This document shows positions 1-64,000 of a DNA stretch of 64,000 bases, one piece after another (position 1 is the stretch's first letter; each line of letters begins with the position of its first letter). Where the stretch lies: NCBI GenBank assembly GCA_009691245.1, contig SHUM01000010.1:1-64000 (forward strand). The letters run 5' to 3'. The notes beneath the pieces are model-generated. The model made no database searches. It saw nothing but the letters and a program-made list of their open reading frames with translations, and was not told the origin of the DNA. The stretch is from Acidobacteriota bacterium. GTDB taxonomy: Bacteria; Acidobacteriota; Terriglobia; 2-12-FULL-54-10. A program made the translations under genes and the position numbers.

Positions 1-1244
1 ATATCGCCGTAGTGCGTGCCGTAAGGCCAGCCATCGGAGTCCTCATTGTAGAATCGCTTGCCCATCTGGTTCACCATGATTAGCGTGGACCAGTTGCTGA
101 CGCGCAGCCCCGTGGCGCGGGCCAGTGGGAAGATGGGGCTGTCCGGCGTCCAGCCGACATAGAGATATTGCGCGCCGATCAAGTCGCGTTTGCGAATCGC
201 TCCGTTGCGCTCCAGCGTTTGGTTCGCAGTGCCCCACAACGAAGCGCCCAGGGCCATGGCGGCCATCTCGCCGCTGCCATCCTGCGATGAGAACGGCTCG
301 CCGGCGAGTTGGAATTCCTCGGTGAGGCGAGGGTCGAAGATGCGCCGGAAATTCACATTGCCCGAGTTGCCGCCCGTGGTAACGATAATGCTCTTCTTCG
401 CTCTGACGGTAACGGTGGGCGTGGTCCGCGCGATCAGCCCGTCGGAGCGAAACGGCTTCATCGGCGTGGTGCTGCCCGGAAGAAACTTCGGCGTGTAGCT
501 GGCCTTGATGCCCACGACGCGGCCCTCGGTGGGCTTCTCGCGGTAGATGACGTCCATGTGGTAGTTCAGCAGAAACTGCACGCCTTTTTTCTTGGCGCTG
601 TTTTCAAGCGCGCGATAGATGGTGGTGCCGCCGCCGCCGCGCGGACTCTCCCAGCTTTGTCCCTTGGTCCAGCGGGCGTAATTCTCGCGCGGCGCGGAGT
701 TCCCGATGGCGTGTCCGCCCGCAACGGCCGGCTTGATGTCATCGAAGACGACGCCGTTCTCGATGAGAAATTCAAAAGTCTGCGCTTCATTGTCCGCCAG
801 CGCGCGTTGCACGCTGCGGTCGTTGAAGCGATAGTCGGGCATGCCATTCGTTTCCAACACCGACCAGTCGGTGAGGTCCTTGAAGAGGATGTCGGGCGAG
901 TCTACGACGTTAAACTTCTTCTGCGCGCTGGTGCCGCCGCCAAGAGGGACCTGGCCGCCGTTCAGAATGCCGTGGCCACCGATCTCATAATTGGCTTCGA
1001 TCACCAGCACCGTGGCGCCCTGATCGCGCGCGCGGATGGCGGCAGGCAGTCCTGTGGCGCCCGCGCCAATGATCACCACGTCGGCCTCCAAATCCCATCG
1101 AGTGGGGGTGGCCGTCGCAGTGGATTGCTGGGTCTGCGCTGGAACGGCCGATATCGCCGCCGCTCCAGCCAGCGCTGCGGCTCCCGTGCCTGCACTGCGG
1201 ACAAATTCTCTGCGGCTGACTTGCTTTTTGTCTTTTTCGCTCAT
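1..1244 (-). CDS. Tat-exported FAD-dependent oxidoreductase (fumarate-reductase-type flavoprotein), partial
   Basis: The gene runs off the left window edge; about 414 residues are visible. The N-terminus has a twin-arginine motif (SRREFV, RR at residues 11-12) followed by an Ala-rich hydrophobic stretch, so the protein is probably exported folded with its cofactor. A Rossmann dinucleotide-binding motif (VVIIGAGATG, near residues 56-65) and a later TTGGNSGN segment match the FAD_binding_2 flavoproteins (fumarate reductase, ketosteroid dehydrogenase, flavocytochrome c). The substrate cannot be told from the visible part. Two in-frame ATGs exist at 1250 and 1244. A GAGGT Shine-Dalgarno-like sequence lies 8 nt before 1244 but only 2 nt before 1250, which favours 1244. 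It follows the CMD-domain lipoprotein by about 55 nt and is probably cotranscribed with it. Confidence 0.8.
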   Translation of the reverse strand, partial: MSEKDKKQVSRREFVRSAGTGAAALAGAAAISAVPAQTQQSTATATPTRWDLEADVVIIGAGATGLPAAIRARDQGATVLVIEANYEIGGHGILNGGQVPLGGGTSAQKKFNVVDSPDILFKDLTDWSVLETNGMPDYRFNDRSVQRALADNEAQTFEFLIENGVVFDDIKPAVAGGHAIGNSAPRENYARWTKGQSWESPRGGGGTTIYRALENSAKKKGVQFLLNYHMDVIYREKPTEGRVVGIKASYTPKFLPGSTTPMKPFRSDGLIARTTPTVTVRAKKSIIVTTGGNSGNVNFRRIFDPRLTEEFQLAGEPFSSQDGSGEMAAMALGASLWGTANQTLERNGAIRKRDLIGAQYLYVGWTPDSPIFPLARATGLRVSNWSTLIMVNQMGKRFYNEDSDGWPYGTHYGD

Positions 1245-1303
1245 CTTCATGTACCTCACGTAGTCCGATTAGTTGCGCGTGTTGCAGACACACCGGAGCC
1301 CAA

Positions 1304-2614
1304 TCAAGAGACGGGTAGGCGTGGTTCCAGATTATACGGCAAATGCACGTCCATTGTGTGCAACAGAATTGCCGAGCGTATGTAGTTCCCCATCAGTCGG
1401 GCCAGATCGATCAAGTTCTTCCTGCCCAGATGTTGCAACGCCGCCGCGAACGTTTCAGAGCTGATCCTGTTGGTTTGCAGAACTTCGCGGCCAAGCCGGA
1501 TGATGGCGGCTTCCTTGGCGAAGACACCGCCAAGCGGTTTGCGATTGCGGATCACGTCGATAATGGCGGGCTCCAATCCTTCCTGCAACGCGACCGGCTC
1601 GTGCATTCCCCACTCGAAGACCTGATCGAACTCGCGCGCGACCACCAGCCGCGCCAGTTCCTGGAGACGGCGGTCGACTTCGGTCTTAGCCAAGTCGCGA
1701 CTTCCGTGCAGGCCCAGCCCGCCGGGGCATTGCAGTCCGGCGAGCGACGTGGTTTTCGGCGAGACCCGTTCATCGTAGTCTCGTTTGCCTTCCTCGTCCA
1801 GATCATCACGGCGAATGAGCGGGATGCGGCTGCGCGAGTCAGGGAAGACATCGGGCGGCAGTGTCTTGTCGTATTGTGCGAGCGTGAGTTGCTTTGCCGG
1901 AACCTCTGGGCCAGTGGGTTTGCCTGGCATCGGTAGCAGCGGTGGGCGGTTATAAGGCAGATGCACGTCCACCATGTTCAGCAGGATCGCGGTGGTCGCG
2001 TAGCCGCCCATCAGGTCGCATAGGTCGATCAGATTTCTGCGGCCCATGTGCTTCAGTGCCTCGGCAAACGTCTTTGAACTGACTCGGTGGTTCTGAAAGA
2101 ACTCGCGGCCCAGTTGAATGACGGAGGCGTCTTTCGGTGGGATGTTCGAAGAGAGAGGCCGGTCATGCCGAATCACATCAATGATCGCCGGGTCGAGCCC
2201 TTCCTTCAGCGCCACGGGCTCGTGCATGCCCCATTCGAAGACCTGATCCATTTCGCGCGCGACCACTAAGCGAGCCAGTTCCTGTGTGCGGCGATCTACC
2301 TGCGTCTCGGAGAGATTGCTGCTGGCGTGAAGGCGAATCCCACCCGGACCTTTCATGCCAGCCAAAGATGTTGAGTCGGGTGAGACGCGCTCGTCGTAGG
2401 CTTTCTTTCCGACATCGTCGAGATATTCACGGCGGGCGAGGGGAATGCGGCTGCGTGAGTCCGGGAAAACATCTTTAGGAAGCGAAGAGTTGTATTGCTC
2501 CAGCGTGAGTGGTCGCGCCGGGGTTTGCTCCTTGGGGGAAACACTTTGAGAGCATCCTGCCAGCACTCCTGCGGACAAGAGCGCGATGAATGCCGTGGTT
2601 CTAAAAAAAATCAT
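1304..2614 (-). CDS. Lipoprotein with tandem duplicated carboxymuconolactone-decarboxylase-like domains
   Basis: The 436-residue product begins with a lipoprotein signal peptide ending in the lipobox LAGC (Cys21), so it should be membrane anchored outside the cytoplasm. Two near-identical halves follow. The first starts near residue 36 (LTLEQY...DVFPDSRSRIPL) and the second near residue 243 (LTLAQY...DVFPDSRSRIPL). Each carries the segment LVVARE-DQVFEWGMHEPVAL, with EWGMH at about 127-131 and 334-338, a repeat period of 207 residues. EWxxH followed by A and G resembles the carboxymuconolactone decarboxylase/AhpD fold, but I see no CxxC pair, so peroxidase activity is unlikely. The start at 2614 is chosen because AGGAG sits 9 nt upstream and the signal peptide begins there; a longer frame to 2704 has neither. 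It is the first gene of a probable operon with the Tat flavoprotein. Confidence 0.75.
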   Translation of the reverse strand: MIFFRTTAFIALLSAGVLAGCSQSVSPKEQTPARPLTLEQYNSSLPKDVFPDSRSRIPLARREYLDDVGKKAYDERVSPDSTSLAGMKGPGGIRLHASSNLSETQVDRRTQELARLVVAREMDQVFEWGMHEPVALKEGLDPAIIDVIRHDRPLSSNIPPKDASVIQLGREFFQNHRVSSKTFAEALKHMGRRNLIDLCDLMGGYATTAILLNMVDVHLPYNRPPLLPMPGKPTGPEVPAKQLTLAQYDKTLPPDVFPDSRSRIPLIRRDDLDEEGKRDYDERVSPKTTSLAGLQCPGGLGLHGSRDLAKTEVDRRLQELARLVVAREFDQVFEWGMHEPVALQEGLEPAIIDVIRNRKPLGGVFAKEAAIIRLGREVLQTNRISSETFAAALQHLGRKNLIDLARLMGNYIRSAILLHTMDVHLPYNLEPRLPVS

Positions 2615-2768
2615 TTTTGAAGGCTCCTGATTCGCGCTCAGAGTGGCTTTCACCAGTTTCTCCGGCATCAGCATTGCCAGCACACTCATATGGGAGACGA
2701 CCACGCCTCAGAGTATTTGTCCAAAGCCATACCGAGTCAAGCAATTTTGTGTGGTGAATTGCGGAAGG

Positions 2769-4100
2769 TCAGACCTCTGTGGTCTTGCGGGGCGAGAACT
2801 GATTCATATGAGCGACGGCACGCTCGATGCCGCGGGGTGTGAGGGGGAACATGCGGGCGACGCTGCGAATGTCCTGAACGGTTTCCGTATGCGGCCATGC
2901 GCCTTCGCGCACAGGGTTTAGCCATGCCAGCCGGGGGAATGCCAGGGCGAATTCCAGCAGGTATTCAAAGCCCGAGATGCGCGCGCCGTAGCCATGCAAC
3001 TCGTTAGGGGACATGCTGGCGTCGCCAACTATGAATACACTATGGTGCCGGCCTTCCTTGAGCAGTCTCTCGGTCATCACCGGGTGCTGCGTGCGGCTCT
3101 GGTCCTTATACACTGTCGCGCCGATGATGTTGTGGAAATAGAAAATCCGCAGGTCATGGCCGTAGCGTGTGTTCATCTTCTGGAAGAGCGCGCGGACATT
3201 CGGAACATACGGGTCCATCGAGTAGCCGCCGTTGTCGATGAACAGCATTACGTTGAGCTGGTCTTCGTCATCGGTTTTCAGGTAAGGAAGAAACAATCCG
3301 GCACGGCGGGCGCCCCGACGGATAGTCTCGTCGATATCCAGACTCACTCGCGAGCTACTCTCAGCGATGCCTTTCAGCGCAGCCAGCGCGGCATCCGTAT
3401 TACTGTCACTCAGTATCTCATTCATGTTGAGCGGAAAGTATCTCGGGTCACTCAGTACCATGCGGGCAGTCATGTGAGTGGCTTCACCGCCGACGCGGAT
3501 GCCGGTGGAGGCGCGCCCATTGTGTCCGTAAGGGCTGGTGCCTCGATTGCCGATGTACTTTTTCCCGCCGCTGTGGGCTTCTTTCTGCTGCTCTGCGATC
3601 TCCTTCATGCGCCGGATGATCTCGTCGAGGTCCTTGTCGGAATGATCGGAATCAACCCCGTCCTGCTCATCACCGGCGTCCAAGAAGGGGATATCCGCCT
3701 TGGACAGGTCGGTTCGCAGTTCTTCCAGTGCATTCGCCAGAGCCTGCAAATCTGGGCTTTGGTTGAGGACATGATCCAGAAACTCGTTTACTAATTGTGG
3801 AGTGGGCAACTGGCCCGGCGCCTGCTCGATGCGCCAGTTATAGAAAACATCAGAGAGGATGACGGCTTCGTCGAGCGCCTGTCCCTGCGGGATGTGGATA
3901 TCAAGGAAGTGGCCGAAGAAGGCCACCGTATAGGGGCCTTTCTGGCGGGGTTGCTTGACGACCAGCCGCTCCGCGAAAGAGTATAGCCCGCCTAGATTGC
4001 GTATCAGCCCATGACTCATGAGCTGATAGAGTTGCAGGATGGTTCTCACATCCGCGGAGAGGCCATGCTGCTTTAGTACGGCTGGAAACCCACTGAACAT
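2769..4100 (-). CDS. VWA-domain protein (CoxE-like), partner of MoxR ATPase
   Basis: This is a 443-residue cytoplasmic protein with no signal peptide. The C-terminal third has the beta-strand/loop pattern of a von Willebrand A domain (LNVMLFIDNGGYSMDPY from about residue 282; later FYFHN and SVFIVGDASMSP). The metal-binding MIDAS loop is not canonical DxSxS: it reads D289-N-G-G-Y-S294, so the second serine is displaced by one residue. The middle region (residues 140-180) is acidic and Lys/Glu-rich. The gene lies 48 nt downstream of a MoxR-family AAA ATPase. MoxR-VWA pairs are known to act together as chaperones that insert metals or cofactors or remodel complexes; the client is not evident here. 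Confidence is high in the VWA/MoxR pairing and low in any specific role. Confidence 0.8.
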   Translation of the reverse strand: MFSGFPAVLKQHGLSADVRTILQLYQLMSHGLIRNLGGLYSFAERLVVKQPRQKGPYTVAFFGHFLDIHIPQGQALDEAVILSDVFYNWRIEQAPGQLPTPQLVNEFLDHVLNQSPDLQALANALEELRTDLSKADIPFLDAGDEQDGVDSDHSDKDLDEIIRRMKEIAEQQKEAHSGGKKYIGNRGTSPYGHNGRASTGIRVGGEATHMTARMVLSDPRYFPLNMNEILSDSNTDAALAALKGIAESSSRVSLDIDETIRRGARRAGLFLPYLKTDDEDQLNVMLFIDNGGYSMDPYVPNVRALFQKMNTRYGHDLRIFYFHNIIGATVYKDQSRTQHPVMTERLLKEGRHHSVFIVGDASMSPNELHGYGARISGFEYLLEFALAFPRLAWLNPVREGAWPHTETVQDIRSVARMFPLTPRGIERAVAHMNQFSPRKTTEV

Positions 4101-4148
4101 AATATTGAGATAGTCTTATAGGAGTTAGTTAATGTGACTCAAGTAGAG

Positions 4149-5066
4149 TTAGTTATACTGTCCCGAAGAGCGACGCTCGAATAACTGAGTGACTCCGTGC
4201 TGTTGAATCTCAGAGAGACGCCGCAGGTCACCCTGGCTCTTGATGAGCGTGGAGGAGCCGGGCAGGCGATCGAGGTCGTCAGGCAAATGATTTTTTGCCG
4301 CCAAATAGGCGAACCAGTCGAGCATCTCGGCGGTTGCCGGAGCCTTTTCCAGTTTCAGGGCGCGCAGTTGGTAGAAGATGGTAACCGCCGCTTTCATCAA
4401 CTGTTTGTCGGCAGCAGGATGATGCAGGCGGACGATGGCCTCCAGCCGTTCGGCGCTTGGAAAATTGATGTAATGGTAGATGCAGCGGCGCAGGAACGCG
4501 GCCGGGAGCGCCTGCTCGCGGTTGCTGGTGATGATGATGGTGGGCATCTGCCCGGCGGCGGCTTCAATGACTTCGCCGGTATGGGGCACCTGAATCTTTC
4601 GCTCGCTAAAAATATAGAGCAGGCTGTTTGAAAATTCGCGCTTGCCCTTGTCAATTTCATCGATCAGCAGCACGGAGCCGGGGTGCTGATAGGCGCGGGC
4701 GAGCGGGCCCAGGCGAACATAGTGACTCAGGTTATCCACCGAGCGCCCGCCGAGGTCAATGCGTTGCTGCTCGCCAGCCTGCTTCAACTGAGCGTTCAGG
4801 ATGGCGGCTTGCGCGTCTGTGAGTCGTTGTATGTTGTCGAAATCGACGATTAACTGATCGATCTTACTTTCCGAAGTGACTGGGAATTCGTAGAGCGTGG
4901 TATTCAAGGATGCCGCAATCGCCTGAGCGAGGCGCGTCTTCCCCGTTCCCGGCTCGCCCTCGAGCAGCAAGGGCATACCCAGGGTGCGGGCGATGGCGAC
5001 GGATTCAGCAAGTTCCGGGTCGAGCAGGTAGCGATCATTCCCTTGAAAGTCAGTCTTCAATTGCAC
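4149..5066 (-). CDS. MoxR-family AAA+ ATPase
   Basis: The 305-residue protein has a Walker A motif GEPGTGKT (37-44), Walker B VLLIDEID (131-138), a sensor-1 Asn in TIIITSNRE (N181) and the arginine-finger region FLRRC (about 190-194). These features in this order, with the short length, match the MoxR/CoxD group of AAA+ ATPases rather than McrB or dynein types. Residues 60-120 form an insertion typical of the group. It is followed by the VWA-domain gene in the same orientation, which is the standard MoxR arrangement. The predicted role is ATP-driven remodelling or cofactor loading of a client complex together with the VWA partner. The start has the N-terminal sequence MQLKTDFQ and no good upstream alternative. 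Confidence 0.88.
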   Translation of the reverse strand: MQLKTDFQGNDRYLLDPELAESVAIARTLGMPLLLEGEPGTGKTRLAQAIAASLNTTLYEFPVTSESKIDQLIVDFDNIQRLTDAQAAILNAQLKQAGEQQRIDLGGRSVDNLSHYVRLGPLARAYQHPGSVLLIDEIDKGKREFSNSLLYIFSERKIQVPHTGEVIEAAAGQMPTIIITSNREQALPAAFLRRCIYHYINFPSAERLEAIVRLHHPAADKQLMKAAVTIFYQLRALKLEKAPATAEMLDWFAYLAAKNHLPDDLDRLPGSSTLIKSQGDLRRLSEIQQHGVTQLFERRSSGQYN

Positions 5067-5132
5067 AGCAAGTCACTCCGTCTATTCCATCAATAGTAGT
5101 TTGTATAGCTGACCTGGGCGGTTGCTGCCGCT

Positions 5133-5174
5133 CTGGCCCTGTCCTGGCCCTGTCTAACCTTGTCTAACCCTGTC
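5133..5174. repeat. Four short tandem units (11, 11, 10, 10 nt) at the 3' end of the aminotransferase gene
   Basis: Two exact copies of CTGGCCCTGTC (5133-5143, 5144-5154) are followed by TAACCTTGTC (5155-5164) and TAACCCTGTC (5165-5174). The last units overlap the stop codon and final codons of the minus-strand aminotransferase. This looks like replication slippage. Confidence 0.75.
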
Positions 5175-6414
5175 CGGCGAAATCCCCAATCAAGCGGAGG
5201 GCCTTCTCGAGTACATCGTCCTGGGGAAGAAACACCACGCGGAAGTGGTCCGCTGCGGCGTGGTAAGCCGCCGGGTAAGCCTCCGCATTGGCTGGGCCGA
5301 AGCCCGAGCCGGGGACGACTATCACGCCGGTTTCGAGAATCAAATTGCGCACAAACTCGGTATCACTCTTCTTGGTCTTCAGTCGAGGGAAGGCGTAGAA
5401 GGCTGCCTGGGGGGCGACGCAACTGATATTAGGGAACGAATTCAGCACGGAAACGGTCAGGTCGCGGCGGCGGCGCAGCTTTTCCTTTACCACCTGGATG
5501 TGGCTCTGGTCGCCTTCGAGCGCGGGCTTAATGGCAAATTGCATCGGGTGACTTGCGCAGAGCCGCGCCCTCATCAGTTTCTGAATTGCTTCGCAGTAGT
5601 GGGCGACTTCCTGCTTCGGGCCGCTGACGATGCCCCATCCAATTCTAAATCCAGGAACCAGGTAGCCTTTGGATAGTCCGTTAAACGTAATGATCGGCAG
5701 GTCGGAGGTAAGCGAGGCCATTGGCACGAAAGGCTGGTCGCCGGGCTGGCCATCCAGGACCATTTTGCTGTAGATTTCATCGGCGAAGACAACCAGACCG
5801 TGGCGCGCGGCCAGTTCCAGGATGCCGCGCAGCGTGGCCACGCTATAGACCGCGCCGGTGGGGTTGTTGGGATTGATCACCACGATGGCGCGCGTCTTGG
5901 GATTGATCTGGCGGGCCATGTCAACCAGGTCGGGCTGCCAGCCGTTTGATTCATCCAGCCGGTAAGGGACTCCCTCCGCGCCGACCGATACCAGTGCGGC
6001 GTCGTATAGCGGGTAGCCGGGCGAGGGGAGCAGGATGTTTTCGCCCGGATCGGTGAGCGCGGCGATGGCCAGCTCGATGCCTTCGCTGACACCGGAGTTG
6101 GTGAACACATCCTGAACGTTGCGAATGCCATCGCGCTCGGCCTCGGCGCGAATGGCCTCCAGAGCCTCGGGGACACCAGCCGATGGCGCATATCCATTGC
6201 GACCGTCGAGCATGGCGCGGTGAGCGGCTGCAATGATGTGCGGCGGTGTGGGGAAATCGTAGAGGCGCGGGTCGCCGATATTCAGGCTGAGCAACTTCTT
6301 CCCGGCGGCGCGGGCCTGCTCGGCAATGAGCATCACGTCGCGGATGGCGTAACGGATCTGCTCAGTGCGTTTCGAGGGCCTGATTCCATGGGTCGAAGAT
6401 ACGAGTGCGCTCAT
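5164..6414 (-). CDS. Pyridoxal-phosphate aminotransferase, alanine aminotransferase-like
   Basis: The product is 416 residues from the chosen start. Fold-type I class I/II aminotransferase signatures are all present: LNIGDP near residue 44, NPNNPTG at about 181-187, DEIYSKM at about 212, and the PLP-lysine segment LSKGYLVPGFRIGW with Lys249 and the phosphate-binding Arg257. The N-terminal pattern (RYAIRDV...LNIGDP...PTPPHII) resembles AlaA and archaeal alanine aminotransferases, so pyruvate/alanine with glutamate/2-oxoglutarate is the likely pair. Aspartate or other amino acids cannot be excluded. In-frame ATGs are at 6414, 6426 and 6504; I chose 6414 because the family N-terminus begins about there, but no strong ribosome site decides it. 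The last codons lie inside a short tandem repeat. It reads toward the MoxR gene with a 97-nt gap. Confidence 0.85.
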   Translation of the reverse strand: MSALVSSTHGIRPSKRTEQIRYAIRDVMLIAEQARAAGKKLLSLNIGDPRLYDFPTPPHIIAAAHRAMLDGRNGYAPSAGVPEALEAIRAEAERDGIRNVQDVFTNSGVSEGIELAIAALTDPGENILLPSPGYPLYDAALVSVGAEGVPYRLDESNGWQPDLVDMARQINPKTRAIVVINPNNPTGAVYSVATLRGILELAARHGLVVFADEIYSKMVLDGQPGDQPFVPMASLTSDLPIITFNGLSKGYLVPGFRIGWGIVSGPKQEVAHYCEAIQKLMRARLCASHPMQFAIKPALEGDQSHIQVVKEKLRRRRDLTVSVLNSFPNISCVAPQAAFYAFPRLKTKKSDTEFVRNLILETGVIVVPGSGFGPANAEAYPAAYHAAADHFRVVFLPQDDVLEKALRLIGDFAGQG

Positions 6415-6624
6415 GTTGTTACCCATCCGGAGGCTGCCATTATGCGGAGCGGCATGTCCGGGAGATTGTTCCTTTCCAGTCCAGCCAAATGAAATGGCCC
6501 CCAAATTTCAGTTGAAAACCCAGCTAGATTTAGTTTAGCAGAATTGCCTCATGTGGGATTGCGCATGAGGAATGCATTGTGCACGGCGAAAGGTAGGGCC
6601 AAAAGCAACTAGACTAACGTAAAG

Positions 6625-8355
6625 CTAGACCAGTGCCGCGGCTCGTTGAACTTTCAACAGCCCGCTTCCATAGACAGTTTCGAGTGCGGCGGTGGCATCG
6701 GCATTGAACTTCTGCCCGGCGCAGGAACGGATGTATTCAATGGCCACGGAAGGCTCCATTGCCGTTTGGTAGGGCCGGTGGGTGGTCATGGCGTCGAATG
6801 TGTCGGCCACGGAAATAATGCACGCCATCAACGGAATATCATCGCCTTTGAGTCCGTAGGGATAGCCGCGGCCATCCAGCCACTCATGGTGCAGCTCGAT
6901 TCCAGGCACCATCTCCCGCAACTGTGCGACTCGGTTGGCGATGGCGGCACCTTTCTGCGGATGCTGCTTCATAATGGCGAACTCCTCGGGGGTCAGCATG
7001 CCCGGTTTCTTCAGGATTTTATCCTCAATGCCGATCTTGCCGATATCGTGCAGCAAAGCGGAAATACGAACGCGATCCACTTCTTCTTCGGGCATCTCTA
7101 GATGCCTGGCGATTAACACGGAGTAGCGCGAGACGCGTTCGGAGTGTCCGTGCGTGTAGGGGTCCTTTTCGTCGACTGCCGCGGCGATCATGCGGATCGA
7201 TTCCATGAAGAGCTGCCGATTTTGCTCCGCTGACGTCTTCAATCTGTCGACGTAAAGCTCCAGATCGGCTGTCATGTGATTGAAGGTGGCGGCCATTTCG
7301 CCAATCTCTGTGCGGTTACGCAATTCGATGCGCTTGGAGAAGTCTCCTTGGGCGATGGCACGGCTGGCTTCGGTTAAAACACGGATGGGTCTGACCACCC
7401 AGAGGCTCAAACCGTAGGATAGGCCGATGCACATGAGCAGCGCGACTACGGCCCAGGAAGTGGTGGCGGATATGACTTCACGAACGGCGGAATAGGCGTC
7501 GTCCCGCTTTTTTTGCGCGATGACTGCCCAGCCGACGGATTGCACCGGCCAGTAGGTTCCCACCATGGGAACTGCTTCGCCATTCTCTCCCAGGTTAAAT
7601 TCGCTGGTTTCCGCTCCTTTTACATTGCCTTTCCAGCTTAGGAACATCTTGACGATGGGGGAGTTCTCCATGGATTGGCCGACGGATTGGTCCTGGACGT
7701 TGGGAGTCAGAACGAGCCGACCAGTGTTGTCAACGATGAAGGCGTGCAACCCGCTGGTGCTGCTGGAACGAAGGCGTTCCACCAGAAACTGAAGGTTCAG
7801 AACGACGGCGGTCATGCCTTGAAACTGATCATCTCGAATGATGGGGCGCGAGACCAGCATGGCGGGGAATAGTTCCTGGCCCCGGTTGACGATGACAGGA
7901 TCACTCTGGAATTGGCGGCGTTGCTGGGCTGCCGTGAATCCGCGCTCCAATGTGCGGACCAGGAATAGATCGCTTTCAATATTGTAGTTGCCCGCCTGGA
8001 TGCCTTTGCCTTGAGCATCCAACATGGTGGCGTAGATCACTTGGGTAGAGGAGCCCACCACCTGCTCCAGCATGGACCGCAGTTGTGGGTTCTGAAATTG
8101 ATTCTGCCCTTTTACCAGGTCGGAGCGAGCATTCAACATGCCGTCCATGTTGTCCAGCATCTGGTTGAAGGTTTCTCGATATATAGCGATTTCTTCAGCG
8201 ATCGACCGGGTGATCGTGTTCTGCAGGAGAATCTCATTTGTCTCCAGAGCCCGTCGGTTGATTTCCATAGTCTTGGAGGCATAGAAAATCAGAGGGCCGA
8301 CGCTGGCCAGCAGCATCACCGCCAAAATAACGTAGAGCAGGCGAATCTGTTTCAT
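6625..8355 (-). CDS. Membrane HD-GYP cyclic-di-GMP phosphodiesterase with periplasmic sensor and HAMP domain
   Basis: The 576-residue protein has a first transmembrane helix (about residues 4-27), a periplasmic sensor region of about 270 residues that looks like a double Cache domain, a second helix (about 300-322), a HAMP linker, and a C-terminal HD-GYP domain. The domain keeps the catalytic HD pair (SALLHDIGKIGI, HD about 436-437), the HHE motif (489-491) and GRGYP (495-499), so it is predicted to hydrolyse c-di-GMP in response to an extracytoplasmic ligand. ATG 8355 is preferred; a TTG six codons upstream (8373) is also open. It is transcribed divergently from the nuo block, with about 370 bp between them. 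Confidence 0.9.
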   Translation of the reverse strand: MKQIRLLYVILAVMLLASVGPLIFYASKTMEINRRALETNEILLQNTITRSIAEEIAIYRETFNQMLDNMDGMLNARSDLVKGQNQFQNPQLRSMLEQVVGSSTQVIYATMLDAQGKGIQAGNYNIESDLFLVRTLERGFTAAQQRRQFQSDPVIVNRGQELFPAMLVSRPIIRDDQFQGMTAVVLNLQFLVERLRSSSTSGLHAFIVDNTGRLVLTPNVQDQSVGQSMENSPIVKMFLSWKGNVKGAETSEFNLGENGEAVPMVGTYWPVQSVGWAVIAQKKRDDAYSAVREVISATTSWAVVALLMCIGLSYGLSLWVVRPIRVLTEASRAIAQGDFSKRIELRNRTEIGEMAATFNHMTADLELYVDRLKTSAEQNRQLFMESIRMIAAAVDEKDPYTHGHSERVSRYSVLIARHLEMPEEEVDRVRISALLHDIGKIGIEDKILKKPGMLTPEEFAIMKQHPQKGAAIANRVAQLREMVPGIELHHEWLDGRGYPYGLKGDDIPLMACIISVADTFDAMTTHRPYQTAMEPSVAIEYIRSCAGQKFNADATAALETVYGSGLLKVQRAAALV

Positions 8356-8723
8356 TTTATCCAGCCGCCCCAATTTCTTTACATGCCAACCCGCGTTAAA
8401 CCATCCAAACGGAACGGTCCTACGAGAATTTTAGGCAATCTAAACCCTGGCATCAAGCGGAAACAATGAAGGTTCGATGTTTCGGTAGGCCCTTTTTAGA
8501 CACATGGAACAGCGGTTGAGGTATTCGATCCCATACGGCGAAGGATTTTATCTCAATTCATAGCTAACTCTGCTGCCAAAACGCGTTTCAGACATTCGCT
8601 TTTCACCAAAATATCGTTCCCGGAATGGAATCAACCGTTGACACCGATTTCCACGGTGTGATAAAAATTTAAGGTTCCACTGCAAGTAGCGGCAAATTCA
8701 TAGGGATCAGCGAACAGGACCGG
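8356..8723. other. Divergent intergenic region between HD-GYP gene and nuo block
   Basis: There is no credible coding sequence in these 368 bp. A plus-strand promoter candidate lies at 8638-8666. I could not find a convincing sigma-70 promoter for the minus-strand HD-GYP gene. No nuoA- or nuoB-like coding sequence is hidden here. Confidence 0.6.
8638..8666 (+). promoter_or_regulatory. Candidate sigma-70 promoter for the nuo-atp block
   Basis: A perfect -35 hexamer TTGACA (8638-8643) is followed after 16 nt by GATAAA (8660-8665), preceded by an extended -10 TGT (8657-8659). It lies about 60 nt before the nuoC start codon and is correctly oriented for it. Confidence 0.5.
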
Positions 8724-9344
8724 ATGGCGGACGAAAAAACACTCGAACCTACAGGCGAGAAGCCTGCTCCGGCACCGGCCGCAGCAGCTGCAACTCCAAC
8801 TCCACCACCGAAGCCGGTGGCCAAGGAGCCTTCGGCGCCTTGTGGCGATCCGTGGACGGGTGAGCTGGCCGAGACCGTCAAGCAGGCTTTTCCGGATCAG
8901 GACGTTCAGGCTTGGACATACCTCGGACAAAATTGTCTGATCGTTCCCCGGGAGACCATTCTCCAGGTTTGCTTATATTTGAAGAACGAAGCATCGTTTG
9001 CGTTGTTGGCCGATTTGACCGCTGCGGATTATCCCAAGCGCGAGCGGCGCTTTGATGTCATCTACCAGTTGTTCTCATTTACTCGCAATGAGCGTTTGCG
9101 CGTAAAGGCTTATGTTGGTGAAACGGAGTCCATCGAGAGCGTGATGTCCGTTTGGATTGGCGCCGATTGGATGGAGCGGGAAGTTTTTGATATGTTCGGT
9201 ATCCGCTTTGATCATCACCCGAACATGAAACGGATTCTGCTTCCTGATGAATGGGAAGGGCACCCGCTGCGCAAGGATTACGGAATTTTGAAGCAGGATG
9301 AGAAGTGGGTGCGGGAGAATCTGCATATTCAGAGTGGGCAGTAG
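8724..9344 (+). CDS. nuoC: NADH-quinone oxidoreductase subunit C
   Basis: This is the peripheral-arm subunit of respiratory complex I, 206 residues long. The core from about residue 45 has the NuoC/30-kDa pattern: [21 protein letters not shown], then [19 protein letters not shown] and the closing GHPLRKDY. An N-terminal extension of about 38 residues (rich in Ala, Pro and Thr) precedes the conserved domain and is probably disordered. It is the first gene of the nuo block, with nuoD starting 90 nt downstream as a separate gene (not the fused CD form of E. coli). AGGA lies a few nt before the ATG. Confidence 0.95.
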
Positions 9345-9434
9345 TGATTTTAAGTGTGGGCACGTAGATAGGGTTTGGGCACATAGAGAAATTATGCGAT
9401 CTGGCAAATTACATCTTTCGGGGAGAATCGCTTA

Positions 9435-10580
9435 ATGGCGACCACGCCTCCCGTCATCCCCCCACTGGCCCCCAACGCCACGTTCCTCGACACGAACGAG
9501 CTCGTCATCAACATGGGGCCGCAGCATCCGTCCACGCACGGCGTGCTGCGCGTGATCCTGAAGCTGGATGGCGAGAGGATATTGGGCACCGAGTGCGTGA
9601 TCGGCTATCTCCACCGCGGGGTGGAGAAGATCGCCGAGAATCGCACCTACACGCAGTTTGCCCCCTACGTTGACCGCATGGACTACGTCGCCGCCGTTTC
9701 CAACGGGCTGGGCTATTGCGAGACCATCGAGAAGCTCCTGAACGTCGAGGCACCCCCGCGTGCCCGCTTCGTGCGCACCATCCTCACCGAGCTGAACCGG
9801 ATCTCGAGTCACTTGCTTTGGCTGGGCACGCATGCCATCGATCTGGGAGCCATCACGCCGCTGTTTTACTGTTTCCGCGAGCGCGAGGAGATCCTTAAGA
9901 TTTTTGAGAACTATTGCGGCGCGCGTCTCACTACACATGCATTCCGCATCGGCGGGCTGCAGTATGAGACCTACGACGGGTTTGATCAGCAGGTCCGGGC
10001 TTTCTGCAATCAGTTCATGGAGAAGATTGCCGAATATGAAACGCTGCTGACCGGCAACCGTATCTGGTTGGAGCGCACCAAGGGTGTCGGTATTCTTACC
10101 GCGGCAGAGGCCATTGATTTCAGTGTTACTGGCCCGCTATTGCGCGCCAGTGGCGTGAAGTTTGATCTGCGCAAAGCTCAACCCTACGCGGCCTATGCCG
10201 AAGTTGATTTCGATATTCCGGTCGGCGAGAACGGCGATACGTTTGATCGTTACGTGGTTCGTATGGAAGAGATGCGGCAATCGATCCGCATCGCCCGCCA
10301 GTGCCTGGACAAGCTGCCCGAAGGGCCCGTGATGGCCAAGGTGCCCAAGATCATGAAGCCGCCGGTGGGAGAGGTTTACCACGCCATTGAAGCCCCGAAG
10401 GGTGAGCTGGGCTACCACGTGGTCAGCGATGGCAGCACCCAGCCCTATCGCATTCGCGTCCGCCCGCCTTCCTTCATCAATTTGCAGGCGCTGGATCGCA
10501 TGGTGCGTGGCCTATTGGTGGCTGATGTGGTGGCGGTGATTGGAACCATTGATATTGTTCTCGGTGAAGTGGATCGTTAA
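9435..10580 (+). CDS. nuoD: NADH-quinone oxidoreductase subunit D
   Basis: This is the 49-kDa-type catalytic subunit of complex I, which forms part of the quinone-binding cavity; length is 381 residues. Family landmarks are clear: [13 protein letters not shown] near the N-terminus (residues about 27-39), [22 protein letters not shown], the RPPSF segment and the C-terminal [18 protein letters not shown] ribosome site sits 7 nt before the ATG. In most complete operons nuoE-F-G follow; here nuoH comes next after only 43 nt, so the NADH-dehydrogenase module is not encoded at this locus. Confidence 0.97.
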
Positions 10581-10623
10581 AGAAACGTGGCAACGAGATT
10601 TAGAAAGTATCGAGAGGATTTAA

Positions 10624-11814
10624 GTGTTGCAGATTCCTGCCGCAATTGAGCCGTTCATCTGGCCGTTCGTTTACGGCGCGGTCATCCTGCTGGTGTTCCC
10701 GCTGCTGGCGGGTTACATCGTGCTGCTGGAACGCAAGGTGATGGCGGACATTCAGGTGCGCCTGGGTCCTATGCGCGTGGGACCGCACGGCCTTCTGCAA
10801 CCTTTGGCCGACGCGCTGAAGTTGCTGATCAAGGAAGATATTATCCCGACCTTGAGCGACAAATGGATATTTTGGATATCGCCCATTATTTCGGTAGTTA
10901 CGGCTCTGGTGGCGGTCTTTCTGATTCCGATGAGCGATAAGCTGCCGGTCCCCGATACCAACATCGGTTTGCTCCTGGTTCTTTCGCTTACTTCCGTAGG
11001 CATTCTTGGGATCATTCTTGGTGGATGGAGTTCCAATAGCAACTACCCGCTGTTGGGAGCGCTGCGTTCGACGGCCCAGTTGGTAAGCTACGAAATAGCG
11101 CTGGGTTTCGCGCTGATCGGTGGCCTGATGCTGGCTGGAACTTTAAGTTTGCAGGGCATCGTGATGGCGCAGAAGGAACAAGGGATTTGGTTTGTCTTCT
11201 GCCAGCCCGTCGCCTTCGTCATTTATTTTATCGCCGCACTCGCCGAGACCAATCGCGCGCCGTTTGATATGCCGGAAGCCGAATCTGAAATTGTTGCGGG
11301 CTATCACACCGAATTCAGCGGTTTCCGTTTCGCTCTGTACTTTCTGGCTGAATACGCCAATATCGTGATCGTCTGTTCCATCATGACGATCCTGTTTCTA
11401 GGCGGCTGGCTGCGTCCGTTTCCAAATGTTGCGGCGCTTGAATTTCTTAACTTCGCCCCCGCGCTGGTTTTGCTTGGGTTAGGTGGGGCCTGCCTGATTG
11501 GTCTGGACCGCAAGCCCAGCAAGCCACAGAAACTGGGCATGGTCGGCCTCGGCGGAGCCTTTATTCTGGCAGGACTGGCCTGCCTGTTGCCGCCAGTGAT
11601 GGAAGCCGTTCACGGCTTGTTTTGGTTTATGCTGAAGGTCTTCATGGGAGTTTACACCTTTATCTGGATTCGCTTTACGCTGCCTCGTTACCGCTACGAT
11701 CAGTTGATGAACATCGGTTGGCGCTGGCTGATTCCCCTCGCCATCGCCAACGTGATCGTTACCGGTATCGTGATGCAGCGTGAACAGATTTTTGCCGCGT
11801 TTGGCCTGAGATAG
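10624..11814 (+). CDS. nuoH: NADH-quinone oxidoreductase subunit H
   Basis: This is the membrane subunit that joins the peripheral and membrane arms of complex I and lines the quinone channel. The 396-residue product has about eight or nine hydrophobic helices. Conserved stretches include LLERKVMADIQVRLGPMRVG (about residues 37-56), the acidic loop AETNRAPFDMPEAESEIVAG and IRFTLPRYRYDQLM near the C-terminus. The start codon is GTG (10624) or the adjacent TTG; GAGAGGA is placed 5-8 nt upstream. nuoI, which normally follows, is absent: the next gene, nuoJ, begins 44 nt later. Confidence 0.96.
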   Translation: MLQIPAAIEPFIWPFVYGAVILLVFPLLAGYIVLLERKVMADIQVRLGPMRVGPHGLLQPLADALKLLIKEDIIPTLSDKWIFWISPIISVVTALVAVFLIPMSDKLPVPDTNIGLLLVLSLTSVGILGIILGGWSSNSNYPLLGALRSTAQLVSYEIALGFALIGGLMLAGTLSLQGIVMAQKEQGIWFVFCQPVAFVIYFIAALAETNRAPFDMPEAESEIVAGYHTEFSGFRFALYFLAEYANIVIVCSIMTILFLGGWLRPFPNVAALEFLNFAPALVLLGLGGACLIGLDRKPSKPQKLGMVGLGGAFILAGLACLLPPVMEAVHGLFWFMLKVFMGVYTFIWIRFTLPRYRYDQLMNIGWRWLIPLAIANVIVTGIVMQREQIFAAFGLR

Positions 11815-11858
11815 GCCAGCGGTGAAAGAGACATAGTCGATTAGGATTCGGGAAGCTG

Positions 11859-12374
11859 ATGCAAAGCGTACTGCCTAGTTTATTTTTTTATGCCCTGGCG
11901 ACGATGATTCTCGTCAGCGCGGTGGTTACCATTACCCGCCGCAACGCGGTTCATGCCGTGATCTGGCTGATCTCGACGCTGCTGGGCATCGCGGGACTCT
12001 TTCTGCACCAGCACGCCGAGTTTCTGGCGGCGGTTCAGGTGATTGTCTACATCGGCGGCATCACCGTGCTGTTCCTGTTTGTGATCATGCTCGTTAATCT
12101 GGACGAGGCGGCGAAGAAAAAGCAGTTCTCTGGCCAGTGGAAGATCGTGGTCATCTGCGCTGGCGCACTGCTGGCCGAGCTGGGTTACTTCATATTCAAG
12201 GGTGCGGAAGGTTTTTATTTCGCTGAACCCGCCGGCGGATCGCTGCAACCGAACACCCAGTTGATCGCGCTGGCGCTTTATCGCGATTACTTGCTGCCCT
12301 TCGAGTTGGCCTCACTGTTGTTGTTGGTGGCGATGATCGGCGCGGTCGTGCTGGCCAAAAAAGATTTGAAGTAA
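11859..12374 (+). CDS. nuoJ: NADH-quinone oxidoreductase subunit J
   Basis: This is a proton-pumping membrane-arm subunit of complex I, 171 residues with five predicted helices. The segment HAEFLAAVQVIVYIGGITVL, followed by LFLFVIMLVN, is the hallmark of NuoJ, including the helix with the pi-bulge seen in complex I structures. The C-terminal helix LASLLLLVAMIGAVVLAKKD is also typical. It lies between nuoH and nuoK in the usual order except that nuoI is missing. Confidence 0.95.
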   Translation: MQSVLPSLFFYALATMILVSAVVTITRRNAVHAVIWLISTLLGIAGLFLHQHAEFLAAVQVIVYIGGITVLFLFVIMLVNLDEAAKKKQFSGQWKIVVICAGALLAELGYFIFKGAEGFYFAEPAGGSLQPNTQLIALALYRDYLLPFELASLLLLVAMIGAVVLAKKDLK

Positions 12375-12450
12375 GCGTTATCCCGAGTCATGCGGACACG
12401 GTAGGACTGGATCGATTGAAGGACCAAGAGTTTGAAGGAGAAGTTTCGCA

Positions 12451-12759
12451 ATGCCCCCTGTACCCACCGCGCATTATGTGTTTCTGAGCGCGGCACTGTT
12501 CACCATCGGGATGATCGGCGTGCTGACACGCCGCAATGTCGTTATCATTCTGATCTCGATCGAACTGATGCTGAACGCGGTGAACATTAACCTGGTGGCG
12601 TTCTCCAATTTACTGCAATCGGTGAACGGACAGGCCTTCGCCATCTTCGTGATCGTGGATGCCGCGGCGGAAGCCGCCGTGGGACTGGGCATTGTGATTG
12701 CCCTGTTCCGCAACAAAGAAACGATACAGGCTGACGAAATTGATCTGATGAAATGGTAA
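12451..12759 (+). CDS. nuoK: NADH-quinone oxidoreductase subunit K
   Basis: This small three-helix membrane subunit of complex I has 102 residues, the normal size. The family core is visible: LTRRNVVIILISIELMLNAV (with the conserved membrane Glu) and FVIVDAAAEAAVGLGIVIAL (with the second membrane acidic residue). It is preceded by GAAGGAGAAG 12 nt before the ATG and followed closely by nuoL (27 nt). Confidence 0.96.
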   Translation: MPPVPTAHYVFLSAALFTIGMIGVLTRRNVVIILISIELMLNAVNINLVAFSNLLQSVNGQAFAIFVIVDAAAEAAVGLGIVIALFRNKETIQADEIDLMKW

Positions 12760-12786
12760 TGCGCCACTGGAAGCGCTAATGACGAC

Positions 12787-14835
12787 ATGAACTTTCTTGG
12801 ACTCATCTGGATGATTCCGCTGTTCCCCGCCGCCGGGGCCGTGGCCATGCTGCTGTTTGGCAAGAAGTTGCCCAACTGGCTGGTCAGCATCATCTGCCCG
12901 GGCATGGTGTTTATGTCATTCCTGGTTTCAGTCGGAGCTGTCTATCAGCTTTCGTCCCTGCCGGAACGGCAATTCGAGAAAATTCTCTACTCCTGGGTTC
13001 CGGGTGCTTCTTTCCAGATGGCCAACGGCCAGTTGAGCAATCTCGGCGCTGACTGGGGCTTCCTGCTGGACCCTCTGTCTTCCATCATGATTCTTGTGGT
13101 AACCGGAGTCGGCTTCCTGATTCACGTTTACGCAACCGGTTACATGTCGCATGAAGGCGGCTTCTATCGCTTCTTCGGCTACTTGAATCTGTTCATGTTC
13201 TCGATGCTTACGCTGGTTCTGGCCAATAACTATCTCCTGTTGTTTGTCGGATGGGAAGGCGTGGGCGTCTGCTCCTATCTGCTGATTGGTTTCTATTTCC
13301 ACAAGAAGTCCGCCTCCGATGCCGGCAAGAAGGCTTTCATCGCCAACCGCGTAGGAGATGCCGGAGTGGTCCTCGGCATGTTTACCATGCTGGCCACCTT
13401 CGGATCGATCCGTTACACCAACGTGATCGCGCAAGCCGGGAGCGGAAATTATCACCTCGGCGACGCCGCAATTACCGCGATTACGCTGCTTCTGTTCATC
13501 GGAGTAACAGGCAAGTCAGCGCAGGTGCCTCTTTACGTTTGGCTGCCGGACGCCATGGAAGGCCCCACGCCGGTCAGCGCGCTGATCCACGCGGCGACGA
13601 TGGTCACGGCGGGCGTGTACCTCATGGTGCGCTCGAACATTCTCTATGTACTTTCACCGGACACCATGGCCGTGGTCGCCGGAGTCGGAGCATTCACGGC
13701 GATCTTCGCCGCAACCATCGGTATCGCTCAATATGACATCAAGCGCGTGCTGGCCTACTCCACCGTCAGCCAGCTTGGCTACATGGTGCTGGCCTGCGGC
13801 GTCGGCGCATTTGGCGCAGGCGTGTTCCATCTGATGACCCACGCTTTCTTCAAGGCTCTGCTCTTCCTTGGCGCAGGCTCCGTGATCCACGCCATGTCCG
13901 GCGAGCAGGACATGCGCAAAATGGGCGGGCTTGCGAAAAAAATTCCCTACACGCACGCGACCTTCCTCGTTGCCGCGCTGGCCATCATCGGCACTCCATT
14001 ATTTTCAGGATTTTTCAGCAAGGACGAAATTCTCTGGCGGACCTTTATTAGTCCTGTCGGCTCAAGCATTTTGCTTTACGGCGTGGCCCTTATTACCGCC
14101 GGACTGACCGCCTTCTACATTTGGCGGCTGATGTTCATGACATTTTACGGGGAGTCACGCGTGGATCATCACGCAGCACATCATTTGCACGAATCGCCTC
14201 CCGTCATGACCATTCCGCTGATGGTCCTTGCCGTCCTGTCGCTCGCTGGCGGCTGGATCGGCTGGCCGACTGTGCTTGGTGGCAGCAACCATCTGGAGCA
14301 TTGGCTGGAGCCGGTGCTGGGTCCCGGCGCGAAAATTCTGGAAGAGCACGCTGCGCACGGCGAACACGCTCACTCCACCGAGTACATGCTGATGGCGCTG
14401 TCGGTGATCGTCGCCTTTTCCGGTCTGTCTCTGGCCTACTATTTCTTCATCAAGAACCGCGCCGCCGGCGACAGCATCGCCCAGAACTTCAGCGGCGTGC
14501 AAAAACTTCTGGAAAACAAGTATTACGTGGACGAGGTTTACAACGCGGTGTTGGTGCGCGGCCTGGTGATGAATGGCGGCGAGGCCCTCAGCAAATTCGA
14601 CGCGCGCATCATCGACGGTGGTGTGAATGGCGTGGCCTGGCTTACGCGCCTCATCTCTACTGTCTCCATGTGGTGGGATAAGTGGATTGTGGACGGCGCA
14701 GTGCGGTTGACTGCGCTGGTTGTTAACCTGACCTCCTACCCGGCGCGCATTCTGCAAACCGGGCGAGTGCAGCTTTATGCGTTTTCGATTTTGACCGGAT
14801 TGCTGATTTTTTTCAGTTATTACCTGTTTAAGTAA
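12787..14835 (+). CDS. nuoL: NADH-quinone oxidoreductase subunit L
   Basis: This is the distal antiporter-like proton-pumping subunit of complex I, 682 residues with about 14 core helices and the long C-terminal lateral helix region. Signature segments are VGWEGVGVCSYLLIGF (conserved Glu), SAQVPLYVWLPDAMEGPTPV (conserved Pro, Asp, Glu), SALIHAATMVTAGVYL and the HAFFKALLFLGAGSVIH helix. Histidine-rich loops (around residues 458-465 and 520-527) are specific to this copy and of unknown meaning. Length and order are as in standard nuo operons. Confidence 0.97.
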   Translation: MNFLGLIWMIPLFPAAGAVAMLLFGKKLPNWLVSIICPGMVFMSFLVSVGAVYQLSSLPERQFEKILYSWVPGASFQMANGQLSNLGADWGFLLDPLSSIMILVVTGVGFLIHVYATGYMSHEGGFYRFFGYLNLFMFSMLTLVLANNYLLLFVGWEGVGVCSYLLIGFYFHKKSASDAGKKAFIANRVGDAGVVLGMFTMLATFGSIRYTNVIAQAGSGNYHLGDAAITAITLLLFIGVTGKSAQVPLYVWLPDAMEGPTPVSALIHAATMVTAGVYLMVRSNILYVLSPDTMAVVAGVGAFTAIFAATIGIAQYDIKRVLAYSTVSQLGYMVLACGVGAFGAGVFHLMTHAFFKALLFLGAGSVIHAMSGEQDMRKMGGLAKKIPYTHATFLVAALAIIGTPLFSGFFSKDEILWRTFISPVGSSILLYGVALITAGLTAFYIWRLMFMTFYGESRVDHHAAHHLHESPPVMTIPLMVLAVLSLAGGWIGWPTVLGGSNHLEHWLEPVLGPGAKILEEHAAHGEHAHSTEYMLMALSVIVAFSGLSLAYYFFIKNRAAGDSIAQNFSGVQKLLENKYYVDEVYNAVLVRGLVMNGGEALSKFDARIIDGGVNGVAWLTRLISTVSMWWDKWIVDGAVRLTALVVNLTSYPARILQTGRVQLYAFSILTGLLIFFSYYLFK

Positions 14836-14893
14836 TCGGCAAACGACTGTGATTGACCGGGGATTAGACAAAGATTAGTCGAGGAATAGAAGA

Positions 14894-16477
14894 ATGTGGT
14901 TCCATGATCATATCTTAAGCATCGTGATGTTCCTGCCGCTGGCGGGAGCGCTGCTCATGCTGTTTCTCCCGAACGAGAACAAGACCCTCATCCGCTGGTC
15001 GGCGAACGTCATCGCCTTCCTCGGCTTTTTGGTCTCGCTCCCGCTGGTCTTCTGGTTTGACAACAGTGACGGCGGCTTTCAGTTCATGGAAAGCGCGGAG
15101 TGGATCCCCTCCATCGGTGCGCGCTATGCGCTAGGCATTGATGGCATCAGCTATTTGCTGATCATGCTGGCGACCTTGCTGGGCTTCATTGGCGTGCTGT
15201 GCTCCTGGACCTACATCGAGAATCGAGTGAAAGAGTATTACATCTTCCTGCTGTTGTTGCAGACGGGCATGATGGGCGTCTTTATGTCCATGGACTTCTT
15301 CCTGTTCTACGTTTTCTGGGAAGTCATGCTGGTGCCCATGTATTTTCTGATCGGCATCTGGGGCGGCCCGCGCAAGCTCTATGCGGCGATTAAGTTTTTC
15401 CTCTATACGCTGTCCGGTTCCGTGTTGATGTTGCTCGGCATTCTGGCCATCTACTTCTGGAATCACAGCGTCTCCGGAGTTTGGACGTTTGATATTCCCA
15501 CGCTCTCCAATCTGAGCATGCCGCTCAACCTGCAACTGTGGCTCTTCGCCGCCTTCTTCGTCGGATTTGCCATCAAGGTTCCCATGTTCCCCTTCCACAC
15601 CTGGCTCCCGGACGCCCACGTGGAAGCGCCCACGGCTGGCTCCGTGATCCTGGCCGGCGTTCTGCTGAAGATGGGCACTTACGGTTTCCTGCGCTTCTCG
15701 CTGCCTATGCTCCCAGACGCCGCGCGCGACTCGCGGGTTATGACCGCCATGGTTACGCTTTCGTTGATCGGTATTGTTTACGGCGCACTGGTTTCTCTCA
15801 TGCAGAAAGATTGGAAGAAGCTGGTCGCCTATTCTTCTGTCAGCCACATGGGCTTCATCACCCTGGGAATTTTCGTGCTGAACCCCAATGGCATCACCGG
15901 CAGCATTATCCAGCAGATCAACCACGGCATCTCGACCGGCGCGCTCTTCCTGCTAGTGGGTATTATCTACGAGAGGCGGCACACGCGAGAAATCGCGGAG
16001 TTTGGCGGCCTGTCGCACATCATGCCGGTTTACGCCACCATGTTCCTCATCGTTGCCATGTCCTCGTTGGGCCTGCCAACGCTGAACGGGTTCATAGGAG
16101 AGTTTGTGATTTTGCAGGGAGCATTTGAAGCCAATAGAACCTGGGCTGCCATCGGAACACTGGGTATTGTGCTCGGCGCGGCCTACCTGCTGTGGCTCTA
16201 TCAGCGGACCATGTTTGGAACGCTCGACAATCCCAAGAACAAAGAACTCAAAGACGTCAATTTCCGCGAGGCGGTAACGCTGATTCCGTTGATCATCTGG
16301 GCATTCTGGATTGGCCTGTACCCCAAGCCATTCTTCGATGTGCTGGAGAAGCCCGTGCAGCGCATCGTGCGGCGCGTACGGCCCGACTATTACGCAGGCG
16401 GTGTATATACGCCTCCCCCTCCGGCGGCTCCGGAAGCAGCAGAGGAAGCTGGCGGCGGGGCCCCGGCGGAGCAGTAG
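14894..16477 (+). CDS. nuoM: NADH-quinone oxidoreductase subunit M
   Basis: This is an antiporter-like membrane subunit of complex I, 527 residues. It shows the NuoM-specific FFLFYVFWEVMLVPMYFLIG (conserved Glu), the KVPMFPFHTWLPDAHVEAPT loop, AGVLLKMGTYGFLRF, and the VAYSSVSHMGFITLGIF helix. The last 25 residues form a Pro/Ala/Glu-rich tail outside the conserved region. nuoL precedes and nuoN follows, as expected. Confidence 0.97.
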   Translation: MWFHDHILSIVMFLPLAGALLMLFLPNENKTLIRWSANVIAFLGFLVSLPLVFWFDNSDGGFQFMESAEWIPSIGARYALGIDGISYLLIMLATLLGFIGVLCSWTYIENRVKEYYIFLLLLQTGMMGVFMSMDFFLFYVFWEVMLVPMYFLIGIWGGPRKLYAAIKFFLYTLSGSVLMLLGILAIYFWNHSVSGVWTFDIPTLSNLSMPLNLQLWLFAAFFVGFAIKVPMFPFHTWLPDAHVEAPTAGSVILAGVLLKMGTYGFLRFSLPMLPDAARDSRVMTAMVTLSLIGIVYGALVSLMQKDWKKLVAYSSVSHMGFITLGIFVLNPNGITGSIIQQINHGISTGALFLLVGIIYERRHTREIAEFGGLSHIMPVYATMFLIVAMSSLGLPTLNGFIGEFVILQGAFEANRTWAAIGTLGIVLGAAYLLWLYQRTMFGTLDNPKNKELKDVNFREAVTLIPLIIWAFWIGLYPKPFFDVLEKPVQRIVRRVRPDYYAGGVYTPPPPAAPEAAEEAGGGAPAEQ

Positions 16478-16562
16478 CTCCCCATCATTACGTCGGGCAA
16501 TAGGGCGGGGAAGCTCGAAAAGTTTCCCCATTTAGAAAACGGGACTACGTTAGATCGAAAAT

Positions 16563-18050
16563 ATGCTGAACGAATATTTCTCCTCGGTTGATCTTCTGGT
16601 GCTCAAGCCAGCCATCCTGCTCACGCTCTTCGCTATCGGCGTGCTGCTGACGGATCTGATGCTGGAACCAGAGCAGAAGTATCTCAACGCCGTCATGGCG
16701 CTGGCTGGTGTGGGCTTTGCCGCCTATAGCTTGGGGCCGTGGCCACTGGGCTTGCAGCACCAGATGGGTATGGCTGGCGTGGACGCCCTGGAGGCTTTCC
16801 GCGGCGCGGTCATTGTGGATAGTTTCGGCATCTACTTCATGTGGTTGTTCCTGATCGCCGCGGCTCTCTCCATTCTTATATCCATCCGCTATCTTGAAAT
16901 TGAAGGCGAGAATCGCGGGGAGTATTACGCCATCATGCTGATGGCCACCGTGGGAATGATTTTTCTGGCCATCGGCATGGACCTCATCACGCTCTTCATG
17001 GGCCTCGAGCTGATGGTCATTTCGATTTATATTCTCACCGGCTATCTGCGTCGTGACCGCCGCTCGAATGAAGCGGCGCTCAAATATCTATTGCTCGGAG
17101 CGTTTTCCTCCGGCATTCTGCTTTACGGCATGTCTCTGCTCTATGGACTGAGTGGATCAACCGACCTGCGAATTATTGCGTCGTCCATTTCGCAACGCCC
17201 GGCTGGCGACCCGCTAGTGCTCATCGCTGTCATCACTATCTGCGGCGGCTTGTTTTTCAAGATCGGCGCCGTCCCATTCCACCAATGGCTGCCGGATGCC
17301 TATGAAGGCGCGCCGCATTGCGTTACCGCCTTCATGTCCGTGGGCCCCAAGGCCGCATCGTTTGCCTTTTTGATTCGCATGTTCCTGGTCCCGCTGGCCT
17401 CGGTGCGCGACGTATGGCTCCCCCTGGTGATTGGCGTGGCCATTGCCACCATGACCATCGGAAATCTCGCGGCCATCACGCAAACCAACGTCAAGCGCAT
17501 GCTGGGCTATTCAGCCATCTCGCACGCAGGTTATATGCTGCTCGGCATCATCTCCGGCAATGAGAACGGGTTGAAGGGCATTGTGATCTATCTGATGGTC
17601 TACACTTTCATGAACCTTGGCGCGATGGCGGTGATTGTGGCCATGCGTCGCAAGGATATTATCGGCGATGAGATCGACGATTTTGCGGGCTTGATCTATA
17701 AGTCTCCAACGGCGGCCGTGCTGATGCTGATCTTCCTGTTGTCGCTTGCCGGAATTCCTCCCACCGCAGGGTTTATTGGAAAGTACTTCATCTTCTTATC
17801 GCTGATTGAGACGGGCCACTACGGGCTGGCGGTTGTTGCAGTCCTCTACGTTGCCGTTTCGCTCTACTACTACTTCCAGATTGTCACTTCCATGTTTACC
17901 CGCGAAGCCACCGACAACGTCGCGCCGGCAATGGCGCCCGGCATCCGTCTGGCGCTGGGCATCAGTTTGGCGATGACCTTGTTCATCGGCCTTTATCCTG
18001 ATCCCATTATTAATATTGCGGGAAACACTGTCGCCTCCATTCTCCGCTAA
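16563..18050 (+). CDS. nuoN: NADH-quinone oxidoreductase subunit N
   Basis: This is the third antiporter-like membrane subunit of complex I, 495 residues. It contains DLITLFMGLELMVISIYILT (conserved Glu), FKIGAVPFHQWLPDAYEGAP, and MLGYSAISHAGYMLLGI, together with the C-terminal LAGIPPTAGFIGKYFIF helix. It ends the nuo block; the first ATP-synthase accessory gene begins 24 nt after its stop codon, so the two sets are probably in one transcript. Confidence 0.96.
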   Translation: MLNEYFSSVDLLVLKPAILLTLFAIGVLLTDLMLEPEQKYLNAVMALAGVGFAAYSLGPWPLGLQHQMGMAGVDALEAFRGAVIVDSFGIYFMWLFLIAAALSILISIRYLEIEGENRGEYYAIMLMATVGMIFLAIGMDLITLFMGLELMVISIYILTGYLRRDRRSNEAALKYLLLGAFSSGILLYGMSLLYGLSGSTDLRIIASSISQRPAGDPLVLIAVITICGGLFFKIGAVPFHQWLPDAYEGAPHCVTAFMSVGPKAASFAFLIRMFLVPLASVRDVWLPLVIGVAIATMTIGNLAAITQTNVKRMLGYSAISHAGYMLLGIISGNENGLKGIVIYLMVYTFMNLGAMAVIVAMRRKDIIGDEIDDFAGLIYKSPTAAVLMLIFLLSLAGIPPTAGFIGKYFIFLSLIETGHYGLAVVAVLYVAVSLYYYFQIVTSMFTREATDNVAPAMAPGIRLALGISLAMTLFIGLYPDPIINIAGNTVASILR

Positions 18051-18074
18051 GGTCTGCTGTACACTAGTGGCGGT

Positions 18075-18341
18075 ATGACTTCCAACGATTCAATTCCAGG
18101 ACCATCTGGTCCGTCTGCGCCGAATAAACAGCCGGTGAAGAAGACTTCCGCGTGGGGACAGGTTGCCCGCTACTCGGCGATTGGGATGACGATTCCTTCG
18201 CATCTGGTGGCCGGTTGGCTGATCGGCACATTCCTGGACTGGGTCTTCACGAAGACATACCTGAATATTGTTTTTGTCTTGGTCGGCATCGTCTCCGGGT
18301 TCATCGAAATGATCCGGCTGGCCAGCCGGGACACGGACTAG
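18075..18341 (+). CDS. atpZ: AtpZ/AtpI-family F0 accessory protein
   Basis: The 88-residue product has a hydrophilic N-terminus and two transmembrane helices (YSAIGMTIPSHLVAGWLIGT and YLNIVFVLVGIVSGFIEMIR). The spacing, the Gly-rich first helix and the position ahead of atpI-atpB match the AtpZ group, thought to aid c-ring assembly or Mg/Ca uptake for ATP synthase. It sits 24 nt after nuoN and 3 nt before the next gene. Confidence 0.8.
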   Translation: MTSNDSIPGPSGPSAPNKQPVKKTSAWGQVARYSAIGMTIPSHLVAGWLIGTFLDWVFTKTYLNIVFVLVGIVSGFIEMIRLASRDTD

Positions 18342-18344
18342 CCG

Positions 18345-18878
18345 ATGCGCCGCGATCATCCCATCTCGCCATTTGCGGGAGAGCCTCCCACCCGTGATTT
18401 GGCTGAAGCCATTGCGCGCAGAACCCCGATCCCTCGGCAGGAATTGGCGCTGATCGAGGGATATGAACGCCGCATCCGGCGCGCCATGTGGTGGCTGAGT
18501 GCGGTCGGGATAGCTGCATTTTGGGTGTGGCGTGGATGGAGCTGGGCGGCTGGTTTTGCCGCAGGAGCCATTCTTTCCGGATTGAACTTTCATTGGATAA
18601 AATCCGCGGTGAATGTTATCACGGATGCCGTTACCTCCCAGGCGCGGGCCACGGCGCAAGAAGGCAGTCCGCCGCCAAAGACCAGCCAGGGGTACGCGAT
18701 CGCGCGATTCATCTTCCGGTACGCGTTGATTGGCTTAGTAGGATATACTATATTGCTAAGTTCGGTCGTCAGCTTGACGGCCTTCCTGGCGGGACTCTTT
18801 CTGGCCATTGCGGCATTAATGGCGGAAGCGGCTTACCAGGTGATTCACGATCTAAATCAAAGTTTTAGGACTAAATAG
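18345..18878 (+). CDS. atpI: ATP synthase protein I-like membrane protein
   Basis: The 177-residue protein has two hydrophobic helix pairs (about 46-80 and 118-165) separated by a hydrophilic loop. The hydrophobic pattern (AAGFAAGAILSGLNFHWIK and later ALIGLVGYTILLS...FLAGLFLAIAALM) and the position between atpZ and atpB fit the ATP_synt_I family, proposed to help assemble the c-ring. No catalytic residues are expected. The start follows the atpZ stop by 3 nt and the stop precedes atpB by 2 nt, so translation is probably coupled. Confidence 0.75.
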   Translation: MRRDHPISPFAGEPPTRDLAEAIARRTPIPRQELALIEGYERRIRRAMWWLSAVGIAAFWVWRGWSWAAGFAAGAILSGLNFHWIKSAVNVITDAVTSQARATAQEGSPPPKTSQGYAIARFIFRYALIGLVGYTILLSSVVSLTAFLAGLFLAIAALMAEAAYQVIHDLNQSFRTK

Positions 18879-18880
18879 TC

Positions 18881-19621
18881 ATGGAACATCAGCAGTTGTG
18901 GTTCACCGCTTTGCTCAATAGTGTTCTGGGTGGTCCCATCGCCGCGTTGATGGCAGCGGTGGGCCATCCAGCCGCCGATCCGGCGCACCCCGTCGCCAAC
19001 CACTATGCCATGCAGGTGTTCGCTGCTTTGGTCATCATGGTCATCCTTGGGGTGGTTCGAGCGGGAATCTCCATGGACCGGCCGGGCAAGCTGCAACAGT
19101 TCTTCGAGCTGATTATTGACGGCATTGACGGGATGCTGGATGACATCGTGGGCCACGGGGCCAGGAAATTCATCCCCTTGCTTTTCACCCTGGCAGTGTT
19201 CATCTTCCTGTGCAATGTTTTGGGAATCATCCCAACCCTGGCCACGCCCACCGATCAGATTTCCGCGACGCTGGGATTGGCGATGGTGGCTTTTGTTTAT
19301 TACAACTACTGGGGCATTCATCATCATGGCCCGTGGGGATACATCAAAGCTTCTTTCATGGGACCGATGTGGGCGATTGCTCCGCTCATGCTGCCAATTG
19401 AACTGGTCAGCCACGCGGCTCGGGCGCTGTCACTTTCCGTGCGCCTTATGGCCAATATGATCGCGGGACACAACATCACGCTGATCTTCGCAGGTTTGGT
19501 TCCACTCGGATTGCCTATAATGTTCGAGGGTCTTCATATGTTTGTCGGACTATTGCAGGCGTACGTTTTCATCATGCTGACCACGGTTTATTTGGCCGGC
19601 GCAGTCGCTGAAGAGCACTAA
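18881..19621 (+). CDS. atpB: F0F1 ATP synthase subunit a
   Basis: This is the membrane stator subunit that forms the two proton half-channels against the c-ring; length is 246 residues with five to six helices. The essential arginine is in SLSVRLMANMIAGH (Arg188). LPIELVSHAARALSLS precedes it and the C-terminal GLLQAYVFIMLTTVYLAGAV helix is typical. The N-terminal FTALLNSVLGGPIAAL region and His-rich loop (around 146-149) are local features. It is followed by atpE after 117 nt. Confidence 0.95.
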   Translation: MEHQQLWFTALLNSVLGGPIAALMAAVGHPAADPAHPVANHYAMQVFAALVIMVILGVVRAGISMDRPGKLQQFFELIIDGIDGMLDDIVGHGARKFIPLLFTLAVFIFLCNVLGIIPTLATPTDQISATLGLAMVAFVYYNYWGIHHHGPWGYIKASFMGPMWAIAPLMLPIELVSHAARALSLSVRLMANMIAGHNITLIFAGLVPLGLPIMFEGLHMFVGLLQAYVFIMLTTVYLAGAVAEEH

Positions 19622-19738
19622 ACCAATTTCATTTTAATCGGCTTTTTCCGTACAGCCCGCAGCGTGAGGCTCCATAGCAAGAGGGGTGTGGAGCAACCAC
19701 CCACTGAAGGGCGATTCATTGATCGATAAGGAGCACGC

Positions 19739-20050
19739 ATGAAGAAAATGATGTATTCACTGGCATCGCTGGCCATGCTGGCCGGCGCCACGCCCGCCTT
19801 CGCGCAGGAAGCTGCCGGCAGCGGAATGGGCGCGGCCAACTGGGTCGCCATCACCGCCGGATTCGCCATGGCCATTGCCTCGGGGCTATGCGGGCTGGCG
19901 CAGGGCAATGCCGCTGCGGCCGCCGCCGAAGGCATGGCACGCAATCCGGGAGCCACCGCCGGCATTCGCCTGGCGTTGATTCTCGGACTGGCTTTCATCG
20001 AATCACTCGCTTTGTACACCTTCGTTATCATTTTCATCAAAGTGGCCTAA
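19739..20050 (+). CDS. atpE: F0F1 ATP synthase subunit c with N-terminal signal-like leader
   Basis: This is the c-ring subunit, 103 residues instead of the usual 75-85, because residues 1-22 form a cleavable-looking leader (MKKMMYSLAS...ATPAFA, cleavage before Gln23). Helix 1 (about 33-62) is followed by the polar loop ARNP (67-70) and helix 2, which carries the ion-binding Glu88 in LAFIESLALYTF. Gln55 in helix 1 and Ser89 after the Glu align with residues used in Na+-binding c subunits, although the Thr that usually follows is Leu90. A GGAG ribosome site lies 6 nt before the ATG. It is the last gene of the block; atpF, H, A, G, D and C are not in this window. Confidence 0.93.
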   Translation: MKKMMYSLASLAMLAGATPAFAQEAAGSGMGAANWVAITAGFAMAIASGLCGLAQGNAAAAAAEGMARNPGATAGIRLALILGLAFIESLALYTFVIIFIKVA

Positions 20051-20086
20051 GTTTTAGGGCACTGGAAGTGGACCAATCATCCATCC

Positions 20087-20123
20087 GGGACGTCCGATTC
20101 TTTCGGGCGTCCCATTGCTTTTT
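20087..20123 (+). terminator. Rho-independent terminator after atpE
   Basis: An 11-bp stem (GGGACGTCCGA pairing with TCGGGCGTCCC, one G-U pair) with a 5-nt loop is followed by ATTGCTTTTTG. It ends the nuo-atp transcript 37 nt after the atpE stop codon. Confidence 0.8.
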
Positions 20124-20153
20124 GAATTCGCCGTAAATTTCACCAGCGCATTT

Positions 20154-21341
20154 CTAATGCTTTCTTCCAGCGTAGTCCACTCGTTGTAGTTTGCCGCCTG
20201 GAAGCACGGTGAACCGCTCGCCCCGCCACTCCACCTGCTTGCCGAAAAATGCCGCCAGCCAGATCAGAAAACTCACTGCATCCTGCACCGGGAGCAACCA
20301 ACTGGATCTCGCAAATGTGCGGTCCTGCAGGACGAGCGACGCGGTGATCGCGGCCAGCAAATAGCGGCCCGTCAGGCCCAGCATGACGAGGATTGCTGTG
20401 AGCAAGCTGTCTGGGGGAGACACCAGCCAAGTTAATCCCGCCAAGGGCAGCGTGTGCATAAATACCTGGCCGACATACCCGGCGGGCCTCGAACGGCGGG
20501 AGCTGCGTTCCCAGCGCAGGCTGTGTGAGATCGCGTGAGCAAACGAATCGTTATAAACAAGGTGTTCCGGGATCGTGTTGGAAATCTCCACTCGGTGCCC
20601 CATCCGCGCGACTTGTTCGCCGAGAATAAAATCGTCGGCGAGATAATCCCCCAGTATTGTGAACCCGCCCATCTGTTCGACAAGAGTCTTTCTGACGGTC
20701 ATCGTGGGGCCAAGGGAGAACTTGAGACCGAGCAGAACCCAAGCGGACAGCACGCCCGGAATAAACTGCGTGTTCATTCCAAAGGTTTCAAGCTGCGACC
20801 ACAGCGTTGTGCCCGGAACACCGCGCGAAAGTACGGTGGTCATGCCCACGCGAGAATCGCTCAACGGCGCAACCACACTGCGCAGATAATCGGGCGCAAC
20901 GCGCACGTCGCTGTCGCTGATGACCAGGACCTCGTGCGCGGAAGCCTCCATCATCGCCTCCATGCCATGCACCTTCGCATTGAGATATTTCGGAGAGCCA
21001 ATGAGCAACAGTCTGGAGGGAACGAATGGATACTGGGCCTGCAACCGGCGCACAATCTCCACAGCGGGATCTGATTCCTCACGGGCGGAGAACAATATTT
21101 CGAAGCAGGGATAATCCTGCTGATAGAAACTGCGCAGATTCTCTTCGAGCTCGCGGTCCGCGCCGTATACGGGTTTCAGTAAGGAGACGGGCGGAGTAAA
21201 AGCCGCCAGCGGAGCCGCCAAGGAAGACTGCTTGCGGCGATTCAGGAAACGGATCGCGCCGAAGATGGCGATTGCGCAGTAGGCCAGAGACCCGCAGGTG
21301 AGCGCGGCCAATATCCAGTAGCTGAAAGTCAGAATACTCAC
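20154..21341 (-). CDS. hpnI: HpnI-like hopanoid glycosyltransferase (GT2/GT21 family)
   Basis: The 395-residue membrane glycosyltransferase has an N-terminal helix (about 5-33), a cytosolic GT-A domain and two or three C-terminal helices. Visible motifs are PPVSLLKPVYGAD near the start of the catalytic domain, the DSD metal site (VISDSDVRV), the acceptor Asp pair (YLADDFILGEQ) and RWERSSR, in place of the QxxRW motif of processive enzymes. The C-terminal QVEWRGERFTVLPGGKL resembles HpnI, which adds N-acetylglucosamine to bacteriohopanetetrol; ceramide glucosyltransferases are the nearest alternative. No other hopanoid gene is in the window. The start codon is GTG (21341). Confidence 0.78.
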   Translation of the reverse strand: MSILTFSYWILAALTCGSLAYCAIAIFGAIRFLNRRKQSSLAAPLAAFTPPVSLLKPVYGADRELEENLRSFYQQDYPCFEILFSAREESDPAVEIVRRLQAQYPFVPSRLLLIGSPKYLNAKVHGMEAMMEASAHEVLVISDSDVRVAPDYLRSVVAPLSDSRVGMTTVLSRGVPGTTLWSQLETFGMNTQFIPGVLSAWVLLGLKFSLGPTMTVRKTLVEQMGGFTILGDYLADDFILGEQVARMGHRVEISNTIPEHLVYNDSFAHAISHSLRWERSSRRSRPAGYVGQVFMHTLPLAGLTWLVSPPDSLLTAILVMLGLTGRYLLAAITASLVLQDRTFARSSWLLPVQDAVSFLIWLAAFFGKQVEWRGERFTVLPGGKLQRVDYAGRKH

Positions 21342-21368
21342 CGAGTATCTCGCGTGGAGGCAGAAAAA

Positions 21369-22586
21369 TTACCGAGCCGCGGCCTCTGTAAAGAGCGAAT
21401 CCAATATCTTGCAGGCCTGATCGATCAATTTTTTGTCAACGATCAATGGTGGCAGAAAGCGGATGACGGTCTCATGGGTGCTATTCAGGATTATGCCGCG
21501 CTCGAGTCCGCTAATTACGATTGGCTTGCTGGGACGGTCGAGTTCGACAGCCAGCATGAGGCCCCGCCCGCGCACCGAGAGGATCATGGCGTGCTTCTTC
21601 TGAAGCTGTTCCAGCCGCTTCTTGAAATAAGTTCCCATCTTTCGGGTATTCTGTAGAATTTTCTCGTCCTTCAATACGGCTAAAAACTCCAGCGCGACGC
21701 GGCAGGCCAGCGGACCTCCGCCAAACGTGGACCCGTGCATGCCGGGGACAAAGTTTGCCGCAGCTTCTTCGCGGGCTAGGAACGAACCCAGCGGGAGTCC
21801 GCCGCCGATGGGCTTGGCCAGCACTACGATGTCCGGCTTAACACCGAATGCATGGGTTGCCAGATAATCTCCCGTGCGCCCAAGGCCAGTTTGAATCTCG
21901 TCGATAATCAGCAGCGCGTTATGCTTCTTCGCCAGGGCTGATGCAGCACGCAGATATTCCCTGGTGATCTCAAAGATTCCACCCTCGCCCTGAATCGGCT
22001 CGAGCAGAATGCCGCAGGTATGGTCATTCACGCTGGACTGAAGGGCTGCAATGTCGTTCATGCGGACAAATTTGAATCCCGGCACCAGAGGCTCGAAAGG
22101 CTCACGATACTTGACATTGCCGGTAGCGGAAAGCGCGCCGAAGCTGCGTCCGTGAAATGAATTTTCGAGGGCGACGACTTCATACTTGTTCTTATTGATC
22201 TTTACGCCATGGGCGCGAGCCATCTTGAGTGCGCCCTCCACAGCCTCAGTGCCGCTGTTACAGAAGAAGACGCGGTCCATTCCCGTGATCTTTTTGAGCG
22301 CCGCCGCCAGAGGCGCCTGATACTCGTGATAGAAGAGATTCGAGGTGTGAATCAACTTGGTAGCCTGCTCGCGAATCACCTTGACCAGACGCGGATGCGA
22401 ATAGCCGAGGGCGTTAACCGCCAGTCCAGAAACGAAGTCGAGATACTTTTTCCCATCGGTGTCCCAGACCCAGCAGCCCTTTCCGCGCGCCACAATCAGA
22501 TTGTAGCGGGCGTAGGTCTGTATCAGGTGCTGCTGCTCGCTCTCGACGACATTTGTTTTTTTCTTCCGCAATTTAGCCTGAGCCAT
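21369..22586 (-). CDS. argD: Acetylornithine/class III aminotransferase
   Basis: The 405-residue enzyme is predicted to transfer the amino group between N-acetylornithine and 2-oxoglutarate in arginine synthesis; a succinyldiaminopimelate role is also possible in this family. Signatures include NSGTEAVEGALKMAR (phosphate binding), ENSFHGRSFGALSATG, IIDEIQTGLGRTG with the PLP-ring Asp, the Lys segment VVLAKPIGGGLPLG and HGSTFGGGPLAC. The arginine assignment is supported by two ARG-box-like operators 81-118 nt upstream of the start. The gene follows the divergent promoter region and precedes hpnI by 27 nt, so they may share a transcript. Confidence 0.88.
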   Translation of the reverse strand: MAQAKLRKKKTNVVESEQQHLIQTYARYNLIVARGKGCWVWDTDGKKYLDFVSGLAVNALGYSHPRLVKVIREQATKLIHTSNLFYHEYQAPLAAALKKITGMDRVFFCNSGTEAVEGALKMARAHGVKINKNKYEVVALENSFHGRSFGALSATGNVKYREPFEPLVPGFKFVRMNDIAALQSSVNDHTCGILLEPIQGEGGIFEITREYLRAASALAKKHNALLIIDEIQTGLGRTGDYLATHAFGVKPDIVVLAKPIGGGLPLGSFLAREEAAANFVPGMHGSTFGGGPLACRVALEFLAVLKDEKILQNTRKMGTYFKKRLEQLQKKHAMILSVRGRGLMLAVELDRPSKPIVISGLERGIILNSTHETVIRFLPPLIVDKKLIDQACKILDSLFTEAAAR

Positions 22587-22907
22587 GGTGCATCCGCCCC
22601 TGGTTATTTTGTTCTAAATAGACCATCCATCGATCAGTTTACTAGCAGTGACGAGCTTGGCGACAAAATGTATAATTATACACGTCTATGAATATATACA
22701 CATTTCGGTTGGAAGCGTCAAGCGTGAAGTTGGTGCCGAATCAGTCTGCTGCCGCCCTCTCATTCAAATTAGTGAGTATTCCGATTCGGGTCCTTTCTTG
22801 TCAACAGAAAATCGGATGGGCGCGGATATATTGGTGAACAGCAGTGATAGAGTGGCACTTGCCTGTCATCAGGCTGGAGTAACTTTGTTAGCAGGACGGG
22901 CTGTTTG
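22587..22907. other. Divergent intergenic region argD / HExxH membrane gene
   Basis: These 321 bp hold an unusually A/T-rich island (22661-22704) with paired ARG-box-like palindromes and an overlapping TATAAT on both strands. A plus-strand open frame through it has no credible protein features. Confidence 0.6.
22667..22704. promoter_or_regulatory. Two ArgR-type operator boxes (ARG boxes) upstream of argD
   Basis: The first box core is TGTATAATTATACA (22669-22682, a perfect 14-bp palindrome) and the second is TGAATATATACACA (22689-22702). Each matches the ARG-box core TGAATnnnnATTCA at 8 of 10 fixed positions. As 18-bp boxes they are 2 bp apart, close to the 2-3 bp spacing of known ArgR operator pairs. 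A TATAAT hexamer (22671-22676, and its mirror) lies inside the first box, so binding would block RNA polymerase. Confidence 0.5.
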
Positions 22908-23474
22908 ATGGACTCTTGGAAGGAAGGCTGGCAGCCGGTTTCCAAACCGGCCTTCATAGGCTGGACGGCTTTCTATTCTCTCTTCTTACTGCACGCCGCC
23001 ACCAACCGAGATGGTTTCCTGGTTGTGGATCAAGTAAACCTGATTGTTCATGAGGCTGGCCATCTGCTGTTTGGTTGGCTTGGACAAACTCCAGGCGTGT
23101 GGGGAGGGACGTTGTTTGAATTGATCGTGCCCGCGGCCCTCGCGATCCACTTTGGACTTCGCCGCGAAGCGACTGGCGTTGTTTTTTGCCTTTTTTTCTT
23201 CTTCGAGAACTTTCTTTACATATCCGTATACATGGCAGATGCACGGGCGCAGGTCTTGCCATTGGTTACGGTGGGCGACCCGGAAATGGGGTCGCACGAT
23301 TGGTTCGCGATTTTTTCCTCTCTTGGACTCTTGTACTACGATACCGGGATCGGACGATTCGTGTGCATGGTTGGTTGGCTGGGAATGCTGGCCGCGATCG
23401 TGTTGCTATGGTGGTTTTACCAGGCAGGGAAGCAGCTCCAGGATGAGCGCCAAAGCAGCCAGGCCCCTGCGTAG
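22908..23474 (+). CDS. Polytopic membrane protein with HExxH motif, possible metallopeptidase
   Basis: The 188-residue protein has four or five hydrophobic segments. Just before the second comes VNLIVHEAGHLLFG, with an HEAGH motif (His48, Glu49, His52), the zinc-binding signature of intramembrane and other metalloproteases. The second half has FFFENFLYISVYMADARAQ and a D-P-E-M-G-S-H-D segment that could supply a third metal ligand. I do not recognise the family with certainty; it could be a small M50-like protease or a non-proteolytic relative. ATG 22908 is chosen over the adjacent TTG; AGGACGGG lies upstream. It is divergent from argD. Confidence 0.6.
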   Translation: MDSWKEGWQPVSKPAFIGWTAFYSLFLLHAATNRDGFLVVDQVNLIVHEAGHLLFGWLGQTPGVWGGTLFELIVPAALAIHFGLRREATGVVFCLFFFFENFLYISVYMADARAQVLPLVTVGDPEMGSHDWFAIFSSLGLLYYDTGIGRFVCMVGWLGMLAAIVLLWWFYQAGKQLQDERQSSQAPA

Positions 23475-23694
23475 TCGAAGACCTCCGCATGATGCAAACC
23501 GGCACAAAGGTACCTGTATTTGCAATTGCCCATTTCTTGATAGATGGTGAAAGGCATATAATACAGAATGATCTTTCTGTCGTCAGGCAGAGGTGGTTAT
23601 GTCGAGCTTTTTATTGCCAGGTTGAGGCATTTCCGGTGTTGACCCAACCGGCGGGTAGAAGCCGAAATTTTATGAGTTGGAATAGGAATTGATC

Positions 23695-25650
23695 ATGTTA
23701 AATATTTTCCGCCGCCGCGATCTCCTGATTCGCATTCTTTCGGGTGCCTTCCTCGTAGCTGTTTGTTTGTCGATGGTGATTACTCTAATTCCGGGTATGA
23801 CCGGGAGCACCGTAGACCCCACTGTAGGCAAGGTTGTCGCCGAGGTCGGTAGCGAGGAGATTACCTCGACCGAATTGCAGGCTGGAGTGATGAATCTGAC
23901 GCGAAGCGCGCGCATTCCCGCCGAGATGGTGTGGAACTACTCCACCCAGGTGCTGGACGAACTGGTCCTGGAGAAGGCGACGCTTCAGGAAGCCGAGCGG
24001 TTGGGTATCCACATTACCGAGGCTAAGTTACAGGACCGCCTGCGCCAGATTCCCGACCTTTTTCCCCAAGGGAAGTTTGTGGGCAAGGAACAATATGAAA
24101 ATCTAGTCTTTGAGCGTATGGGAACCTCACCTGCTGAATTCGAACGGCGATTCCGGAATTCATTGGTTACGGAACAATTCCGCAAGCTCGTTACAGATTC
24201 GATCTCCGTATCCCCGGAAGAGATCCGCAAGGAGGTTGTTGCGGAGAATGAGACTTTCGTCCTCAGCTATGCATATATCGATCCGGAGACCGTGAAGAAG
24301 GAAATAGCCACGCCGGATCCGCTAGTGGAAACTTACTTTGGGCAGAATAAGAGTAGCTACCAGGTCGGGGAGAAACGGATCGGCAAAGTTTTGCTATTGG
24401 ATCGCGCCGCGGTGGAGAAGTCAGTGGTGATCTCCGATGCGGACATTCGCAAATATTACCAGGATCGCATCGACAGCTATCGCACAGAGGAGCGCGTTGC
24501 GGTCAGCCACATTCTGATAAAGGCTGACGGCAAAGACAAGGCCGTTTTGGAAGCAGCCAGGAAGAAATCGGAAGATTTAGCCAAACAGCTGCTGGCCGGC
24601 GCCGATTTCGCAGCCCTCGCCACCAAGAATTCAGAGGATGCCGGCAGCGCGGTAAAGGGCGGAGACCTCGGCTATATTACTCGTGGCCAGACTGTGCCGG
24701 GCTTTGAGCAGATGACCTTTGGATTGGAGCCTGGAGCGGTGAGCTCACCCGTGCAGACCGAGTTTGGTTTCCACCTGATAAAAGTTCGTGAACATCAACA
24801 GGCTCATCTGCGCACTGTGGATGAGGTGCGTGGAGAAATCCAAGCGGCCTTGATGACCGAACGAGTACAAACGGCGCTTACCACCAAAGGCGAGCAGGCA
24901 GCCGTTGAATGGCGAAAGAATATTGCTGATGCTCGGAGCATCGCGACCAAGTACGAGGCCACGGTGATCGATATTCCCGGCGCATTGCGCACGGAGATGG
25001 TCCCCGGCGTTGCTGGTTCCGGCCCCGTTATGCAGGAATTGTTTAGCATCGAGAAGGGTTGGGTTGGCCGACCGATTCCCGTGGGGACTGGCGTCGCGGT
25101 GCCGCTGAATGTTGAAATTCAGCCAGCCCGTCCCGCGCAGTTCAGTGAAGTAAAAGAAAGAGTCCGTGCGGATTATCTCAATCAGCAGGCGCGGTCGTTG
25201 GCACTCATCCAGGCCCAGGGTTTGGCACAGGCACTGGAAAAGCAGGAAAAGAAAGACATAGCTACTGCCGCCAAGGGCTTGAAGCTAACAGTGAAGACCA
25301 GCCCCGCAGTTAGCCGGACCGGATCAATCGACGGAGTAGGCTCGCTGGGCATACTCATGCCCAGTCTGAAGACGCTGAAGCAGGGCGAAGTTGCGGGTCC
25401 GATTGTCGCCGGTGCGGGACAGATCGTTTACCAGCTTGCTTCGCGCTCCACCCCTCCCGAGGCAGTCCTGGCCCTGCAGCAAAAAAACGTGGAGCAGCGA
25501 CTGCGCGTAGAGAAGCAGAATTTGGCATTTAATGCCTTTCAAGAGAGCTTGAAAAAACGGCTGACCGACAGCGGCGATCTGGTGATTCACCAGGATGTGC
25601 TGAGCCAGATGGGAACACCCTTGGGGGCTCCTCCAGTGCCGATGCCCTAA
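23695..25650 (+). CDS. PpiD/SurA-like peptidyl-prolyl isomerase, membrane anchored
   Basis: The 651-residue periplasmic folding factor has a short cytoplasmic N-terminus (IFRRRDLLIR), one transmembrane anchor (about 10-34), a SurA-N-like helical region (about 50-180) and a parvulin-type rotamase domain near residues 260-365 (VAVSHILIKAD, FAALATKNSEDAGSAVKGGDLGY, FGFHLIKVREH). A long C-terminal region resembles a second degenerate rotamase plus a helical tail. The role is probably chaperoning of exported and outer-membrane proteins. The start at ATG 23695 has AGGA 7 nt upstream; a TTG two codons earlier is open but less likely. Confidence 0.85.
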   Translation: MLNIFRRRDLLIRILSGAFLVAVCLSMVITLIPGMTGSTVDPTVGKVVAEVGSEEITSTELQAGVMNLTRSARIPAEMVWNYSTQVLDELVLEKATLQEAERLGIHITEAKLQDRLRQIPDLFPQGKFVGKEQYENLVFERMGTSPAEFERRFRNSLVTEQFRKLVTDSISVSPEEIRKEVVAENETFVLSYAYIDPETVKKEIATPDPLVETYFGQNKSSYQVGEKRIGKVLLLDRAAVEKSVVISDADIRKYYQDRIDSYRTEERVAVSHILIKADGKDKAVLEAARKKSEDLAKQLLAGADFAALATKNSEDAGSAVKGGDLGYITRGQTVPGFEQMTFGLEPGAVSSPVQTEFGFHLIKVREHQQAHLRTVDEVRGEIQAALMTERVQTALTTKGEQAAVEWRKNIADARSIATKYEATVIDIPGALRTEMVPGVAGSGPVMQELFSIEKGWVGRPIPVGTGVAVPLNVEIQPARPAQFSEVKERVRADYLNQQARSLALIQAQGLAQALEKQEKKDIATAAKGLKLTVKTSPAVSRTGSIDGVGSLGILMPSLKTLKQGEVAGPIVAGAGQIVYQLASRSTPPEAVLALQQKNVEQRLRVEKQNLAFNAFQESLKKRLTDSGDLVIHQDVLSQMGTPLGAPPVPMP

Positions 25651-25798
25651 TCAAGCGCATTGGAGTGTCCGCATTCCAACGGCATTGATTATTCGATTCG
25701 TCCCGTTTTCCGAGCATTGGATACGGGACCGGAGTTTTACTGTGCCGACTCCTCCCACTTCCCGTATTCATTCAATACTTCCGTTGTTCAGCGAATTT

Positions 25799-26833
25799 AT
25801 GCGCCCACTATGTTTTGTAATAGTGGGCGCAGGACTAGTGATCCCATTTATCGCACCAAACATTTTGGCGCAGGGTTCACCGCGGCAACTGGAATTCCGT
25901 GGACAAGTATTGTTTCCCGCCGGTACCGTGCCGCCTCGCCGATGGATCACTGTAAACCTGCTGGCCGTCGGCACACCGTATTATTCGCGCACCGTTGCGC
26001 AGCGCGATGGCCGCTTCCGGTTTAAGCACCTCGACTCCGGTTCCTACACCCTATTGATCTCCATTCCGCGTGTGGGGGTAGTTTCGCGCTCCGTCGAGAT
26101 CACGCCTAGCTTTGCCGATGCCAAGGGGCGCATTGAACGCCAGTTTGAGTTTACTGCGGACCAGCTTGCGCTGTTGCTGCACCCTGAAAACCGGGCCACG
26201 GTTTCGGTAAGAGAATTGCAAATCTCATTTGGCGCGAGAAGAGATTTTGAAAAGGCTCAGGCCAGGCTGCGGCGCAAGGACGACGGCGGCGCGATTCAGC
26301 ATCTCGAAAGCGCTGTGGAACGCTCTCCGGAGTTCCTTGAAGCCATTAATACGCTGGGGATCATCTATTACCAGCGGCGGCAATACGATCAGGCGGAGCG
26401 ATATTTCCGGCGCGCGCTGGAGATCGACGAGGATGCGGTGGAGCCCCTGGTGAATCTGGGCGGAGTGTTGCTAACACAGGGCAAGGGCAAGGAGGCCATC
26501 GTAGTGAATCAGCGTGCGATCGAGGCGCTGCCGCACGATGCGCTGGCGGCGGCGCAGCTCGGATTCAGCTACTATCTGCAAGGGGAGTACGGCGATTCCA
26601 TCATGTATCTGGACCGAACCAAGGAGCTGGATCCGGCGCATTTTACCTCGCCTCAGCTCACGCTTGCGCAAATCTTCATGCGGCTTCAGCAGGCCGAGAA
26701 TGCCATTGAGGAAATTGATGAATTCTTGCAATTGCGTCCCGACTCGCCCGACAGCGCCAAGGCGCGTGAGCTGCGGCAGCGGGCCTTGGAAATCATCGAA
26801 AGACAAGCCTCCAGTCAAAAGACCGGCAGTTGA
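25799..26833 (+). CDS. Secreted TPR-repeat protein with carboxypeptidase-regulatory-like domain
   Basis: The 344-residue product starts with a signal peptide (RPLCFVIVGAGLVIPF... cleaved after NILA, about residue 24). Residues 30-115 form a beta-sandwich of the carboxypeptidase-regulatory type (FRGQVLFPAG, DGRFRFKHLDSGSYTLLI). From about residue 155 there are four or five tetratricopeptide repeats (for example INTLGIIYYQRRQYDQAERY). Such proteins act as periplasmic or outer-membrane scaffolds; no partner is evident. The upstream frame to 25685 lacks a signal peptide and is rejected. An 11-bp inverted repeat begins at the G of the start codon, so translation may be modulated by RNA structure. 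Confidence 0.75.
   Translation: MRPLCFVIVGAGLVIPFIAPNILAQGSPRQLEFRGQVLFPAGTVPPRRWITVNLLAVGTPYYSRTVAQRDGRFRFKHLDSGSYTLLISIPRVGVVSRSVEITPSFADAKGRIERQFEFTADQLALLLHPENRATVSVRELQISFGARRDFEKAQARLRRKDDGGAIQHLESAVERSPEFLEAINTLGIIYYQRRQYDQAERYFRRALEIDEDAVEPLVNLGGVLLTQGKGKEAIVVNQRAIEALPHDALAAAQLGFSYYLQGEYGDSIMYLDRTKELDPAHFTSPQLTLAQIFMRLQQAENAIEEIDEFLQLRPDSPDSAKARELRQRALEIIERQASSQKTGS
25801..25830 (+). promoter_or_regulatory. Inverted repeat overlapping the start of the TPR gene
   Basis: GCGCCCACTAT (25801-25811) and ATAGTGGGCGC (25820-25830) are perfect reverse complements with an 8-nt loop. The stem starts at the last base of the ATG at 25799, so in mRNA it would form at the initiation site. No function is demonstrated. 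Confidence 0.5.
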
Positions 26834-26854
26834 TGCAAATTCAGCGCGACGTAC

Positions 26855-27496
26855 TTAACGGGCCGCGGAAGTTAAAGCCTGAAATTTCTTTTGCGCGGCA
26901 TCGAACTCTGGTGTAGTCCAATGCGCCAACTCCCAGCGATCACCCGTTTGGACGAGCATCGCATCGCCTGCGTATTCCTTGCCAGTCATTGGAGTTCCCG
27001 TGCCGAGGAACGCCAGCGCTGGATGTATCTCGATCCAGACATACCGGAATTCAATGCGTCTTGTTGGCGGCGTGTCCGTGATGGTGTCAATCCTGGTGAT
27101 CGAGCGCGTACCAGCTCCGAATCCGGCCACGATGCGGTGGCCCACGGTTGAGAAGTAGCGCTGCCCGTCACGAGTAATGCGCACTTCAAGCTGGCCGCCG
27201 TTGTGTGATCCTCTTACAACCCAGAAGCCAGCGTCATAGCCAGGAGTTAGCAGAGCCCGTATTTCTTCAGAAGATGACAAATTGGCGGGAAACTGGATCT
27301 CCAATGGCGGTTTGGCGAGTGGCGTAAACTTTTGCAGCAACTCGATCATCTCGGATCGCTGATTTGCCCTGACGGCCCACCACCCATATCCAAAAAGTAA
27401 GAGGATGGCACTTGCAGCAGCAAGCAGAACCAAAGGGCCTGGAGGCCAGCCAGCGGACAGGCCTTTGATTTTCGATTTCCAGTCAGCGCTATTCAT
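26855..27496 (-). CDS. Single-pass membrane protein of unknown function
   Basis: I do not recognise this 213-residue protein. It has a short basic N-terminus, one transmembrane helix (PLVLLAAASAILLLFGYGWW, about residues 21-40) and an extracytoplasmic domain of about 170 residues with alternating beta pattern (AGFWVVRGSHNGGQLEVRIT, RRIEFRYVWIEIHPALAF, WELAHWTTPEFDAA). There are no obvious catalytic motifs or cysteine pairs. It is tail-to-tail with the TPR gene (21 nt apart) and lies downstream of the gtrA gene on the same strand with about 47 nt between, so it could be the last gene of that operon. Confidence 0.6.
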   Translation of the reverse strand: MNSADWKSKIKGLSAGWPPGPLVLLAAASAILLLFGYGWWAVRANQRSEMIELLQKFTPLAKPPLEIQFPANLSSSEEIRALLTPGYDAGFWVVRGSHNGGQLEVRITRDGQRYFSTVGHRIVAGFGAGTRSITRIDTITDTPPTRRIEFRYVWIEIHPALAFLGTGTPMTGKEYAGDAMLVQTGDRWELAHWTTPEFDAAQKKFQALTSAAR

Positions 27497-27543
27497 CCCG
27501 GCCAGCGTAACACATCTAAATAGTTGGCGATTTGCCTCACGAC

Positions 27544-27998
27544 TCAGCTACCACTGGGGATGTGCCGAAATGAAAACCGGTCCGCCAACAGGTAATTGGC
27601 AGTCGAGCATAGGATGATAGAGAAGACATTCGCCAATAGCGGTTGCAGTTGCAGATGCTCAATCAGCAGCCACATCATCAGCAAATTTTCCGGGATGGAG
27701 ATAAGGCCCGCGCTAAGTTGGAACCGGCAGAATGCGCGGACCCAGCCGCTGTTTCCAGAAGGAGGGGGGCCACGTTGGTGAAATCCATCCGGACGGAACC
27801 CTGATCGGCAAAAGTCCAGCGCTGGTTGTTGAATGTCCAATGGAAATGCCAAGCGAAATTGTGCAAGATTGCGGCCTCCACCGCGATCGGGGTGGCGATC
27901 AGGTAATGAACTCGGAACACCTTCATCAATAGCCAGAGCGCCGCGGCCTGCACTCCAGCTCCAAGCGCACCCACCGTATTAAACTTGAGCCAGAGCAT
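27544..27998 (-). pseudogene. GtrA-like flippase family gene, frameshifted
   Basis: Two frames together make one GtrA-type four-helix membrane protein of about 150 residues. From ATG 27998 the first frame gives LKFNTVGALGAGVQAAALWL, LIATPIAVEAAILHNFAWH and WTFNNQRWTFADQG. The second half continues in a different frame: FCRFQLSAGLISIPENLLMM, LLANVFSIILCSTANYLLAD, ending RFSFRHIPSGS at 27544. The switch lies between about 27735 and 27830, near a run of six G (plus strand 27765-27770), and corresponds to one base missing here. GtrA proteins flip polyprenyl-linked sugars. The ATG overlaps the stop of the CDP-alcohol phosphotransferase gene (TGATG). It could be a true pseudogene or a sequencing or assembly error. 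Confidence 0.72.
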
Positions 27999-28699
27999 CA
28001 GGCTTGTTTGATCCTTTCTTCTCGATAGAGTCCTGCCGTATTGCGAATTACATTGATCAGCAGGACGGCGACCATGCAGATTGCTCCGATGCCGCCACCA
28101 ACATCGAAAAAGTTCTGGCGCGCTCCCAGAAAGACGATACTGGGTTTCCAGAAAACCACTGCATTGCCGACGGCGAGCAGGATGCGCAACTCCGTTGGGC
28201 TGAAGAGCCAAAACGATAGATTGAACTTTCCCCGCGTGTAAGCCGCCAGATACGAATCAATTGAAAGCAGCAGGAAGGCGATCAGCAACGCAAAGGCCAC
28301 TCGCTCCGACATCAACCCGGACCACGCCAGACCGCTCAGGACGAACAATGCTCCGAACGAATCGACGATGTGATCAACATAGAAGCCATAGCGCGGCCGC
28401 TGCTGCTGGCGGTAGCGGGCCAGGGTGCCGTCCAGGCTGTCGCCAAACCAATTCACCGCCAGCCAAACATTGGCCAGGAGTATAGCGGGAGGCCACCACG
28501 CGGCCAGCGCGTACGATGCTCCGGCCATGGCCAGTGCGAACAAGCCGAGGATGGTCAGATGATCCGGGCCTACGCAAGCGGGCATGCCCGCCGCCAGCCA
28601 GGCCAGTGCTTTGCTTTCAAGAGGAGCCAGCAAACTTTGTTGCTTCCTCTCGGCGTTTCGGAATTGCGCGGCGACTGCGGGAACTGAAATTGTGCTCAT
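27998..28699 (-). CDS. CDP-alcohol phosphatidyltransferase family protein
   Basis: The 233-residue integral membrane enzyme carries the complete catalytic signature DxxDGxxAR(x)9GxxxDxxxD: Asp87, Asp90-Gly91, Ala94-Arg95, Gly105, Asp109 and Asp113. It should transfer a phospho-alcohol group from a CDP-linked donor (for example CDP-diacylglycerol) to an acceptor alcohol. About six helices surround the site. The acceptor is unknown: the sequence does not look like housekeeping PgsA or PssA. The start overlaps the preceding gene by ATGA and has AGGAG upstream; its stop overlaps the gtrA start. The neighbours suggest a role in making an envelope lipid or glycolipid. Confidence 0.85.
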   Translation of the reverse strand: MSTISVPAVAAQFRNAERKQQSLLAPLESKALAWLAAGMPACVGPDHLTILGLFALAMAGASYALAAWWPPAILLANVWLAVNWFGDSLDGTLARYRQQQRPRYGFYVDHIVDSFGALFVLSGLAWSGLMSERVAFALLIAFLLLSIDSYLAAYTRGKFNLSFWLFSPTELRILLAVGNAVVFWKPSIVFLGARQNFFDVGGGIGAICMVAVLLINVIRNTAGLYREERIKQA

Positions 28700-29448
28700 G
28701 GTAGCTCTCCTTTTCTAGAAAGATGTATCCCATCTGCTTTTTTGACCCCGTCTGACTGCGGCGTAGTCTGCCACTGATAGTTGTTGTAGGAGATGTCCAG
28801 CGTGGCTGTTCCGAACAAGCGTAATTGGGCCTCGCTGTGATGGTGAATGGGAAACCAATATTTCCCAAATTTTCCAAACTCGTGGACAAAGTGGGTTTCA
28901 CGCACCCAGACGGAAGGCCGTTTCGCTGGCGATCCCTCGATTCGGCGCACCGCGAAATCGTTTCCGTCGATCCACACGCTCCCTCTAAAGAGATAGGGGT
29001 GCGCCGTGCGGGGCAAGACGCGAAACAGATAGAGGTTCGTGGCCGATTCATACCTCTCGAATGAAAAGTCGTAATTGCGGCGACACAAGTCCACTTGCGC
29101 GCGAACCGCGCCACGGACGGTCTCGCTCTCCACCTCCATAAGCCGATTGAACAGCAGCCGGTCCATATAGCCCGGACCGCGGCGCTCGACAACATGAAAG
29201 GTGCGCGTCTCCGGGCTCCGGTAGTCTTCCTCCAGAACGCGCAGCGCGGGCTGCGCCAATACCGGGTTGCTGGCCTCGTAGCGCCGCAGAGCTTGGTAGG
29301 ACGCGATCTCCGCAATTTGGCTCTCGTACCGTTGCTCCATCCGGTCGAGGACCGTTTGCGGCGAGTGTGGCGGCACGTTCTCGCACCACCCCATCGCAGT
29401 GCTCAGCAGAAAAAATAGCATCAAGATTCCGAGCGTAATTTGTTGCAT
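28696..29448 (-). CDS. Secreted LolA/LolB-like lipid-binding protein (putative)
   Basis: The 250-residue product starts with a signal peptide (about residues 1-22, ending TAMGWCE; Cys22 is not in a clear lipobox). The rest is beta-rich with the repeated strand pattern seen in outer-membrane lipoprotein-sorting proteins: YEASNPVLAQPALRVLEEDY, RTFHVVERRGP, GSVWIDGNDFAVRRIEGSPA, YWFPIHHHSEAQLRLFG. The assignment rests on this fold-like pattern and is moderate. It lies 24 nt after the beta-barrel gene and overlaps the CDP-alcohol phosphotransferase gene by 4 nt. GGAGA is 6 nt before the ATG. It is a plausible periplasmic lipid carrier for the product of that enzyme. Confidence 0.6.
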   Translation of the reverse strand: MQQITLGILMLFFLLSTAMGWCENVPPHSPQTVLDRMEQRYESQIAEIASYQALRRYEASNPVLAQPALRVLEEDYRSPETRTFHVVERRGPGYMDRLLFNRLMEVESETVRGAVRAQVDLCRRNYDFSFERYESATNLYLFRVLPRTAHPYLFRGSVWIDGNDFAVRRIEGSPAKRPSVWVRETHFVHEFGKFGKYWFPIHHHSEAQLRLFGTATLDISYNNYQWQTTPQSDGVKKADGIHLSRKGELP

Positions 29449-29472
29449 ATGAGTCTCCTTTGTTTAACAACC

Positions 29473-29979
29473 CTAGCGCCAGGCGAAGCCCACCCGAAAT
29501 CCGGTGTAGTGGCGAGGGACGGAGTGATTGAGGTCCGCGTTGTGCCGGACCTCGAAACGCATGCCAATGCGTTCTTTGATCCAGTAATCCACGCCGCCGC
29601 CGACATTGAACCAGTCCTCGGAATCCTCCAGGTTGTGCGTGCCGGTGTACCCGGCGGTCACGAAGGGAATGAATTTTCCGGAACGGTAGGCATTGCGAAA
29701 GTGGAAATAAGGATTCACAGACCATTGCCCCACATATTTCGAGATGACGCCCACCTCGCTTCCGATACCAAGGCCATTGGTGAATTGGTATTCCCCGCCG
29801 CCCCCGACCTGCCAGACGGACTCATTCGATCTGCCATTGAAAACAACGGTGGGTCCGGCAAAGACATAGCCGAGACCATGACGAAAATTCCCTTCCTGGC
29901 CCTCCTGCGCGTGCGCTGTGCTCGCCAGGAATCCAAGAATTACTGCCAGTGCCATTGCGGTCCAATTTGTTCTTTTCAT
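29473..29979 (-). CDS. Small outer-membrane beta-barrel protein
   Basis: The 168-residue product has a signal peptide (TAMALAVILGFLASTAHA, cleaved near residue 24) and a series of amphipathic strands (LGYVFAGPTVVF, WQVGGGGEYQFTNGLGIGSE, KFIPFVTAGYTGTH, NVGGGVDYWI) ending in a C-terminal aromatic/basic strand (TGFRVGFAWR). This is the pattern of eight-stranded outer-membrane barrels of the OmpA/OmpX/OmpW size class. An AAAGGAG site precedes the ATG by 6 nt. It is the first gene of a compact minus-strand operon with the LolA-like, CDP-alcohol phosphotransferase and GtrA genes. Confidence 0.75.
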   Translation of the reverse strand: MKRTNWTAMALAVILGFLASTAHAQEGQEGNFRHGLGYVFAGPTVVFNGRSNESVWQVGGGGEYQFTNGLGIGSEVGVISKYVGQWSVNPYFHFRNAYRSGKFIPFVTAGYTGTHNLEDSEDWFNVGGGVDYWIKERIGMRFEVRHNADLNHSVPRHYTGFRVGFAWR

Positions 29980-30278
29980 ACGATGCTCCTTTGTGAGTGA
30001 TCGCCGGAATTACTTCCCGACACGAGCCATAATCGGCGAAGTCATGAAGGCCATCAATGCACTGAGCCTGAATTAAAAATGAGTTAGAGAATCGCCCACA
30101 AGGGACCTGCAATAGCATGAAAATAAATGGATAATTTGAAATGAAGCGGCAGGTGAACAACGGGTGAACCGCTGGTATACTGCGGCCAAACTGCCTGCGA
30201 CTGGCCCGGAATACGTTGGATTTTGCTGCCAATCAAATAGAATGGTTGCTTGCTTTGCAGCGGGACACGTTCTGATGA
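29980..30278. other. Divergent intergenic region upstream of the envelope operon and the winged-helix gene
   Basis: No gene is seen. The plus-strand extended -10 for the winged-helix gene is just to the right. A second TGGTATACT extended -10-like sequence lies at 30173-30181, without a good -35. I found no convincing promoter for the minus-strand operon. Confidence 0.5.
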
Positions 30279-30287
30279 TGTTATAAT
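30279..30287 (+). promoter_or_regulatory. Extended -10 promoter element upstream of the winged-helix regulator
   Basis: TGT-TATAAT (30279-30287) is a consensus extended -10. No recognisable -35 is at the right distance. It lies 37 nt upstream of the ATG at 30324. Confidence 0.45.
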
Positions 30288-30323
30288 CCAACCCCGCCAA
30301 CTCACTGAGAGAACAATAGCTAG

Positions 30324-31232
30324 ATGGCCTCAGAAGACCAGTTCCACCTGCTCCGATTTGACCAGTTTGAGATTGATCTGCGCACCCGCGAACTGCGCCA
30401 GCAGGGCCGTCTGATCAAGCTCCAGGATATGCCTGTACGCCTGCTGATCCTGCTCGCAACTCGCGCCGGCGAGTTGGTTACCCGCGAAGAAATCGAGCAG
30501 GAGATATGGGGCGACGACCATTTCGTTGACTTCGATCACGGCATCAACACCGCCATGCGCAAGATCCGCGAGGCGGGGGGAGAGAGTCCGGAGTCCCCAC
30601 GCTTTATTGAGACCCTGCCGCGCAAAGGCTACCGGTTCATCGCGATTGTCGAAAGAGGGATGGCTGAGCGAGCGGCCACCGAGCCGGTCATGCCGGCCAT
30701 TGTTGCGCTCACTCCCGCCGTCGCGGAACCAGCGGATGTAGTTCCGCGAGCCGAATCGCCAACGGTCGCAAACATTCAACCATTACCGCCCGTTGCTGAC
30801 GGCGATCCCGGATTTGCCCTGCCTGTGGGCCCCGCGCGCGGACTCTTCCTGCTGACGCAGGTCGGCTATTTGGTCATGTACTGCACCACGCTCTACAAGC
30901 TGGATGATGCGGGGCGGGTGCTGGACAACTTTCTGAACACGCCGTCCAGCACGGCATTGCCGGTGATCATTGCCGTGGCGGTGTGCGGCGTGGCAGTGCG
31001 GCTCTACCTGCTTACATCGGTTGGCTTGCGCCATCCCGATGCGGGAACAAAGTACCGCCAGATGTTCCCCATGCTGTTTCTGCTGGATGCCTTCTGGGCC
31101 GCATCGCCACTGTTGCTGGTCGAAAAAATCGGCATCGGGCTGGCGCTGGCCAGCGTGGCGGCGCTGGCCTATTTGCCATTCTCTCAACGCATCCTCATGC
31201 GTAGCATTTATCGGGATCGCTCCCACGGCTAA
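30324..31232 (+). CDS. CadC-type winged-helix regulator with C-terminal membrane domain
   Basis: Residues 8-108 form an OmpR/CadC-type winged helix-turn-helix (FDQFEIDLRTRELRQQGR, ELVTREEIEQEIWGDDHFVD, GINTAMRKIREA, FIETLPRKGYRFIA). A Pro/Ala-rich linker (about 115-165) leads to four hydrophobic helices (about 172-190, 210-230, 245-265, 268-288). There is no periplasmic ToxR-like domain and no receiver domain, so this looks like a membrane-embedded one-component regulator that senses something in or near the membrane. The next gene starts 6 nt after its stop and a lipid exporter follows, suggesting envelope regulation. The sensed signal is unknown. Confidence 0.82.
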   Translation: MASEDQFHLLRFDQFEIDLRTRELRQQGRLIKLQDMPVRLLILLATRAGELVTREEIEQEIWGDDHFVDFDHGINTAMRKIREAGGESPESPRFIETLPRKGYRFIAIVERGMAERAATEPVMPAIVALTPAVAEPADVVPRAESPTVANIQPLPPVADGDPGFALPVGPARGLFLLTQVGYLVMYCTTLYKLDDAGRVLDNFLNTPSSTALPVIIAVAVCGVAVRLYLLTSVGLRHPDAGTKYRQMFPMLFLLDAFWAASPLLLVEKIGIGLALASVAALAYLPFSQRILMRSIYRDRSHG

Positions 31233-31238
31233 GGATCA

Positions 31239-32114
31239 ATGGCTAAGATCACCAAGTCGGGCGGCGGATGGATGGTTCAACATTCCATCGTGTGCCTATT
31301 GCTGGCGCTCGGTTCGCATTCCGCACTTCCCTCAGCGAGCGCAGCCGAACTGCAATCGCACACCATTGCCGCGTGGGAGAAGTATGTTCGTCTGACGGAG
31401 CAACGCATTGAATCCGAGTTGCGCGGTGCGGCCGACGGCCCACGTTTTTTGGTGGTCGACTTCAATGGAGAGGAAAAAGCCACGGCCCTGCGCGACACGC
31501 TGCGGCGCGGCGAGATTCACATCCAGAAGATTCAGACGCGCGAGCGAACCCAAGAGATCGCAGTGGATGACGGCATGATCCATCACTGGATGGGCGCCAC
31601 CTTCGTTCCCGGTATCAAGCTCGAATCGCTGCTCAAGTGGGTGAAGGATTACGCCCAGCACGAAAAGTTCTTTCCTGAAATTGAGAGGTCCCGCCTACTC
31701 TCGAATGACGGCGATACCTACAAGGTTTACTTGCGGCTCAAGCGCAAGAAGATTATCACCGTGGTGTACAACACGGAGCACTCCGCCTCCTATTTTCCGC
31801 AAAGCGCCACGCGCGTGGTCAGCAAGAGTTTCACAACGCGTATCGCTCAGGTGGAGGATGCCGGGACCTCCCAGGAAAAAGAATTGCCCATCGGCCAGGA
31901 CGGCGGCTATCTATGGCGACTGAATAGTTATTGGAGATTCGAGGAGCGCGATGGCGGTGTTTACGTCGAGTGTGAGTCCATCAGTCTGAGTCGCGGCATC
32001 CCTTTCGGCGTGGGCTGGATGATCCGCGGACTGGTCGACTCACTGCCGCGCGAATCACTGCTGAACACGCTCACCCCGCTGCGCGACGGTGTGCGCCGCT
32101 CGCAAATCAGGTAA
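31239..32114 (+). CDS. Secreted START/SRPBCC-like domain protein
   Basis: The 291-residue product has a signal peptide (SIVCLLLALGSHSALPSASAA, cleavage near residue 36). The mature part has the profile of a START/polyketide-cyclase-like fold: an N-terminal helix (AAWEKYVRLTEQRIESEL), a central helix-strand unit (LLKWVKDYAQHEKFFPEIER, SRLLSNDGDTYKVYLRLKRK), paired strands (YWRFEERDGGVYVECESISL) and a C-terminal helix (ESLLNTLTPLRDGVR). It probably binds a hydrophobic ligand in the periplasm. It is placed between a membrane regulator and an MsbA-type exporter. The function is inferred from fold and context only. Confidence 0.65.
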   Translation: MAKITKSGGGWMVQHSIVCLLLALGSHSALPSASAAELQSHTIAAWEKYVRLTEQRIESELRGAADGPRFLVVDFNGEEKATALRDTLRRGEIHIQKIQTRERTQEIAVDDGMIHHWMGATFVPGIKLESLLKWVKDYAQHEKFFPEIERSRLLSNDGDTYKVYLRLKRKKIITVVYNTEHSASYFPQSATRVVSKSFTTRIAQVEDAGTSQEKELPIGQDGGYLWRLNSYWRFEERDGGVYVECESISLSRGIPFGVGWMIRGLVDSLPRESLLNTLTPLRDGVRRSQIR

Positions 32115-32115
32115 A

Positions 32116-34053
32116 ATGAATGGATCAGCCTTGCGAGAGGGCCGCGATAGTGCCCGGGATCGATCTGAAGTCAGTCAGCAAGCTAAGGGGTCGGACGCCA
32201 GAATGCCGGAGTTGATGCGACTGTTACGCTCGGTTCGCTCCTACCGCTGGCACCTTGCCGGCGGGCTGGTGATGATGCTGGGCGTGGGCCTGTTCGAGGC
32301 TGTCGCCGCGCTGCTGATTGGGCCTGTATTTGATCGCGTGCTCGCGCCCGATGCGGCGGACTCCACCGTCGCGCTGGTCAAAATTCCCTGGCTTGATTTC
32401 ACCATCTATCTTGATCAACTGCTTCCTTCATGGATTCACAACGTGTGGACCGTGGTCGCTGTCTTCATTTTGGGCGTGAGTATCGGCAAGGCCGTCTGCG
32501 AATACGCGGCCAACTACCTCATCAACCTGGTCGGCTACTCGGTCATCATGGACCTGCGCAATCAGCTCTATGAGAAAATTCTGGGCCAGTCGATCAGCTT
32601 CTATCATCGCTACTCCACCGGCATGTTGATGTCCACCGTGCTCAGCGACATTGAGCGCATCCAGCTCGCCGTCTCGCAGGTGCTCGCCGATTTTCTGCGC
32701 CAGACCTTCACGCTGCTCGCCCTGCTGATTGTAGTCATCCTGATTGATTGGCGGCTGGCCACCGTCTCGCTCACGCTGATTCCCTTCGTCATGATTCCCT
32801 CGATGCGCATCGGCCGCCGCATTCGTTCGTCCACGCGCAAGAGCCAGGACAATCTCGCCGGCTTGAGTCAGTTGCTGCAGGAGACCATCAGCGGTAATCG
32901 CATCGTGAAGGCGTTCCGCATGGAGCAGTGGGAGCTGGCACGCTTCAAGCAGGCCGCGCGGGAGTTGCTGCGCATCAATCTTCGTTACGCCGCCGCGCAG
33001 GCCGCGACCTCGCCGCTGATGGAGGTGCTGGGCGCCATCACCATCGTGTTTCTGCTGCTCTACGCGCGCAATCGCATCCTGATGAATGACCTTACGACGG
33101 GCATGTTCGTCAGCTTCATCTACGCGCTTTTCAAGATGTACGAGCCGGTCAAGCGCATCTCAGGAATCAACAACTCCTTCCAACAAGCTCTTGGTGCGAG
33201 CTCGAAAGTGTACGAACTGCTCGACGCGCCGGAGGAAGTAACCGAACAAACAAATGCAGTTGCGCTGCCGCCCTTTTCAAGGTCCATCGTCTACGACAAT
33301 GTTTCGTTTTCGTATCAGGATTCCCCGGCTGGGCCGACGGAGAACGAGGCCTTGCTGCGCAGCATTTCTCTTGAAGTTAAGGCGGGACAAGTGGTGGCCA
33401 TCGTCGGCGCCAGCGGCGCGGGGAAAAGCACGCTGGCGAATCTTCTTCCGAGATTCTTCGACGTTACCGGCGGCCGGCTGCTCATCGACGGCGTGGATGT
33501 TCGCAACGCCACGCTCGACTCGCTGCGCGGCCAGATCAGCATGGTTACGCAGGAAAACATCCTGTTCAACGACACCATCCAAAACAATATTTGTTACGGC
33601 CGCAAGGAAGTCTCCACTGACGAATTGGAGCAGGCGTCCGCAGCGGCGCTCGCGCTGGACTTCATTCGCCAGATGCCCGATGGTTTCAAAACCATCATAG
33701 CCGACCGTGGAGACCGGTTAAGCGGCGGTCAGCGGCAGCGCTTGGCCATCGCTCGTGCGCTGCTGAAGAACGCTCCGATATTGATTTTGGACGAGGCGAC
33801 CTCCGAGCTCGACACGGAATCCGAGCAACTCGTTCAGAAGGCGCTAGCGAATCTGATGCAGGGCCGCACCGTCATTGTCATTGCGCATCGCTTGTCCACA
33901 GTGCGCCGGGCGGATAAGATCGTAGTGTTAGAGGGTGGAGGCATCCGCGAGATGGGCACCCATGGCGAACTGATGGCGCTCGGTGGCTCCTACCGCCGGT
34001 TACATGACATGCAATTCCGCGACGCCAATGAAATCGCCCATCGCGTTACGTAG
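32116..34053 (+). CDS. MsbA-type ABC exporter (lipid A or lipid/drug exporter half-transporter)
   Basis: The 645-residue half-transporter has six transmembrane helices (about residues 40-350) fused to an ATPase domain. Motifs are Walker A GASGAGKST, Q-loop VTQENILF, signature LSGGQRQRLAIARAL, Walker B ILILDEATSELD and the switch His in IVIAHRLSTV. The overall length and helix pattern match MsbA and related lipid exporters; a drug or glycolipid substrate is possible. The start at 32116 lies 1 nt after the stop of the previous gene; 32203 is an alternative that would remove a hydrophilic N-terminal stretch of 29 residues. It is probably cotranscribed with the upstream START-like gene. Confidence 0.85.
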   Translation: MNGSALREGRDSARDRSEVSQQAKGSDARMPELMRLLRSVRSYRWHLAGGLVMMLGVGLFEAVAALLIGPVFDRVLAPDAADSTVALVKIPWLDFTIYLDQLLPSWIHNVWTVVAVFILGVSIGKAVCEYAANYLINLVGYSVIMDLRNQLYEKILGQSISFYHRYSTGMLMSTVLSDIERIQLAVSQVLADFLRQTFTLLALLIVVILIDWRLATVSLTLIPFVMIPSMRIGRRIRSSTRKSQDNLAGLSQLLQETISGNRIVKAFRMEQWELARFKQAARELLRINLRYAAAQAATSPLMEVLGAITIVFLLLYARNRILMNDLTTGMFVSFIYALFKMYEPVKRISGINNSFQQALGASSKVYELLDAPEEVTEQTNAVALPPFSRSIVYDNVSFSYQDSPAGPTENEALLRSISLEVKAGQVVAIVGASGAGKSTLANLLPRFFDVTGGRLLIDGVDVRNATLDSLRGQISMVTQENILFNDTIQNNICYGRKEVSTDELEQASAAALALDFIRQMPDGFKTIIADRGDRLSGGQRQRLAIARALLKNAPILILDEATSELDTESEQLVQKALANLMQGRTVIVIAHRLSTVRRADKIVVLEGGGIREMGTHGELMALGGSYRRLHDMQFRDANEIAHRVT

Positions 34054-34121
34054 ATTAACTAGGCAGATCAAAAGCACAATGGCACCATAATGCTTGAAGG
34101 ACAAATTTTTACAGGACAATA

Positions 34122-35111
34122 ATGATCAAGAATACTGAATCGCCGGCCGAACCCATTCAGGGAGAAAAGCCTGGGCAAAACAATGCGCCGTCGCAGCTTC
34201 GTTCCATGACCGGCTTCGGTTCGGCCACCACGCAGCACGAGGGACTCTCGCTCACCGCCATGCTGCGCAGCGTGAACCACCGGCATATGGACCTCCGCGT
34301 ACACTTGCCGGAATGGCTTCTGCCGCTCGAAAACAAAGTCCGCGGCATGGTGCAAGCCCGCAACGCCCGTGGCCATATGGATCTACGCGTTACCGCGGAA
34401 TCAACCGGCGGGACGGGTGTCTCCGTGGACGAAGAGCTGGTGGCCCGGTACATGGAAACATTTGAGAGGTTGGGGGCACTGTATCGCATCTCCCGGCAGA
34501 CCGATGCGGCCACACTGCTGCAGCTTCCCGGCGTGGTTACGCGCAAGGACGTTTCCGGCGGCGTGGAGTTGAACTCCGCCATTGAGGCCATTTTTCTCAG
34601 TACCGTCGAGCGTGCCGTGGAAAGTTGGGATCAGATGCGCGCTCAGGAAGGTACTGCGCTGGCCACCGACATGCGCGAGCGCCTCGCCACGTTGCGCGAG
34701 CTGGTTGTGCGGATGGAAAGCGACATGCCGGAGCTGCTGCGCCACGCGCAGACGCGCCTGATCGATCGCTTGAAGGCACTGCTTGCGCAGGCTGCCGAGA
34801 CCGCTGGCCCTGCTGCCATCGACCCCACGCGGCTCGCTCAGGAGGCCAGTCTGCTCGCCGACCGTACCGACGTTAGCGAGGAGGTCGTCCGGCTGAAAGC
34901 GCATGTTGAGCACTTTCAGGAGATACTCGCGTCCGCGCCTGACGCCGGTCGCAAGCTGGACTTTCTCCTGCAGGAGATGAACCGCGAGACCAATACGCTG
35001 CTCGCCAAGATTGCCAGCTTGGGCCAGGTCAGCCTCAATATGACGGGACATGGACTCGAAGCCAAGGCCGAGATCGAAAAAATACGCGAGCAGATTCAGA
35101 ACCTTCAATGA
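34122..35111 (+). CDS. yicC: YicC-family endoribonuclease
   Basis: The 329-residue protein has the YicC N-terminal domain starting at RSMTGFG (about residue 27) with LRSVNHRHMDLRVHLPE, and the C-terminal DUF1732 part with RLAQEASLLADRTDVSEEVVR, HVEHFQEIL and RKLDFLLQEMNRE. Members of this family cut RNA and have been linked to small-RNA turnover. The first 26 residues are an extension beyond the usual start; AGGA lies 5 nt before the ATG at 34122. The gene overlaps gmk by 4 nt (ATGA), a pairing common in bacteria. Confidence 0.9.
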   Translation: MIKNTESPAEPIQGEKPGQNNAPSQLRSMTGFGSATTQHEGLSLTAMLRSVNHRHMDLRVHLPEWLLPLENKVRGMVQARNARGHMDLRVTAESTGGTGVSVDEELVARYMETFERLGALYRISRQTDAATLLQLPGVVTRKDVSGGVELNSAIEAIFLSTVERAVESWDQMRAQEGTALATDMRERLATLRELVVRMESDMPELLRHAQTRLIDRLKALLAQAAETAGPAAIDPTRLAQEASLLADRTDVSEEVVRLKAHVEHFQEILASAPDAGRKLDFLLQEMNRETNTLLAKIASLGQVSLNMTGHGLEAKAEIEKIREQIQNLQ

Positions 35112-35863
35112 CGCCCAATCAAGATAGCGCCAACGACGACGCCATTCTTAGCGCCGCGACCAAACAGCCGGACACCGCCGGGAAGGTGCGTGAGCCGGGA
35201 GTGTTCATTGTTTCCGCGCCCTCCGGGTCGGGCAAGACCACGCTGGTTGGCCGACTCATAAGTGAAGTGGAACGTCTGCGCTTCTCGGTCTCCTACACCA
35301 CGCGAAATCCTCGCGGATCGGAACAGAACGGGCGGGACTATTCTTTTGTGAGCCGGGGCGAGTTCGAGGCCATGATCGGTCGCGACGAACTGCTCGAGTG
35401 GGCCGAAGTTTTTGGCAACTATTATGGAACCGCCCAACGTTTTTTGATCGAGGCCTGCCAGCGCGGCGACGACCTGTTGCTGGATATTGATGTGCAGGGC
35501 GCGGCGAAGATTCGCAAGCGATTGCCCGGAGCGGTTTCGATCTTCATTCTCCCCCCATCGCGGGTGGAGATGGAGGCACGTTTGCGCAAGCGCGGCCAGG
35601 ACTCCGAAGAGGTCATCGCCAAACGGCTAAGCGACGCCCAACGCGAGATCAAAGGCGTGCGGGAGTACGATTACGTGCTGATTAACGATCAGCTTGAGCA
35701 GTCCGCCGCCAGCCTCCGAGCCATCGTTCAATGCGAGCAAAGCCGCTTGGTTGAAGCTGGTAAGATATTGTTAACGAAAGAGATGAGCGATCTTGCGGAG
35801 AGTTGCCGAACGGCCCGGCAGTACCAGCGCATAACCCCCATACTGGAGGGGTTTCAGAGTTAG
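35108..35863 (+). CDS. gmk: Guanylate kinase
   Basis: This enzyme phosphorylates GMP to GDP with ATP. The 251-residue product contains the P-loop SAPSGSGKTTL (about residues 36-46), the GMP-binding RFSVSYTTRNPR and GRDYSFVSRGEFEAMI regions, and DLLLDIDVQGAAKIRK. The first 33 residues precede the normal enzyme start and are hydrophilic. It starts within the end of yicC (ATGA overlap) and is followed by rpoZ and coaBC, the common gmk-rpoZ-coaBC order. Confidence 0.95.
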   Translation: MTPNQDSANDDAILSAATKQPDTAGKVREPGVFIVSAPSGSGKTTLVGRLISEVERLRFSVSYTTRNPRGSEQNGRDYSFVSRGEFEAMIGRDELLEWAEVFGNYYGTAQRFLIEACQRGDDLLLDIDVQGAAKIRKRLPGAVSIFILPPSRVEMEARLRKRGQDSEEVIAKRLSDAQREIKGVREYDYVLINDQLEQSAASLRAIVQCEQSRLVEAGKILLTKEMSDLAESCRTARQYQRITPILEGFQS

Positions 35864-35994
35864 CCCGTGGTTCCCAAAGCCAAAAACTCAGCAACCTGTT
35901 AGAATGATAAGTGCGTTTCCGTCACCCAGCCTTCGGTTAGGCTCGCTTTGGATTTCCAAGGCAACGGATGGAGTCAGAGTTCGGAGGAAAATTA

Positions 35995-36225
35995 ATGTCA
36001 GGTAAGCAAGGCATCTTCGATAGCAAGTTTCGTCTTATTCTAGTGGCCGCCAAGCGCGCCCGCCAAGTTCAGGGCGGAGCTAAGCCGCTCGTGCTCACAC
36101 AGGCGCGCAAGCCAACGCGCGTGGCCCAGGATGAGTTGCGTGCTGGCGTCCTGCCCTATGAAATTATCGCCAGCGTGGCGCCCGATGCCAGCGTGGAGAG
36201 TTCGGAAGAGTCGGTCGGTGAATAG
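35995..36225 (+). CDS. rpoZ: DNA-directed RNA polymerase subunit omega
   Basis: The product is 76 residues. FRLILVAAKRARQVQGGAKP is the conserved omega helix that clamps the beta-prime subunit, and RVAQDELRAGVLPYEI continues it. The start at 35995 is fixed by GGAGG located 8 nt upstream; a longer frame from 35968 would put this site inside the gene. It lies between gmk and coaBC. Confidence 0.92.
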   Translation: MSGKQGIFDSKFRLILVAAKRARQVQGGAKPLVLTQARKPTRVAQDELRAGVLPYEIIASVAPDASVESSEESVGE

Positions 36226-36318
36226 CTAGGCCGAATCACCGATTGGAATAACCATTGGAATAAAATGTTCAGTGTTACTCCGCTGGCTGTTCTGCGCAGC
36301 GGGTTCAGGGATCACGCC

Positions 36319-37563
36319 ATGAAAGTCGCAGTTGGAATCTCCGGTGGCATCGCTGCGTATAAAGCGGCGGAGATCGTCCGCGAGCTACAGCAACGCGGGC
36401 TGGATGTGCAGGTTATCATGACCGGCAACGCCCAGGAGTTTGTCAGGCCACTCACCTTCGCCGCGCTCTCCGGCAAAAAAGTCATCACCGGAATGTTTGT
36501 CCCTGAGGGAGGCGCTGCTGGGCAGGAGCCCAACATTGAGAGCGCGATCGAGCACATCGCCGTCGCCCAATCGATTGATCTGCTGCTGGTCGCTCCCGCC
36601 ACTGCCGACATCCTTGCCAAGTTTTCACGCGGCCTGGCTGACGATTTTCTCACCACTACTTATCTTGCCACCAAGGCTCCGGTCGTTGTTGTTCCGGCGA
36701 TGAATGTGAATATGTGGGAGCATCCGGCGACGCAGGAAAATATTTCACGTCTGCGTAAGCGTGGCGTGCATATTGTGGAGCCTGAGAGCGGATATCTCGC
36801 ATGTGGCATGACCGGCTCGGGCCGGTTGGCATCGAACGACGCGATTCTCTCAAGAGTAATGGACGTTCTGGCCGCGCCATTGGCCGCCGCGCCCGTTCAG
36901 GATTTAACCGGGGAGGTCGTCCTGGTAACCGCTGGACCGACTCGCGAAGCGATTGATCCGGTGCGCTACATCAGCAATCGCTCCAGCGGCAAGATGGGCT
37001 ACGCCATCGCCCAAGCCGCCCACGCTCGCGGTGCTCGCGTGCTGCTAGTCAGCGGGCCCACCAGTTTGAACGCTCCCGAAGGCGTCGAGACGATTCGCAT
37101 TACCAGCCTCGCCGAGATGCGCGATGCGGTGCTGGCGCGCTGGAAGGAAGCCTCGATCATCATCAAGGCCGCCGCCCCCGCTGACTTTCGTCCCCGGCAG
37201 CAGGCAGAGCAGAAAATTCACAAGTCGGGACAGGATTTGACGCTGACGCTGGAGCCAACCGAGGACATTCTGTGCGAGATTGGTAAGCAGAAGGGCGACC
37301 GCCTGCTGGTTGGTTTTGCCGCTGAGACAGAAGACCTGATGGCGAACGCGGAACGCAAGTTGCAGGCCAAGCATCTCGATATGATCATCGGCAATGACGT
37401 GAGTGGTGCGGACACCGGCCTCGATTCCGACTTCAACTCAGTAATCATCCTCGGTGCAGGAGGATTGAAGCGCGAGCTGTCGCGCCTGCCGAAGAGCCAG
37501 GTTGCCGCCGAGATATTGAACGAAGTGGTCCACCTCCGCGCGCGTTCGCACGCCAGAGCGTAA
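36319..37563 (+). CDS. coaBC: Bifunctional phosphopantothenoylcysteine decarboxylase / phosphopantothenate-cysteine ligase
   Basis: This makes 4'-phosphopantetheine for coenzyme A from phosphopantothenate and cysteine. The 414-residue protein has the CoaC flavoprotein half (VGISGGIAAYKAAE, the catalytic His in IEHIAVAQ, VPAMNVNMWEHPATQ, the Cys segment YLACGMTGSGRLA) and the CoaB ligase half from about residue 200 (VTAGPTREAIDPVRYISNRS, KMGYAIAQAA, IIKAAAPADFRP, VGFAAETEDL). The start at 36319 matches the family N-terminus and has AGGGA 7 nt upstream; 36265 is also in frame. It follows rpoZ. Confidence 0.95.
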   Translation: MKVAVGISGGIAAYKAAEIVRELQQRGLDVQVIMTGNAQEFVRPLTFAALSGKKVITGMFVPEGGAAGQEPNIESAIEHIAVAQSIDLLLVAPATADILAKFSRGLADDFLTTTYLATKAPVVVVPAMNVNMWEHPATQENISRLRKRGVHIVEPESGYLACGMTGSGRLASNDAILSRVMDVLAAPLAAAPVQDLTGEVVLVTAGPTREAIDPVRYISNRSSGKMGYAIAQAAHARGARVLLVSGPTSLNAPEGVETIRITSLAEMRDAVLARWKEASIIIKAAAPADFRPRQQAEQKIHKSGQDLTLTLEPTEDILCEIGKQKGDRLLVGFAAETEDLMANAERKLQAKHLDMIIGNDVSGADTGLDSDFNSVIILGAGGLKRELSRLPKSQVAAEILNEVVHLRARSHARA

Positions 37564-37564
37564 A

Positions 37565-37635
37565 AGCCGCGCCAAGAAAAGCGCTTGACGCGGCTACCAA
37601 ACCAGGTCGCGCCGACAAGCCTTGGTAGCCGCGTC
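37565..37635. repeat. Nested palindromic repeat after coaBC
   Basis: GACGCGGCTACCAA (37587-37600) and TTGGTAGCCGCGTC (37622-37635) are perfect reverse complements. The left arm core CGCGGCT can also pair with AGCCGCG at 37565-37571, giving two mutually exclusive stems. No T-tract follows. It resembles a REP-type intergenic element. Confidence 0.65.
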
Positions 37636-37709
37636 ATCCCGGTTTTGGATGGCGCGGGATTTTCGCTAATGCGCACCCATTTCTTATCGCAGGCACTCCA
37701 CGGAAAGTC

Positions 37710-38588
37710 ATGAACGATTTGTCCAGCCAAGTTGTGAACGATGTCGCGCGCGAGGCGCGGAAGTGGCTGCGCTATTACCGCGATCTTGGTTTCACGAGCT
37801 TGGTCCGTTCACCTGCGCCGCTTCGTGATGTTGAGGATCAGCCAGCCGGAATAGAGGCTGCCAGTGCAGCGCTCGTCCTGCCCCCTATCTCCGTTGTCGT
37901 TCCAGAATCATTCGTACCACCCATCCACTCCAATCCGATCCCAAAGGAAACAACTTTGCCGCGTCCCAAATTGTCCGTAGGAACTTCAACCGTAGCTGTT
38001 TCCGCAATCAGCAATGTCGCCGCCGGTGGGCGGCGTGAAACACTGAAAGCCATCCGTGCCGATATCGGAGAAGATTGCCAGCGCTGCGCACTTGCGGGCG
38101 GGCGCAAGACCATCGTCTTCGGCTCGGGAAATGCCAAGGCCGAGTTGGTGTTCGTCGGCGAAGGGCCGGGCGCGGACGAGGATGAGCAGGGGTTGCCGTT
38201 CGTGGGCCGTGCGGGGCAGTTGCTCACCGACATGATCGAAAAGGGCCTGAAGATTCCGCGGCCCGAAGTGTACATCTGCAATATCGTGAAGTGCCGCCCG
38301 CCGAAGAATCGCAAGCCAGAACCGGATGAGATCGCCGCCTGCCGCCAGTTTGTCGAGCGCCAGATTGCGGCCATCAATCCGAAGGTCATCTGCGCGATGG
38401 GAGCCACGGCGGCCGAAACGTTGCTCGGCGTCAAACAGTCGATGGGCAGCCTGCGCGGCACGCAGTATGAGTTCGCTGGCATCCCTCTGATCGTAACCTA
38501 CCACCCGGCGTTCCTGTTACGCGACCCATCACGCAAAGTCGACACCTGGGCCGACCTGAAGATGGTGCTGGCCCTGCTGAAGAAATAA
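37710..38588 (+). CDS. Family 4 uracil-DNA glycosylase (Fe-S)
   Basis: This removes uracil from DNA as the first step of base-excision repair. The 292-residue product has a low-complexity N-terminal region (about 1-110) and a family-4/5 catalytic domain: CxxC in DCQRCAL, the active-site GEGPGADEDEQGLPFVGRAG, YICNIVKCRPPKNRKPEPDE with a cluster cysteine, IAACRQF with another, and the C-terminal YHPAFLL. The four cysteines are those that hold a [4Fe-4S] cluster. The N-terminal extension is of unknown role. The stop codon overlaps the first base of a long inverted repeat. Confidence 0.88.
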   Translation: MNDLSSQVVNDVAREARKWLRYYRDLGFTSLVRSPAPLRDVEDQPAGIEAASAALVLPPISVVVPESFVPPIHSNPIPKETTLPRPKLSVGTSTVAVSAISNVAAGGRRETLKAIRADIGEDCQRCALAGGRKTIVFGSGNAKAELVFVGEGPGADEDEQGLPFVGRAGQLLTDMIEKGLKIPRPEVYICNIVKCRPPKNRKPEPDEIAACRQFVERQIAAINPKVICAMGATAAETLLGVKQSMGSLRGTQYEFAGIPLIVTYHPAFLLRDPSRKVDTWADLKMVLALLKK

Positions 38589-38671
38589 CAGAGCCGCGAC
38601 CGTAAGGGAGCGGTGGTTGCTTTCCTCGCGGCGCCAAGTAACCCCCGCTCCCTTACGGTCGCGGCTCTGTT
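38587..38671. repeat. Long perfect inverted repeat (family A, REPIN-like) between udg and priA
   Basis: A 27-bp perfect stem (arms 38587-38613 and 38645-38671) encloses a 31-nt loop. The arm core GAGCCGCGACCGTAAGGGAG is closely related to the arm of a second element at 59853-59972. It begins inside the stop codon of the glycosylase gene and ends 17 nt before the priA ATG. Confidence 0.85.
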
Positions 38672-38688
38672 GCTGCTATTCTCATCGC

Positions 38689-41016
38689 ATGGCCGAATCT
38701 TCTACCGCCAAACTCAAATCCGGTGCCGCGACCGAAAGTAACCTGCCGCTAAGCCCAGCCCCGAACTCCACGCTGTGCGAGGTCGCGCTGCCTGTTCCTC
38801 TGCCGCAAACCTTCACCTATTCCATTCCGCTGAATATGACCGTCGAGCCGGGGATGCGCGTGGTCGCTCCGTTTGGCGCACGGCGTTTGGTGGGTGTGGT
38901 GGTCGGTTGCGGCCAAATGCCTGCCGGTCTGAACCCGAAGACGATCCGTCCGCTACAACGTGTGCTGGACGAAATCCCCGCGCTGACGCAGGAGTTCATC
39001 GCACTTTCGCGCTGGGTGGCCGACTACTACCTGACGCCGCTCGGTGAAGTGCTGCCCGCGTTTCTGCCACGCGCCGCGTCGCTAAGAAACAAGACGAAGC
39101 TGGTGATTACGGAGACAGGCCGCGAGGCGTTAGGACCAGTCCGCGCCGGGAAAGAATCGATCGTAACTTCGGCTGAACGCCAAATGCTCGAACGCATCGC
39201 CAAGCGCGGCGGACTCAGTAGCGGGACGCTGCGTGGTTCAGAGGCATTGGTGGAAAAGCTGCGGCGACGCGGCTGGCTAGCGGTCGAGCGCAGCGTGGAA
39301 GACTCCGTTGGCAGGTCTCCACACGTGGAAGCGGCAACGGAACGCAACGCCGCGTTTGACAAGAGTGTCTTCCCGCGCTGGGAATTAAGTCCGCCGCAGC
39401 AGACCGCGCTCACCCGCATCAACGATCAGATGGACACGGGTGACTTCGGCGTGCTGCTGTTGCACGGCGTTACGGGCAGCGGCAAGACGGAAGTCTATAT
39501 GCGAGCTATTGAACGGGCGCTGGCGCGCGGACGCAGCGCGCTGATGCTGGTGCCGGAGATTAATTTGACGCCGGCCATGGCAGGTCAGTTTGCGGCGCGC
39601 TTTGGCGAGCGCATCGCGGTGCTGCACAGCGGCCTCGACGATCGCGACCGCGAGCGCGTTTGGCAGAGGGTGAGAGAGGGGAAGTCGGACGTGCTGATCG
39701 GTACGCGTTCGGCGGTGTTCGCGCCGCTCGCACGGCCGGGGCTGATTATCGTCGATGAGGAGCATGACGGCAGTTACAAGCAGGAGGAAGCGCCGCGCTA
39801 CAGCGGTCGCGACGTGGCCATCGTGCGCGCCAAGGAGTCGGGTGCGACGGTGGTGCTTGGTTCTGCTACACCCTCCGTCGAGACGCGCTATCACGCCGAG
39901 ACGGGCAAGTATCAGTTACTCGAACTTGAGGGCCGCGTGCAGGAGCGCCCGTTGCCGCAGACCGAAATCATCGACATGCGTCAGGAGTTAGCCGAGACGG
40001 GTAAGCAGACGTTTCTCTCGCGGCGAATGGTCGAGGCCATCTCGATGCGCCTGCAACAGCACGAGCAGGTGATGATCCTGATGAACCGCCGCGGCTTCTC
40101 CTCGTTTGTGATCTGCCGCTCGTGCGGCAAGACGGTGGAGTGTGCCAACTGTTCCATTGCGCTGACGCATCACAAGCGCGCGGCGCGGCTGCTGTGCCAC
40201 TACTGCGGCTACGCGCGCCCAGTGCCACAGGTCTGCCCGGAGTGCCAGAGCGAGCACATCTACTTCATGGGCGAAGGCTCGGAGAAAGTGGAGGCCGCGC
40301 TCGGCAAGCATTTCCCGGAGGCGCGCATCGGGCGGCTGGACCGCGACACGGCGCGCGCCCGCGGATCGGCGGAATCGATACTCGCATCATTTCACGCGCA
40401 TGAGCTGGACATGCTGGTGGGCACGCAGATGATCGCCAAGGGCCACGACATCCACGGAGTAACGCTGGTGGGAGTGATCAGCGCCGACATGGGACTGGCG
40501 CGTCCGGACTTCCGCTCCGCCGAGCGGACATTCCAATTACTGACGCAAGTTTCCGGGCGCGCCGGACGCGGCGAGCGCGAGGGTATCGTGGTCATCCAGA
40601 CTTACTACCCAGATCATTACGCCATCAAAGCCGCCGCCGCGCAGGACTACGCGCAGTTTTACAAACAGGAGCAGCGCTTCCGCCAACTGATGCACTACCC
40701 GCCGTTCGCCGCGCTGGCCAACGTGATCGTGAAGAGCGACAGCCAGGAAACGGTGCTGAAGCTCACCGGACGATTAGGGCGATTCTTCGAATCGTTACAG
40801 GAAGACAAACAGAAGGGACGCGGCTGGCGTATGTTGGGCCCGGCGGCCGCGCCGATCCCGAAACTCAAGAAGGCCTACCGCTACCACTTCCTCATCAAAG
40901 CCGAACAGCGCAGCCTCTTACGCAAAGTGTTGATCGCCGCGCAAGACTTCGCCCGCCGCGAAAAATTCCCCGCCAACGCGCTGATCATCGACGTGGACCC
41001 GCAATCGCTGTTTTAA
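38689..41016 (+). CDS. priA: Primosomal replication restart helicase PriA
   Basis: The 775-residue superfamily-2 helicase reloads the replisome at stalled forks. It has an N-terminal DNA-binding domain (EVALPVPLPQTFTYSIPL...), Walker A HGVTGSGKTEVY (about residue 260), the Walker B box IIVDEEHDGSYKQEE, motif GSATPSVE, and eight zinc cysteines in CRSCGKTVECANCSIAL, CHYCG and CPEC. The later GTQMIAKGHD and SGRAGRGER are motifs V and VI. The start at ATG 38689 leaves 17 nt after the inverted repeat; a frame to 38617 would cross the repeat and is rejected. Its TAA stop overlaps the stop of the convergent hydrolase gene. Confidence 0.96.
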   Translation: MAESSTAKLKSGAATESNLPLSPAPNSTLCEVALPVPLPQTFTYSIPLNMTVEPGMRVVAPFGARRLVGVVVGCGQMPAGLNPKTIRPLQRVLDEIPALTQEFIALSRWVADYYLTPLGEVLPAFLPRAASLRNKTKLVITETGREALGPVRAGKESIVTSAERQMLERIAKRGGLSSGTLRGSEALVEKLRRRGWLAVERSVEDSVGRSPHVEAATERNAAFDKSVFPRWELSPPQQTALTRINDQMDTGDFGVLLLHGVTGSGKTEVYMRAIERALARGRSALMLVPEINLTPAMAGQFAARFGERIAVLHSGLDDRDRERVWQRVREGKSDVLIGTRSAVFAPLARPGLIIVDEEHDGSYKQEEAPRYSGRDVAIVRAKESGATVVLGSATPSVETRYHAETGKYQLLELEGRVQERPLPQTEIIDMRQELAETGKQTFLSRRMVEAISMRLQQHEQVMILMNRRGFSSFVICRSCGKTVECANCSIALTHHKRAARLLCHYCGYARPVPQVCPECQSEHIYFMGEGSEKVEAALGKHFPEARIGRLDRDTARARGSAESILASFHAHELDMLVGTQMIAKGHDIHGVTLVGVISADMGLARPDFRSAERTFQLLTQVSGRAGRGEREGIVVIQTYYPDHYAIKAAAAQDYAQFYKQEQRFRQLMHYPPFAALANVIVKSDSQETVLKLTGRLGRFFESLQEDKQKGRGWRMLGPAAAPIPKLKKAYRYHFLIKAEQRSLLRKVLIAAQDFARREKFPANALIIDVDPQSLF

Positions 41017-41828
41017 TCACGATCGCGACCATGATTTGTTTTACTTGCCAGCCAAGACCGGAGCAACGCGAAGAACTCTTCGCGGACGTAACGCTCGCGC
41101 CAGGGATAGTGCCCGCACCTTTCCCATTCGTGAAATTCGATCTGAGGAAGATAGGGCTGGAGGCTTTCAAATATCATTCTGCCCGGATGCGGATCGACAG
41201 CACCATGAACCATAAGAACTGGATTTTCAATGGCGGTGAATGCTTGCGGATAAATTCCGGCTTCCTGCAAACGAATCATGTCAGCCCACGTTTCACGATT
41301 TGCCTTGGAATCGACGTTGTCGATCACATCATCTGGTTCCGGCTCTTTCAGCGCATATGAGGCAATGCCCGTTTCCAGTTGAGCCTTTCTCTTCAGTCTA
41401 ATGTCGGGATCCCCAGTTTCTTTTTCAATCCGCTGAAGACTGTCTCGAAGAGTGTCATTCATACGTTCTGCCAGAATCTCCTTCATCCGTGTGCGGGCGG
41501 CTACACTAAACGTTCCGCATCCAATCAACACGAGTGGCCCAGCAGACTGTGGATGGGCAGCCGCGTACGCCAACACAAGCATCGCTCCCCAGGAATGCCC
41601 AGCTAACGCCGGCTGAGACTGAGGCATAGAGCGAACCAAATCGTGAAGATCATTGATATGAGTGGATACCGTTAGCGGTTCTGGCCCGCTGCCCCGTTGG
41701 AATGGCTCGTAGACGAGTAGGGAGTCAGCAAGCCCTCTTGCGACTGGGGCCATGTATCCGGGAGCTCCCGGACCACCATGCACGAGGATGACCTCGGAAC
41801 CCGCTACGCCGTAAGTGCGGAGAACCAA
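41013..41828 (-). CDS. Alpha/beta hydrolase, proline-iminopeptidase-like
   Basis: The 271-residue hydrolase has the oxyanion segment LVHGGPGAPGYM typical of proline iminopeptidases, the nucleophile elbow GHSWGA, the acid Asp in HGAVDPHPG and the catalytic His in WERCGHYPW. The substrate is uncertain: small peptide amides or esters are possible. The start codon is TTG (41828), fixed by GGAGG 5-6 nt upstream; there is no in-frame ATG nearby. The stop codon shares the sequence TTAA with the stop of priA on the other strand, so the two genes are convergent with a 4-bp overlap. Confidence 0.82.
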   Translation of the reverse strand: MVLRTYGVAGSEVILVHGGPGAPGYMAPVARGLADSLLVYEPFQRGSGPEPLTVSTHINDLHDLVRSMPQSQPALAGHSWGAMLVLAYAAAHPQSAGPLVLIGCGTFSVAARTRMKEILAERMNDTLRDSLQRIEKETGDPDIRLKRKAQLETGIASYALKEPEPDDVIDNVDSKANRETWADMIRLQEAGIYPQAFTAIENPVLMVHGAVDPHPGRMIFESLQPYLPQIEFHEWERCGHYPWRERYVREEFFALLRSWLASKTNHGRDRD

Positions 41829-41905
41829 TTGAACCTCCGGGAAGACACCCAGTAGTTCGATTCAAATCTACATTGGAAAAAGGCGATCGAACTATGTCGG
41901 GACTG

Positions 41906-42175
41906 CTACGGCAGCGATTGCAGCTCTTTGCCGGGTTTGAAGCGGATGGCTTTGCCGGGCTGGATGGAGACTTCTTCGCCGGTGCGCGGGTTGCGGCCGA
42001 CGCCGGTCTTGCGGGGCTTGACGTTGAAGACGCCGAAGCCGCGCAACTCGATACGGTCGCCCCCTTCGAGCGCCTTCTTCATGGCTCCAAAGACCGTCTC
42101 GACGGCCATCTCGGCTTTGGTCTTGGTGATGCCTGTGCGGTTGACTACTTCGTTCACGATATCGAGTTTAATCAC
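41906..42175 (-). CDS. HU/IHF-family DNA-bending protein (IHF alpha-like)
   Basis: The 89-residue nucleoid protein has the HU/IHF fold signature GITKTKAEMAVETVFGAMKK, the GDRIELRGFGVF strand and the beta-arm tip RKTGVGRNPRTGEEV with the intercalating Pro. IKLDIVNEVV at the N-terminus resembles IhfA. The start is GTG at 42175: AGGAG is 8 nt upstream, and the longer frame from 42199 would place it inside the gene. It probably binds DNA as a homodimer or with another HU/IHF subunit. Confidence 0.88.
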   Translation of the reverse strand: MIKLDIVNEVVNRTGITKTKAEMAVETVFGAMKKALEGGDRIELRGFGVFNVKPRKTGVGRNPRTGEEVSIQPGKAIRFKPGKELQSLP

Positions 42176-42329
42176 CGGGTCATCTCCTATGGAGTCCACG
42201 CCAAATTGCGGATGGAGCCGCTATGCCATTGATTCCTTGGGCAATAGAACATGTTAGGCGAGAAAAAGCAAGAAGTCAAGTCGCGCCATACACTTGCGGC
42301 TAATAAACCCGGTAACTTGATTACGTGGC

Positions 42330-43295
42330 TTAGGTGCGCGGCGGGCCTTGCAGCTCTTCCACGATTTCGCTGGCGATGCGGCGGGCGTCTTCGAGACGGC
42401 CAGGCTCAAGTGAGATGGCGCCGACGCGCGGATGCCCGCCACCGCCGTAGCGTTCGCAGATGGTCGCCAGGTTGTGCAGCACCGGCGTCTTGTTCCACGG
42501 GTTCGAGCCGACCGATATCTTGGTGCGGAAGCTGGACGGGCAGATACTGACCGAGTAGACGCAATCGGGGAAGAGGTAATAGGGCGCGAACTTATTATAG
42601 ACCTCCACACCCGGGCCGGTGAGGTCAAAGAACACCACGCCGTTGTTGTTGTGTCCGTGCTGCTCGATCAGATCAAGGGCGCGCTTGTGGCTCTCCATGA
42701 TAGGCGTCAATTGTGTTGCGATTTCCGGGAGTGTGGCAATTTCGGCCAACGAAAGTTTCGAAAGCAGCGGCACCAGCCAGCGGCTGAGGTTATTGTCCTT
42801 GCCCGCCTCCAGCACCATGGCGATGCGCAGCGCGGGATGCTCCACTTTCACCGCGGTGGCGGCGTCGGGAAACATGGCTCCGTCGATGATGTCAGCCCAA
42901 TGAATCAGATCCTTCAAGTCCGGGGCGGAGAAGCCAAACTTTTTCGCGCCCACCTCGGCGATGAACTTGGTGCAGGAGCGATAAGTGGGATCGTAGAACT
43001 TGTGTCCGCCATTGGCCAGACGGAAGTGCTCGGCATCTTCGGGAGAAAGGAATGCGCTCTGATGATGATCGAACCACCAAGTCAGCCGCGGCGAATTCGA
43101 GTACTTGAAATCGACGATGGCGTTCTCGTCGCCGTTGAACATACCCTCGTCAAACAACTGGGAAGCGCGATGCGCAAGACCGGAGTACAGAAACTCGGCC
43201 TTCGCATCGAAGCGATCCTGATACAGGCGCGTAAACACCGCCGCTGAGGCGGCGCCGTCAAAACATCGATCATGATAAAAAACATGAACCTTCAT
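42330..43295 (-). CDS. DHH-family phosphoesterase
   Basis: The 321-residue protein has the DHH motif (WWFDHHQSAF), an N-terminal Asp/His site (FYHDRCFDGAASAAVF), a further metal-binding stretch (DFKYSNSPR; IHWADIIDGAMFP) and the C-terminal DHHA1 glycine motif ERYGGGGHPRVGAISL. Relatives hydrolyse short oligoribonucleotides, cyclic dinucleotides or polyphosphates; the substrate here is not known. ATG 43295 is chosen because the conserved VHVFYHDRCFDG follows at once; a start at 43331 would add 12 residues. It is divergent from the TonB receptor gene. Confidence 0.82.
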   Translation of the reverse strand: MKVHVFYHDRCFDGAASAAVFTRLYQDRFDAKAEFLYSGLAHRASQLFDEGMFNGDENAIVDFKYSNSPRLTWWFDHHQSAFLSPEDAEHFRLANGGHKFYDPTYRSCTKFIAEVGAKKFGFSAPDLKDLIHWADIIDGAMFPDAATAVKVEHPALRIAMVLEAGKDNNLSRWLVPLLSKLSLAEIATLPEIATQLTPIMESHKRALDLIEQHGHNNNGVVFFDLTGPGVEVYNKFAPYYLFPDCVYSVSICPSSFRTKISVGSNPWNKTPVLHNLATICERYGGGGHPRVGAISLEPGRLEDARRIASEIVEELQGPPRT

Positions 43296-43576
43296 AGTCT
43301 TCGTTTCTGGCCCGGCTTTGGACGATGGCAATGGGCAGTGGATAGTCTGATAATGTCCTGCGGCTCCACCGAGCCACGGTTTGCCTGCACTTTGAGTGCA
43401 AACATTTAGAGATACCTGAATTGGCGAGTCTTTTCAAGATAAATAACGTTCAATGATGGCCGTTGACTCGGAGTACAATAGGGTGTAGCTTACCAGCAAT
43501 TTGTAAATGTTGAGGAAATTGGAAGCGGAATATAGGAGCGGTACGCCGTTCCGCGAGTCAGTCTGGTTAGGATGGG

Positions 43577-46500
43577 ATGATGAAAAAGTTGAATCACTGT
43601 AAGGCGGGCCAAGTCTCGTCCGCAACTTTCGCGCGTGTGATGATGGTGCTGCTGGGCGTCATCTCACTAGGCATGTGGTCGATGGCTGGACTGGCGCAGT
43701 TGCCCACGGCAACCGTGCTGGGCACGGTGCGCGATTCGAGCGGTGCGGTGGTGCCGGGCGCGGCGCTCTCCGCGCGCAACACCGAAACGGGCCAGATGCG
43801 CGAAGTGCAGAGCGGCGCCGAAGGCGCTTATCGCTTCTCCTCGCTGCCGGTCGGCTCCTATGAGATTCGCGTCGAGCATACCGGCTTCCAGACCGAAGTC
43901 CGCAGCGGCCTGACGCTCTCCGTCAGTCAGGAGGCCGTGATCAACATCGAACTGCAAGTGGGCGCGGTCGAGAATGTCATTACAGTTACCGGCGAGGCGC
44001 CTCTCATTAACACCACCAGCGGGTCGCTGGGCGGGCTGGTGGATGCCGAGAAGGTGGCCGAGCTGCCGCTCAATGGCCGCAACTATATTGATCTGACATT
44101 GCTGCAGCCCGGCGTGCAACGCGACAACATCACCGGCGGCGGTCCGCAGATGGCCGGCACGTGGTTCTCGTCGAACGGCGCGCCACCGCGCTCGAACAAC
44201 TATCTGCTGGACGGCACGCAGATGGACAGCTTCCAGGGCAACAGCTCGGCGTCCATCACCGGCACCACGCTGGGCGTGGACGGCATCCGCGAGTTTCGCG
44301 TGGTTACCAACTCCTTCAGCGCCGAGTACGGTATGAGGATGGGCAGCCAGATGATGATCGTCAGCAAGGCCGGCACCAACCAGTGGCACGGCTCGCTGTT
44401 TGAGTTTCACCGCGACAGCGCGCTGGACGCCCGCGACTTCTTCGACCAGAAGACAGATATACAGAGACGGCGCCTGCCGGCATTTACGCGCAACCAGTTT
44501 GGCGGCTCGGTGGGCGGGCCGATCACGCAGGACAAGACATTTTTCTTCGTGGTCTATGAAGATTTGCGTGAGCGGCTGGGCCGCACGTTGCGGACCAACA
44601 CCATCGGCGCGGGCTGCAAGGGCGGCGCAGGCAACGTGATCACCAACACGGCCTGCCCACAACTGGGCAACACCGCATCGGCCACCATCGCGCCGCAGAT
44701 GGCGCCGCTGCTGGCGCTGTATCCGAATCCGAATCTGCCGAACAACCAGCTCACCTTCCCCTACAGCCAGCCAAGCAATGACCATTACGGCCAGGTGCGC
44801 GGCGACCACTCCATCTCGGGCAGCAACACGCTGTTCGGCCGCTACACCGTGGATGACGGCCTGCTCGATCTGCCCACGGCGTACCCGGGCTTTCTCGATC
44901 ACCGCATTTCCCGCTCGCAGTTTGCCACTATCTCGGACAATCACATCGTCTCGCCGGTGCTGCTGAACACGGTGCGCGCGTCGTACAGCCGCACGCGGAA
45001 CCTGGGGCTGGATCTGTCAGAGACCATCGGCCCGCAATATTCGCTGGTGCCGGGCGAGTTCCTTGGGGCCATTCAGATCACCGGCGTCAGCAACATCGGC
45101 GGCGGCGGCCCCAGCGATGCCAAGCAGAACATCTACACCCTGAGCGATGACGTGGCCTTCAGCAACGGCAGCCACAACTTTAAGTTCGGCACGCTGCTGA
45201 ACTACATCGAGCAGTACAAGTCATCGAGCTCGCAGTTGCGCGGGCAGGTGCGCTTTGCCGGCGTGGCGCAGTTCCTCACCGGCGTGGCCCGCGATTGGGC
45301 GCGCATCGAGCCGGGCTCGCGGCTTGACCGCGCGTATGACTTCAACACCTACGGCTTTTACGCGCAGGATGACTGGCGCGTCAGCAACCGGCTGACCATG
45401 AATCTGGGCCTGCGCTACGAGTTCCACGACACCTTTCAGGAGACCGGCGGGCTGGGCTCGTCGGTGCGCGATCTGGTGAAGGACTCCGAGCCGACGCTGG
45501 GCATCCCGTTCAAGAATCCGTCGAAGAAAAACCTCAGCCCGCGCTTCGGCTTCGCCTGGGACACCTTTGGCGACGGCAAGATGGCCGTGCGCGGCGGCTT
45601 TGGCCTGCTCTATGACATCGGCCTGTACGGCGGCTCGCTCTCGGCCTCCACTACCACGCCGCCGTTCTCGCGCACCAGCTCGTTCACCAACACGCAGAAC
45701 CTGCCAGTCAGCGTGCCGCTGGTGTTCCCGTCATCGGTGGTGGGTCGCGCGCTGCGCATCATGGACTTCAACACGCAGCAGCCGCACATCATGCAGTACA
45801 ACTTCGCCATCGAGCGGCAGTTGCCCGGCAACATGGCGCTGACCGTGGCCTACGGCGGCTCACGCGGGTACAACTTGATCGTGGTCACCGAAGGCAATCC
45901 CACCATCCCGCAGATTCTGCCCGATGGCCGCAAGTTCTGGCTGGGTACCGAGCCGCGCACCAATCCGCTCAGGACTGTCAATGGTGTCGATCTGGGCTGG
46001 GACAATATCGAGTTGCGCACTGGCTCGAGCAACTCGCTGTACAATTCGCTGCAGGTGGGCTTGCAAAAGCGCTTGAGTGGCGGCCTGCAGATGCAGGGTT
46101 CTTACACCTTCGCCAAGTCCATCGATGAGACGCAGGGACAGCTCATCGGCGACAGCAGCGTCGGCCCGCCGGACCCGTCGAACATTAAGCTGGATCGCGC
46201 GCCAGCGGGGTTTGACGTGAACCAGAACCTGACCATGAACGCCATCTATAAGCTGCCGAACTTGCTCGATCCCGGCAGCAAGCTGGCGGTCTTGCTAAAT
46301 GGCTGGATGACCAGCGGTATCGTCTCGCTGCGCACCGGCTTCCCGGTGAATCCGCGCCTGGGGACGAATCGCTCGCGCTCGCGCACATTGTCCGGCACCT
46401 TCGGCGGCACCACCGATCGGCCTGATCTGGTAACCAACCGCACCGCCGACAACATTTCCTCCGGCACCAGCGCGGGCTGCGGTTCGGGCAATACGGCCAT

Positions 46501-46831
46501 CGCCGCAGGCACGCCGCTCGGCACGGTGGAACGTTTCTATGATCCCTGCGCGTTCACGCTTCCGGAGCTGGGGTTCCTCGGCAATGCGGCACGCAACGTG
46601 ATGCGTGGACCGGGGCAGGCGACGGTGGACATTTCGCTGGGCAAGGATTTTGCGCTGACGGTGTTGGGTGAGAGCGGCAAGCTCGAGTTCAACTCACAGT
46701 TCTTCAACATCCTGAACCACGCCAACTTCGGCAACCCCAGCGAGAGCGTGGATTCCAACATCGCCGGGCTGATCACCGCCACGCGCACCAAGCCGCGACA
46801 GATTCAGCTTTCACTGCGGCTGGCGTTTTAA
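43577..46831 (+). CDS. TonB-dependent receptor, Oar-like, with N-terminal carboxypeptidase-regulatory domain
   Basis: The 1084-residue outer-membrane receptor has a signal peptide (about residues 20-40, VMMVLLGVISLGMWSMAGLA), a carboxypeptidase-regulatory-like domain (about 45-130: LGTVRDSSGAVVPGA, GAYRFSSLPVGSYEI), a plug domain (LPLNGRNYIDLTLLQPGVQR, RSNNYLLDGTQMDS) and a long barrel ending in RQIQLSLRLAF. This architecture is typical of Acidobacteriota and Oar proteins. The substrate is probably a glycan or peptide but is not identifiable; no SusD partner is present. Two adjacent ATGs (43577, 43580) are possible starts. Confidence 0.93.
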   Translation: MMKKLNHCKAGQVSSATFARVMMVLLGVISLGMWSMAGLAQLPTATVLGTVRDSSGAVVPGAALSARNTETGQMREVQSGAEGAYRFSSLPVGSYEIRVEHTGFQTEVRSGLTLSVSQEAVINIELQVGAVENVITVTGEAPLINTTSGSLGGLVDAEKVAELPLNGRNYIDLTLLQPGVQRDNITGGGPQMAGTWFSSNGAPPRSNNYLLDGTQMDSFQGNSSASITGTTLGVDGIREFRVVTNSFSAEYGMRMGSQMMIVSKAGTNQWHGSLFEFHRDSALDARDFFDQKTDIQRRRLPAFTRNQFGGSVGGPITQDKTFFFVVYEDLRERLGRTLRTNTIGAGCKGGAGNVITNTACPQLGNTASATIAPQMAPLLALYPNPNLPNNQLTFPYSQPSNDHYGQVRGDHSISGSNTLFGRYTVDDGLLDLPTAYPGFLDHRISRSQFATISDNHIVSPVLLNTVRASYSRTRNLGLDLSETIGPQYSLVPGEFLGAIQITGVSNIGGGGPSDAKQNIYTLSDDVAFSNGSHNFKFGTLLNYIEQYKSSSSQLRGQVRFAGVAQFLTGVARDWARIEPGSRLDRAYDFNTYGFYAQDDWRVSNRLTMNLGLRYEFHDTFQETGGLGSSVRDLVKDSEPTLGIPFKNPSKKNLSPRFGFAWDTFGDGKMAVRGGFGLLYDIGLYGGSLSASTTTPPFSRTSSFTNTQNLPVSVPLVFPSSVVGRALRIMDFNTQQPHIMQYNFAIERQLPGNMALTVAYGGSRGYNLIVVTEGNPTIPQILPDGRKFWLGTEPRTNPLRTVNGVDLGWDNIELRTGSSNSLYNSLQVGLQKRLSGGLQMQGSYTFAKSIDETQGQLIGDSSVGPPDPSNIKLDRAPAGFDVNQNLTMNAIYKLPNLLDPGSKLAVLLNGWMTSGIVSLRTGFPVNPRLGTNRSRSRTLSGTFGGTTDRPDLVTNRTADNISSGTSAGCGSGNTAIAAGTPLGTVERFYDPCAFTLPELGFLGNAARNVMRGPGQATVDISLGKDFALTVLGESGKLEFNSQFFNILNHANFGNPSESVDSNIAGLITATRTKPRQIQLSLRLAF

Positions 46832-46856
46832 CCGGGTGTCTTATTGAATGCTCCCT

Positions 46857-46907
46857 CGGCTCTCCTGTGCGGTTTTAATTCCGTGTCGGAGAGCCGGTTC
46901 TGTTTTA
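46857..46907 (+). terminator. Probable rho-independent terminator after the TonB receptor gene
   Basis: CGGCTCTCC (46857-46865) pairs with GGAGAGCCG (46888-46896), followed by GTTCTGTTTTAT. The 22-nt loop is long and the T-tract is broken, so strength is uncertain. Confidence 0.5.
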
Positions 46908-46958
46908 TAGTGGGAACGCGAAATACCTGATTCCTTTTGTTCATTTTTGGAGGGCCCC

Positions 46959-49205
46959 ATGAAGTCTCTGCAATCGTTGACAAGTGTACGCACCGCATCG
47001 CGTCGCGCGACAATAGTCATTTCATTCATCGCGCTGGCGACCGTGGCAATCCTCTTTGTTTCTTCCGGCTCATTTGAAGATAAGCAGTTAGTCCGGGCGG
47101 CACAGTCAGCCCTGCGGCGTTCTGACGGGACAGCGCGCCTAATCTCCGCGATGCCCTCCGCGCCGTCGGAGGGTATGCAGTGCGAGTGGCAGCCGGCGGC
47201 TGGAAGTCTCACGCTGTCCGCGGCCCTGGCCTTGCGGCAGCAGGCCGCCGCGCCGAATGCCGGAAGCTCCGGCACCGTGGACTTCTCGCAGCGCAAGCCG
47301 ATCCGCATGATCCGTGACAACTACGCCGCGTTCAGTTCCGTGGCCGTCGATCACAAGAATGACGAAGTGGTGCTGACCGACGAAAACTTATTCCAAATTC
47401 TCGTCTATGACCGCAAAGCCAACACGCCGCCGTCGGCCGCCATGACCGAGCCGAAGCGCATTCTGGGCGGCGAGAAAACTGAGATCGAGTTCCAGTGCGG
47501 CCTCTACATTGATCCCAAGAACGGCGACATCTACGGCGTGAATAATGACACCGTCGATCAACTCGTCATCTTTTCGCGCAATGCGCGCGGCAACGTCCCG
47601 CCCGACCGTATGTTGCATACTCCGCACGGGACGTTCGGCATCGCCGTGGATGAAGAAAAGCAGGAGATGTTCCTCACCATCCAGCACGATCACGCCGTTG
47701 TGGTGTACGACAAATATGCCACGGGTGAGACCAATCCCAAGCGGCTGATCCAGGGCGACAAGACCTTGCTGGCCGATCCGCACGGCATCGCCATTGACAC
47801 CAAGAACCGGCTGATCTTTGTCACCAACTACGGCTCCACGTCAACCAAAGTGAAGGGCCGCGGCGAGCAGCGCCAGAACTTCCCACTGGAAACCGTGGTG
47901 CCCGGCTCGGGCCGCAACCTGCCGCCGTCAATCACTGTCTACTCCATGGACGCGGTCGGCGATGTGGCGCCGGTGCGCATCATTCGTGGACCCAAGACGA
48001 AGCTCAACTGGGGCACCGGGATCAGCATCGACTCCGAGCGCGGCGAAATTTTCATCGCCAATGACATGACCAGCGAAGTGCTGGTCTATGATGTGAACGC
48101 CAACGGTGACGCCGCGCCCAAGCGTATTCTGGCCGGCCCGAAGACCATGATCCAGTCGCCCACCGCGGTCTACGCCGACGTGGCCAACGACGAGTTGTGG
48201 GTAACCAATTTCGGCAATCACACCGCGACGGTTTACCGCCGCAACGCCGGCGGTGACACCGCGCCGCTGCGCGTGATTCGCAGTGCGCCCATTGGCTCAC
48301 CCGCGCCCATGATGGGCAATCCGCATCCCGTCGCCTACGACACCAAGCGCGATCAGATTCTCGTTCCCAACTGAGTGATCCACCCGCAGATCGCGGCATT
48401 CGCCAGGCTGGCGAACGGAGCGCAGCTCCCGCAACGCAAGATCGAAGGCGCGTCCACGCTGCTGGCGCGCACCGTGCATTCGATTGAATACGATGCCATC
48501 CACGACGAGATTTCCGTGCCGCAGGGATTCGCCGGCGCGGTGATGACTTTCAAAGGCGACTCGAACGGCGAAGTCGCGCCGTTGCGCGTGATTCAAGGTC
48601 CGAAGACGCAGATCGGCGACCCGTCGCGGCTGGCGGTTGATCCGGCCAACAATGAAATCTATGTCCCGCTGGGCAGCCGCGTGCTGGTCTTCCCGCGCGA
48701 GGGCAACGGCAATATCGCGCCCACGCGCATTCTGGAAGGCCCCGCCACACAGCTTGGCGCAGGCGCGCTGGCCGTGGACGCCATGCACAATCTGCTGATC
48801 GCGGTGGGAAATCCCAGCGGAGGAGGGCCTGGTCGCGGCACGCAAATACTGATGTTCGAGCGCACCGCGGCGGGCAATACCAAGCCGCTGCGAGTGGTTG
48901 GCGGACCCAAAACCAAGCTGACCACCACCGGCGGACCGTTTACCATCTACGCGCCGAAGGGAAGAATTTTGGTGCCGATTCGCGGGGATATTTCCACTGC
49001 GGAGATGATGGCGCCGGACAGCTTCCTCGGCGTGTGGAACGAGACCGACTCGGGCGATGTCGCGCCGCACTGGACCATCGGCGGACCGCGCGGCATCTTC
49101 GAGATGATCCGCGGCGTGGCCGTCAACGCCAAGTACAAGGAAGTCATCGTCAGCGACAAGCGCCTGAACGCGGTGCTGACTTTCTCGGTCCCGGAGATTT
49201 TCTAA
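46959..49205 (+). pseudogene. NHL/beta-propeller repeat protein interrupted by an in-frame TGA
   Basis: An N-terminal half (471 residues from ATG 46959, signal-anchor helix at about 15-35) ends at TGA 48372-48374. The same frame continues without a break to 49205 for another 276 residues. Both halves consist of the same repeat of about 45 residues, for example GDAAPKRILAGPKTMI before the stop and GEVAPLRVIQGPKTQI after it. The TGA falls in the middle of a repeat (DQILVPN-stop-VIHPQIAAFARLANG). Read through, the protein would be about 748 residues with some ten propeller blades, probably secreted. The codon after the TGA is GTG, so a separate second polypeptide without a signal peptide is conceivable. 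GGAGGG precedes the ATG. Confidence 0.75.
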
Positions 49206-49233
49206 TTGGTAAATTTAGACTTTCCGTATGACA

Positions 49234-49303
49234 TTCCGAGCGCAGCGAGGAACCTGCTTTTGATTTCATTTGACGAAAAGCAGGTTCCTCGCTGCGCTCG
49301 GAA
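49234..49303. repeat. Inverted repeat element, family B, copy 1
   Basis: A perfect 28-bp stem (49234-49261 with 49276-49303) and a 14-nt loop. Arm core: CCGAGCGCAGCGAGGAACCT. It lies after the propeller gene. Related copies are at 52563-52648 and 63619-63700. Confidence 0.85.
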
Positions 49304-49421
49304 GGACGACTTCAGATTATCAACAACCAGCCAATAAAAAAATTCCGCGCATCCCAACATCTTTTGCCCGTCCGCGGCGTCATCGCGCACGTTGGCGCGC
49401 CGAGTGGGCTAGAATGGGTTT

Positions 49422-51182
49422 ATGCTGACTGCGACGGGAAGCAGCAAGATTGTAATCGCCTATTTCTCAATGGAGATCGCGCTGGACTCCGCCATGCCCA
49501 CGTATTCGGGCGGGCTGGGCGTGCTGGCCGGCGACACGCTGCGCGCGGCGGCGGATTTGGCCGTGCCCATGGCGGCGGTAACGCTGGTGCATCGCAAGGG
49601 ATATTTCCGGCAGAAGCTCAACTTGCTGGGCCAGCAGAGCGAGCAGCCCGAGCAGTGGCAGCCGGAAGCGATGCTGGAGGCCATGGGGCCCATCGCCAGC
49701 CTGCGCATCGAAGGCCGCGAAGTGCGCATCCGGGCCTGGCGCTACGCGGTGCAGGGACTGCACGGACACGCCATTCCGGTGTATCTGCTGGACACCGCGG
49801 TGGAGGGCAACACGGCGGACGATCAGGCGCTTACCGATTCGCTCTACGGCGGCGATTCGCGTTACCGGCTGTGTCAGGAAGCGGTACTGGGCCTCGGCGG
49901 CGTTGAGATGCTGCGCCTGATGGGGCACACCGGCATCCGCAGCTATCACATGAATGAGGGCCACTCGGCGCTGCTGACCCTGGCACTGGCCGAGCGCCAA
50001 ATCAGCTCCCAGTCCGGCGCGAAGCGTGCCGCTAAACTTTCTGATGCCGACCACGAAGCCGTGCGCAGGCAATGTGTCTTCACCACGCATACGCCGGTGC
50101 CCGCCGGTCATGACAAGTTTTCCTGGCCAATGGTGAAGCAGGTGTTGGGCGCGGATCGCGCCGACCTGCTCTCGAAATCCGGCTGCTGCGCCGACAACGC
50201 GCTGAATCTGACTTTTCTGGCGCTGCGTTTTTCGCGCTACATCAACGGCGTGGCCATGTCCCATGGCGAAGTGTCGCAGGGCATGTACCCGTCCTATCCC
50301 ATTCGCTCCATCACCAACGGCGTTCACGCGCACACATGGACGTCGCGGCCCTTCCAGACTTTGTACGACCAGCATATCCCGCAGTGGCGCACGGACAATC
50401 GCTATCTGCGCAACGCCATCGGCATCCCGCTCAAGGAGATTCAGCAGGCGCACCAGCGGGCGAAGCAGTCGATGCTGGAGTTGATCGCCAAGCGCACCGG
50501 CGTGAAATTGAAGGAAGGCGTGTTCACCATCGGGTTCGCGCGCCGCGCCACGGCCTACAAACGCGCTGCGCTTCTGTTCACTAATATCCAGAGGCTGCGC
50601 TGGATCGCGCGCATGGTGGGTCCGCTGCAGATTATCTTCGGCGGCAAGGCGCATCCCAACGACGCGCCGGGCAAGGCGCTGATCCGCGACCTGTTCGAGG
50701 TGGCCGAGTCGCTGAAGGGCGCCATTCAATTGGTGTATGTCGAAAATTACGACATGGAGTGGGGTAAGTCGCTCACCTCGGGTGCCGACCTGTGGCTGAA
50801 CACGCCGCAACGGCCACTGGAGGCCTCCGGGACTAGCGGCATGAAGGCCGTGCTCAACGGCGTGCCTAGCTTAAGCGTCCTGGACGGCTGGTGGGTGGAG
50901 GGGCACGTCGAGGGCAAGACCGGCTGGTGCATCGGAAATTCAGGAAATGGGCCCGGCAGCGAAGTCAGCGCCGAGCCGGAGGACGCCGTGCAGGAAGCCA
51001 ATTCACTTTACGACAAACTCGAGACCACCATCCTGCCCATGTACTACGGCCAGCCCAACGCCTACGCCGCCGTGATGCGCTACACCATCTCGCTGAACGG
51101 CTCGTACTTCAACACCCAGCGCATGGTGCGACAGTATCTGACCAACGCCTACTTCCCCGAAGGCGAAAGCGTTTCGTTCTAG
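49422..51182 (+). CDS. Alpha-glucan phosphorylase (GT35)
   Basis: This is predicted to release glucose-1-phosphate from alpha-1,4-glucans such as glycogen, using pyridoxal phosphate. The 586-residue product belongs to the shorter alpha-glucan phosphorylase type (not the 800-residue GlgP form). Motifs are YFSMEIALDSAMPTYSGGLG at the N-terminus, YHMNEGHSAL, TTHTPVPAGHD, VAMSHGEVSQ, SITNGVHAHTW, FARRATAYKRAALLF, IFGGKAHPNDAPGK and the PLP-lysine segment EASGTSGMKAVLNG (Lys475). It stands alone between the propeller gene and the MFS gene; no other glycogen gene is visible. Confidence 0.92.
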   Translation: MLTATGSSKIVIAYFSMEIALDSAMPTYSGGLGVLAGDTLRAAADLAVPMAAVTLVHRKGYFRQKLNLLGQQSEQPEQWQPEAMLEAMGPIASLRIEGREVRIRAWRYAVQGLHGHAIPVYLLDTAVEGNTADDQALTDSLYGGDSRYRLCQEAVLGLGGVEMLRLMGHTGIRSYHMNEGHSALLTLALAERQISSQSGAKRAAKLSDADHEAVRRQCVFTTHTPVPAGHDKFSWPMVKQVLGADRADLLSKSGCCADNALNLTFLALRFSRYINGVAMSHGEVSQGMYPSYPIRSITNGVHAHTWTSRPFQTLYDQHIPQWRTDNRYLRNAIGIPLKEIQQAHQRAKQSMLELIAKRTGVKLKEGVFTIGFARRATAYKRAALLFTNIQRLRWIARMVGPLQIIFGGKAHPNDAPGKALIRDLFEVAESLKGAIQLVYVENYDMEWGKSLTSGADLWLNTPQRPLEASGTSGMKAVLNGVPSLSVLDGWWVEGHVEGKTGWCIGNSGNGPGSEVSAEPEDAVQEANSLYDKLETTILPMYYGQPNAYAAVMRYTISLNGSYFNTQRMVRQYLTNAYFPEGESVSF

Positions 51183-51194
51183 CGCATTCCGTGC

Positions 51195-51212
51195 CAGTGC
51201 CGCGCGGCACTG
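51195..51212. repeat. Palindrome between two convergent genes (family D motif)
   Basis: CAGTGCCGCGCGGCACTG is a perfect 18-bp palindrome between the ends of the phosphorylase and MFS genes. The flanking GTGCCAGTGCCGCG recurs three times at 63515-63553. No T-tract follows. Confidence 0.6.
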
Positions 51213-51219
51213 TCGCGCA

Positions 51220-52422
51220 TCACTTGCGCGGGGGCTTGAGCGTGGCGATGATCACCAGCGCGATTACCAGCAGCACGGCGGCGATGTCGAAGGCGCGCGT
51301 GTAACTCTTGAACTGATCGAAGAGCACTCCGCCGAGCCGCGGGCCCACCACTCCCGCAACACCAAACGCCAGAAAGACAAATCCGTAGTTTGCGCCGACG
51401 TTTTTCGCGCCGAAGAAGTCGGCGGTGGTTGTGGCGTAGAGCGAGAGCTGCGTGCCGTAGCAGTAATAGATGATGAACAGCAGCGGCCAGAACAGCCAGA
51501 GCGAGTCAATGCGTCCCAGCACGGGCAGCGTGACAGCCGATAGCAGCACCATGATGGAGATGGTTCTGATGCGTCCGATGGAGTCCGACAGCCATCCGGA
51601 AAGAATGCGCCCCGCCGCGTTGCTGATGGCCGCGATGGTGATGGCCGTCCCGGCCAGCGCCGCGCTCATCCCGGTGATGGAGAGCTGCGCGAAGGGCAGC
51701 AACTGGCTGATCACCAGCAACCCCGCGCTGATGCCGAAGGCGTAGCCGATCAGCAGACGATAGAACTGCGAGGTACGCAGCATCTCCGACGGTGTGTAGT
51801 CGGCAGGCTTCACGCCGCCGGCGGCGACGACTGGCGGTGTCCATCCAGCGGGCACGTAACCGGTGGGAGGATTCTTCATCAACTGTGCGGCGGTCATGGT
51901 GGCGATGAAGTAGACAATGCCCTGCCACATCAGCACAGACTGCCAGCCATACGCGGCGATCCAGCCGGGAATGAATGGGCCCAGCAGCGCCGAGCCAGCG
52001 CCGAATGCGCCGACAGCGATTCCCACCACCAGTCCTCGCCGGTCGGGGAACCACTTCGAGATTACCCCGATGGGCGGGACGTATCCGAAGCCGGTGCCGA
52101 TTCCCACCACGACGCCATACGCCAGGTACATCTCCATCAGGCTGCTGGCATGGCTGGTGAGAAAAAATCCCAGGCTGAAAATAATGCTGCCTAGCATGGA
52201 GACGATGTACGGCCCTTTCTTGTCCTGGAGACGCCCTCCAATCAGAAAGGTGATGGCGAAGACCACCACCGCGATGGAGAAAATGTTCGAGACTTCGGTG
52301 CGCGTTACGTGCAACGCCTTTTCGAGCGAGGGCACATAGAGGCTCCAGCCGTAGAACGCCCCCAGCGAAAGATTCATCAGCACGCCGCCAACGACCACGA
52401 GCCAGCGATTGCCAGTTTGCAT
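51220..52422 (-). CDS. MFS transporter, oxalate/formate antiporter (OFA) family
   Basis: The 400-residue transporter has twelve predicted helices. The N-terminal half carries the OFA-family pattern LVVVGGVLMNLSLGAFYGWS, FLIGGRLQDKKGPYIV and YGVVVGIGTGFGYVPPIGVI, with ISKWFPDRRGLVVGIAVGAF. OFA members exchange small carboxylates; the true substrate is not known. The central loop (about 190-215, Pro-rich) links the two halves. ATG 52422 matches the family start (residues MQTGNRWLVVVGG) and has GCGAGG upstream; a frame to 52488 is rejected. An inverted repeat lies between it and the amidohydrolase gene. Confidence 0.85.
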   Translation of the reverse strand: MQTGNRWLVVVGGVLMNLSLGAFYGWSLYVPSLEKALHVTRTEVSNIFSIAVVVFAITFLIGGRLQDKKGPYIVSMLGSIIFSLGFFLTSHASSLMEMYLAYGVVVGIGTGFGYVPPIGVISKWFPDRRGLVVGIAVGAFGAGSALLGPFIPGWIAAYGWQSVLMWQGIVYFIATMTAAQLMKNPPTGYVPAGWTPPVVAAGGVKPADYTPSEMLRTSQFYRLLIGYAFGISAGLLVISQLLPFAQLSITGMSAALAGTAITIAAISNAAGRILSGWLSDSIGRIRTISIMVLLSAVTLPVLGRIDSLWLFWPLLFIIYYCYGTQLSLYATTTADFFGAKNVGANYGFVFLAFGVAGVVGPRLGGVLFDQFKSYTRAFDIAAVLLVIALVIIATLKPPRK

Positions 52423-52562
52423 AGCGCCTCGCGTATCAAGAGTAAGAAACCCTTGCAAGATTAAGAAGCCCCTGCATGATACCCGCACGCGGACTCCGGA
52501 TTCAAGGGGATTGGGGAGTAGGGAGGGCCAGGCGGTTGGTTGGTGAGGATCGTAATCAAATT

Positions 52563-52648
52563 GCTGTCATCCTGAGCGGAGCGAAGGATCTGCTTTTTCC
52601 CCAATCCGCAGGGTAAAGCAGGTCCTTCGCTCCGCTCAGGATGACAGC
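52563..52648. repeat. Inverted repeat element, family B, copy 2
   Basis: A 34-bp stem with one mismatch (52563-52596 with 52615-52648) and an 18-nt loop. Arm core: CCTGAGCGGAGCGAAGGATC. It lies between the MFS gene start and the amidohydrolase stop. Confidence 0.85.
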
Positions 52649-52682
52649 CGAAAATACTTCATGTATTGCAGGGACCGCAGAG

Positions 52683-54656
52683 CTATTTCTTTGCGGCGTT
52701 GGGGTCGGTTGCCGGCACGTTCATATACTTCACCTGCGTACCGACCGCGGCCTGACCTGCTTCCTTAGCAAACGCTTCGCGCCAGAACATGATCTTGCCG
52801 CCGACTGCGGTCAGCTCCGGATAGGTGCTGGCGATTTGATCCTCCGGCACCGTGAAGTAGTCCTTGTTGAGCACCACGAAGTCGGCATACTTGCCCGGCT
52901 CGAGCGTTCCTAGTTCCTTTTCCTTCTGGAAAAACTCGCCCTGCCAGACGGTCATCATCTTCATCAGTGTGATGCGGTCGATGCGCTCTTCCGGAGCGAT
53001 CACCTTGCCCGCTTCGTTCTTGCGCGTGATCAGCAGCGCGGCCGAGCCGAAGTAGGTGTTGGGATTTCCGGAGTCGCCGCTCCAGGACTCCTCGTTTTCG
53101 TAGACCACGCGCACGCCGGCGTCGATCAGGCCCTTGGCGGGCGAGATCCACTTGCCGTACTTCTCGCCGTAGATATCCAGGTAGGGCGTGCTGCGGTTGA
53201 TGAAGGCGCCGTTGCAACTGATGATCCAGTTGAAGTCCTTCAGGCGCGGCATCTGCGCGGGGCTGGGATAGAAGCCGCAGTGGTCGGAGCTGAAGCGCCG
53301 CGAGCGGATGTATTCTTTGGTGATGGACGGCTCGTCTTTCATCACCTGGTCGATGATGTCCATGATGTTGGAGACGCCCTTGTCGCCGTAGGAGTGGCCG
53401 ACGGTGAGACGCTGACGCGAGCGGATGACGGTGTAGATGGCCTTGGCCATGTTGTTGCCGGGTTCGACGCGGCACCACTCGCGCGCCTTCACCGCTGCCG
53501 GAGCTTCCATGGTGGAGCAGATGGTGGGCGGGCCGCCGTCGATGTTTTGCAAGCCCACGCCGCTCTGCCAGAAGTACGGCGTGCCGAGACCGGCCATGTC
53601 GCCGAGGCGCAGATAGAATGCCGACGGATTCGCATTGCCCTCGAAGCCAAAGTAATGGGTGTAGGCGAAGCGCATGGGCATGCGGTTCTCGCGCTGCAGC
53701 TTCATGAACGCGTGCATGTAGACCAGGCCCACCATGTGCGATGAGTAGGTGGTGATGCCCAGCGCCGAGTTATTCACCAGGTCTTCTTCAATGACGTTGG
53801 CCAGCAGGTCAATCTTGTCGTGGAAGTAGAGATCGGCGGCCAGCGAGCGAGCGTACTCGGTCAGATCGCCGAGGCCCTGCTTGTCCATGCCCTGCAGGCC
53901 CAGGGCCTCCTCGGGGTCGGATTGATACAGTTCGCCGATCATCTTGATGCCCGCGCTATTCACCGTGTAGACGGGATGCGATTGGATCATCACCGGATTT
54001 TCGGGAGCGAGCTTGTCCAGGTCCGCGCGGGTGATGCCGCGCTCCTGAAGAAACTTCGGGCCGATGCCCAGGCCGGAGTTTCCGCCGGTGGGCAGATTGA
54101 TATAGGCCCACTGGTCTTTCGGCGCGTTGGCCATGTTTTCCTTGAGCACCAGCTCGATGCCCTTGCGCAGTTCCCCATAGTCCTTGCCCGCAACGGAAAA
54201 CTGGCGCGAGACCGCCGCCAGCATCTCGGGATGCTCCTTGGCGTAGCCCGAGACGGCGTTGTTGTGGATGTGGGTGTGCGAGTCCATGATGCCGGGGATC
54301 ACGGTGCGTCCGCGCAGATCGATTTTGGTGGTCTTGGGTCCGGCGTAAAGCATCATGTCAGCGTTGCTGCCGACGGCGAGAATCTTGCCATCGCGCATGG
54401 CCATGGCCTGGCCGATGGTTCCCACAACCTGATTGGTGGTGGCGTCGTCCATGGTAACCACCTTGCCGTTGTGGATCACCATGTCAGCATAAGAGATCAC
54501 CTGCACCGGCACGGTGGCGGTCTGCTGCGCGCCGAAACCAAGTGCCGCGCCGCTGGCCAGTATCAAACTGAACATCAGGCTGAACATCAGGCCGGACTTC
54601 AGGCCGCGAAGGCCCACGGCCTTCCGACGTATCGTCATTTCTCTAAATTGCATCAC
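52683..54656 (-). CDS. Secreted metal-dependent amidohydrolase (amidohydrolase family 3)
   Basis: The 657-residue enzyme has a basic, hydrophobic N-terminus (about 1-42) that looks like a signal peptide or anchor. The amidohydrolase-3 (YtcJ-like) pattern follows: ADMVIHNGKVVTMDD, AMRDGKILAVGSN, DLRGRTVIPGIMDSHTHIH (metal-binding HTH), SYGDKGVSNIMD, the later SSDHCGFYPSP and GTLEPGKYADFVVLNKDYF near the C-terminus. The substrate is unknown. A 12-nt tandem duplication (54568-54591) in the signal region encodes LMFSLMFS. The start is probably ATG 54656 or 54653. It is read in the same direction as the MFS gene, with about 260 bp between. Confidence 0.85.
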   Translation of the reverse strand: MMQFREMTIRRKAVGLRGLKSGLMFSLMFSLILASGAALGFGAQQTATVPVQVISYADMVIHNGKVVTMDDATTNQVVGTIGQAMAMRDGKILAVGSNADMMLYAGPKTTKIDLRGRTVIPGIMDSHTHIHNNAVSGYAKEHPEMLAAVSRQFSVAGKDYGELRKGIELVLKENMANAPKDQWAYINLPTGGNSGLGIGPKFLQERGITRADLDKLAPENPVMIQSHPVYTVNSAGIKMIGELYQSDPEEALGLQGMDKQGLGDLTEYARSLAADLYFHDKIDLLANVIEEDLVNNSALGITTYSSHMVGLVYMHAFMKLQRENRMPMRFAYTHYFGFEGNANPSAFYLRLGDMAGLGTPYFWQSGVGLQNIDGGPPTICSTMEAPAAVKAREWCRVEPGNNMAKAIYTVIRSRQRLTVGHSYGDKGVSNIMDIIDQVMKDEPSITKEYIRSRRFSSDHCGFYPSPAQMPRLKDFNWIISCNGAFINRSTPYLDIYGEKYGKWISPAKGLIDAGVRVVYENEESWSGDSGNPNTYFGSAALLITRKNEAGKVIAPEERIDRITLMKMMTVWQGEFFQKEKELGTLEPGKYADFVVLNKDYFTVPEDQIASTYPELTAVGGKIMFWREAFAKEAGQAAVGTQVKYMNVPATDPNAAKK

Positions 54657-54974
54657 TTGTTCCCTTTCTCAATTCTCATGGAGTTAAAAGTCGTGTCAGA
54701 GTTCAGCCAGTGGCGCATAGTCCTGATGGCGCCCACGTTCCTGTATGGCTGGAGTCTGGCTGCAAGGGATTATACGATAAGTCGGCCCGTTGCGCGACAG
54801 GGCACTTCGGGAAAATCAGCAGTGCATTTCCTTGCAGGTTCCGTCTCGCTGGTACCTCCCGGATTTGCCTTGCTATTGCCCCCAAAGACGAATACCCTTG
54901 CGCTATCTCCGGGTAGCGGGCCCGGTGCGGCGAGACATTCACGCGGGGCACGCGGGCATACGGGGAATCGTCTC
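54657..54974. other. Divergent intergenic region upstream of the amidohydrolase and the polytopic protein
   Basis: These roughly 320 bp are open in one plus-strand frame but lack protein-like composition; they probably hold the divergent promoters. I see no clear -35/-10 pair or operator. Confidence 0.45.
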
Positions 54975-56483
54975 TTGAAAACTCAGTTGGTTGGATTCGA
55001 CCGCTTGCGGGCAGGCTGCATTTCAGAACGGAGAGCCACGCAGTTGTGCGCGTTGGCATTGGCCTTGCTGGTCCCGCTGGCCTTCGCGCCCGCGCTGAAT
55101 GACTATCTACTCTCCGATTCCTTCCGCATCGTCGGCCTAATCGACTTTCCCGCCGCACTCCAGTATTTTCACGGTACCACCGGTTTTGGCCGCAATGAAT
55201 TTCGCCCGCTGATTCCGTTGAGCTACGCCGTCGATCAACTGATCTGGGGAGACCAGCCGTTCGGGTATCACCTCACCAATGTGCTGATTCACACCGCGAA
55301 CAGCGTGCTGATGTTCCTCATCTTCCTTCGGCTCACTAAGGCGGTGCTGCCCGGCTTCGTCGCAGGCGTGCTGTTTGCCTTGCAACCCGCGCACCACTCG
55401 CGCGTCTTCTGGATCGCTGCGCGCGACAGTGCGGTATGCCTGTTCTTTCTGTCGATCTGCTGGCTCGCCTATCTCCACGCTCGGGAACGCGAACCTGCGG
55501 AACTCGCCGACAAAGCCGGGACAACGCGGCGGAGTCACCGTCTGCTGCACGGCATCTCGGTAGCGTCCTTTCTATTCGCACTGCTGAGTTACGAAGGGGC
55601 GGTCGCCTTTCCCCTGGTGTTGATGGCCATGGAGGCGATGGTTTACGGCGATGGCGCACCCTGGCGGAAGAGACTGTGGATTGCCCTGCGAGCTACGTGG
55701 CCGATGTTGGCGCTGACGGTCATTTACCTGGCCTGGTGGCTGCTCCTGTTTCGTGGAGCGGTGGGCGATTACGACCTGCTCATCACCGTGCAGGGCATGG
55801 CGGAAAACTTCTACCGCCTGCACTACCGTTTGTTTTACCATGTGCAGCATTGGCTGGGGCTGGCCTATCTGCTGGCCTTCTATTGGCTGTGGCGCGAGCG
55901 GAAGACGCTGCAGCCGCTGCTGGGGTTTTCGATCGCGCTGATCTGGATCGGATATCTTCCTTACATGCATGTGCGCGGGTTCGCGGATCGCTTTACCATG
56001 CTGAGCACGGTGGGAGCGGCGCTGCTGCTGGGTCTGTGCGCCACCAGCGTTACCCACTACTGGAACTCCAGACGCGCCGTGGTGGTGATCCCGCTGGCGC
56101 TGATCCTGCTGTTCTCGGGATACTACACTTGGGGCACCAGGCGCAGAATGCGGCAGTGGGTGGCGGCTGGAGAAAAAGCCGAGGCCCTGCTGGTTCAGTT
56201 GCGGGAGATGCACCCCGCCTTCCCGGAAGGCGCCACGCTGCTGCTCGACCATATCCCCACCATGCACGAAAACGCCCACGTTTTTCCCACCGGACTGGAG
56301 GCTGCCATCCGGCGGCGCTACCGGCAGGAGTTTCCGGAGATTCATTACTTTCCCGCGGAAGTGGCGGCGGAAGTGCGTGAGCAGTTGCTGAACCAGAAGC
56401 CCTTCTATCACTTCCGCTATATGCCCGAGCAGGGCCGCCTGGTGGAGATCAGCGCGCCCGACCGCATATCCGCCAATCGATAA
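54975..56483 (+). CDS. Polytopic membrane protein, glycosyltransferase-like (GT-C type)
   Basis: The product is about 502 residues with ten or so hydrophobic helices. The layout resembles GT-C mannosyl/arabinosyltransferase-like proteins: an N-terminal helix (LALALLVPLAFAPAL), a first loop with FRPLIPLSYAVDQLIWGDQP and a GYHLTNVLIHTANSVL helix, FALQPAHHSRVFWIAARDS, and a C-terminal soluble domain (about 390-500). LNDYLLSDSFRIVG could hold the catalytic acidic pair, but that is inference. The start is uncertain: TTG 54975 is used because coding character begins about there; an ATG at 54678 is in frame but lies in spacer-like sequence. Confidence 0.6.
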   Translation: MKTQLVGFDRLRAGCISERRATQLCALALALLVPLAFAPALNDYLLSDSFRIVGLIDFPAALQYFHGTTGFGRNEFRPLIPLSYAVDQLIWGDQPFGYHLTNVLIHTANSVLMFLIFLRLTKAVLPGFVAGVLFALQPAHHSRVFWIAARDSAVCLFFLSICWLAYLHAREREPAELADKAGTTRRSHRLLHGISVASFLFALLSYEGAVAFPLVLMAMEAMVYGDGAPWRKRLWIALRATWPMLALTVIYLAWWLLLFRGAVGDYDLLITVQGMAENFYRLHYRLFYHVQHWLGLAYLLAFYWLWRERKTLQPLLGFSIALIWIGYLPYMHVRGFADRFTMLSTVGAALLLGLCATSVTHYWNSRRAVVVIPLALILLFSGYYTWGTRRRMRQWVAAGEKAEALLVQLREMHPAFPEGATLLLDHIPTMHENAHVFPTGLEAAIRRRYRQEFPEIHYFPAEVAAEVREQLLNQKPFYHFRYMPEQGRLVEISAPDRISANR

Positions 56484-56633
56484 ACCTCCTCCCGAAGCGA
56501 ACGGCGCGTTGCGTTTCCTCGCACGCCAGCCTGCTCCGCAAAAATAGTTGGAACCGTACTCCCTTCTAGTGGCATCCTATCTATAGAGTCGGATAATCCC
56601 CGGATATGGTCCTCCGTCGTCGACAGTTTTTGA

Positions 56634-57668
56634 ATGAAGGAATTTACCATCGCGAGAATCAAGTTGCGAATACTCGTGTGTGCGGTAGCTCTGCTCGGAG
56701 GCCTCGGAACGGCCCATGCGCAGCGCGCCGAACTGCGTCCGGCCAGCCCCATCCGCCTTGCCGGAACCTCGGATTCCAATAGCCCGGTCTATCGCGCGGG
56801 CGGCAAGTTTGTGGTGTTCCAATCCTACTCGCTGCCGCTCATTGTGGAGGGGACTTCGCAGGCGGGGCCGCTGCGCGCGCGACCCGTTCTGCTCAATTCA
56901 TTCACGCATTATCCGCTGTGGATTGAATCTGTCTGGACCGATGACGACGGGACACTATTTGCCTGGTATCACCATGAGCAGTGGATTTGCAGCAGCGGAC
57001 TTTCCGCTCCAGTGATCGGGGCGCTGGTTTCGCACGATGGCGGCAATACCTTTCAAGACCTGGGAATTGTTCTCGACTCAAGCTACCCCACCGATTGCAG
57101 CGCGAAAAACGGATTCTTCGCGGGCGGGCATGGCGACTTCACCGTGCTGCTGGACGGCTCCCGCCAGTTCTTCTACTTCTACTTCACCAACTACAGCGGA
57201 CCCGCCGACAGCCAGGGCGTCGCCGTGGCGCGCATGCCCTTCTCCGCCCGCACCAGACCCATCGGGCAGGTGCGCAAGTTCTACCAAAACAATTGGACGG
57301 AACCCGGACTGAAAGGACGTCTCACCGCCATCCTGCCCGCCAGCGTTTCCTGGACCCGCACCGACACCGATTCGTTCTGGGGACCATCGCTGCACTGGAA
57401 CACCCACCTGCAACAGTTTGTCATGCTGCTGAACCGCACCTGCTGCGAGCCGGGCTGGCCGCAGGAGGGCGTTTACGTTTCCTACAATCCCGATCTGAGC
57501 ATTCCCACCAACTGGTCCGCTCCGGTGAAGCTGCTGGACCGCGATCAGGCGCGCTGGTATCCGCAGGTGATCGGTCGTCCGCCCAGCGGAACCGACCGGC
57601 TCGCTGGACGCATCGCGCGATTCTACATGGGCGGCGACTCGGACTTCGAAATTGTGTTTGATTATTAG
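56634..57668 (+). CDS. Secreted protein of unknown function, beta-propeller-like
   Basis: I do not recognise the family of this 344-residue protein. It has a signal peptide (LRILVCAVALLGGLGTAHA, cleaved near residue 29). The mature part looks like a five-bladed propeller of the sialidase or GH43-like type: YRAGGKFVVFQSYSLP, GALVSHDGGNTFQDLGI (an Asp-box-like S-H-D-G-G-N-T-F), RQFFYFYFTNYSG, LHWNTHLQQFVMLLNR, and VSYNPDLSIPTNWSAPVKLL. The SHDGGNTF segment supports a sialidase-type repeat. Catalytic residues cannot be assigned. It starts 150 nt after the polytopic membrane protein. Confidence 0.65.
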   Translation: MKEFTIARIKLRILVCAVALLGGLGTAHAQRAELRPASPIRLAGTSDSNSPVYRAGGKFVVFQSYSLPLIVEGTSQAGPLRARPVLLNSFTHYPLWIESVWTDDDGTLFAWYHHEQWICSSGLSAPVIGALVSHDGGNTFQDLGIVLDSSYPTDCSAKNGFFAGGHGDFTVLLDGSRQFFYFYFTNYSGPADSQGVAVARMPFSARTRPIGQVRKFYQNNWTEPGLKGRLTAILPASVSWTRTDTDSFWGPSLHWNTHLQQFVMLLNRTCCEPGWPQEGVYVSYNPDLSIPTNWSAPVKLLDRDQARWYPQVIGRPPSGTDRLAGRIARFYMGGDSDFEIVFDY

Positions 57669-57993
57669 GCAATTTCCGCGTCAGGACGGCAATCACGGAA
57701 ACTTAATGCAGTTGAAACGGACTGTTGCGGAGCGCATCCTGCAGCGCGGTGCCGGTGGAATCCAGGCCCCCCGACCCGGGAATTCCACCGGATATTTATC
57801 ACGCGTCCGTCCTCGCTGGGAGGCCATTGCCATGGCGCAGTGAGGGCAGATTCTGAGGCTCCAGCACCTTCAACTTAACACTGCTCGTCAGGGTACTGTC
57901 GAGACCTCAGTTTGCCTCATGGGACTTACTCCAACTGCAAGCTGATGCGCCGGCGGGTGGTGAGTCGGTTTGAAATTTCTATCATCAAATCCA
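57669..57993. other. Non-coding interval after the secreted propeller gene
   Basis: No gene is supported. CCGGTGGAAT (57752-57761) and ATTCCACCGG (57782-57791) form a 10-bp hairpin with a 20-nt C/G-rich loop but no T-tract. Coding-like frames here are short and have no homologous features. Confidence 0.5.
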
Positions 57994-58232
57994 GGCCTTC
58001 AGGCCGGGGTTGGGGATTGCATTTTATCTAGTCCAGCGCTTTAGCGCTGGGTTGGCTCGCCATTTGTCAGCCCCCTTCAGGGGGCTTTGCCGCCGGAGAA
58101 TTCCTCGTCAGTTGCCGCACGCGGCGCAAGCCCCGTAAACGGGGCTGATCGTTGTGACCGGTTTCGGCAACCCAGCGCTAAAGCGCTGAGCTAGATAAAA
58201 TGCAACCACATTCGGCGCTGAAGCGCCGAATG
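57994..58232. repeat. Cluster of six tetraloop hairpins in two opposed orientations, framed by a long inverted repeat
   Basis: Hairpins, by position and loop: 57994-58005 TTCA; 58033-58050 TTTA; 58069-58086 TTCA; 58129-58146 TAAA; 58173-58188 TAAA; 58209-58232 TGAA. The left three have TTYA loops and the right three TRAA, the reverse complement. Hairpins 2 and 5 sit in a 38-nt inverted repeat (58017-58054 with 58168-58205, a few mismatches). No spacer/repeat regularity of a CRISPR array is present. This may be a composite REP-type element or a structured RNA. Confidence 0.75.
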
Positions 58233-58451
58233 AAACAATAGACCGAAGCTCACGCGCTGGGCTGGAGAATAGCATCCACCCGGAAAATCAAACCGCCCGC
58301 TTCCCAGAGGTACATAAAGTTGCGAGGCGAGGCCCTGAGCCATTATGATGATGGATTGCAGTGGACTCGGCAGCCGGCTCTGCGCGCGGCGTATTGGTCG
58401 TGTCAACGAGTCCGCGCGGATATTCGATCAAGATTTGGCGGTGAACAGGCA

Positions 58452-59468
58452 ATGAGTGAAAGAGGCAAACTTGGCCCGAAACTGGGCCCGAAACTTGGAG
58501 TAGTTTTGTTCCAGTTGGGCGGGCCGGACTCGCTCGAGGCGGTCGAGCCGTTCCTGCACAATTTGTTTCTCGATCCCGACATCATCGACTTTCCTTTCGC
58601 CAAGTTGGCACGGCCCGTGCTGGCCAAGTTGATGGCCGTCAGCCGCGCCAAAAAAGTCGCGCACGGTTATGCCGCGATGGGCGGCGCGTCGCCCATTGTC
58701 GCCTGGACAAAAAAGCAGGCAGCGGCTCTGGAAATCGTGCTGCGCCGCGCGCCCGCAATGGCCAACGCGCGCGTGGTCATTGCCATGCGCTACTGGAAGC
58801 CCTTCACCGAAGAGGCCATCGCTGAACTCGTACGCGAACAGGTTACCGAAATTATCCTGCTGCCGCTCTATCCGCATTTCTCGAAGACCACCACAGGCAG
58901 CAGCTACAACGAGTGGAACCGCCACTTTCCCTTCTCGCCGCTGTCCAACGTGCCCGTGAAGTACATCAGGGATTATCCCGAGCACGCCGGTTACGTCGAT
59001 TGCTTCGTCACCGGCATCAATGAAACGCTCAAGCGTTTCCCCGCGCCCGAGAAAGTTCATCTGGTTTTTAGCGGGCATAGTATTCCGAACTCCGTCGTCG
59101 CCTCCGGCGATCCCTACAAGCCACAGATCGAGCAGACCATGCGCAGGGTGCTCGAGCGCGGCGGCTGGACGCTGCCCTCCACGCTCTGCTGGCAGAGCAA
59201 GGTCGGCGCGGGCCGCTGGGTGCAGCCATCTGTCCATGAAATTATTCCCACCCTCGGCGCGCAGGGCGTCAAGGACGTTCTGATCGTCCCCATCTCCTTT
59301 GTCTCCGACCACATTGAAACCCTGCACGAGATCGGTGAAGAAGTGCGCGAGGAAGCCATGCGCGCCGGCATCGAGCGCTTCGAACTGATGGACGGTCTGA
59401 ACGACTCGCCGCAGTTCATCAACGCACTCGCCGACCTGGTTCACGCGCAAGTGTCCGCCGCGGTATAA
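58452..59468 (+). CDS. hemH: Ferrochelatase
   Basis: This inserts Fe2+ into protoporphyrin (or coproporphyrin) IX in heme synthesis. The 338-residue product has the conserved catalytic His in LLPLYPHFSKTTTGSS and Glu in SFVSDHIETLHEI, plus GHSIP in VFSGHSIPNSV. ATG 58452 is chosen since the family begins near LGVVLFQLGGPDS; GGCGGTG lies about 8 nt upstream. Near the N-terminus a 12-nt imperfect tandem duplication (58471-58494) gives GPKLGPKLG. The gene follows the hairpin cluster; no other heme gene is visible. Confidence 0.93.
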   Translation: MSERGKLGPKLGPKLGVVLFQLGGPDSLEAVEPFLHNLFLDPDIIDFPFAKLARPVLAKLMAVSRAKKVAHGYAAMGGASPIVAWTKKQAAALEIVLRRAPAMANARVVIAMRYWKPFTEEAIAELVREQVTEIILLPLYPHFSKTTTGSSYNEWNRHFPFSPLSNVPVKYIRDYPEHAGYVDCFVTGINETLKRFPAPEKVHLVFSGHSIPNSVVASGDPYKPQIEQTMRRVLERGGWTLPSTLCWQSKVGAGRWVQPSVHEIIPTLGAQGVKDVLIVPISFVSDHIETLHEIGEEVREEAMRAGIERFELMDGLNDSPQFINALADLVHAQVSAAV

Positions 59469-59469
59469 A

Positions 59470-59478
59470 TGTTATAAT
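59470..59478 (+). promoter_or_regulatory. Extended -10 promoter element upstream of the zinc-ribbon gene
   Basis: TGT-TATAAT (59470-59478) overlaps the region just after the hemH stop. It is identical in core and flanks to the element at 30279-30287. No good -35 is visible. Confidence 0.4.
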
Positions 59479-59507
59479 CAACTGGCAAGGTGATGGAGCC
59501 TGCCGCC

Positions 59508-59828
59508 ATGTCATTCCCACTTGAAAACGCCCGACTCTGCATGGATTGCGACACCGTCTTCGACGGCCCGTTGTGCCCCAGTTGCACCAGCGAAAGCTTC
59601 TTCCCGCTGAGCCGATGGATTCGCCCCGCGCTGGAAGAGATCAGTCCCAAACCGCCGCGCTCCCTTGGTGAAACATTGGGCCCCAAAGCCGGAAAGACGG
59701 CTCGCAACGCCTCGCTGCTGCTGGCCGGATCGGGCCTGGCTTATGGGCTGTGGAAGGCGTTCTACGGCACGGGCAAGCCATCCGACTCCACCCCGCGCAA
59801 GAAAAAGCCGGAGGATAAATCCCCGTAG
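59508..59828 (+). CDS. Small zinc-ribbon protein, possibly membrane associated
   Basis: The 106-residue product has an N-terminal CxxC-(x)n-CxxC ribbon (LCMDCDTVFDGPLCPSC), which probably binds zinc, then a Pro-rich stretch, one weakly hydrophobic segment (NASLLLAGSGLAYGLWKAFY, about residues 66-85) and a basic Pro/Lys tail. I do not recognise its family. ATG 59508 has GGAG 9 nt upstream; ATG 59493 is in frame but badly spaced. It sits between hemH and the family-A repeat. Confidence 0.6.
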   Translation: MSFPLENARLCMDCDTVFDGPLCPSCTSESFFPLSRWIRPALEEISPKPPRSLGETLGPKAGKTARNASLLLAGSGLAYGLWKAFYGTGKPSDSTPRKKKPEDKSP

Positions 59829-59852
59829 GGATTGCCGCGACGCCGTGGACCG

Positions 59853-59972
59853 ATCCGAGCCGCGACAGTAATGGAGCGTCCACGATGCGCGAAAAACCGG
59901 AGGGCTCCTGAGCGCGAACATTGGTCGCGGTAATGATTCGCGTGGACGCTCCATAACTGTCGCGGCTCGGAT
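59853..59972. repeat. Long inverted repeat (family A, REPIN-like), copy 2
   Basis: A 32-bp stem with one mismatch (59853-59884 with 59941-59972) encloses 56 nt. The arm core GAGCCGCGACAGTAATGGAG matches the arm of the element at 38587-38671 at 18 of 20 positions. It lies between the zinc-ribbon gene and recN. Confidence 0.85.
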
Positions 59973-59973
59973 A

Positions 59974-59993
59974 CAGAAACACTCAGAAACACT
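59974..59993. repeat. Tandem 10-nt duplication upstream of recN
   Basis: CAGAAACACT occurs twice in a row (59974-59983, 59984-59993), 21 nt before the recN ATG. Confidence 0.7.
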
Positions 59994-60014
59994 CGCGCCT
60001 AGGACTGACTCCGG

Positions 60015-61865
60015 ATGCTGCGCCAACTGCGAATTGAAAACTTCGCTCTGATCGACCGGCTGGAACTGGACTTCCACGCGGGTCTCAACCTGCTCACCGG
60101 CGAGACCGGCAGCGGCAAGTCCATCGTCGTCGAGGCCGTCGGCCTGCTACTCGGCGATAAAGGCTCTGCCGAGGTGATTCGCAGCGGCGCGGAGCGCGCC
60201 CGCCTCACCGCCGTGTTCGCGCCGGAAAGCAAAGACGCCAATCGTTGGAGCGAACTGCTGGCCCGGCTTGCCGAGGCCGGCATTGACGCCGCTCGCGCCG
60301 ACGAGCTGATCATCCAGCGCGATATCATCGCGCCGGCTGGCAATGGCGCCTCCGCCAGCGCACTCCGCTCGCGCATCTTCATCAACAACCAGTCCGCCAC
60401 CGCCGCGCTGCTCCGCCAACTCGCTCCGGCGCTGGCCGAGATTCACGGCCAGAACGAGCAGCAGGAACTTTTTCTCGCTTCGGCACAATTGGATTTATTA
60501 GATCGCTTCGGCGCGCTGGCTAGTGGCAATGACGCTCTGCGCGCCCAGGTGCGGGAACACTTTAACGCTTGGAAGCAATTGCGGCGCGACTGGGAGTCGC
60601 TGCGCAATGACCAGCAGGAGTGGCTGCGCCAAATGGACCTCTGGAAATTCCAGCGGCGCGAGATTGATACGGCCGAGCTGAATAGCGAACGGGATCACGA
60701 TCTCGACCAGCGTCTGGAGGACGAGAAGCGCGTGCTGGCCCACGCCGAGCGCATCCGCGCGCGGCTCGCCGCGGCCTACGATCTGCTCTATGACGCCGCT
60801 CAGTCGTCGATCTCGACCGTCGCCTCCGCCGAGCGCCAAATCTCCGAAGCCGCCGCCTACGACACCGCGCTCGGCGGCGTCTCCGAGTCTTTGCTCTCCG
60901 CCAAGGCCCAGGTGGAGGACGCCGCGCTCACCATTCGGGACCGCTTGTCGAATCTCGACGCCAGCCCCGAGCGCATTGAGGAAGTGGAGACTCGCCTCGC
61001 CGCGCTCGACCGCCTCAAGCGCAAGTACGGCCCCACGCTTACAGATGTGATGAAGTACGGCGACGATGTTGGACAGCGCCTTGCGCTGGCCGAGAATGGA
61101 GAAAGCCGCATCGAGGAACTCGAAGGTCAGGTAAAGCAGGCCGCCGCCGATTATAAGAAGTCCGCCACCGCTCTGAGCGCCGCGCGCCGCAAGGCCGCGA
61201 AAGAGTTGCAACGCTCTGTGGAGCGTGAGTTGGGCGAGTTGGCCATGGGCGGCACCCGGTTTGAGGCCAGGCTGACGACCGGCGCTGCGGAGACGGAGTG
61301 GCGCTCGACGGGCATGGATCAAGTCGAGTTCCTGCTCTCGCCCAACGCCGGCGAGCCGCTCGCTGCGCTCGAGAAAATCGCCTCGGGCGGCGAGGTCTCG
61401 CGCGTGATGCTGGCGCTGGAAACCGTCATCGCCTCGCAACCCATCTCCTCAGCGACGGATCGCAAATCGCCGAAACCCGCCGCTCGCAACGGCGGCGCGA
61501 AGCAGTTGGTTGCACATTCCGGCACGGCGCGGTCGGCGGAAGCCGCGCCGCGGCACACGCTCATCTTCGATGAAGTGGATAGCGGCATCGGCGGGCGCGC
61601 CGCCGAAACGGTCGGGCGCAAATTGCGCGCGCTGGGTGAGCAGCGCCAGGTGCTCTGCGTAACCCATCTGCCGCAGATCGCCAGCTTCGCCCATCACCAC
61701 TATCGCGTGGAAAAGATCGAGCAGGATGGCCGCACGGTTACCCGCGTCGAGCCGCTCGACGCCGCCGGTCGCCGCGAAGAGTTGGCGCGCATGTTGGGCG
61801 GCACGCAGATCACTCCAGCGCTGCTCAAGCACGCCGGGCAATTATTGAAGACCAACGCCGAATGA
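60015..61865 (+). CDS. recN: DNA repair protein RecN
   Basis: This SMC-like ATPase acts in double-strand break repair. The 616-residue protein has Walker A GETGSGKS near residue 30, a long coiled-coil centre (about 170-400), the signature segment KIASGGEVSRVMLALE (about 453-468) and Walker B TLIFDEVDSGIGG. Between signature and Walker B is an extra stretch of about 40 residues (SSATDRKSPKPAARNG..., Ala/Lys/Ser-rich) that standard RecN lacks or has much shorter. The family start MLRQLRIENFALID fits ATG 60015, with AGGA upstream. No LexA-type box was seen. Confidence 0.94.
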   Translation: MLRQLRIENFALIDRLELDFHAGLNLLTGETGSGKSIVVEAVGLLLGDKGSAEVIRSGAERARLTAVFAPESKDANRWSELLARLAEAGIDAARADELIIQRDIIAPAGNGASASALRSRIFINNQSATAALLRQLAPALAEIHGQNEQQELFLASAQLDLLDRFGALASGNDALRAQVREHFNAWKQLRRDWESLRNDQQEWLRQMDLWKFQRREIDTAELNSERDHDLDQRLEDEKRVLAHAERIRARLAAAYDLLYDAAQSSISTVASAERQISEAAAYDTALGGVSESLLSAKAQVEDAALTIRDRLSNLDASPERIEEVETRLAALDRLKRKYGPTLTDVMKYGDDVGQRLALAENGESRIEELEGQVKQAAADYKKSATALSAARRKAAKELQRSVERELGELAMGGTRFEARLTTGAAETEWRSTGMDQVEFLLSPNAGEPLAALEKIASGGEVSRVMLALETVIASQPISSATDRKSPKPAARNGGAKQLVAHSGTARSAEAAPRHTLIFDEVDSGIGGRAAETVGRKLRALGEQRQVLCVTHLPQIASFAHHHYRVEKIEQDGRTVTRVEPLDAAGRREELARMLGGTQITPALLKHAGQLLKTNAE

Positions 61866-61957
61866 CGTTGCGGCTACTATCTTGCCGCCCCTGCCGGGGC
61901 TACGAAAATGCGGCATTGTATCTATGACAATGGCCTGCACGCAAAGGAACCTTCGCT

Positions 61958-63514
61958 GTGAATGATTCTCCTGCTCCCTTACTTACTTCCAAACGTCTTG
62001 CAATCATTGCCGCCGTCGCGCTGCTGGCCGTTGCCGGAATATTTTTCTTCATCCGCCGCCGGGCGGGCGGCGGCGATACCGAGTTCATCACCGCCAAAGT
62101 CGAGCGCGGCGCGATTCGCAAAGTGGTCAACGCCACAGGAACGGTGCAGGCGCTGCTGACCGTGCAGGTGGGCAGCCAGGTTACCGGGCAGGTGCAGGCG
62201 CTCTACGCCGATTACAACTCCGTGGTGCGCGAAGGCCAGATGCTCGCGAAGATCGACCCGCGCCGCTATCAAGCTGACGTGAGCGGCGCGGAGGCCAATC
62301 TGCTGGCCGCGCAGGCGCGCGTGAAATCCATCGAAGCGGAACTCAACAGCCAGATTGCCAATCAAGCCAGCGCGGCGGCCAACGTCGAGTCGGCTCGCGT
62401 GGCCCGCGACAATGCCGCCACGCAGTTCGTCCGCGCCGAGGAACTGCGCAGGCAGGGCATCAGTTCACAGAACGAGTACGACAATGCCAAGGCCAATCGC
62501 GACTCCACTGAGGCCCGCCACACTCAGGCGCGCGCGCAGGCCGAGCAGGTGGTCGCGCAGATTGCGGCCGGCCGCGCGCAGATTGAGCAGGCCCGCGCGC
62601 AAGTCGCACAAGCGCAGGCCGCGCTGAATCAGTCGCAGGTGAATCTCGAATACACCGACATCCGCTCGCCCGTAGACGGCGTGGTCATCTCGCGCAACGT
62701 GGACGTGGGGCAGACCGTCGCCGCCAGCCTGCAAGCGCCGACGCTGTTCCTCATCGCCGGCGACCTGACCAAGATGCAGTTGCAGGCCAGCGTTGATGAA
62801 GCCGACATCGGGTTGATCTCCATTTCTGGCCCCCTCTCCGGCTCTCTCTCTGGCGGCCGTGCCGAGCAGGTGCGCTTCACCGTGGACGCTTTCCCCAACC
62901 GCAATTTCCAGGGCCGTATCAGCGAGATTCGCCTCGAGCCATTGGCCGTGCAAAATGTGGTCACCTACAGCGTGATCGTCAACGTGGACAACGCGCGGCT
63001 GGAACTCAAGCCAGGCATGACCGCGAATCTGACATTCACCATCGCGGAAAAAACCAGCGCGCTGCGCCTGCCCAACGCCGCGCTGCGCTATACTCCGCCG
63101 GGCCAGTTACCTGACCAATTACCTGGCCAATTATTAGACGAGATGCCACGCGATGAGCAACTCACCGTTGCTGCGCCAGCCGAGAGGCACGAAACTGCGC
63201 CGACTCGATCCGCAAAGCCTGCGCCGCGAACCGGCCCGTCCTCCGCGCTCGCGCCGGGACAGTTGTGGAAGCCCGGCGAAAAAATCCAGTTCCCCGCGCC
63301 CGAGGCCGGAGGCACGCGGTCGGCGGTGATTTGGATATTGAATGCACAAAAACAGCCGGAGCAGCGCAAAGTGGAATTGGGCATCGCCGACGGCTCGGCG
63401 ACGGAAGTGGCCTCCGGAAAGCTGGCCGAGGGCGACGCGGTCATCATCGGCGACAGCACGCAGGCCGCCGAATCGCGCGGCGGTATATTCGGCGGCGGCG
63501 GCCCGCCACGCTAA
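61958..63514 (+). CDS. macA: MacA-type periplasmic adaptor (HlyD/RND membrane-fusion protein)
   Basis: The 518-residue inner-membrane-anchored adaptor has one N-terminal helix (LAIIAAVALLAVAGIFFFI), a lipoyl/barrel-sandwich domain (VQVGSQVTGQVQALYADYNS...EGQMLAKIDP), an alanine/glutamine-rich coiled-coil hairpin (about 105-220), and a second half with YTDIRSPVDGVVISRNVDVG. A Pro-rich insertion (about 375-440) carries a 12-nt tandem triplication (63104-63139; GQLPDQLPGQLL). The start is GTG 61958 with AAAGGAA 8 nt before. The MacB-type ATPase gene starts about 200 nt later, beyond two repeats. Confidence 0.88.
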   Translation: MNDSPAPLLTSKRLAIIAAVALLAVAGIFFFIRRRAGGGDTEFITAKVERGAIRKVVNATGTVQALLTVQVGSQVTGQVQALYADYNSVVREGQMLAKIDPRRYQADVSGAEANLLAAQARVKSIEAELNSQIANQASAAANVESARVARDNAATQFVRAEELRRQGISSQNEYDNAKANRDSTEARHTQARAQAEQVVAQIAAGRAQIEQARAQVAQAQAALNQSQVNLEYTDIRSPVDGVVISRNVDVGQTVAASLQAPTLFLIAGDLTKMQLQASVDEADIGLISISGPLSGSLSGGRAEQVRFTVDAFPNRNFQGRISEIRLEPLAVQNVVTYSVIVNVDNARLELKPGMTANLTFTIAEKTSALRLPNAALRYTPPGQLPDQLPGQLLDEMPRDEQLTVAAPAERHETAPTRSAKPAPRTGPSSALAPGQLWKPGEKIQFPAPEAGGTRSAVIWILNAQKQPEQRKVELGIADGSATEVASGKLAEGDAVIIGDSTQAAESRGGIFGGGGPPR

Positions 63515-63553
63515 CGCGTGCCAGTGCCGCGTGCCAGTGCCGCGTGTCAGTGC
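63515..63553. repeat. Three tandem 13-nt repeats immediately after macA
   Basis: CGCGTGCCAGTGC is exactly repeated at 63515-63527 and 63528-63540, then once with one change at 63541-63553. The motif GTGCCAGTGCCGCG also occurs beside the palindrome at 51195-51212. Confidence 0.8.
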
Positions 63554-63618
63554 CGCGCGCGTCAGCAAGCGGGCCCACGGAGCAACCACGCCGGAAGTGC
63601 TCGATTTTTTTTAGAGTC

Positions 63619-63700
63619 GTCATCCCGAGCGCAGCGAGGGACCTGCTTTTTATGACTCGGCAAAGAAGAAAAGCAGGTCCTTCGCTGCGCTCAGGATGAC
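63619..63700. repeat. Inverted repeat element, family B, copy 3
   Basis: A 32-bp stem with two mismatches (63619-63650 with 63669-63700) and an 18-nt loop. Arm core: CCCGAGCGCAGCGAGGGACC. It lies between the macA and macB-type genes. Confidence 0.85.
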
Positions 63701-63712
63701 AACGTAAAAACA

Positions 63713-64000
63713 ATGACTCAAGTGACAACATCGGCACGCACCGTCGTCCACATCGAGCAGGTGCATCGCACTTACCGCACGGGCGACATTGAGGTGCGCG
63801 CGCTGCGCGGCGTTTCGCTCGAAGTGGCGGCGGGCGAGATGGTCGCGGTGATGGGGCCGTCGGGCTCGGGAAAATCCACGCTGATGAATATCATCGGTTG
63901 TCTCGACCGGCCCACGCGCGGGCGCTATGAACTCGAGGGCCGCGATGTCTCCACGCTCACGCGCGATGAGCTGGCCGAGGTGCGCAATGCGAAGATTGGA
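63713..64000 (+). CDS. MacB-type ABC transporter ATP-binding protein, partial
   Basis: This gene is cut by the right window edge; 96 residues are visible from ATG 63713. It has the ABC N-terminal pattern VVHIEQVHRTYRTGDIEVRA, ALRGVSLEVAAGEMVAVMGP and Walker A MGPSGSGKST (near residues 49-58), then the MacB/LolD-type LMNIIGCLDRPTRGRYELEG and the DELAEVRN segment. LolD/MacB-like ATPases power lipoprotein or small-molecule export. It follows the MacA adaptor gene, so a MacAB-type tripartite exporter is likely. Whether a permease is fused or separate cannot be seen. Confidence 0.85.
   Translation, partial: MTQVTTSARTVVHIEQVHRTYRTGDIEVRALRGVSLEVAAGEMVAVMGPSGSGKSTLMNIIGCLDRPTRGRYELEGRDVSTLTRDELAEVRNAKIG

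Follow-up and report, generated by a model that had tools for sequence, protein, structure and literature searches.

A gene-less array of six mirrored hairpins next to hemH in an Acidobacteriota bacterium: a probable copy of Y1 transposase locus ends nested in a MITE

The window, that is, the whole stretch of 64,000 nucleotides analyzed here (positions 1 to 64,000 of contig SHUM01000010.1, assembly GCA_009691245.1), contains a composite unit of 349 bp (57956-58304) situated between two genes of the plus strand. The upstream gene (56634-57668) matched no Pfam family, and the downstream one (58452-59468) encodes a ferrochelatase (hemH; PF00762, E 1.6e-105). Read from left to right, the unit comprises a TIR, three hairpins, a spacer, three further hairpins and a second TIR. 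The six hairpins occupy 57991-58232, nearly the interval (57994-58232) given in an initial annotation made from the letters alone; the unit as a whole extends further than was claimed there. All six are GC-rich and carry tetraloops, TTCA, TTTA and TTCA followed by TAAA, TAAA and TGAA. The left arm (plus strand) includes the outer hairpin H1 (57991-58008; CCAGGCC-TTCA-GGCCGGG, one mismatch), the REP-like middle hairpin H2 (58033-58050; CCAGCGC-TTTA-GCGCTGG) and the inner hairpin H3 (58069-58086; AGCCCCC-TTCA-GGGGGCT), and the right arm (minus strand) includes the inner hairpin H4 (58129-58146; AGCCCCG-TAAA-CGGGGCT, its loop being TTTA on the minus strand), the REP-like middle hairpin H5 (58171-58190; CCCAGCGC-TAAA-GCGCTGAG, one mismatch) and the outer hairpin H6 (58209-58232; CATTCGGCGC-TGAA-GCGCCGAATG). 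As also noticed initially, H2 and H5 lie within a 38-nt inverted repeat, whose left arm (58017-58054, plus strand) holds TTGCATTTTA, the foot and H2, whose right arm (58168-58205, minus strand) includes H5, and whose two arms are 95% complementary. The stems had been described as all different, which is incorrect: H2 and H5 have their stem in common, and those of H3 and H4 both read AGCCCC[C/G]. A survey of the feet of middle hairpins located an outward CTAG on each arm (58028-58031, plus strand; 58191-58194, minus strand), at the place where most other arrays carry GTAG. The spacer between the inner hairpins (58087-58128) corresponds to the position of the Y1 gene in transposase-bearing arrays. 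Perfect hairpins with stems of at least 6 and 4-nt TTYA/TRAA loops number five within 200 bp, vs. 0.25 expected across all 64 kb when the window is modeled as an order-2 Markov chain, and when perfect tetraloop hairpins with any loop and the same minimum stem were counted, the largest cluster in 60 simulations had four; thus, the array is not a product of chance.

The genome was searched whole, selected stretches of it were read, and a single genome of the same genus (G001, 82% complete) was used for comparison. The window region has ten other matches in its own genome (including the one to its own reverse strand), and several of these flank a Y1_Tnp gene on contig C8 (C8:67315-67737). This locus carries essentially the hairpins of the window, matching them in stems, loops and order: CCCAGCGCTTTAGCGCTGGG and AGCCCCCTTCAGGGGGCT lie on one side of the gene and AGCCCCCTGAAGGGGGCT, CCCAGCCCTAAAGGGCTGGG and AATTCGGCGCTGAAGCGCCGAATT (the counterpart of H6) on the other, and the TTGCATTTTA of the left 38-nt arm adjoins the middle hairpin there too. 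Both at C8 and on contig C86 of G001, hairpins of the CCCAGCGCTTTAGCGCTGGG, AGCCCCCTTCAGGGGGCT and ATTCGGCGC types are arranged as mirror images around a Y1_Tnp gene, the G001 array consisting of 3 + 3 hairpins with an imperfect left outer one. Altogether, four Y1_Tnp genes of the own genome (HUH, IS200 superfamily; C18, C8, C56 and C46) are found inside mirrored arrays, with three hairpins per side where complete; the three arrays other than that of C8 have other stems, the C18 gene being intact and those of C56 and C46 apparently broken. A fifth gene (C2) codes for another kind of Y1 protein and has other hairpins, and no array was seen around a sixth (C80). The C8 transposase gene contains an in-frame TAG, so that its present-day activity in this genome appears doubtful; its G001 counterpart is intact. 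This cognate transposase occupies the same place in both species (L015 and L043), between apparent xanthine-dehydrogenase-type oxidoreductase subunit genes, and the 3′ end of its coding sequence reaches into the inner hairpin. The locus had initially been regarded as matching no known element type; it is in fact organized like the REP/BIME arrays that surround Y1 transposase genes. It had also been suggested that the hairpins serve as a site for some structure-specific protein, and finding the same hairpins on both sides of a Y1 HUH transposase gene makes this plausible by inference.

The gene-less array of the window is not unique: arrays of this kind recur, and its six hairpins make up one copy. 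Five cognate gene-less arrays occur in the own genome (C1, C4, C6, C12 and the window), together with one arm on G001 contig C154; the inner hairpin is present in six own-genome arrays, among which only that of C8 has the gene. A second type, GCCCC-NNNN-GGGGC (GCCCCNNNNGGGGC), reaches 52 copies in the own genome vs. 3 for the reversed control, and forms about ten gene-less arrays. The ten clusters of this type that were read share one order (outer, middle, inner, then the spacer, then inner, middle, outer); C6:11222-11425 and C66:1303-1506 retain it in full, and the rest have partly decayed. A partial right arm of a GCCCC-type array is also present in the window itself (61869-61901; CGGCTACTATCTTGCC GCCCCTGCCGGGGC TACG), just past a recN-like gene. 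In this sense, the initial idea of a mobile hairpin family holds, with further copies in the genome and an empty site in the sister species (see below); the annotation would have abandoned it had there been neither genomic copies nor conservation in relatives, and copies do exist and the arrangement does recur in relatives.

The outward foot of the middle hairpins in the other arrays is GTAG in 25 of 32 cases and CTAG in the remaining 7. The array family thus has the outward GTAG foot of REPs, the window copy bearing the less frequent CTAG on both arms, and it also shares with REPs the presence of many dispersed genome copies, at a moderate copy number. GTAG at the outward position defines the larger REP superfamily (PMC3733652); it takes part in recognition by TnpA_REP enzymes and in their selection of the cleavage site, and CTAG reduced cleavage but still allowed it in one tested REPtron (PMC8266576). 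The arrays resemble the REP/BIME/REPIN systems with RAYT, or “REPtrons,” in their short GC-rich hairpins of opposite orientations with a GTAG foot, which surround a Y1 HUH transposase gene and are also dispersed without it (PMC3733652; PMC3116915; PMC8266576). The Marinomonas REP loop is TTTA, as in the window, and loop reversal severely affects cleavage in the Stenotrophomonas REPtron (PMC8266576). On the other hand, the arrays described here have three hairpins per arm, and their transposase is of the IS200 class (Y---Q--HH) and scores below the REP_Tyr_transpos cut-off (42 vs. 80 bits).

The G001 transposase shows the HVH, WQ and Y---Q--HH motifs (Pfam Y1_Tnp, E 2e-22) and matches the solved structures of IS200-family TnpA 2xm3 and ISHp608 TnpA 2a6m. 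Two intact proteins were tested against NCBIfam: both exceeded the 55-bit cut-off of transpos_IS200 (68.9 and 78.5 bits), and with REP_Tyr_transpos (cut-off 80 bits) the cognate protein obtained 42.1 bits and the C18 protein had no match. Membership in the RAYT group (TnpA_REP, class 2) was discarded on this score and on the absence of the YI..NP motif, in whose place YIDDQEEHH is found. A class-2 RAYT does occur at L019:820-1431 (G000:C2; REP_Tyr_transpos, 116.9 bits), flanked by GGCACGG-type hairpins, and hairpins similar to these carry CGTCAGGGCACG ends elsewhere. To our knowledge, CGTC-tagged REPs have been published as having no transposase. Class 3 of TnpA_Y1, with about 600 hairpin copies in Solibacter usitatus, is similar in that acidobacterial Y1 genes are flanked by several atypical hairpins with many dispersed copies; among the features cited from its description, NHVH, W[TA], YV[VI][AENY]EQ and a CnGA foot fit none of our proteins or feet, and membership was rejected (PMC6006769). 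The TIRYT/TIRtron elements of Acidobacteria likewise combine acidobacterial Y1 genes with inverted-repeat flanks, some of them repeated in the genome, but by description their long TIRs are unrelated to GTAG repeats, whereas the arrays considered here consist of GTAG/CTAG-footed hairpins (PMC3733652).

Proteins of the C8 transposase kind were found in 58 of 151 genomes of the class (E ≤ 1e-10), nearly all proteins having DHVH, WQ and Y---Q--HH. Judged by motif rather than by tree, these transposases carry the signature of TnpA_Y1 subclass 1.2 (DH[IV]H, WQ, Y---Q--HH, ~148 aa), with which they share DHVH, WQ, YIxxQxxHH and a length near 150 aa (PMC6006769). That subclass comes mostly from Cyanobacteria and Bacteroidetes, and the entry for REP in Table 1 of the source is “no” (PMC6006769); by contrast, the genes described here belong to Acidobacteriota and have flanking hairpin arrays and gene-less copies. 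At least two hairpins were present on each side of the gene in 14 of 25 loci read, and at least three in 7; hairpin density was 7.9 per kb within ~250 bp of these 25 genes and 1.4 per kb at distances above 500 bp. For the longest hairpin, the most frequent outward tetramer was GTAG (11 loci), with no common one on the inward side. As in the window, the loop type on one side was often the reverse complement of that on the other. Thus, the published trait of lacking REP or terminal hairpins does not extend to these loci, most of which have hairpins on both sides: transposases with subclass 1.2 motifs, published without REP hairpins, are hairpin-flanked here and in many relatives, which is new.

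The array of the window is enclosed by inverted repeats of another kind. The left TIR (57956-57979, plus strand; GGTGGTGAGTCGGTTTGAAATTTC) matches the family consensus GGTAGTGGGTCAGTTTGAAATTTC at 21 of 24 positions (0/500 shuffles as good) and is the sole consensus match within the window, and the right TIR (58283-58304, minus strand; GGAAGCGGGCGGTTTGATTTTC) is a degenerate inverted copy (6/500 shuffles as good), so that both ends are TIRs as expected of a DDE-type MITE. Allowing up to three mismatches, we counted 34 copies of the consensus GGTAGTGGGTCAGTTTGAA in the own genome and 42 in G001, vs. one per strand for the control; these copies often form inverted pairs 80-270 bp apart with differing interiors. 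In 23 TIR pairs, 8-bp target duplications were detected (118 of 184 flanking bases match vs. 54 expected; 0/2000 permutations as good), and among lengths from 2 to 12 only 8 bp was significant; in the window copy a target duplication is not recognizable, the 8 bp being a property of the TIR family overall. Inverted repeats together with duplications of fixed length are the mark of DDE-type MITEs. Given its TIRs and the 8-bp duplications of its family, the enclosing unit is probably a DDE-type MITE; the family resembles such elements in its ~20-bp TIRs, target duplications, size of 80-350 bp and lack of genes, and differs from them in that its interiors are filled with various hairpin repeats and no parent insertion sequence was found. 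Many TIR units enclose an abundant palindromic repeat, TGTCATCCTGAGCG...AAGGATCTGC (L094, L096, L114-L118, L120, L122-L124, L133), and three units (L099, L103, L107) hold nested hairpins, where ACGTCAGGGCACGACTTYAGTCGTGCC may form a single closed hairpin or be interrupted by additional hairpins.

The same-genus genome supplies the empty site. On G001 contig C149, 27 nt lie between the matches to 56600-57941 and 58318-59468 of the window (~90% identity); what is missing corresponds to the unit delimited by the TIRs, and both flanking genes are kept. Since the gap agrees with the ends of the element, we infer an insertion at the hemH locus rather than a deletion in G001. No outgroup with both flanking genes in the arrangement of the window was found, G003 having been discarded for their other relative orientation. 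At the G001 sites of the C4, C6 and C1 arrays no corresponding array was seen, and the flanks there have diverged too far for breakpoints to be placed. The absence of the enclosing unit from the site of the sister species indicates that the array is mobile DNA, not a gene or a conserved RNA.

In our opinion, the array very probably copies the ends of a Y1 (HUH single-strand) transposase locus in a non-autonomous form that lacks the gene, and it is nested in a MITE. Each end comprises an outer hairpin, a middle hairpin with the outward GTAG/CTAG foot and an inner hairpin, all with one loop orientation; the other end is its mirror image, with the gene of transposase-bearing copies between the two inner hairpins. 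When the locus becomes single-stranded (e.g., as lagging-strand template), a Y1 enzyme would bind those hairpins that present loop and foot in the proper orientation (three of the six on either strand), would use the foot as a guide to the cleavage site, and would mobilize the array in trans, following the model put forward for REP/BIME elements. The CTAG foot of the window, in place of GTAG, the single mismatches in H1 and H5 and the in-frame TAG of the C8 transposase gene count against this reading. The insertion at the window locus need not have involved a Y1 enzyme, since the stretch that the sister lacks has TIRs, not hairpins, at its limits; the event was probably the gain of the composite 349-bp unit between the upstream gene and hemH by a DDE-type transposase, although no such transposase was found for this unit. 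A likely history is that a Y1-recognized REP array lost its transposase and was carried to the hemH locus within a DDE-type MITE.

It is also possible, although we would not favor it, that the array is a mere passenger, the DDE-type MITE being the mover here and generally and the likeness to Y1 ends being history without function. In the sister, the TIRs are included in the gap; TIRs of this kind also enclose, on at least one side and as far as the sides are readable, four of the five gene-less cognate arrays in the own genome (C1, C4, C12 and the window) and the arm on G001 C154; and TIR units with significant 8-bp duplications hold several unrelated hairpin cores. However, 9 of the 10 GCCCC-type arrays, the C6 array and the C8 transposase locus lie outside these TIRs, so the MITE is not needed for arrays to occur and spread, and a TIR pair 2.7 kb apart (C1:161981-164696), considered as the parent element, showed no evident transposase gene when its ORFs were read. 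Less probable still is a full element that reached the window locus and had its Y1 gene deleted in place: the match to C8 in stems, loops and order would agree with it, and part of the spacer is similar to the C8 transposase gene leader (local alignment p = 0.004 before correction for 24 tests), which is suggestive only of a remnant; nonetheless, several other gene-less arrays have similarly short spacers, more easily explained if the gene-less form itself spreads, and the enclosing MITE would have had to bring the gene in. A functional structured RNA, as the initial annotation had guessed, or a regulatory element of the flanking genes (e.g., a hemH stabilizer, terminator or attenuator) is highly improbable, for despite a very stable predicted fold (301-nt region, -164.3 kcal/mol, z = -11.5), an intergenic position between co-directional genes and the presumed partial action of REPs elsewhere as RNA elements (PMC3733652), the window has no Rfam match at the gathering threshold, the unit is not conserved at the orthologous locus of the sister and the same kind of array recurs at many unrelated places.

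Under the preferred reading, that of a gene-less copy of Y1 locus ends within a MITE, one unit nests two kinds of small mobile DNA, and the array points to a probable DNA substrate for a subclass of enzymes that previously had none. REP sequences, which would derive from IS200-like elements, rank among the most frequent repeats in bacterial genomes. We consider the chances evenly balanced that the Y1 transposases with subclass 1.2 motifs in Acidobacteriia are the enzymes of a REP system of their own, with up to three mirrored hairpins per end and a GTAG-footed middle one, and represent a living intermediate between IS200 and REPtrons. In this sense, the combination of IS200-class motifs with GTAG-footed, REP-like arrays would be a candidate intermediate between IS200-like elements and REP.
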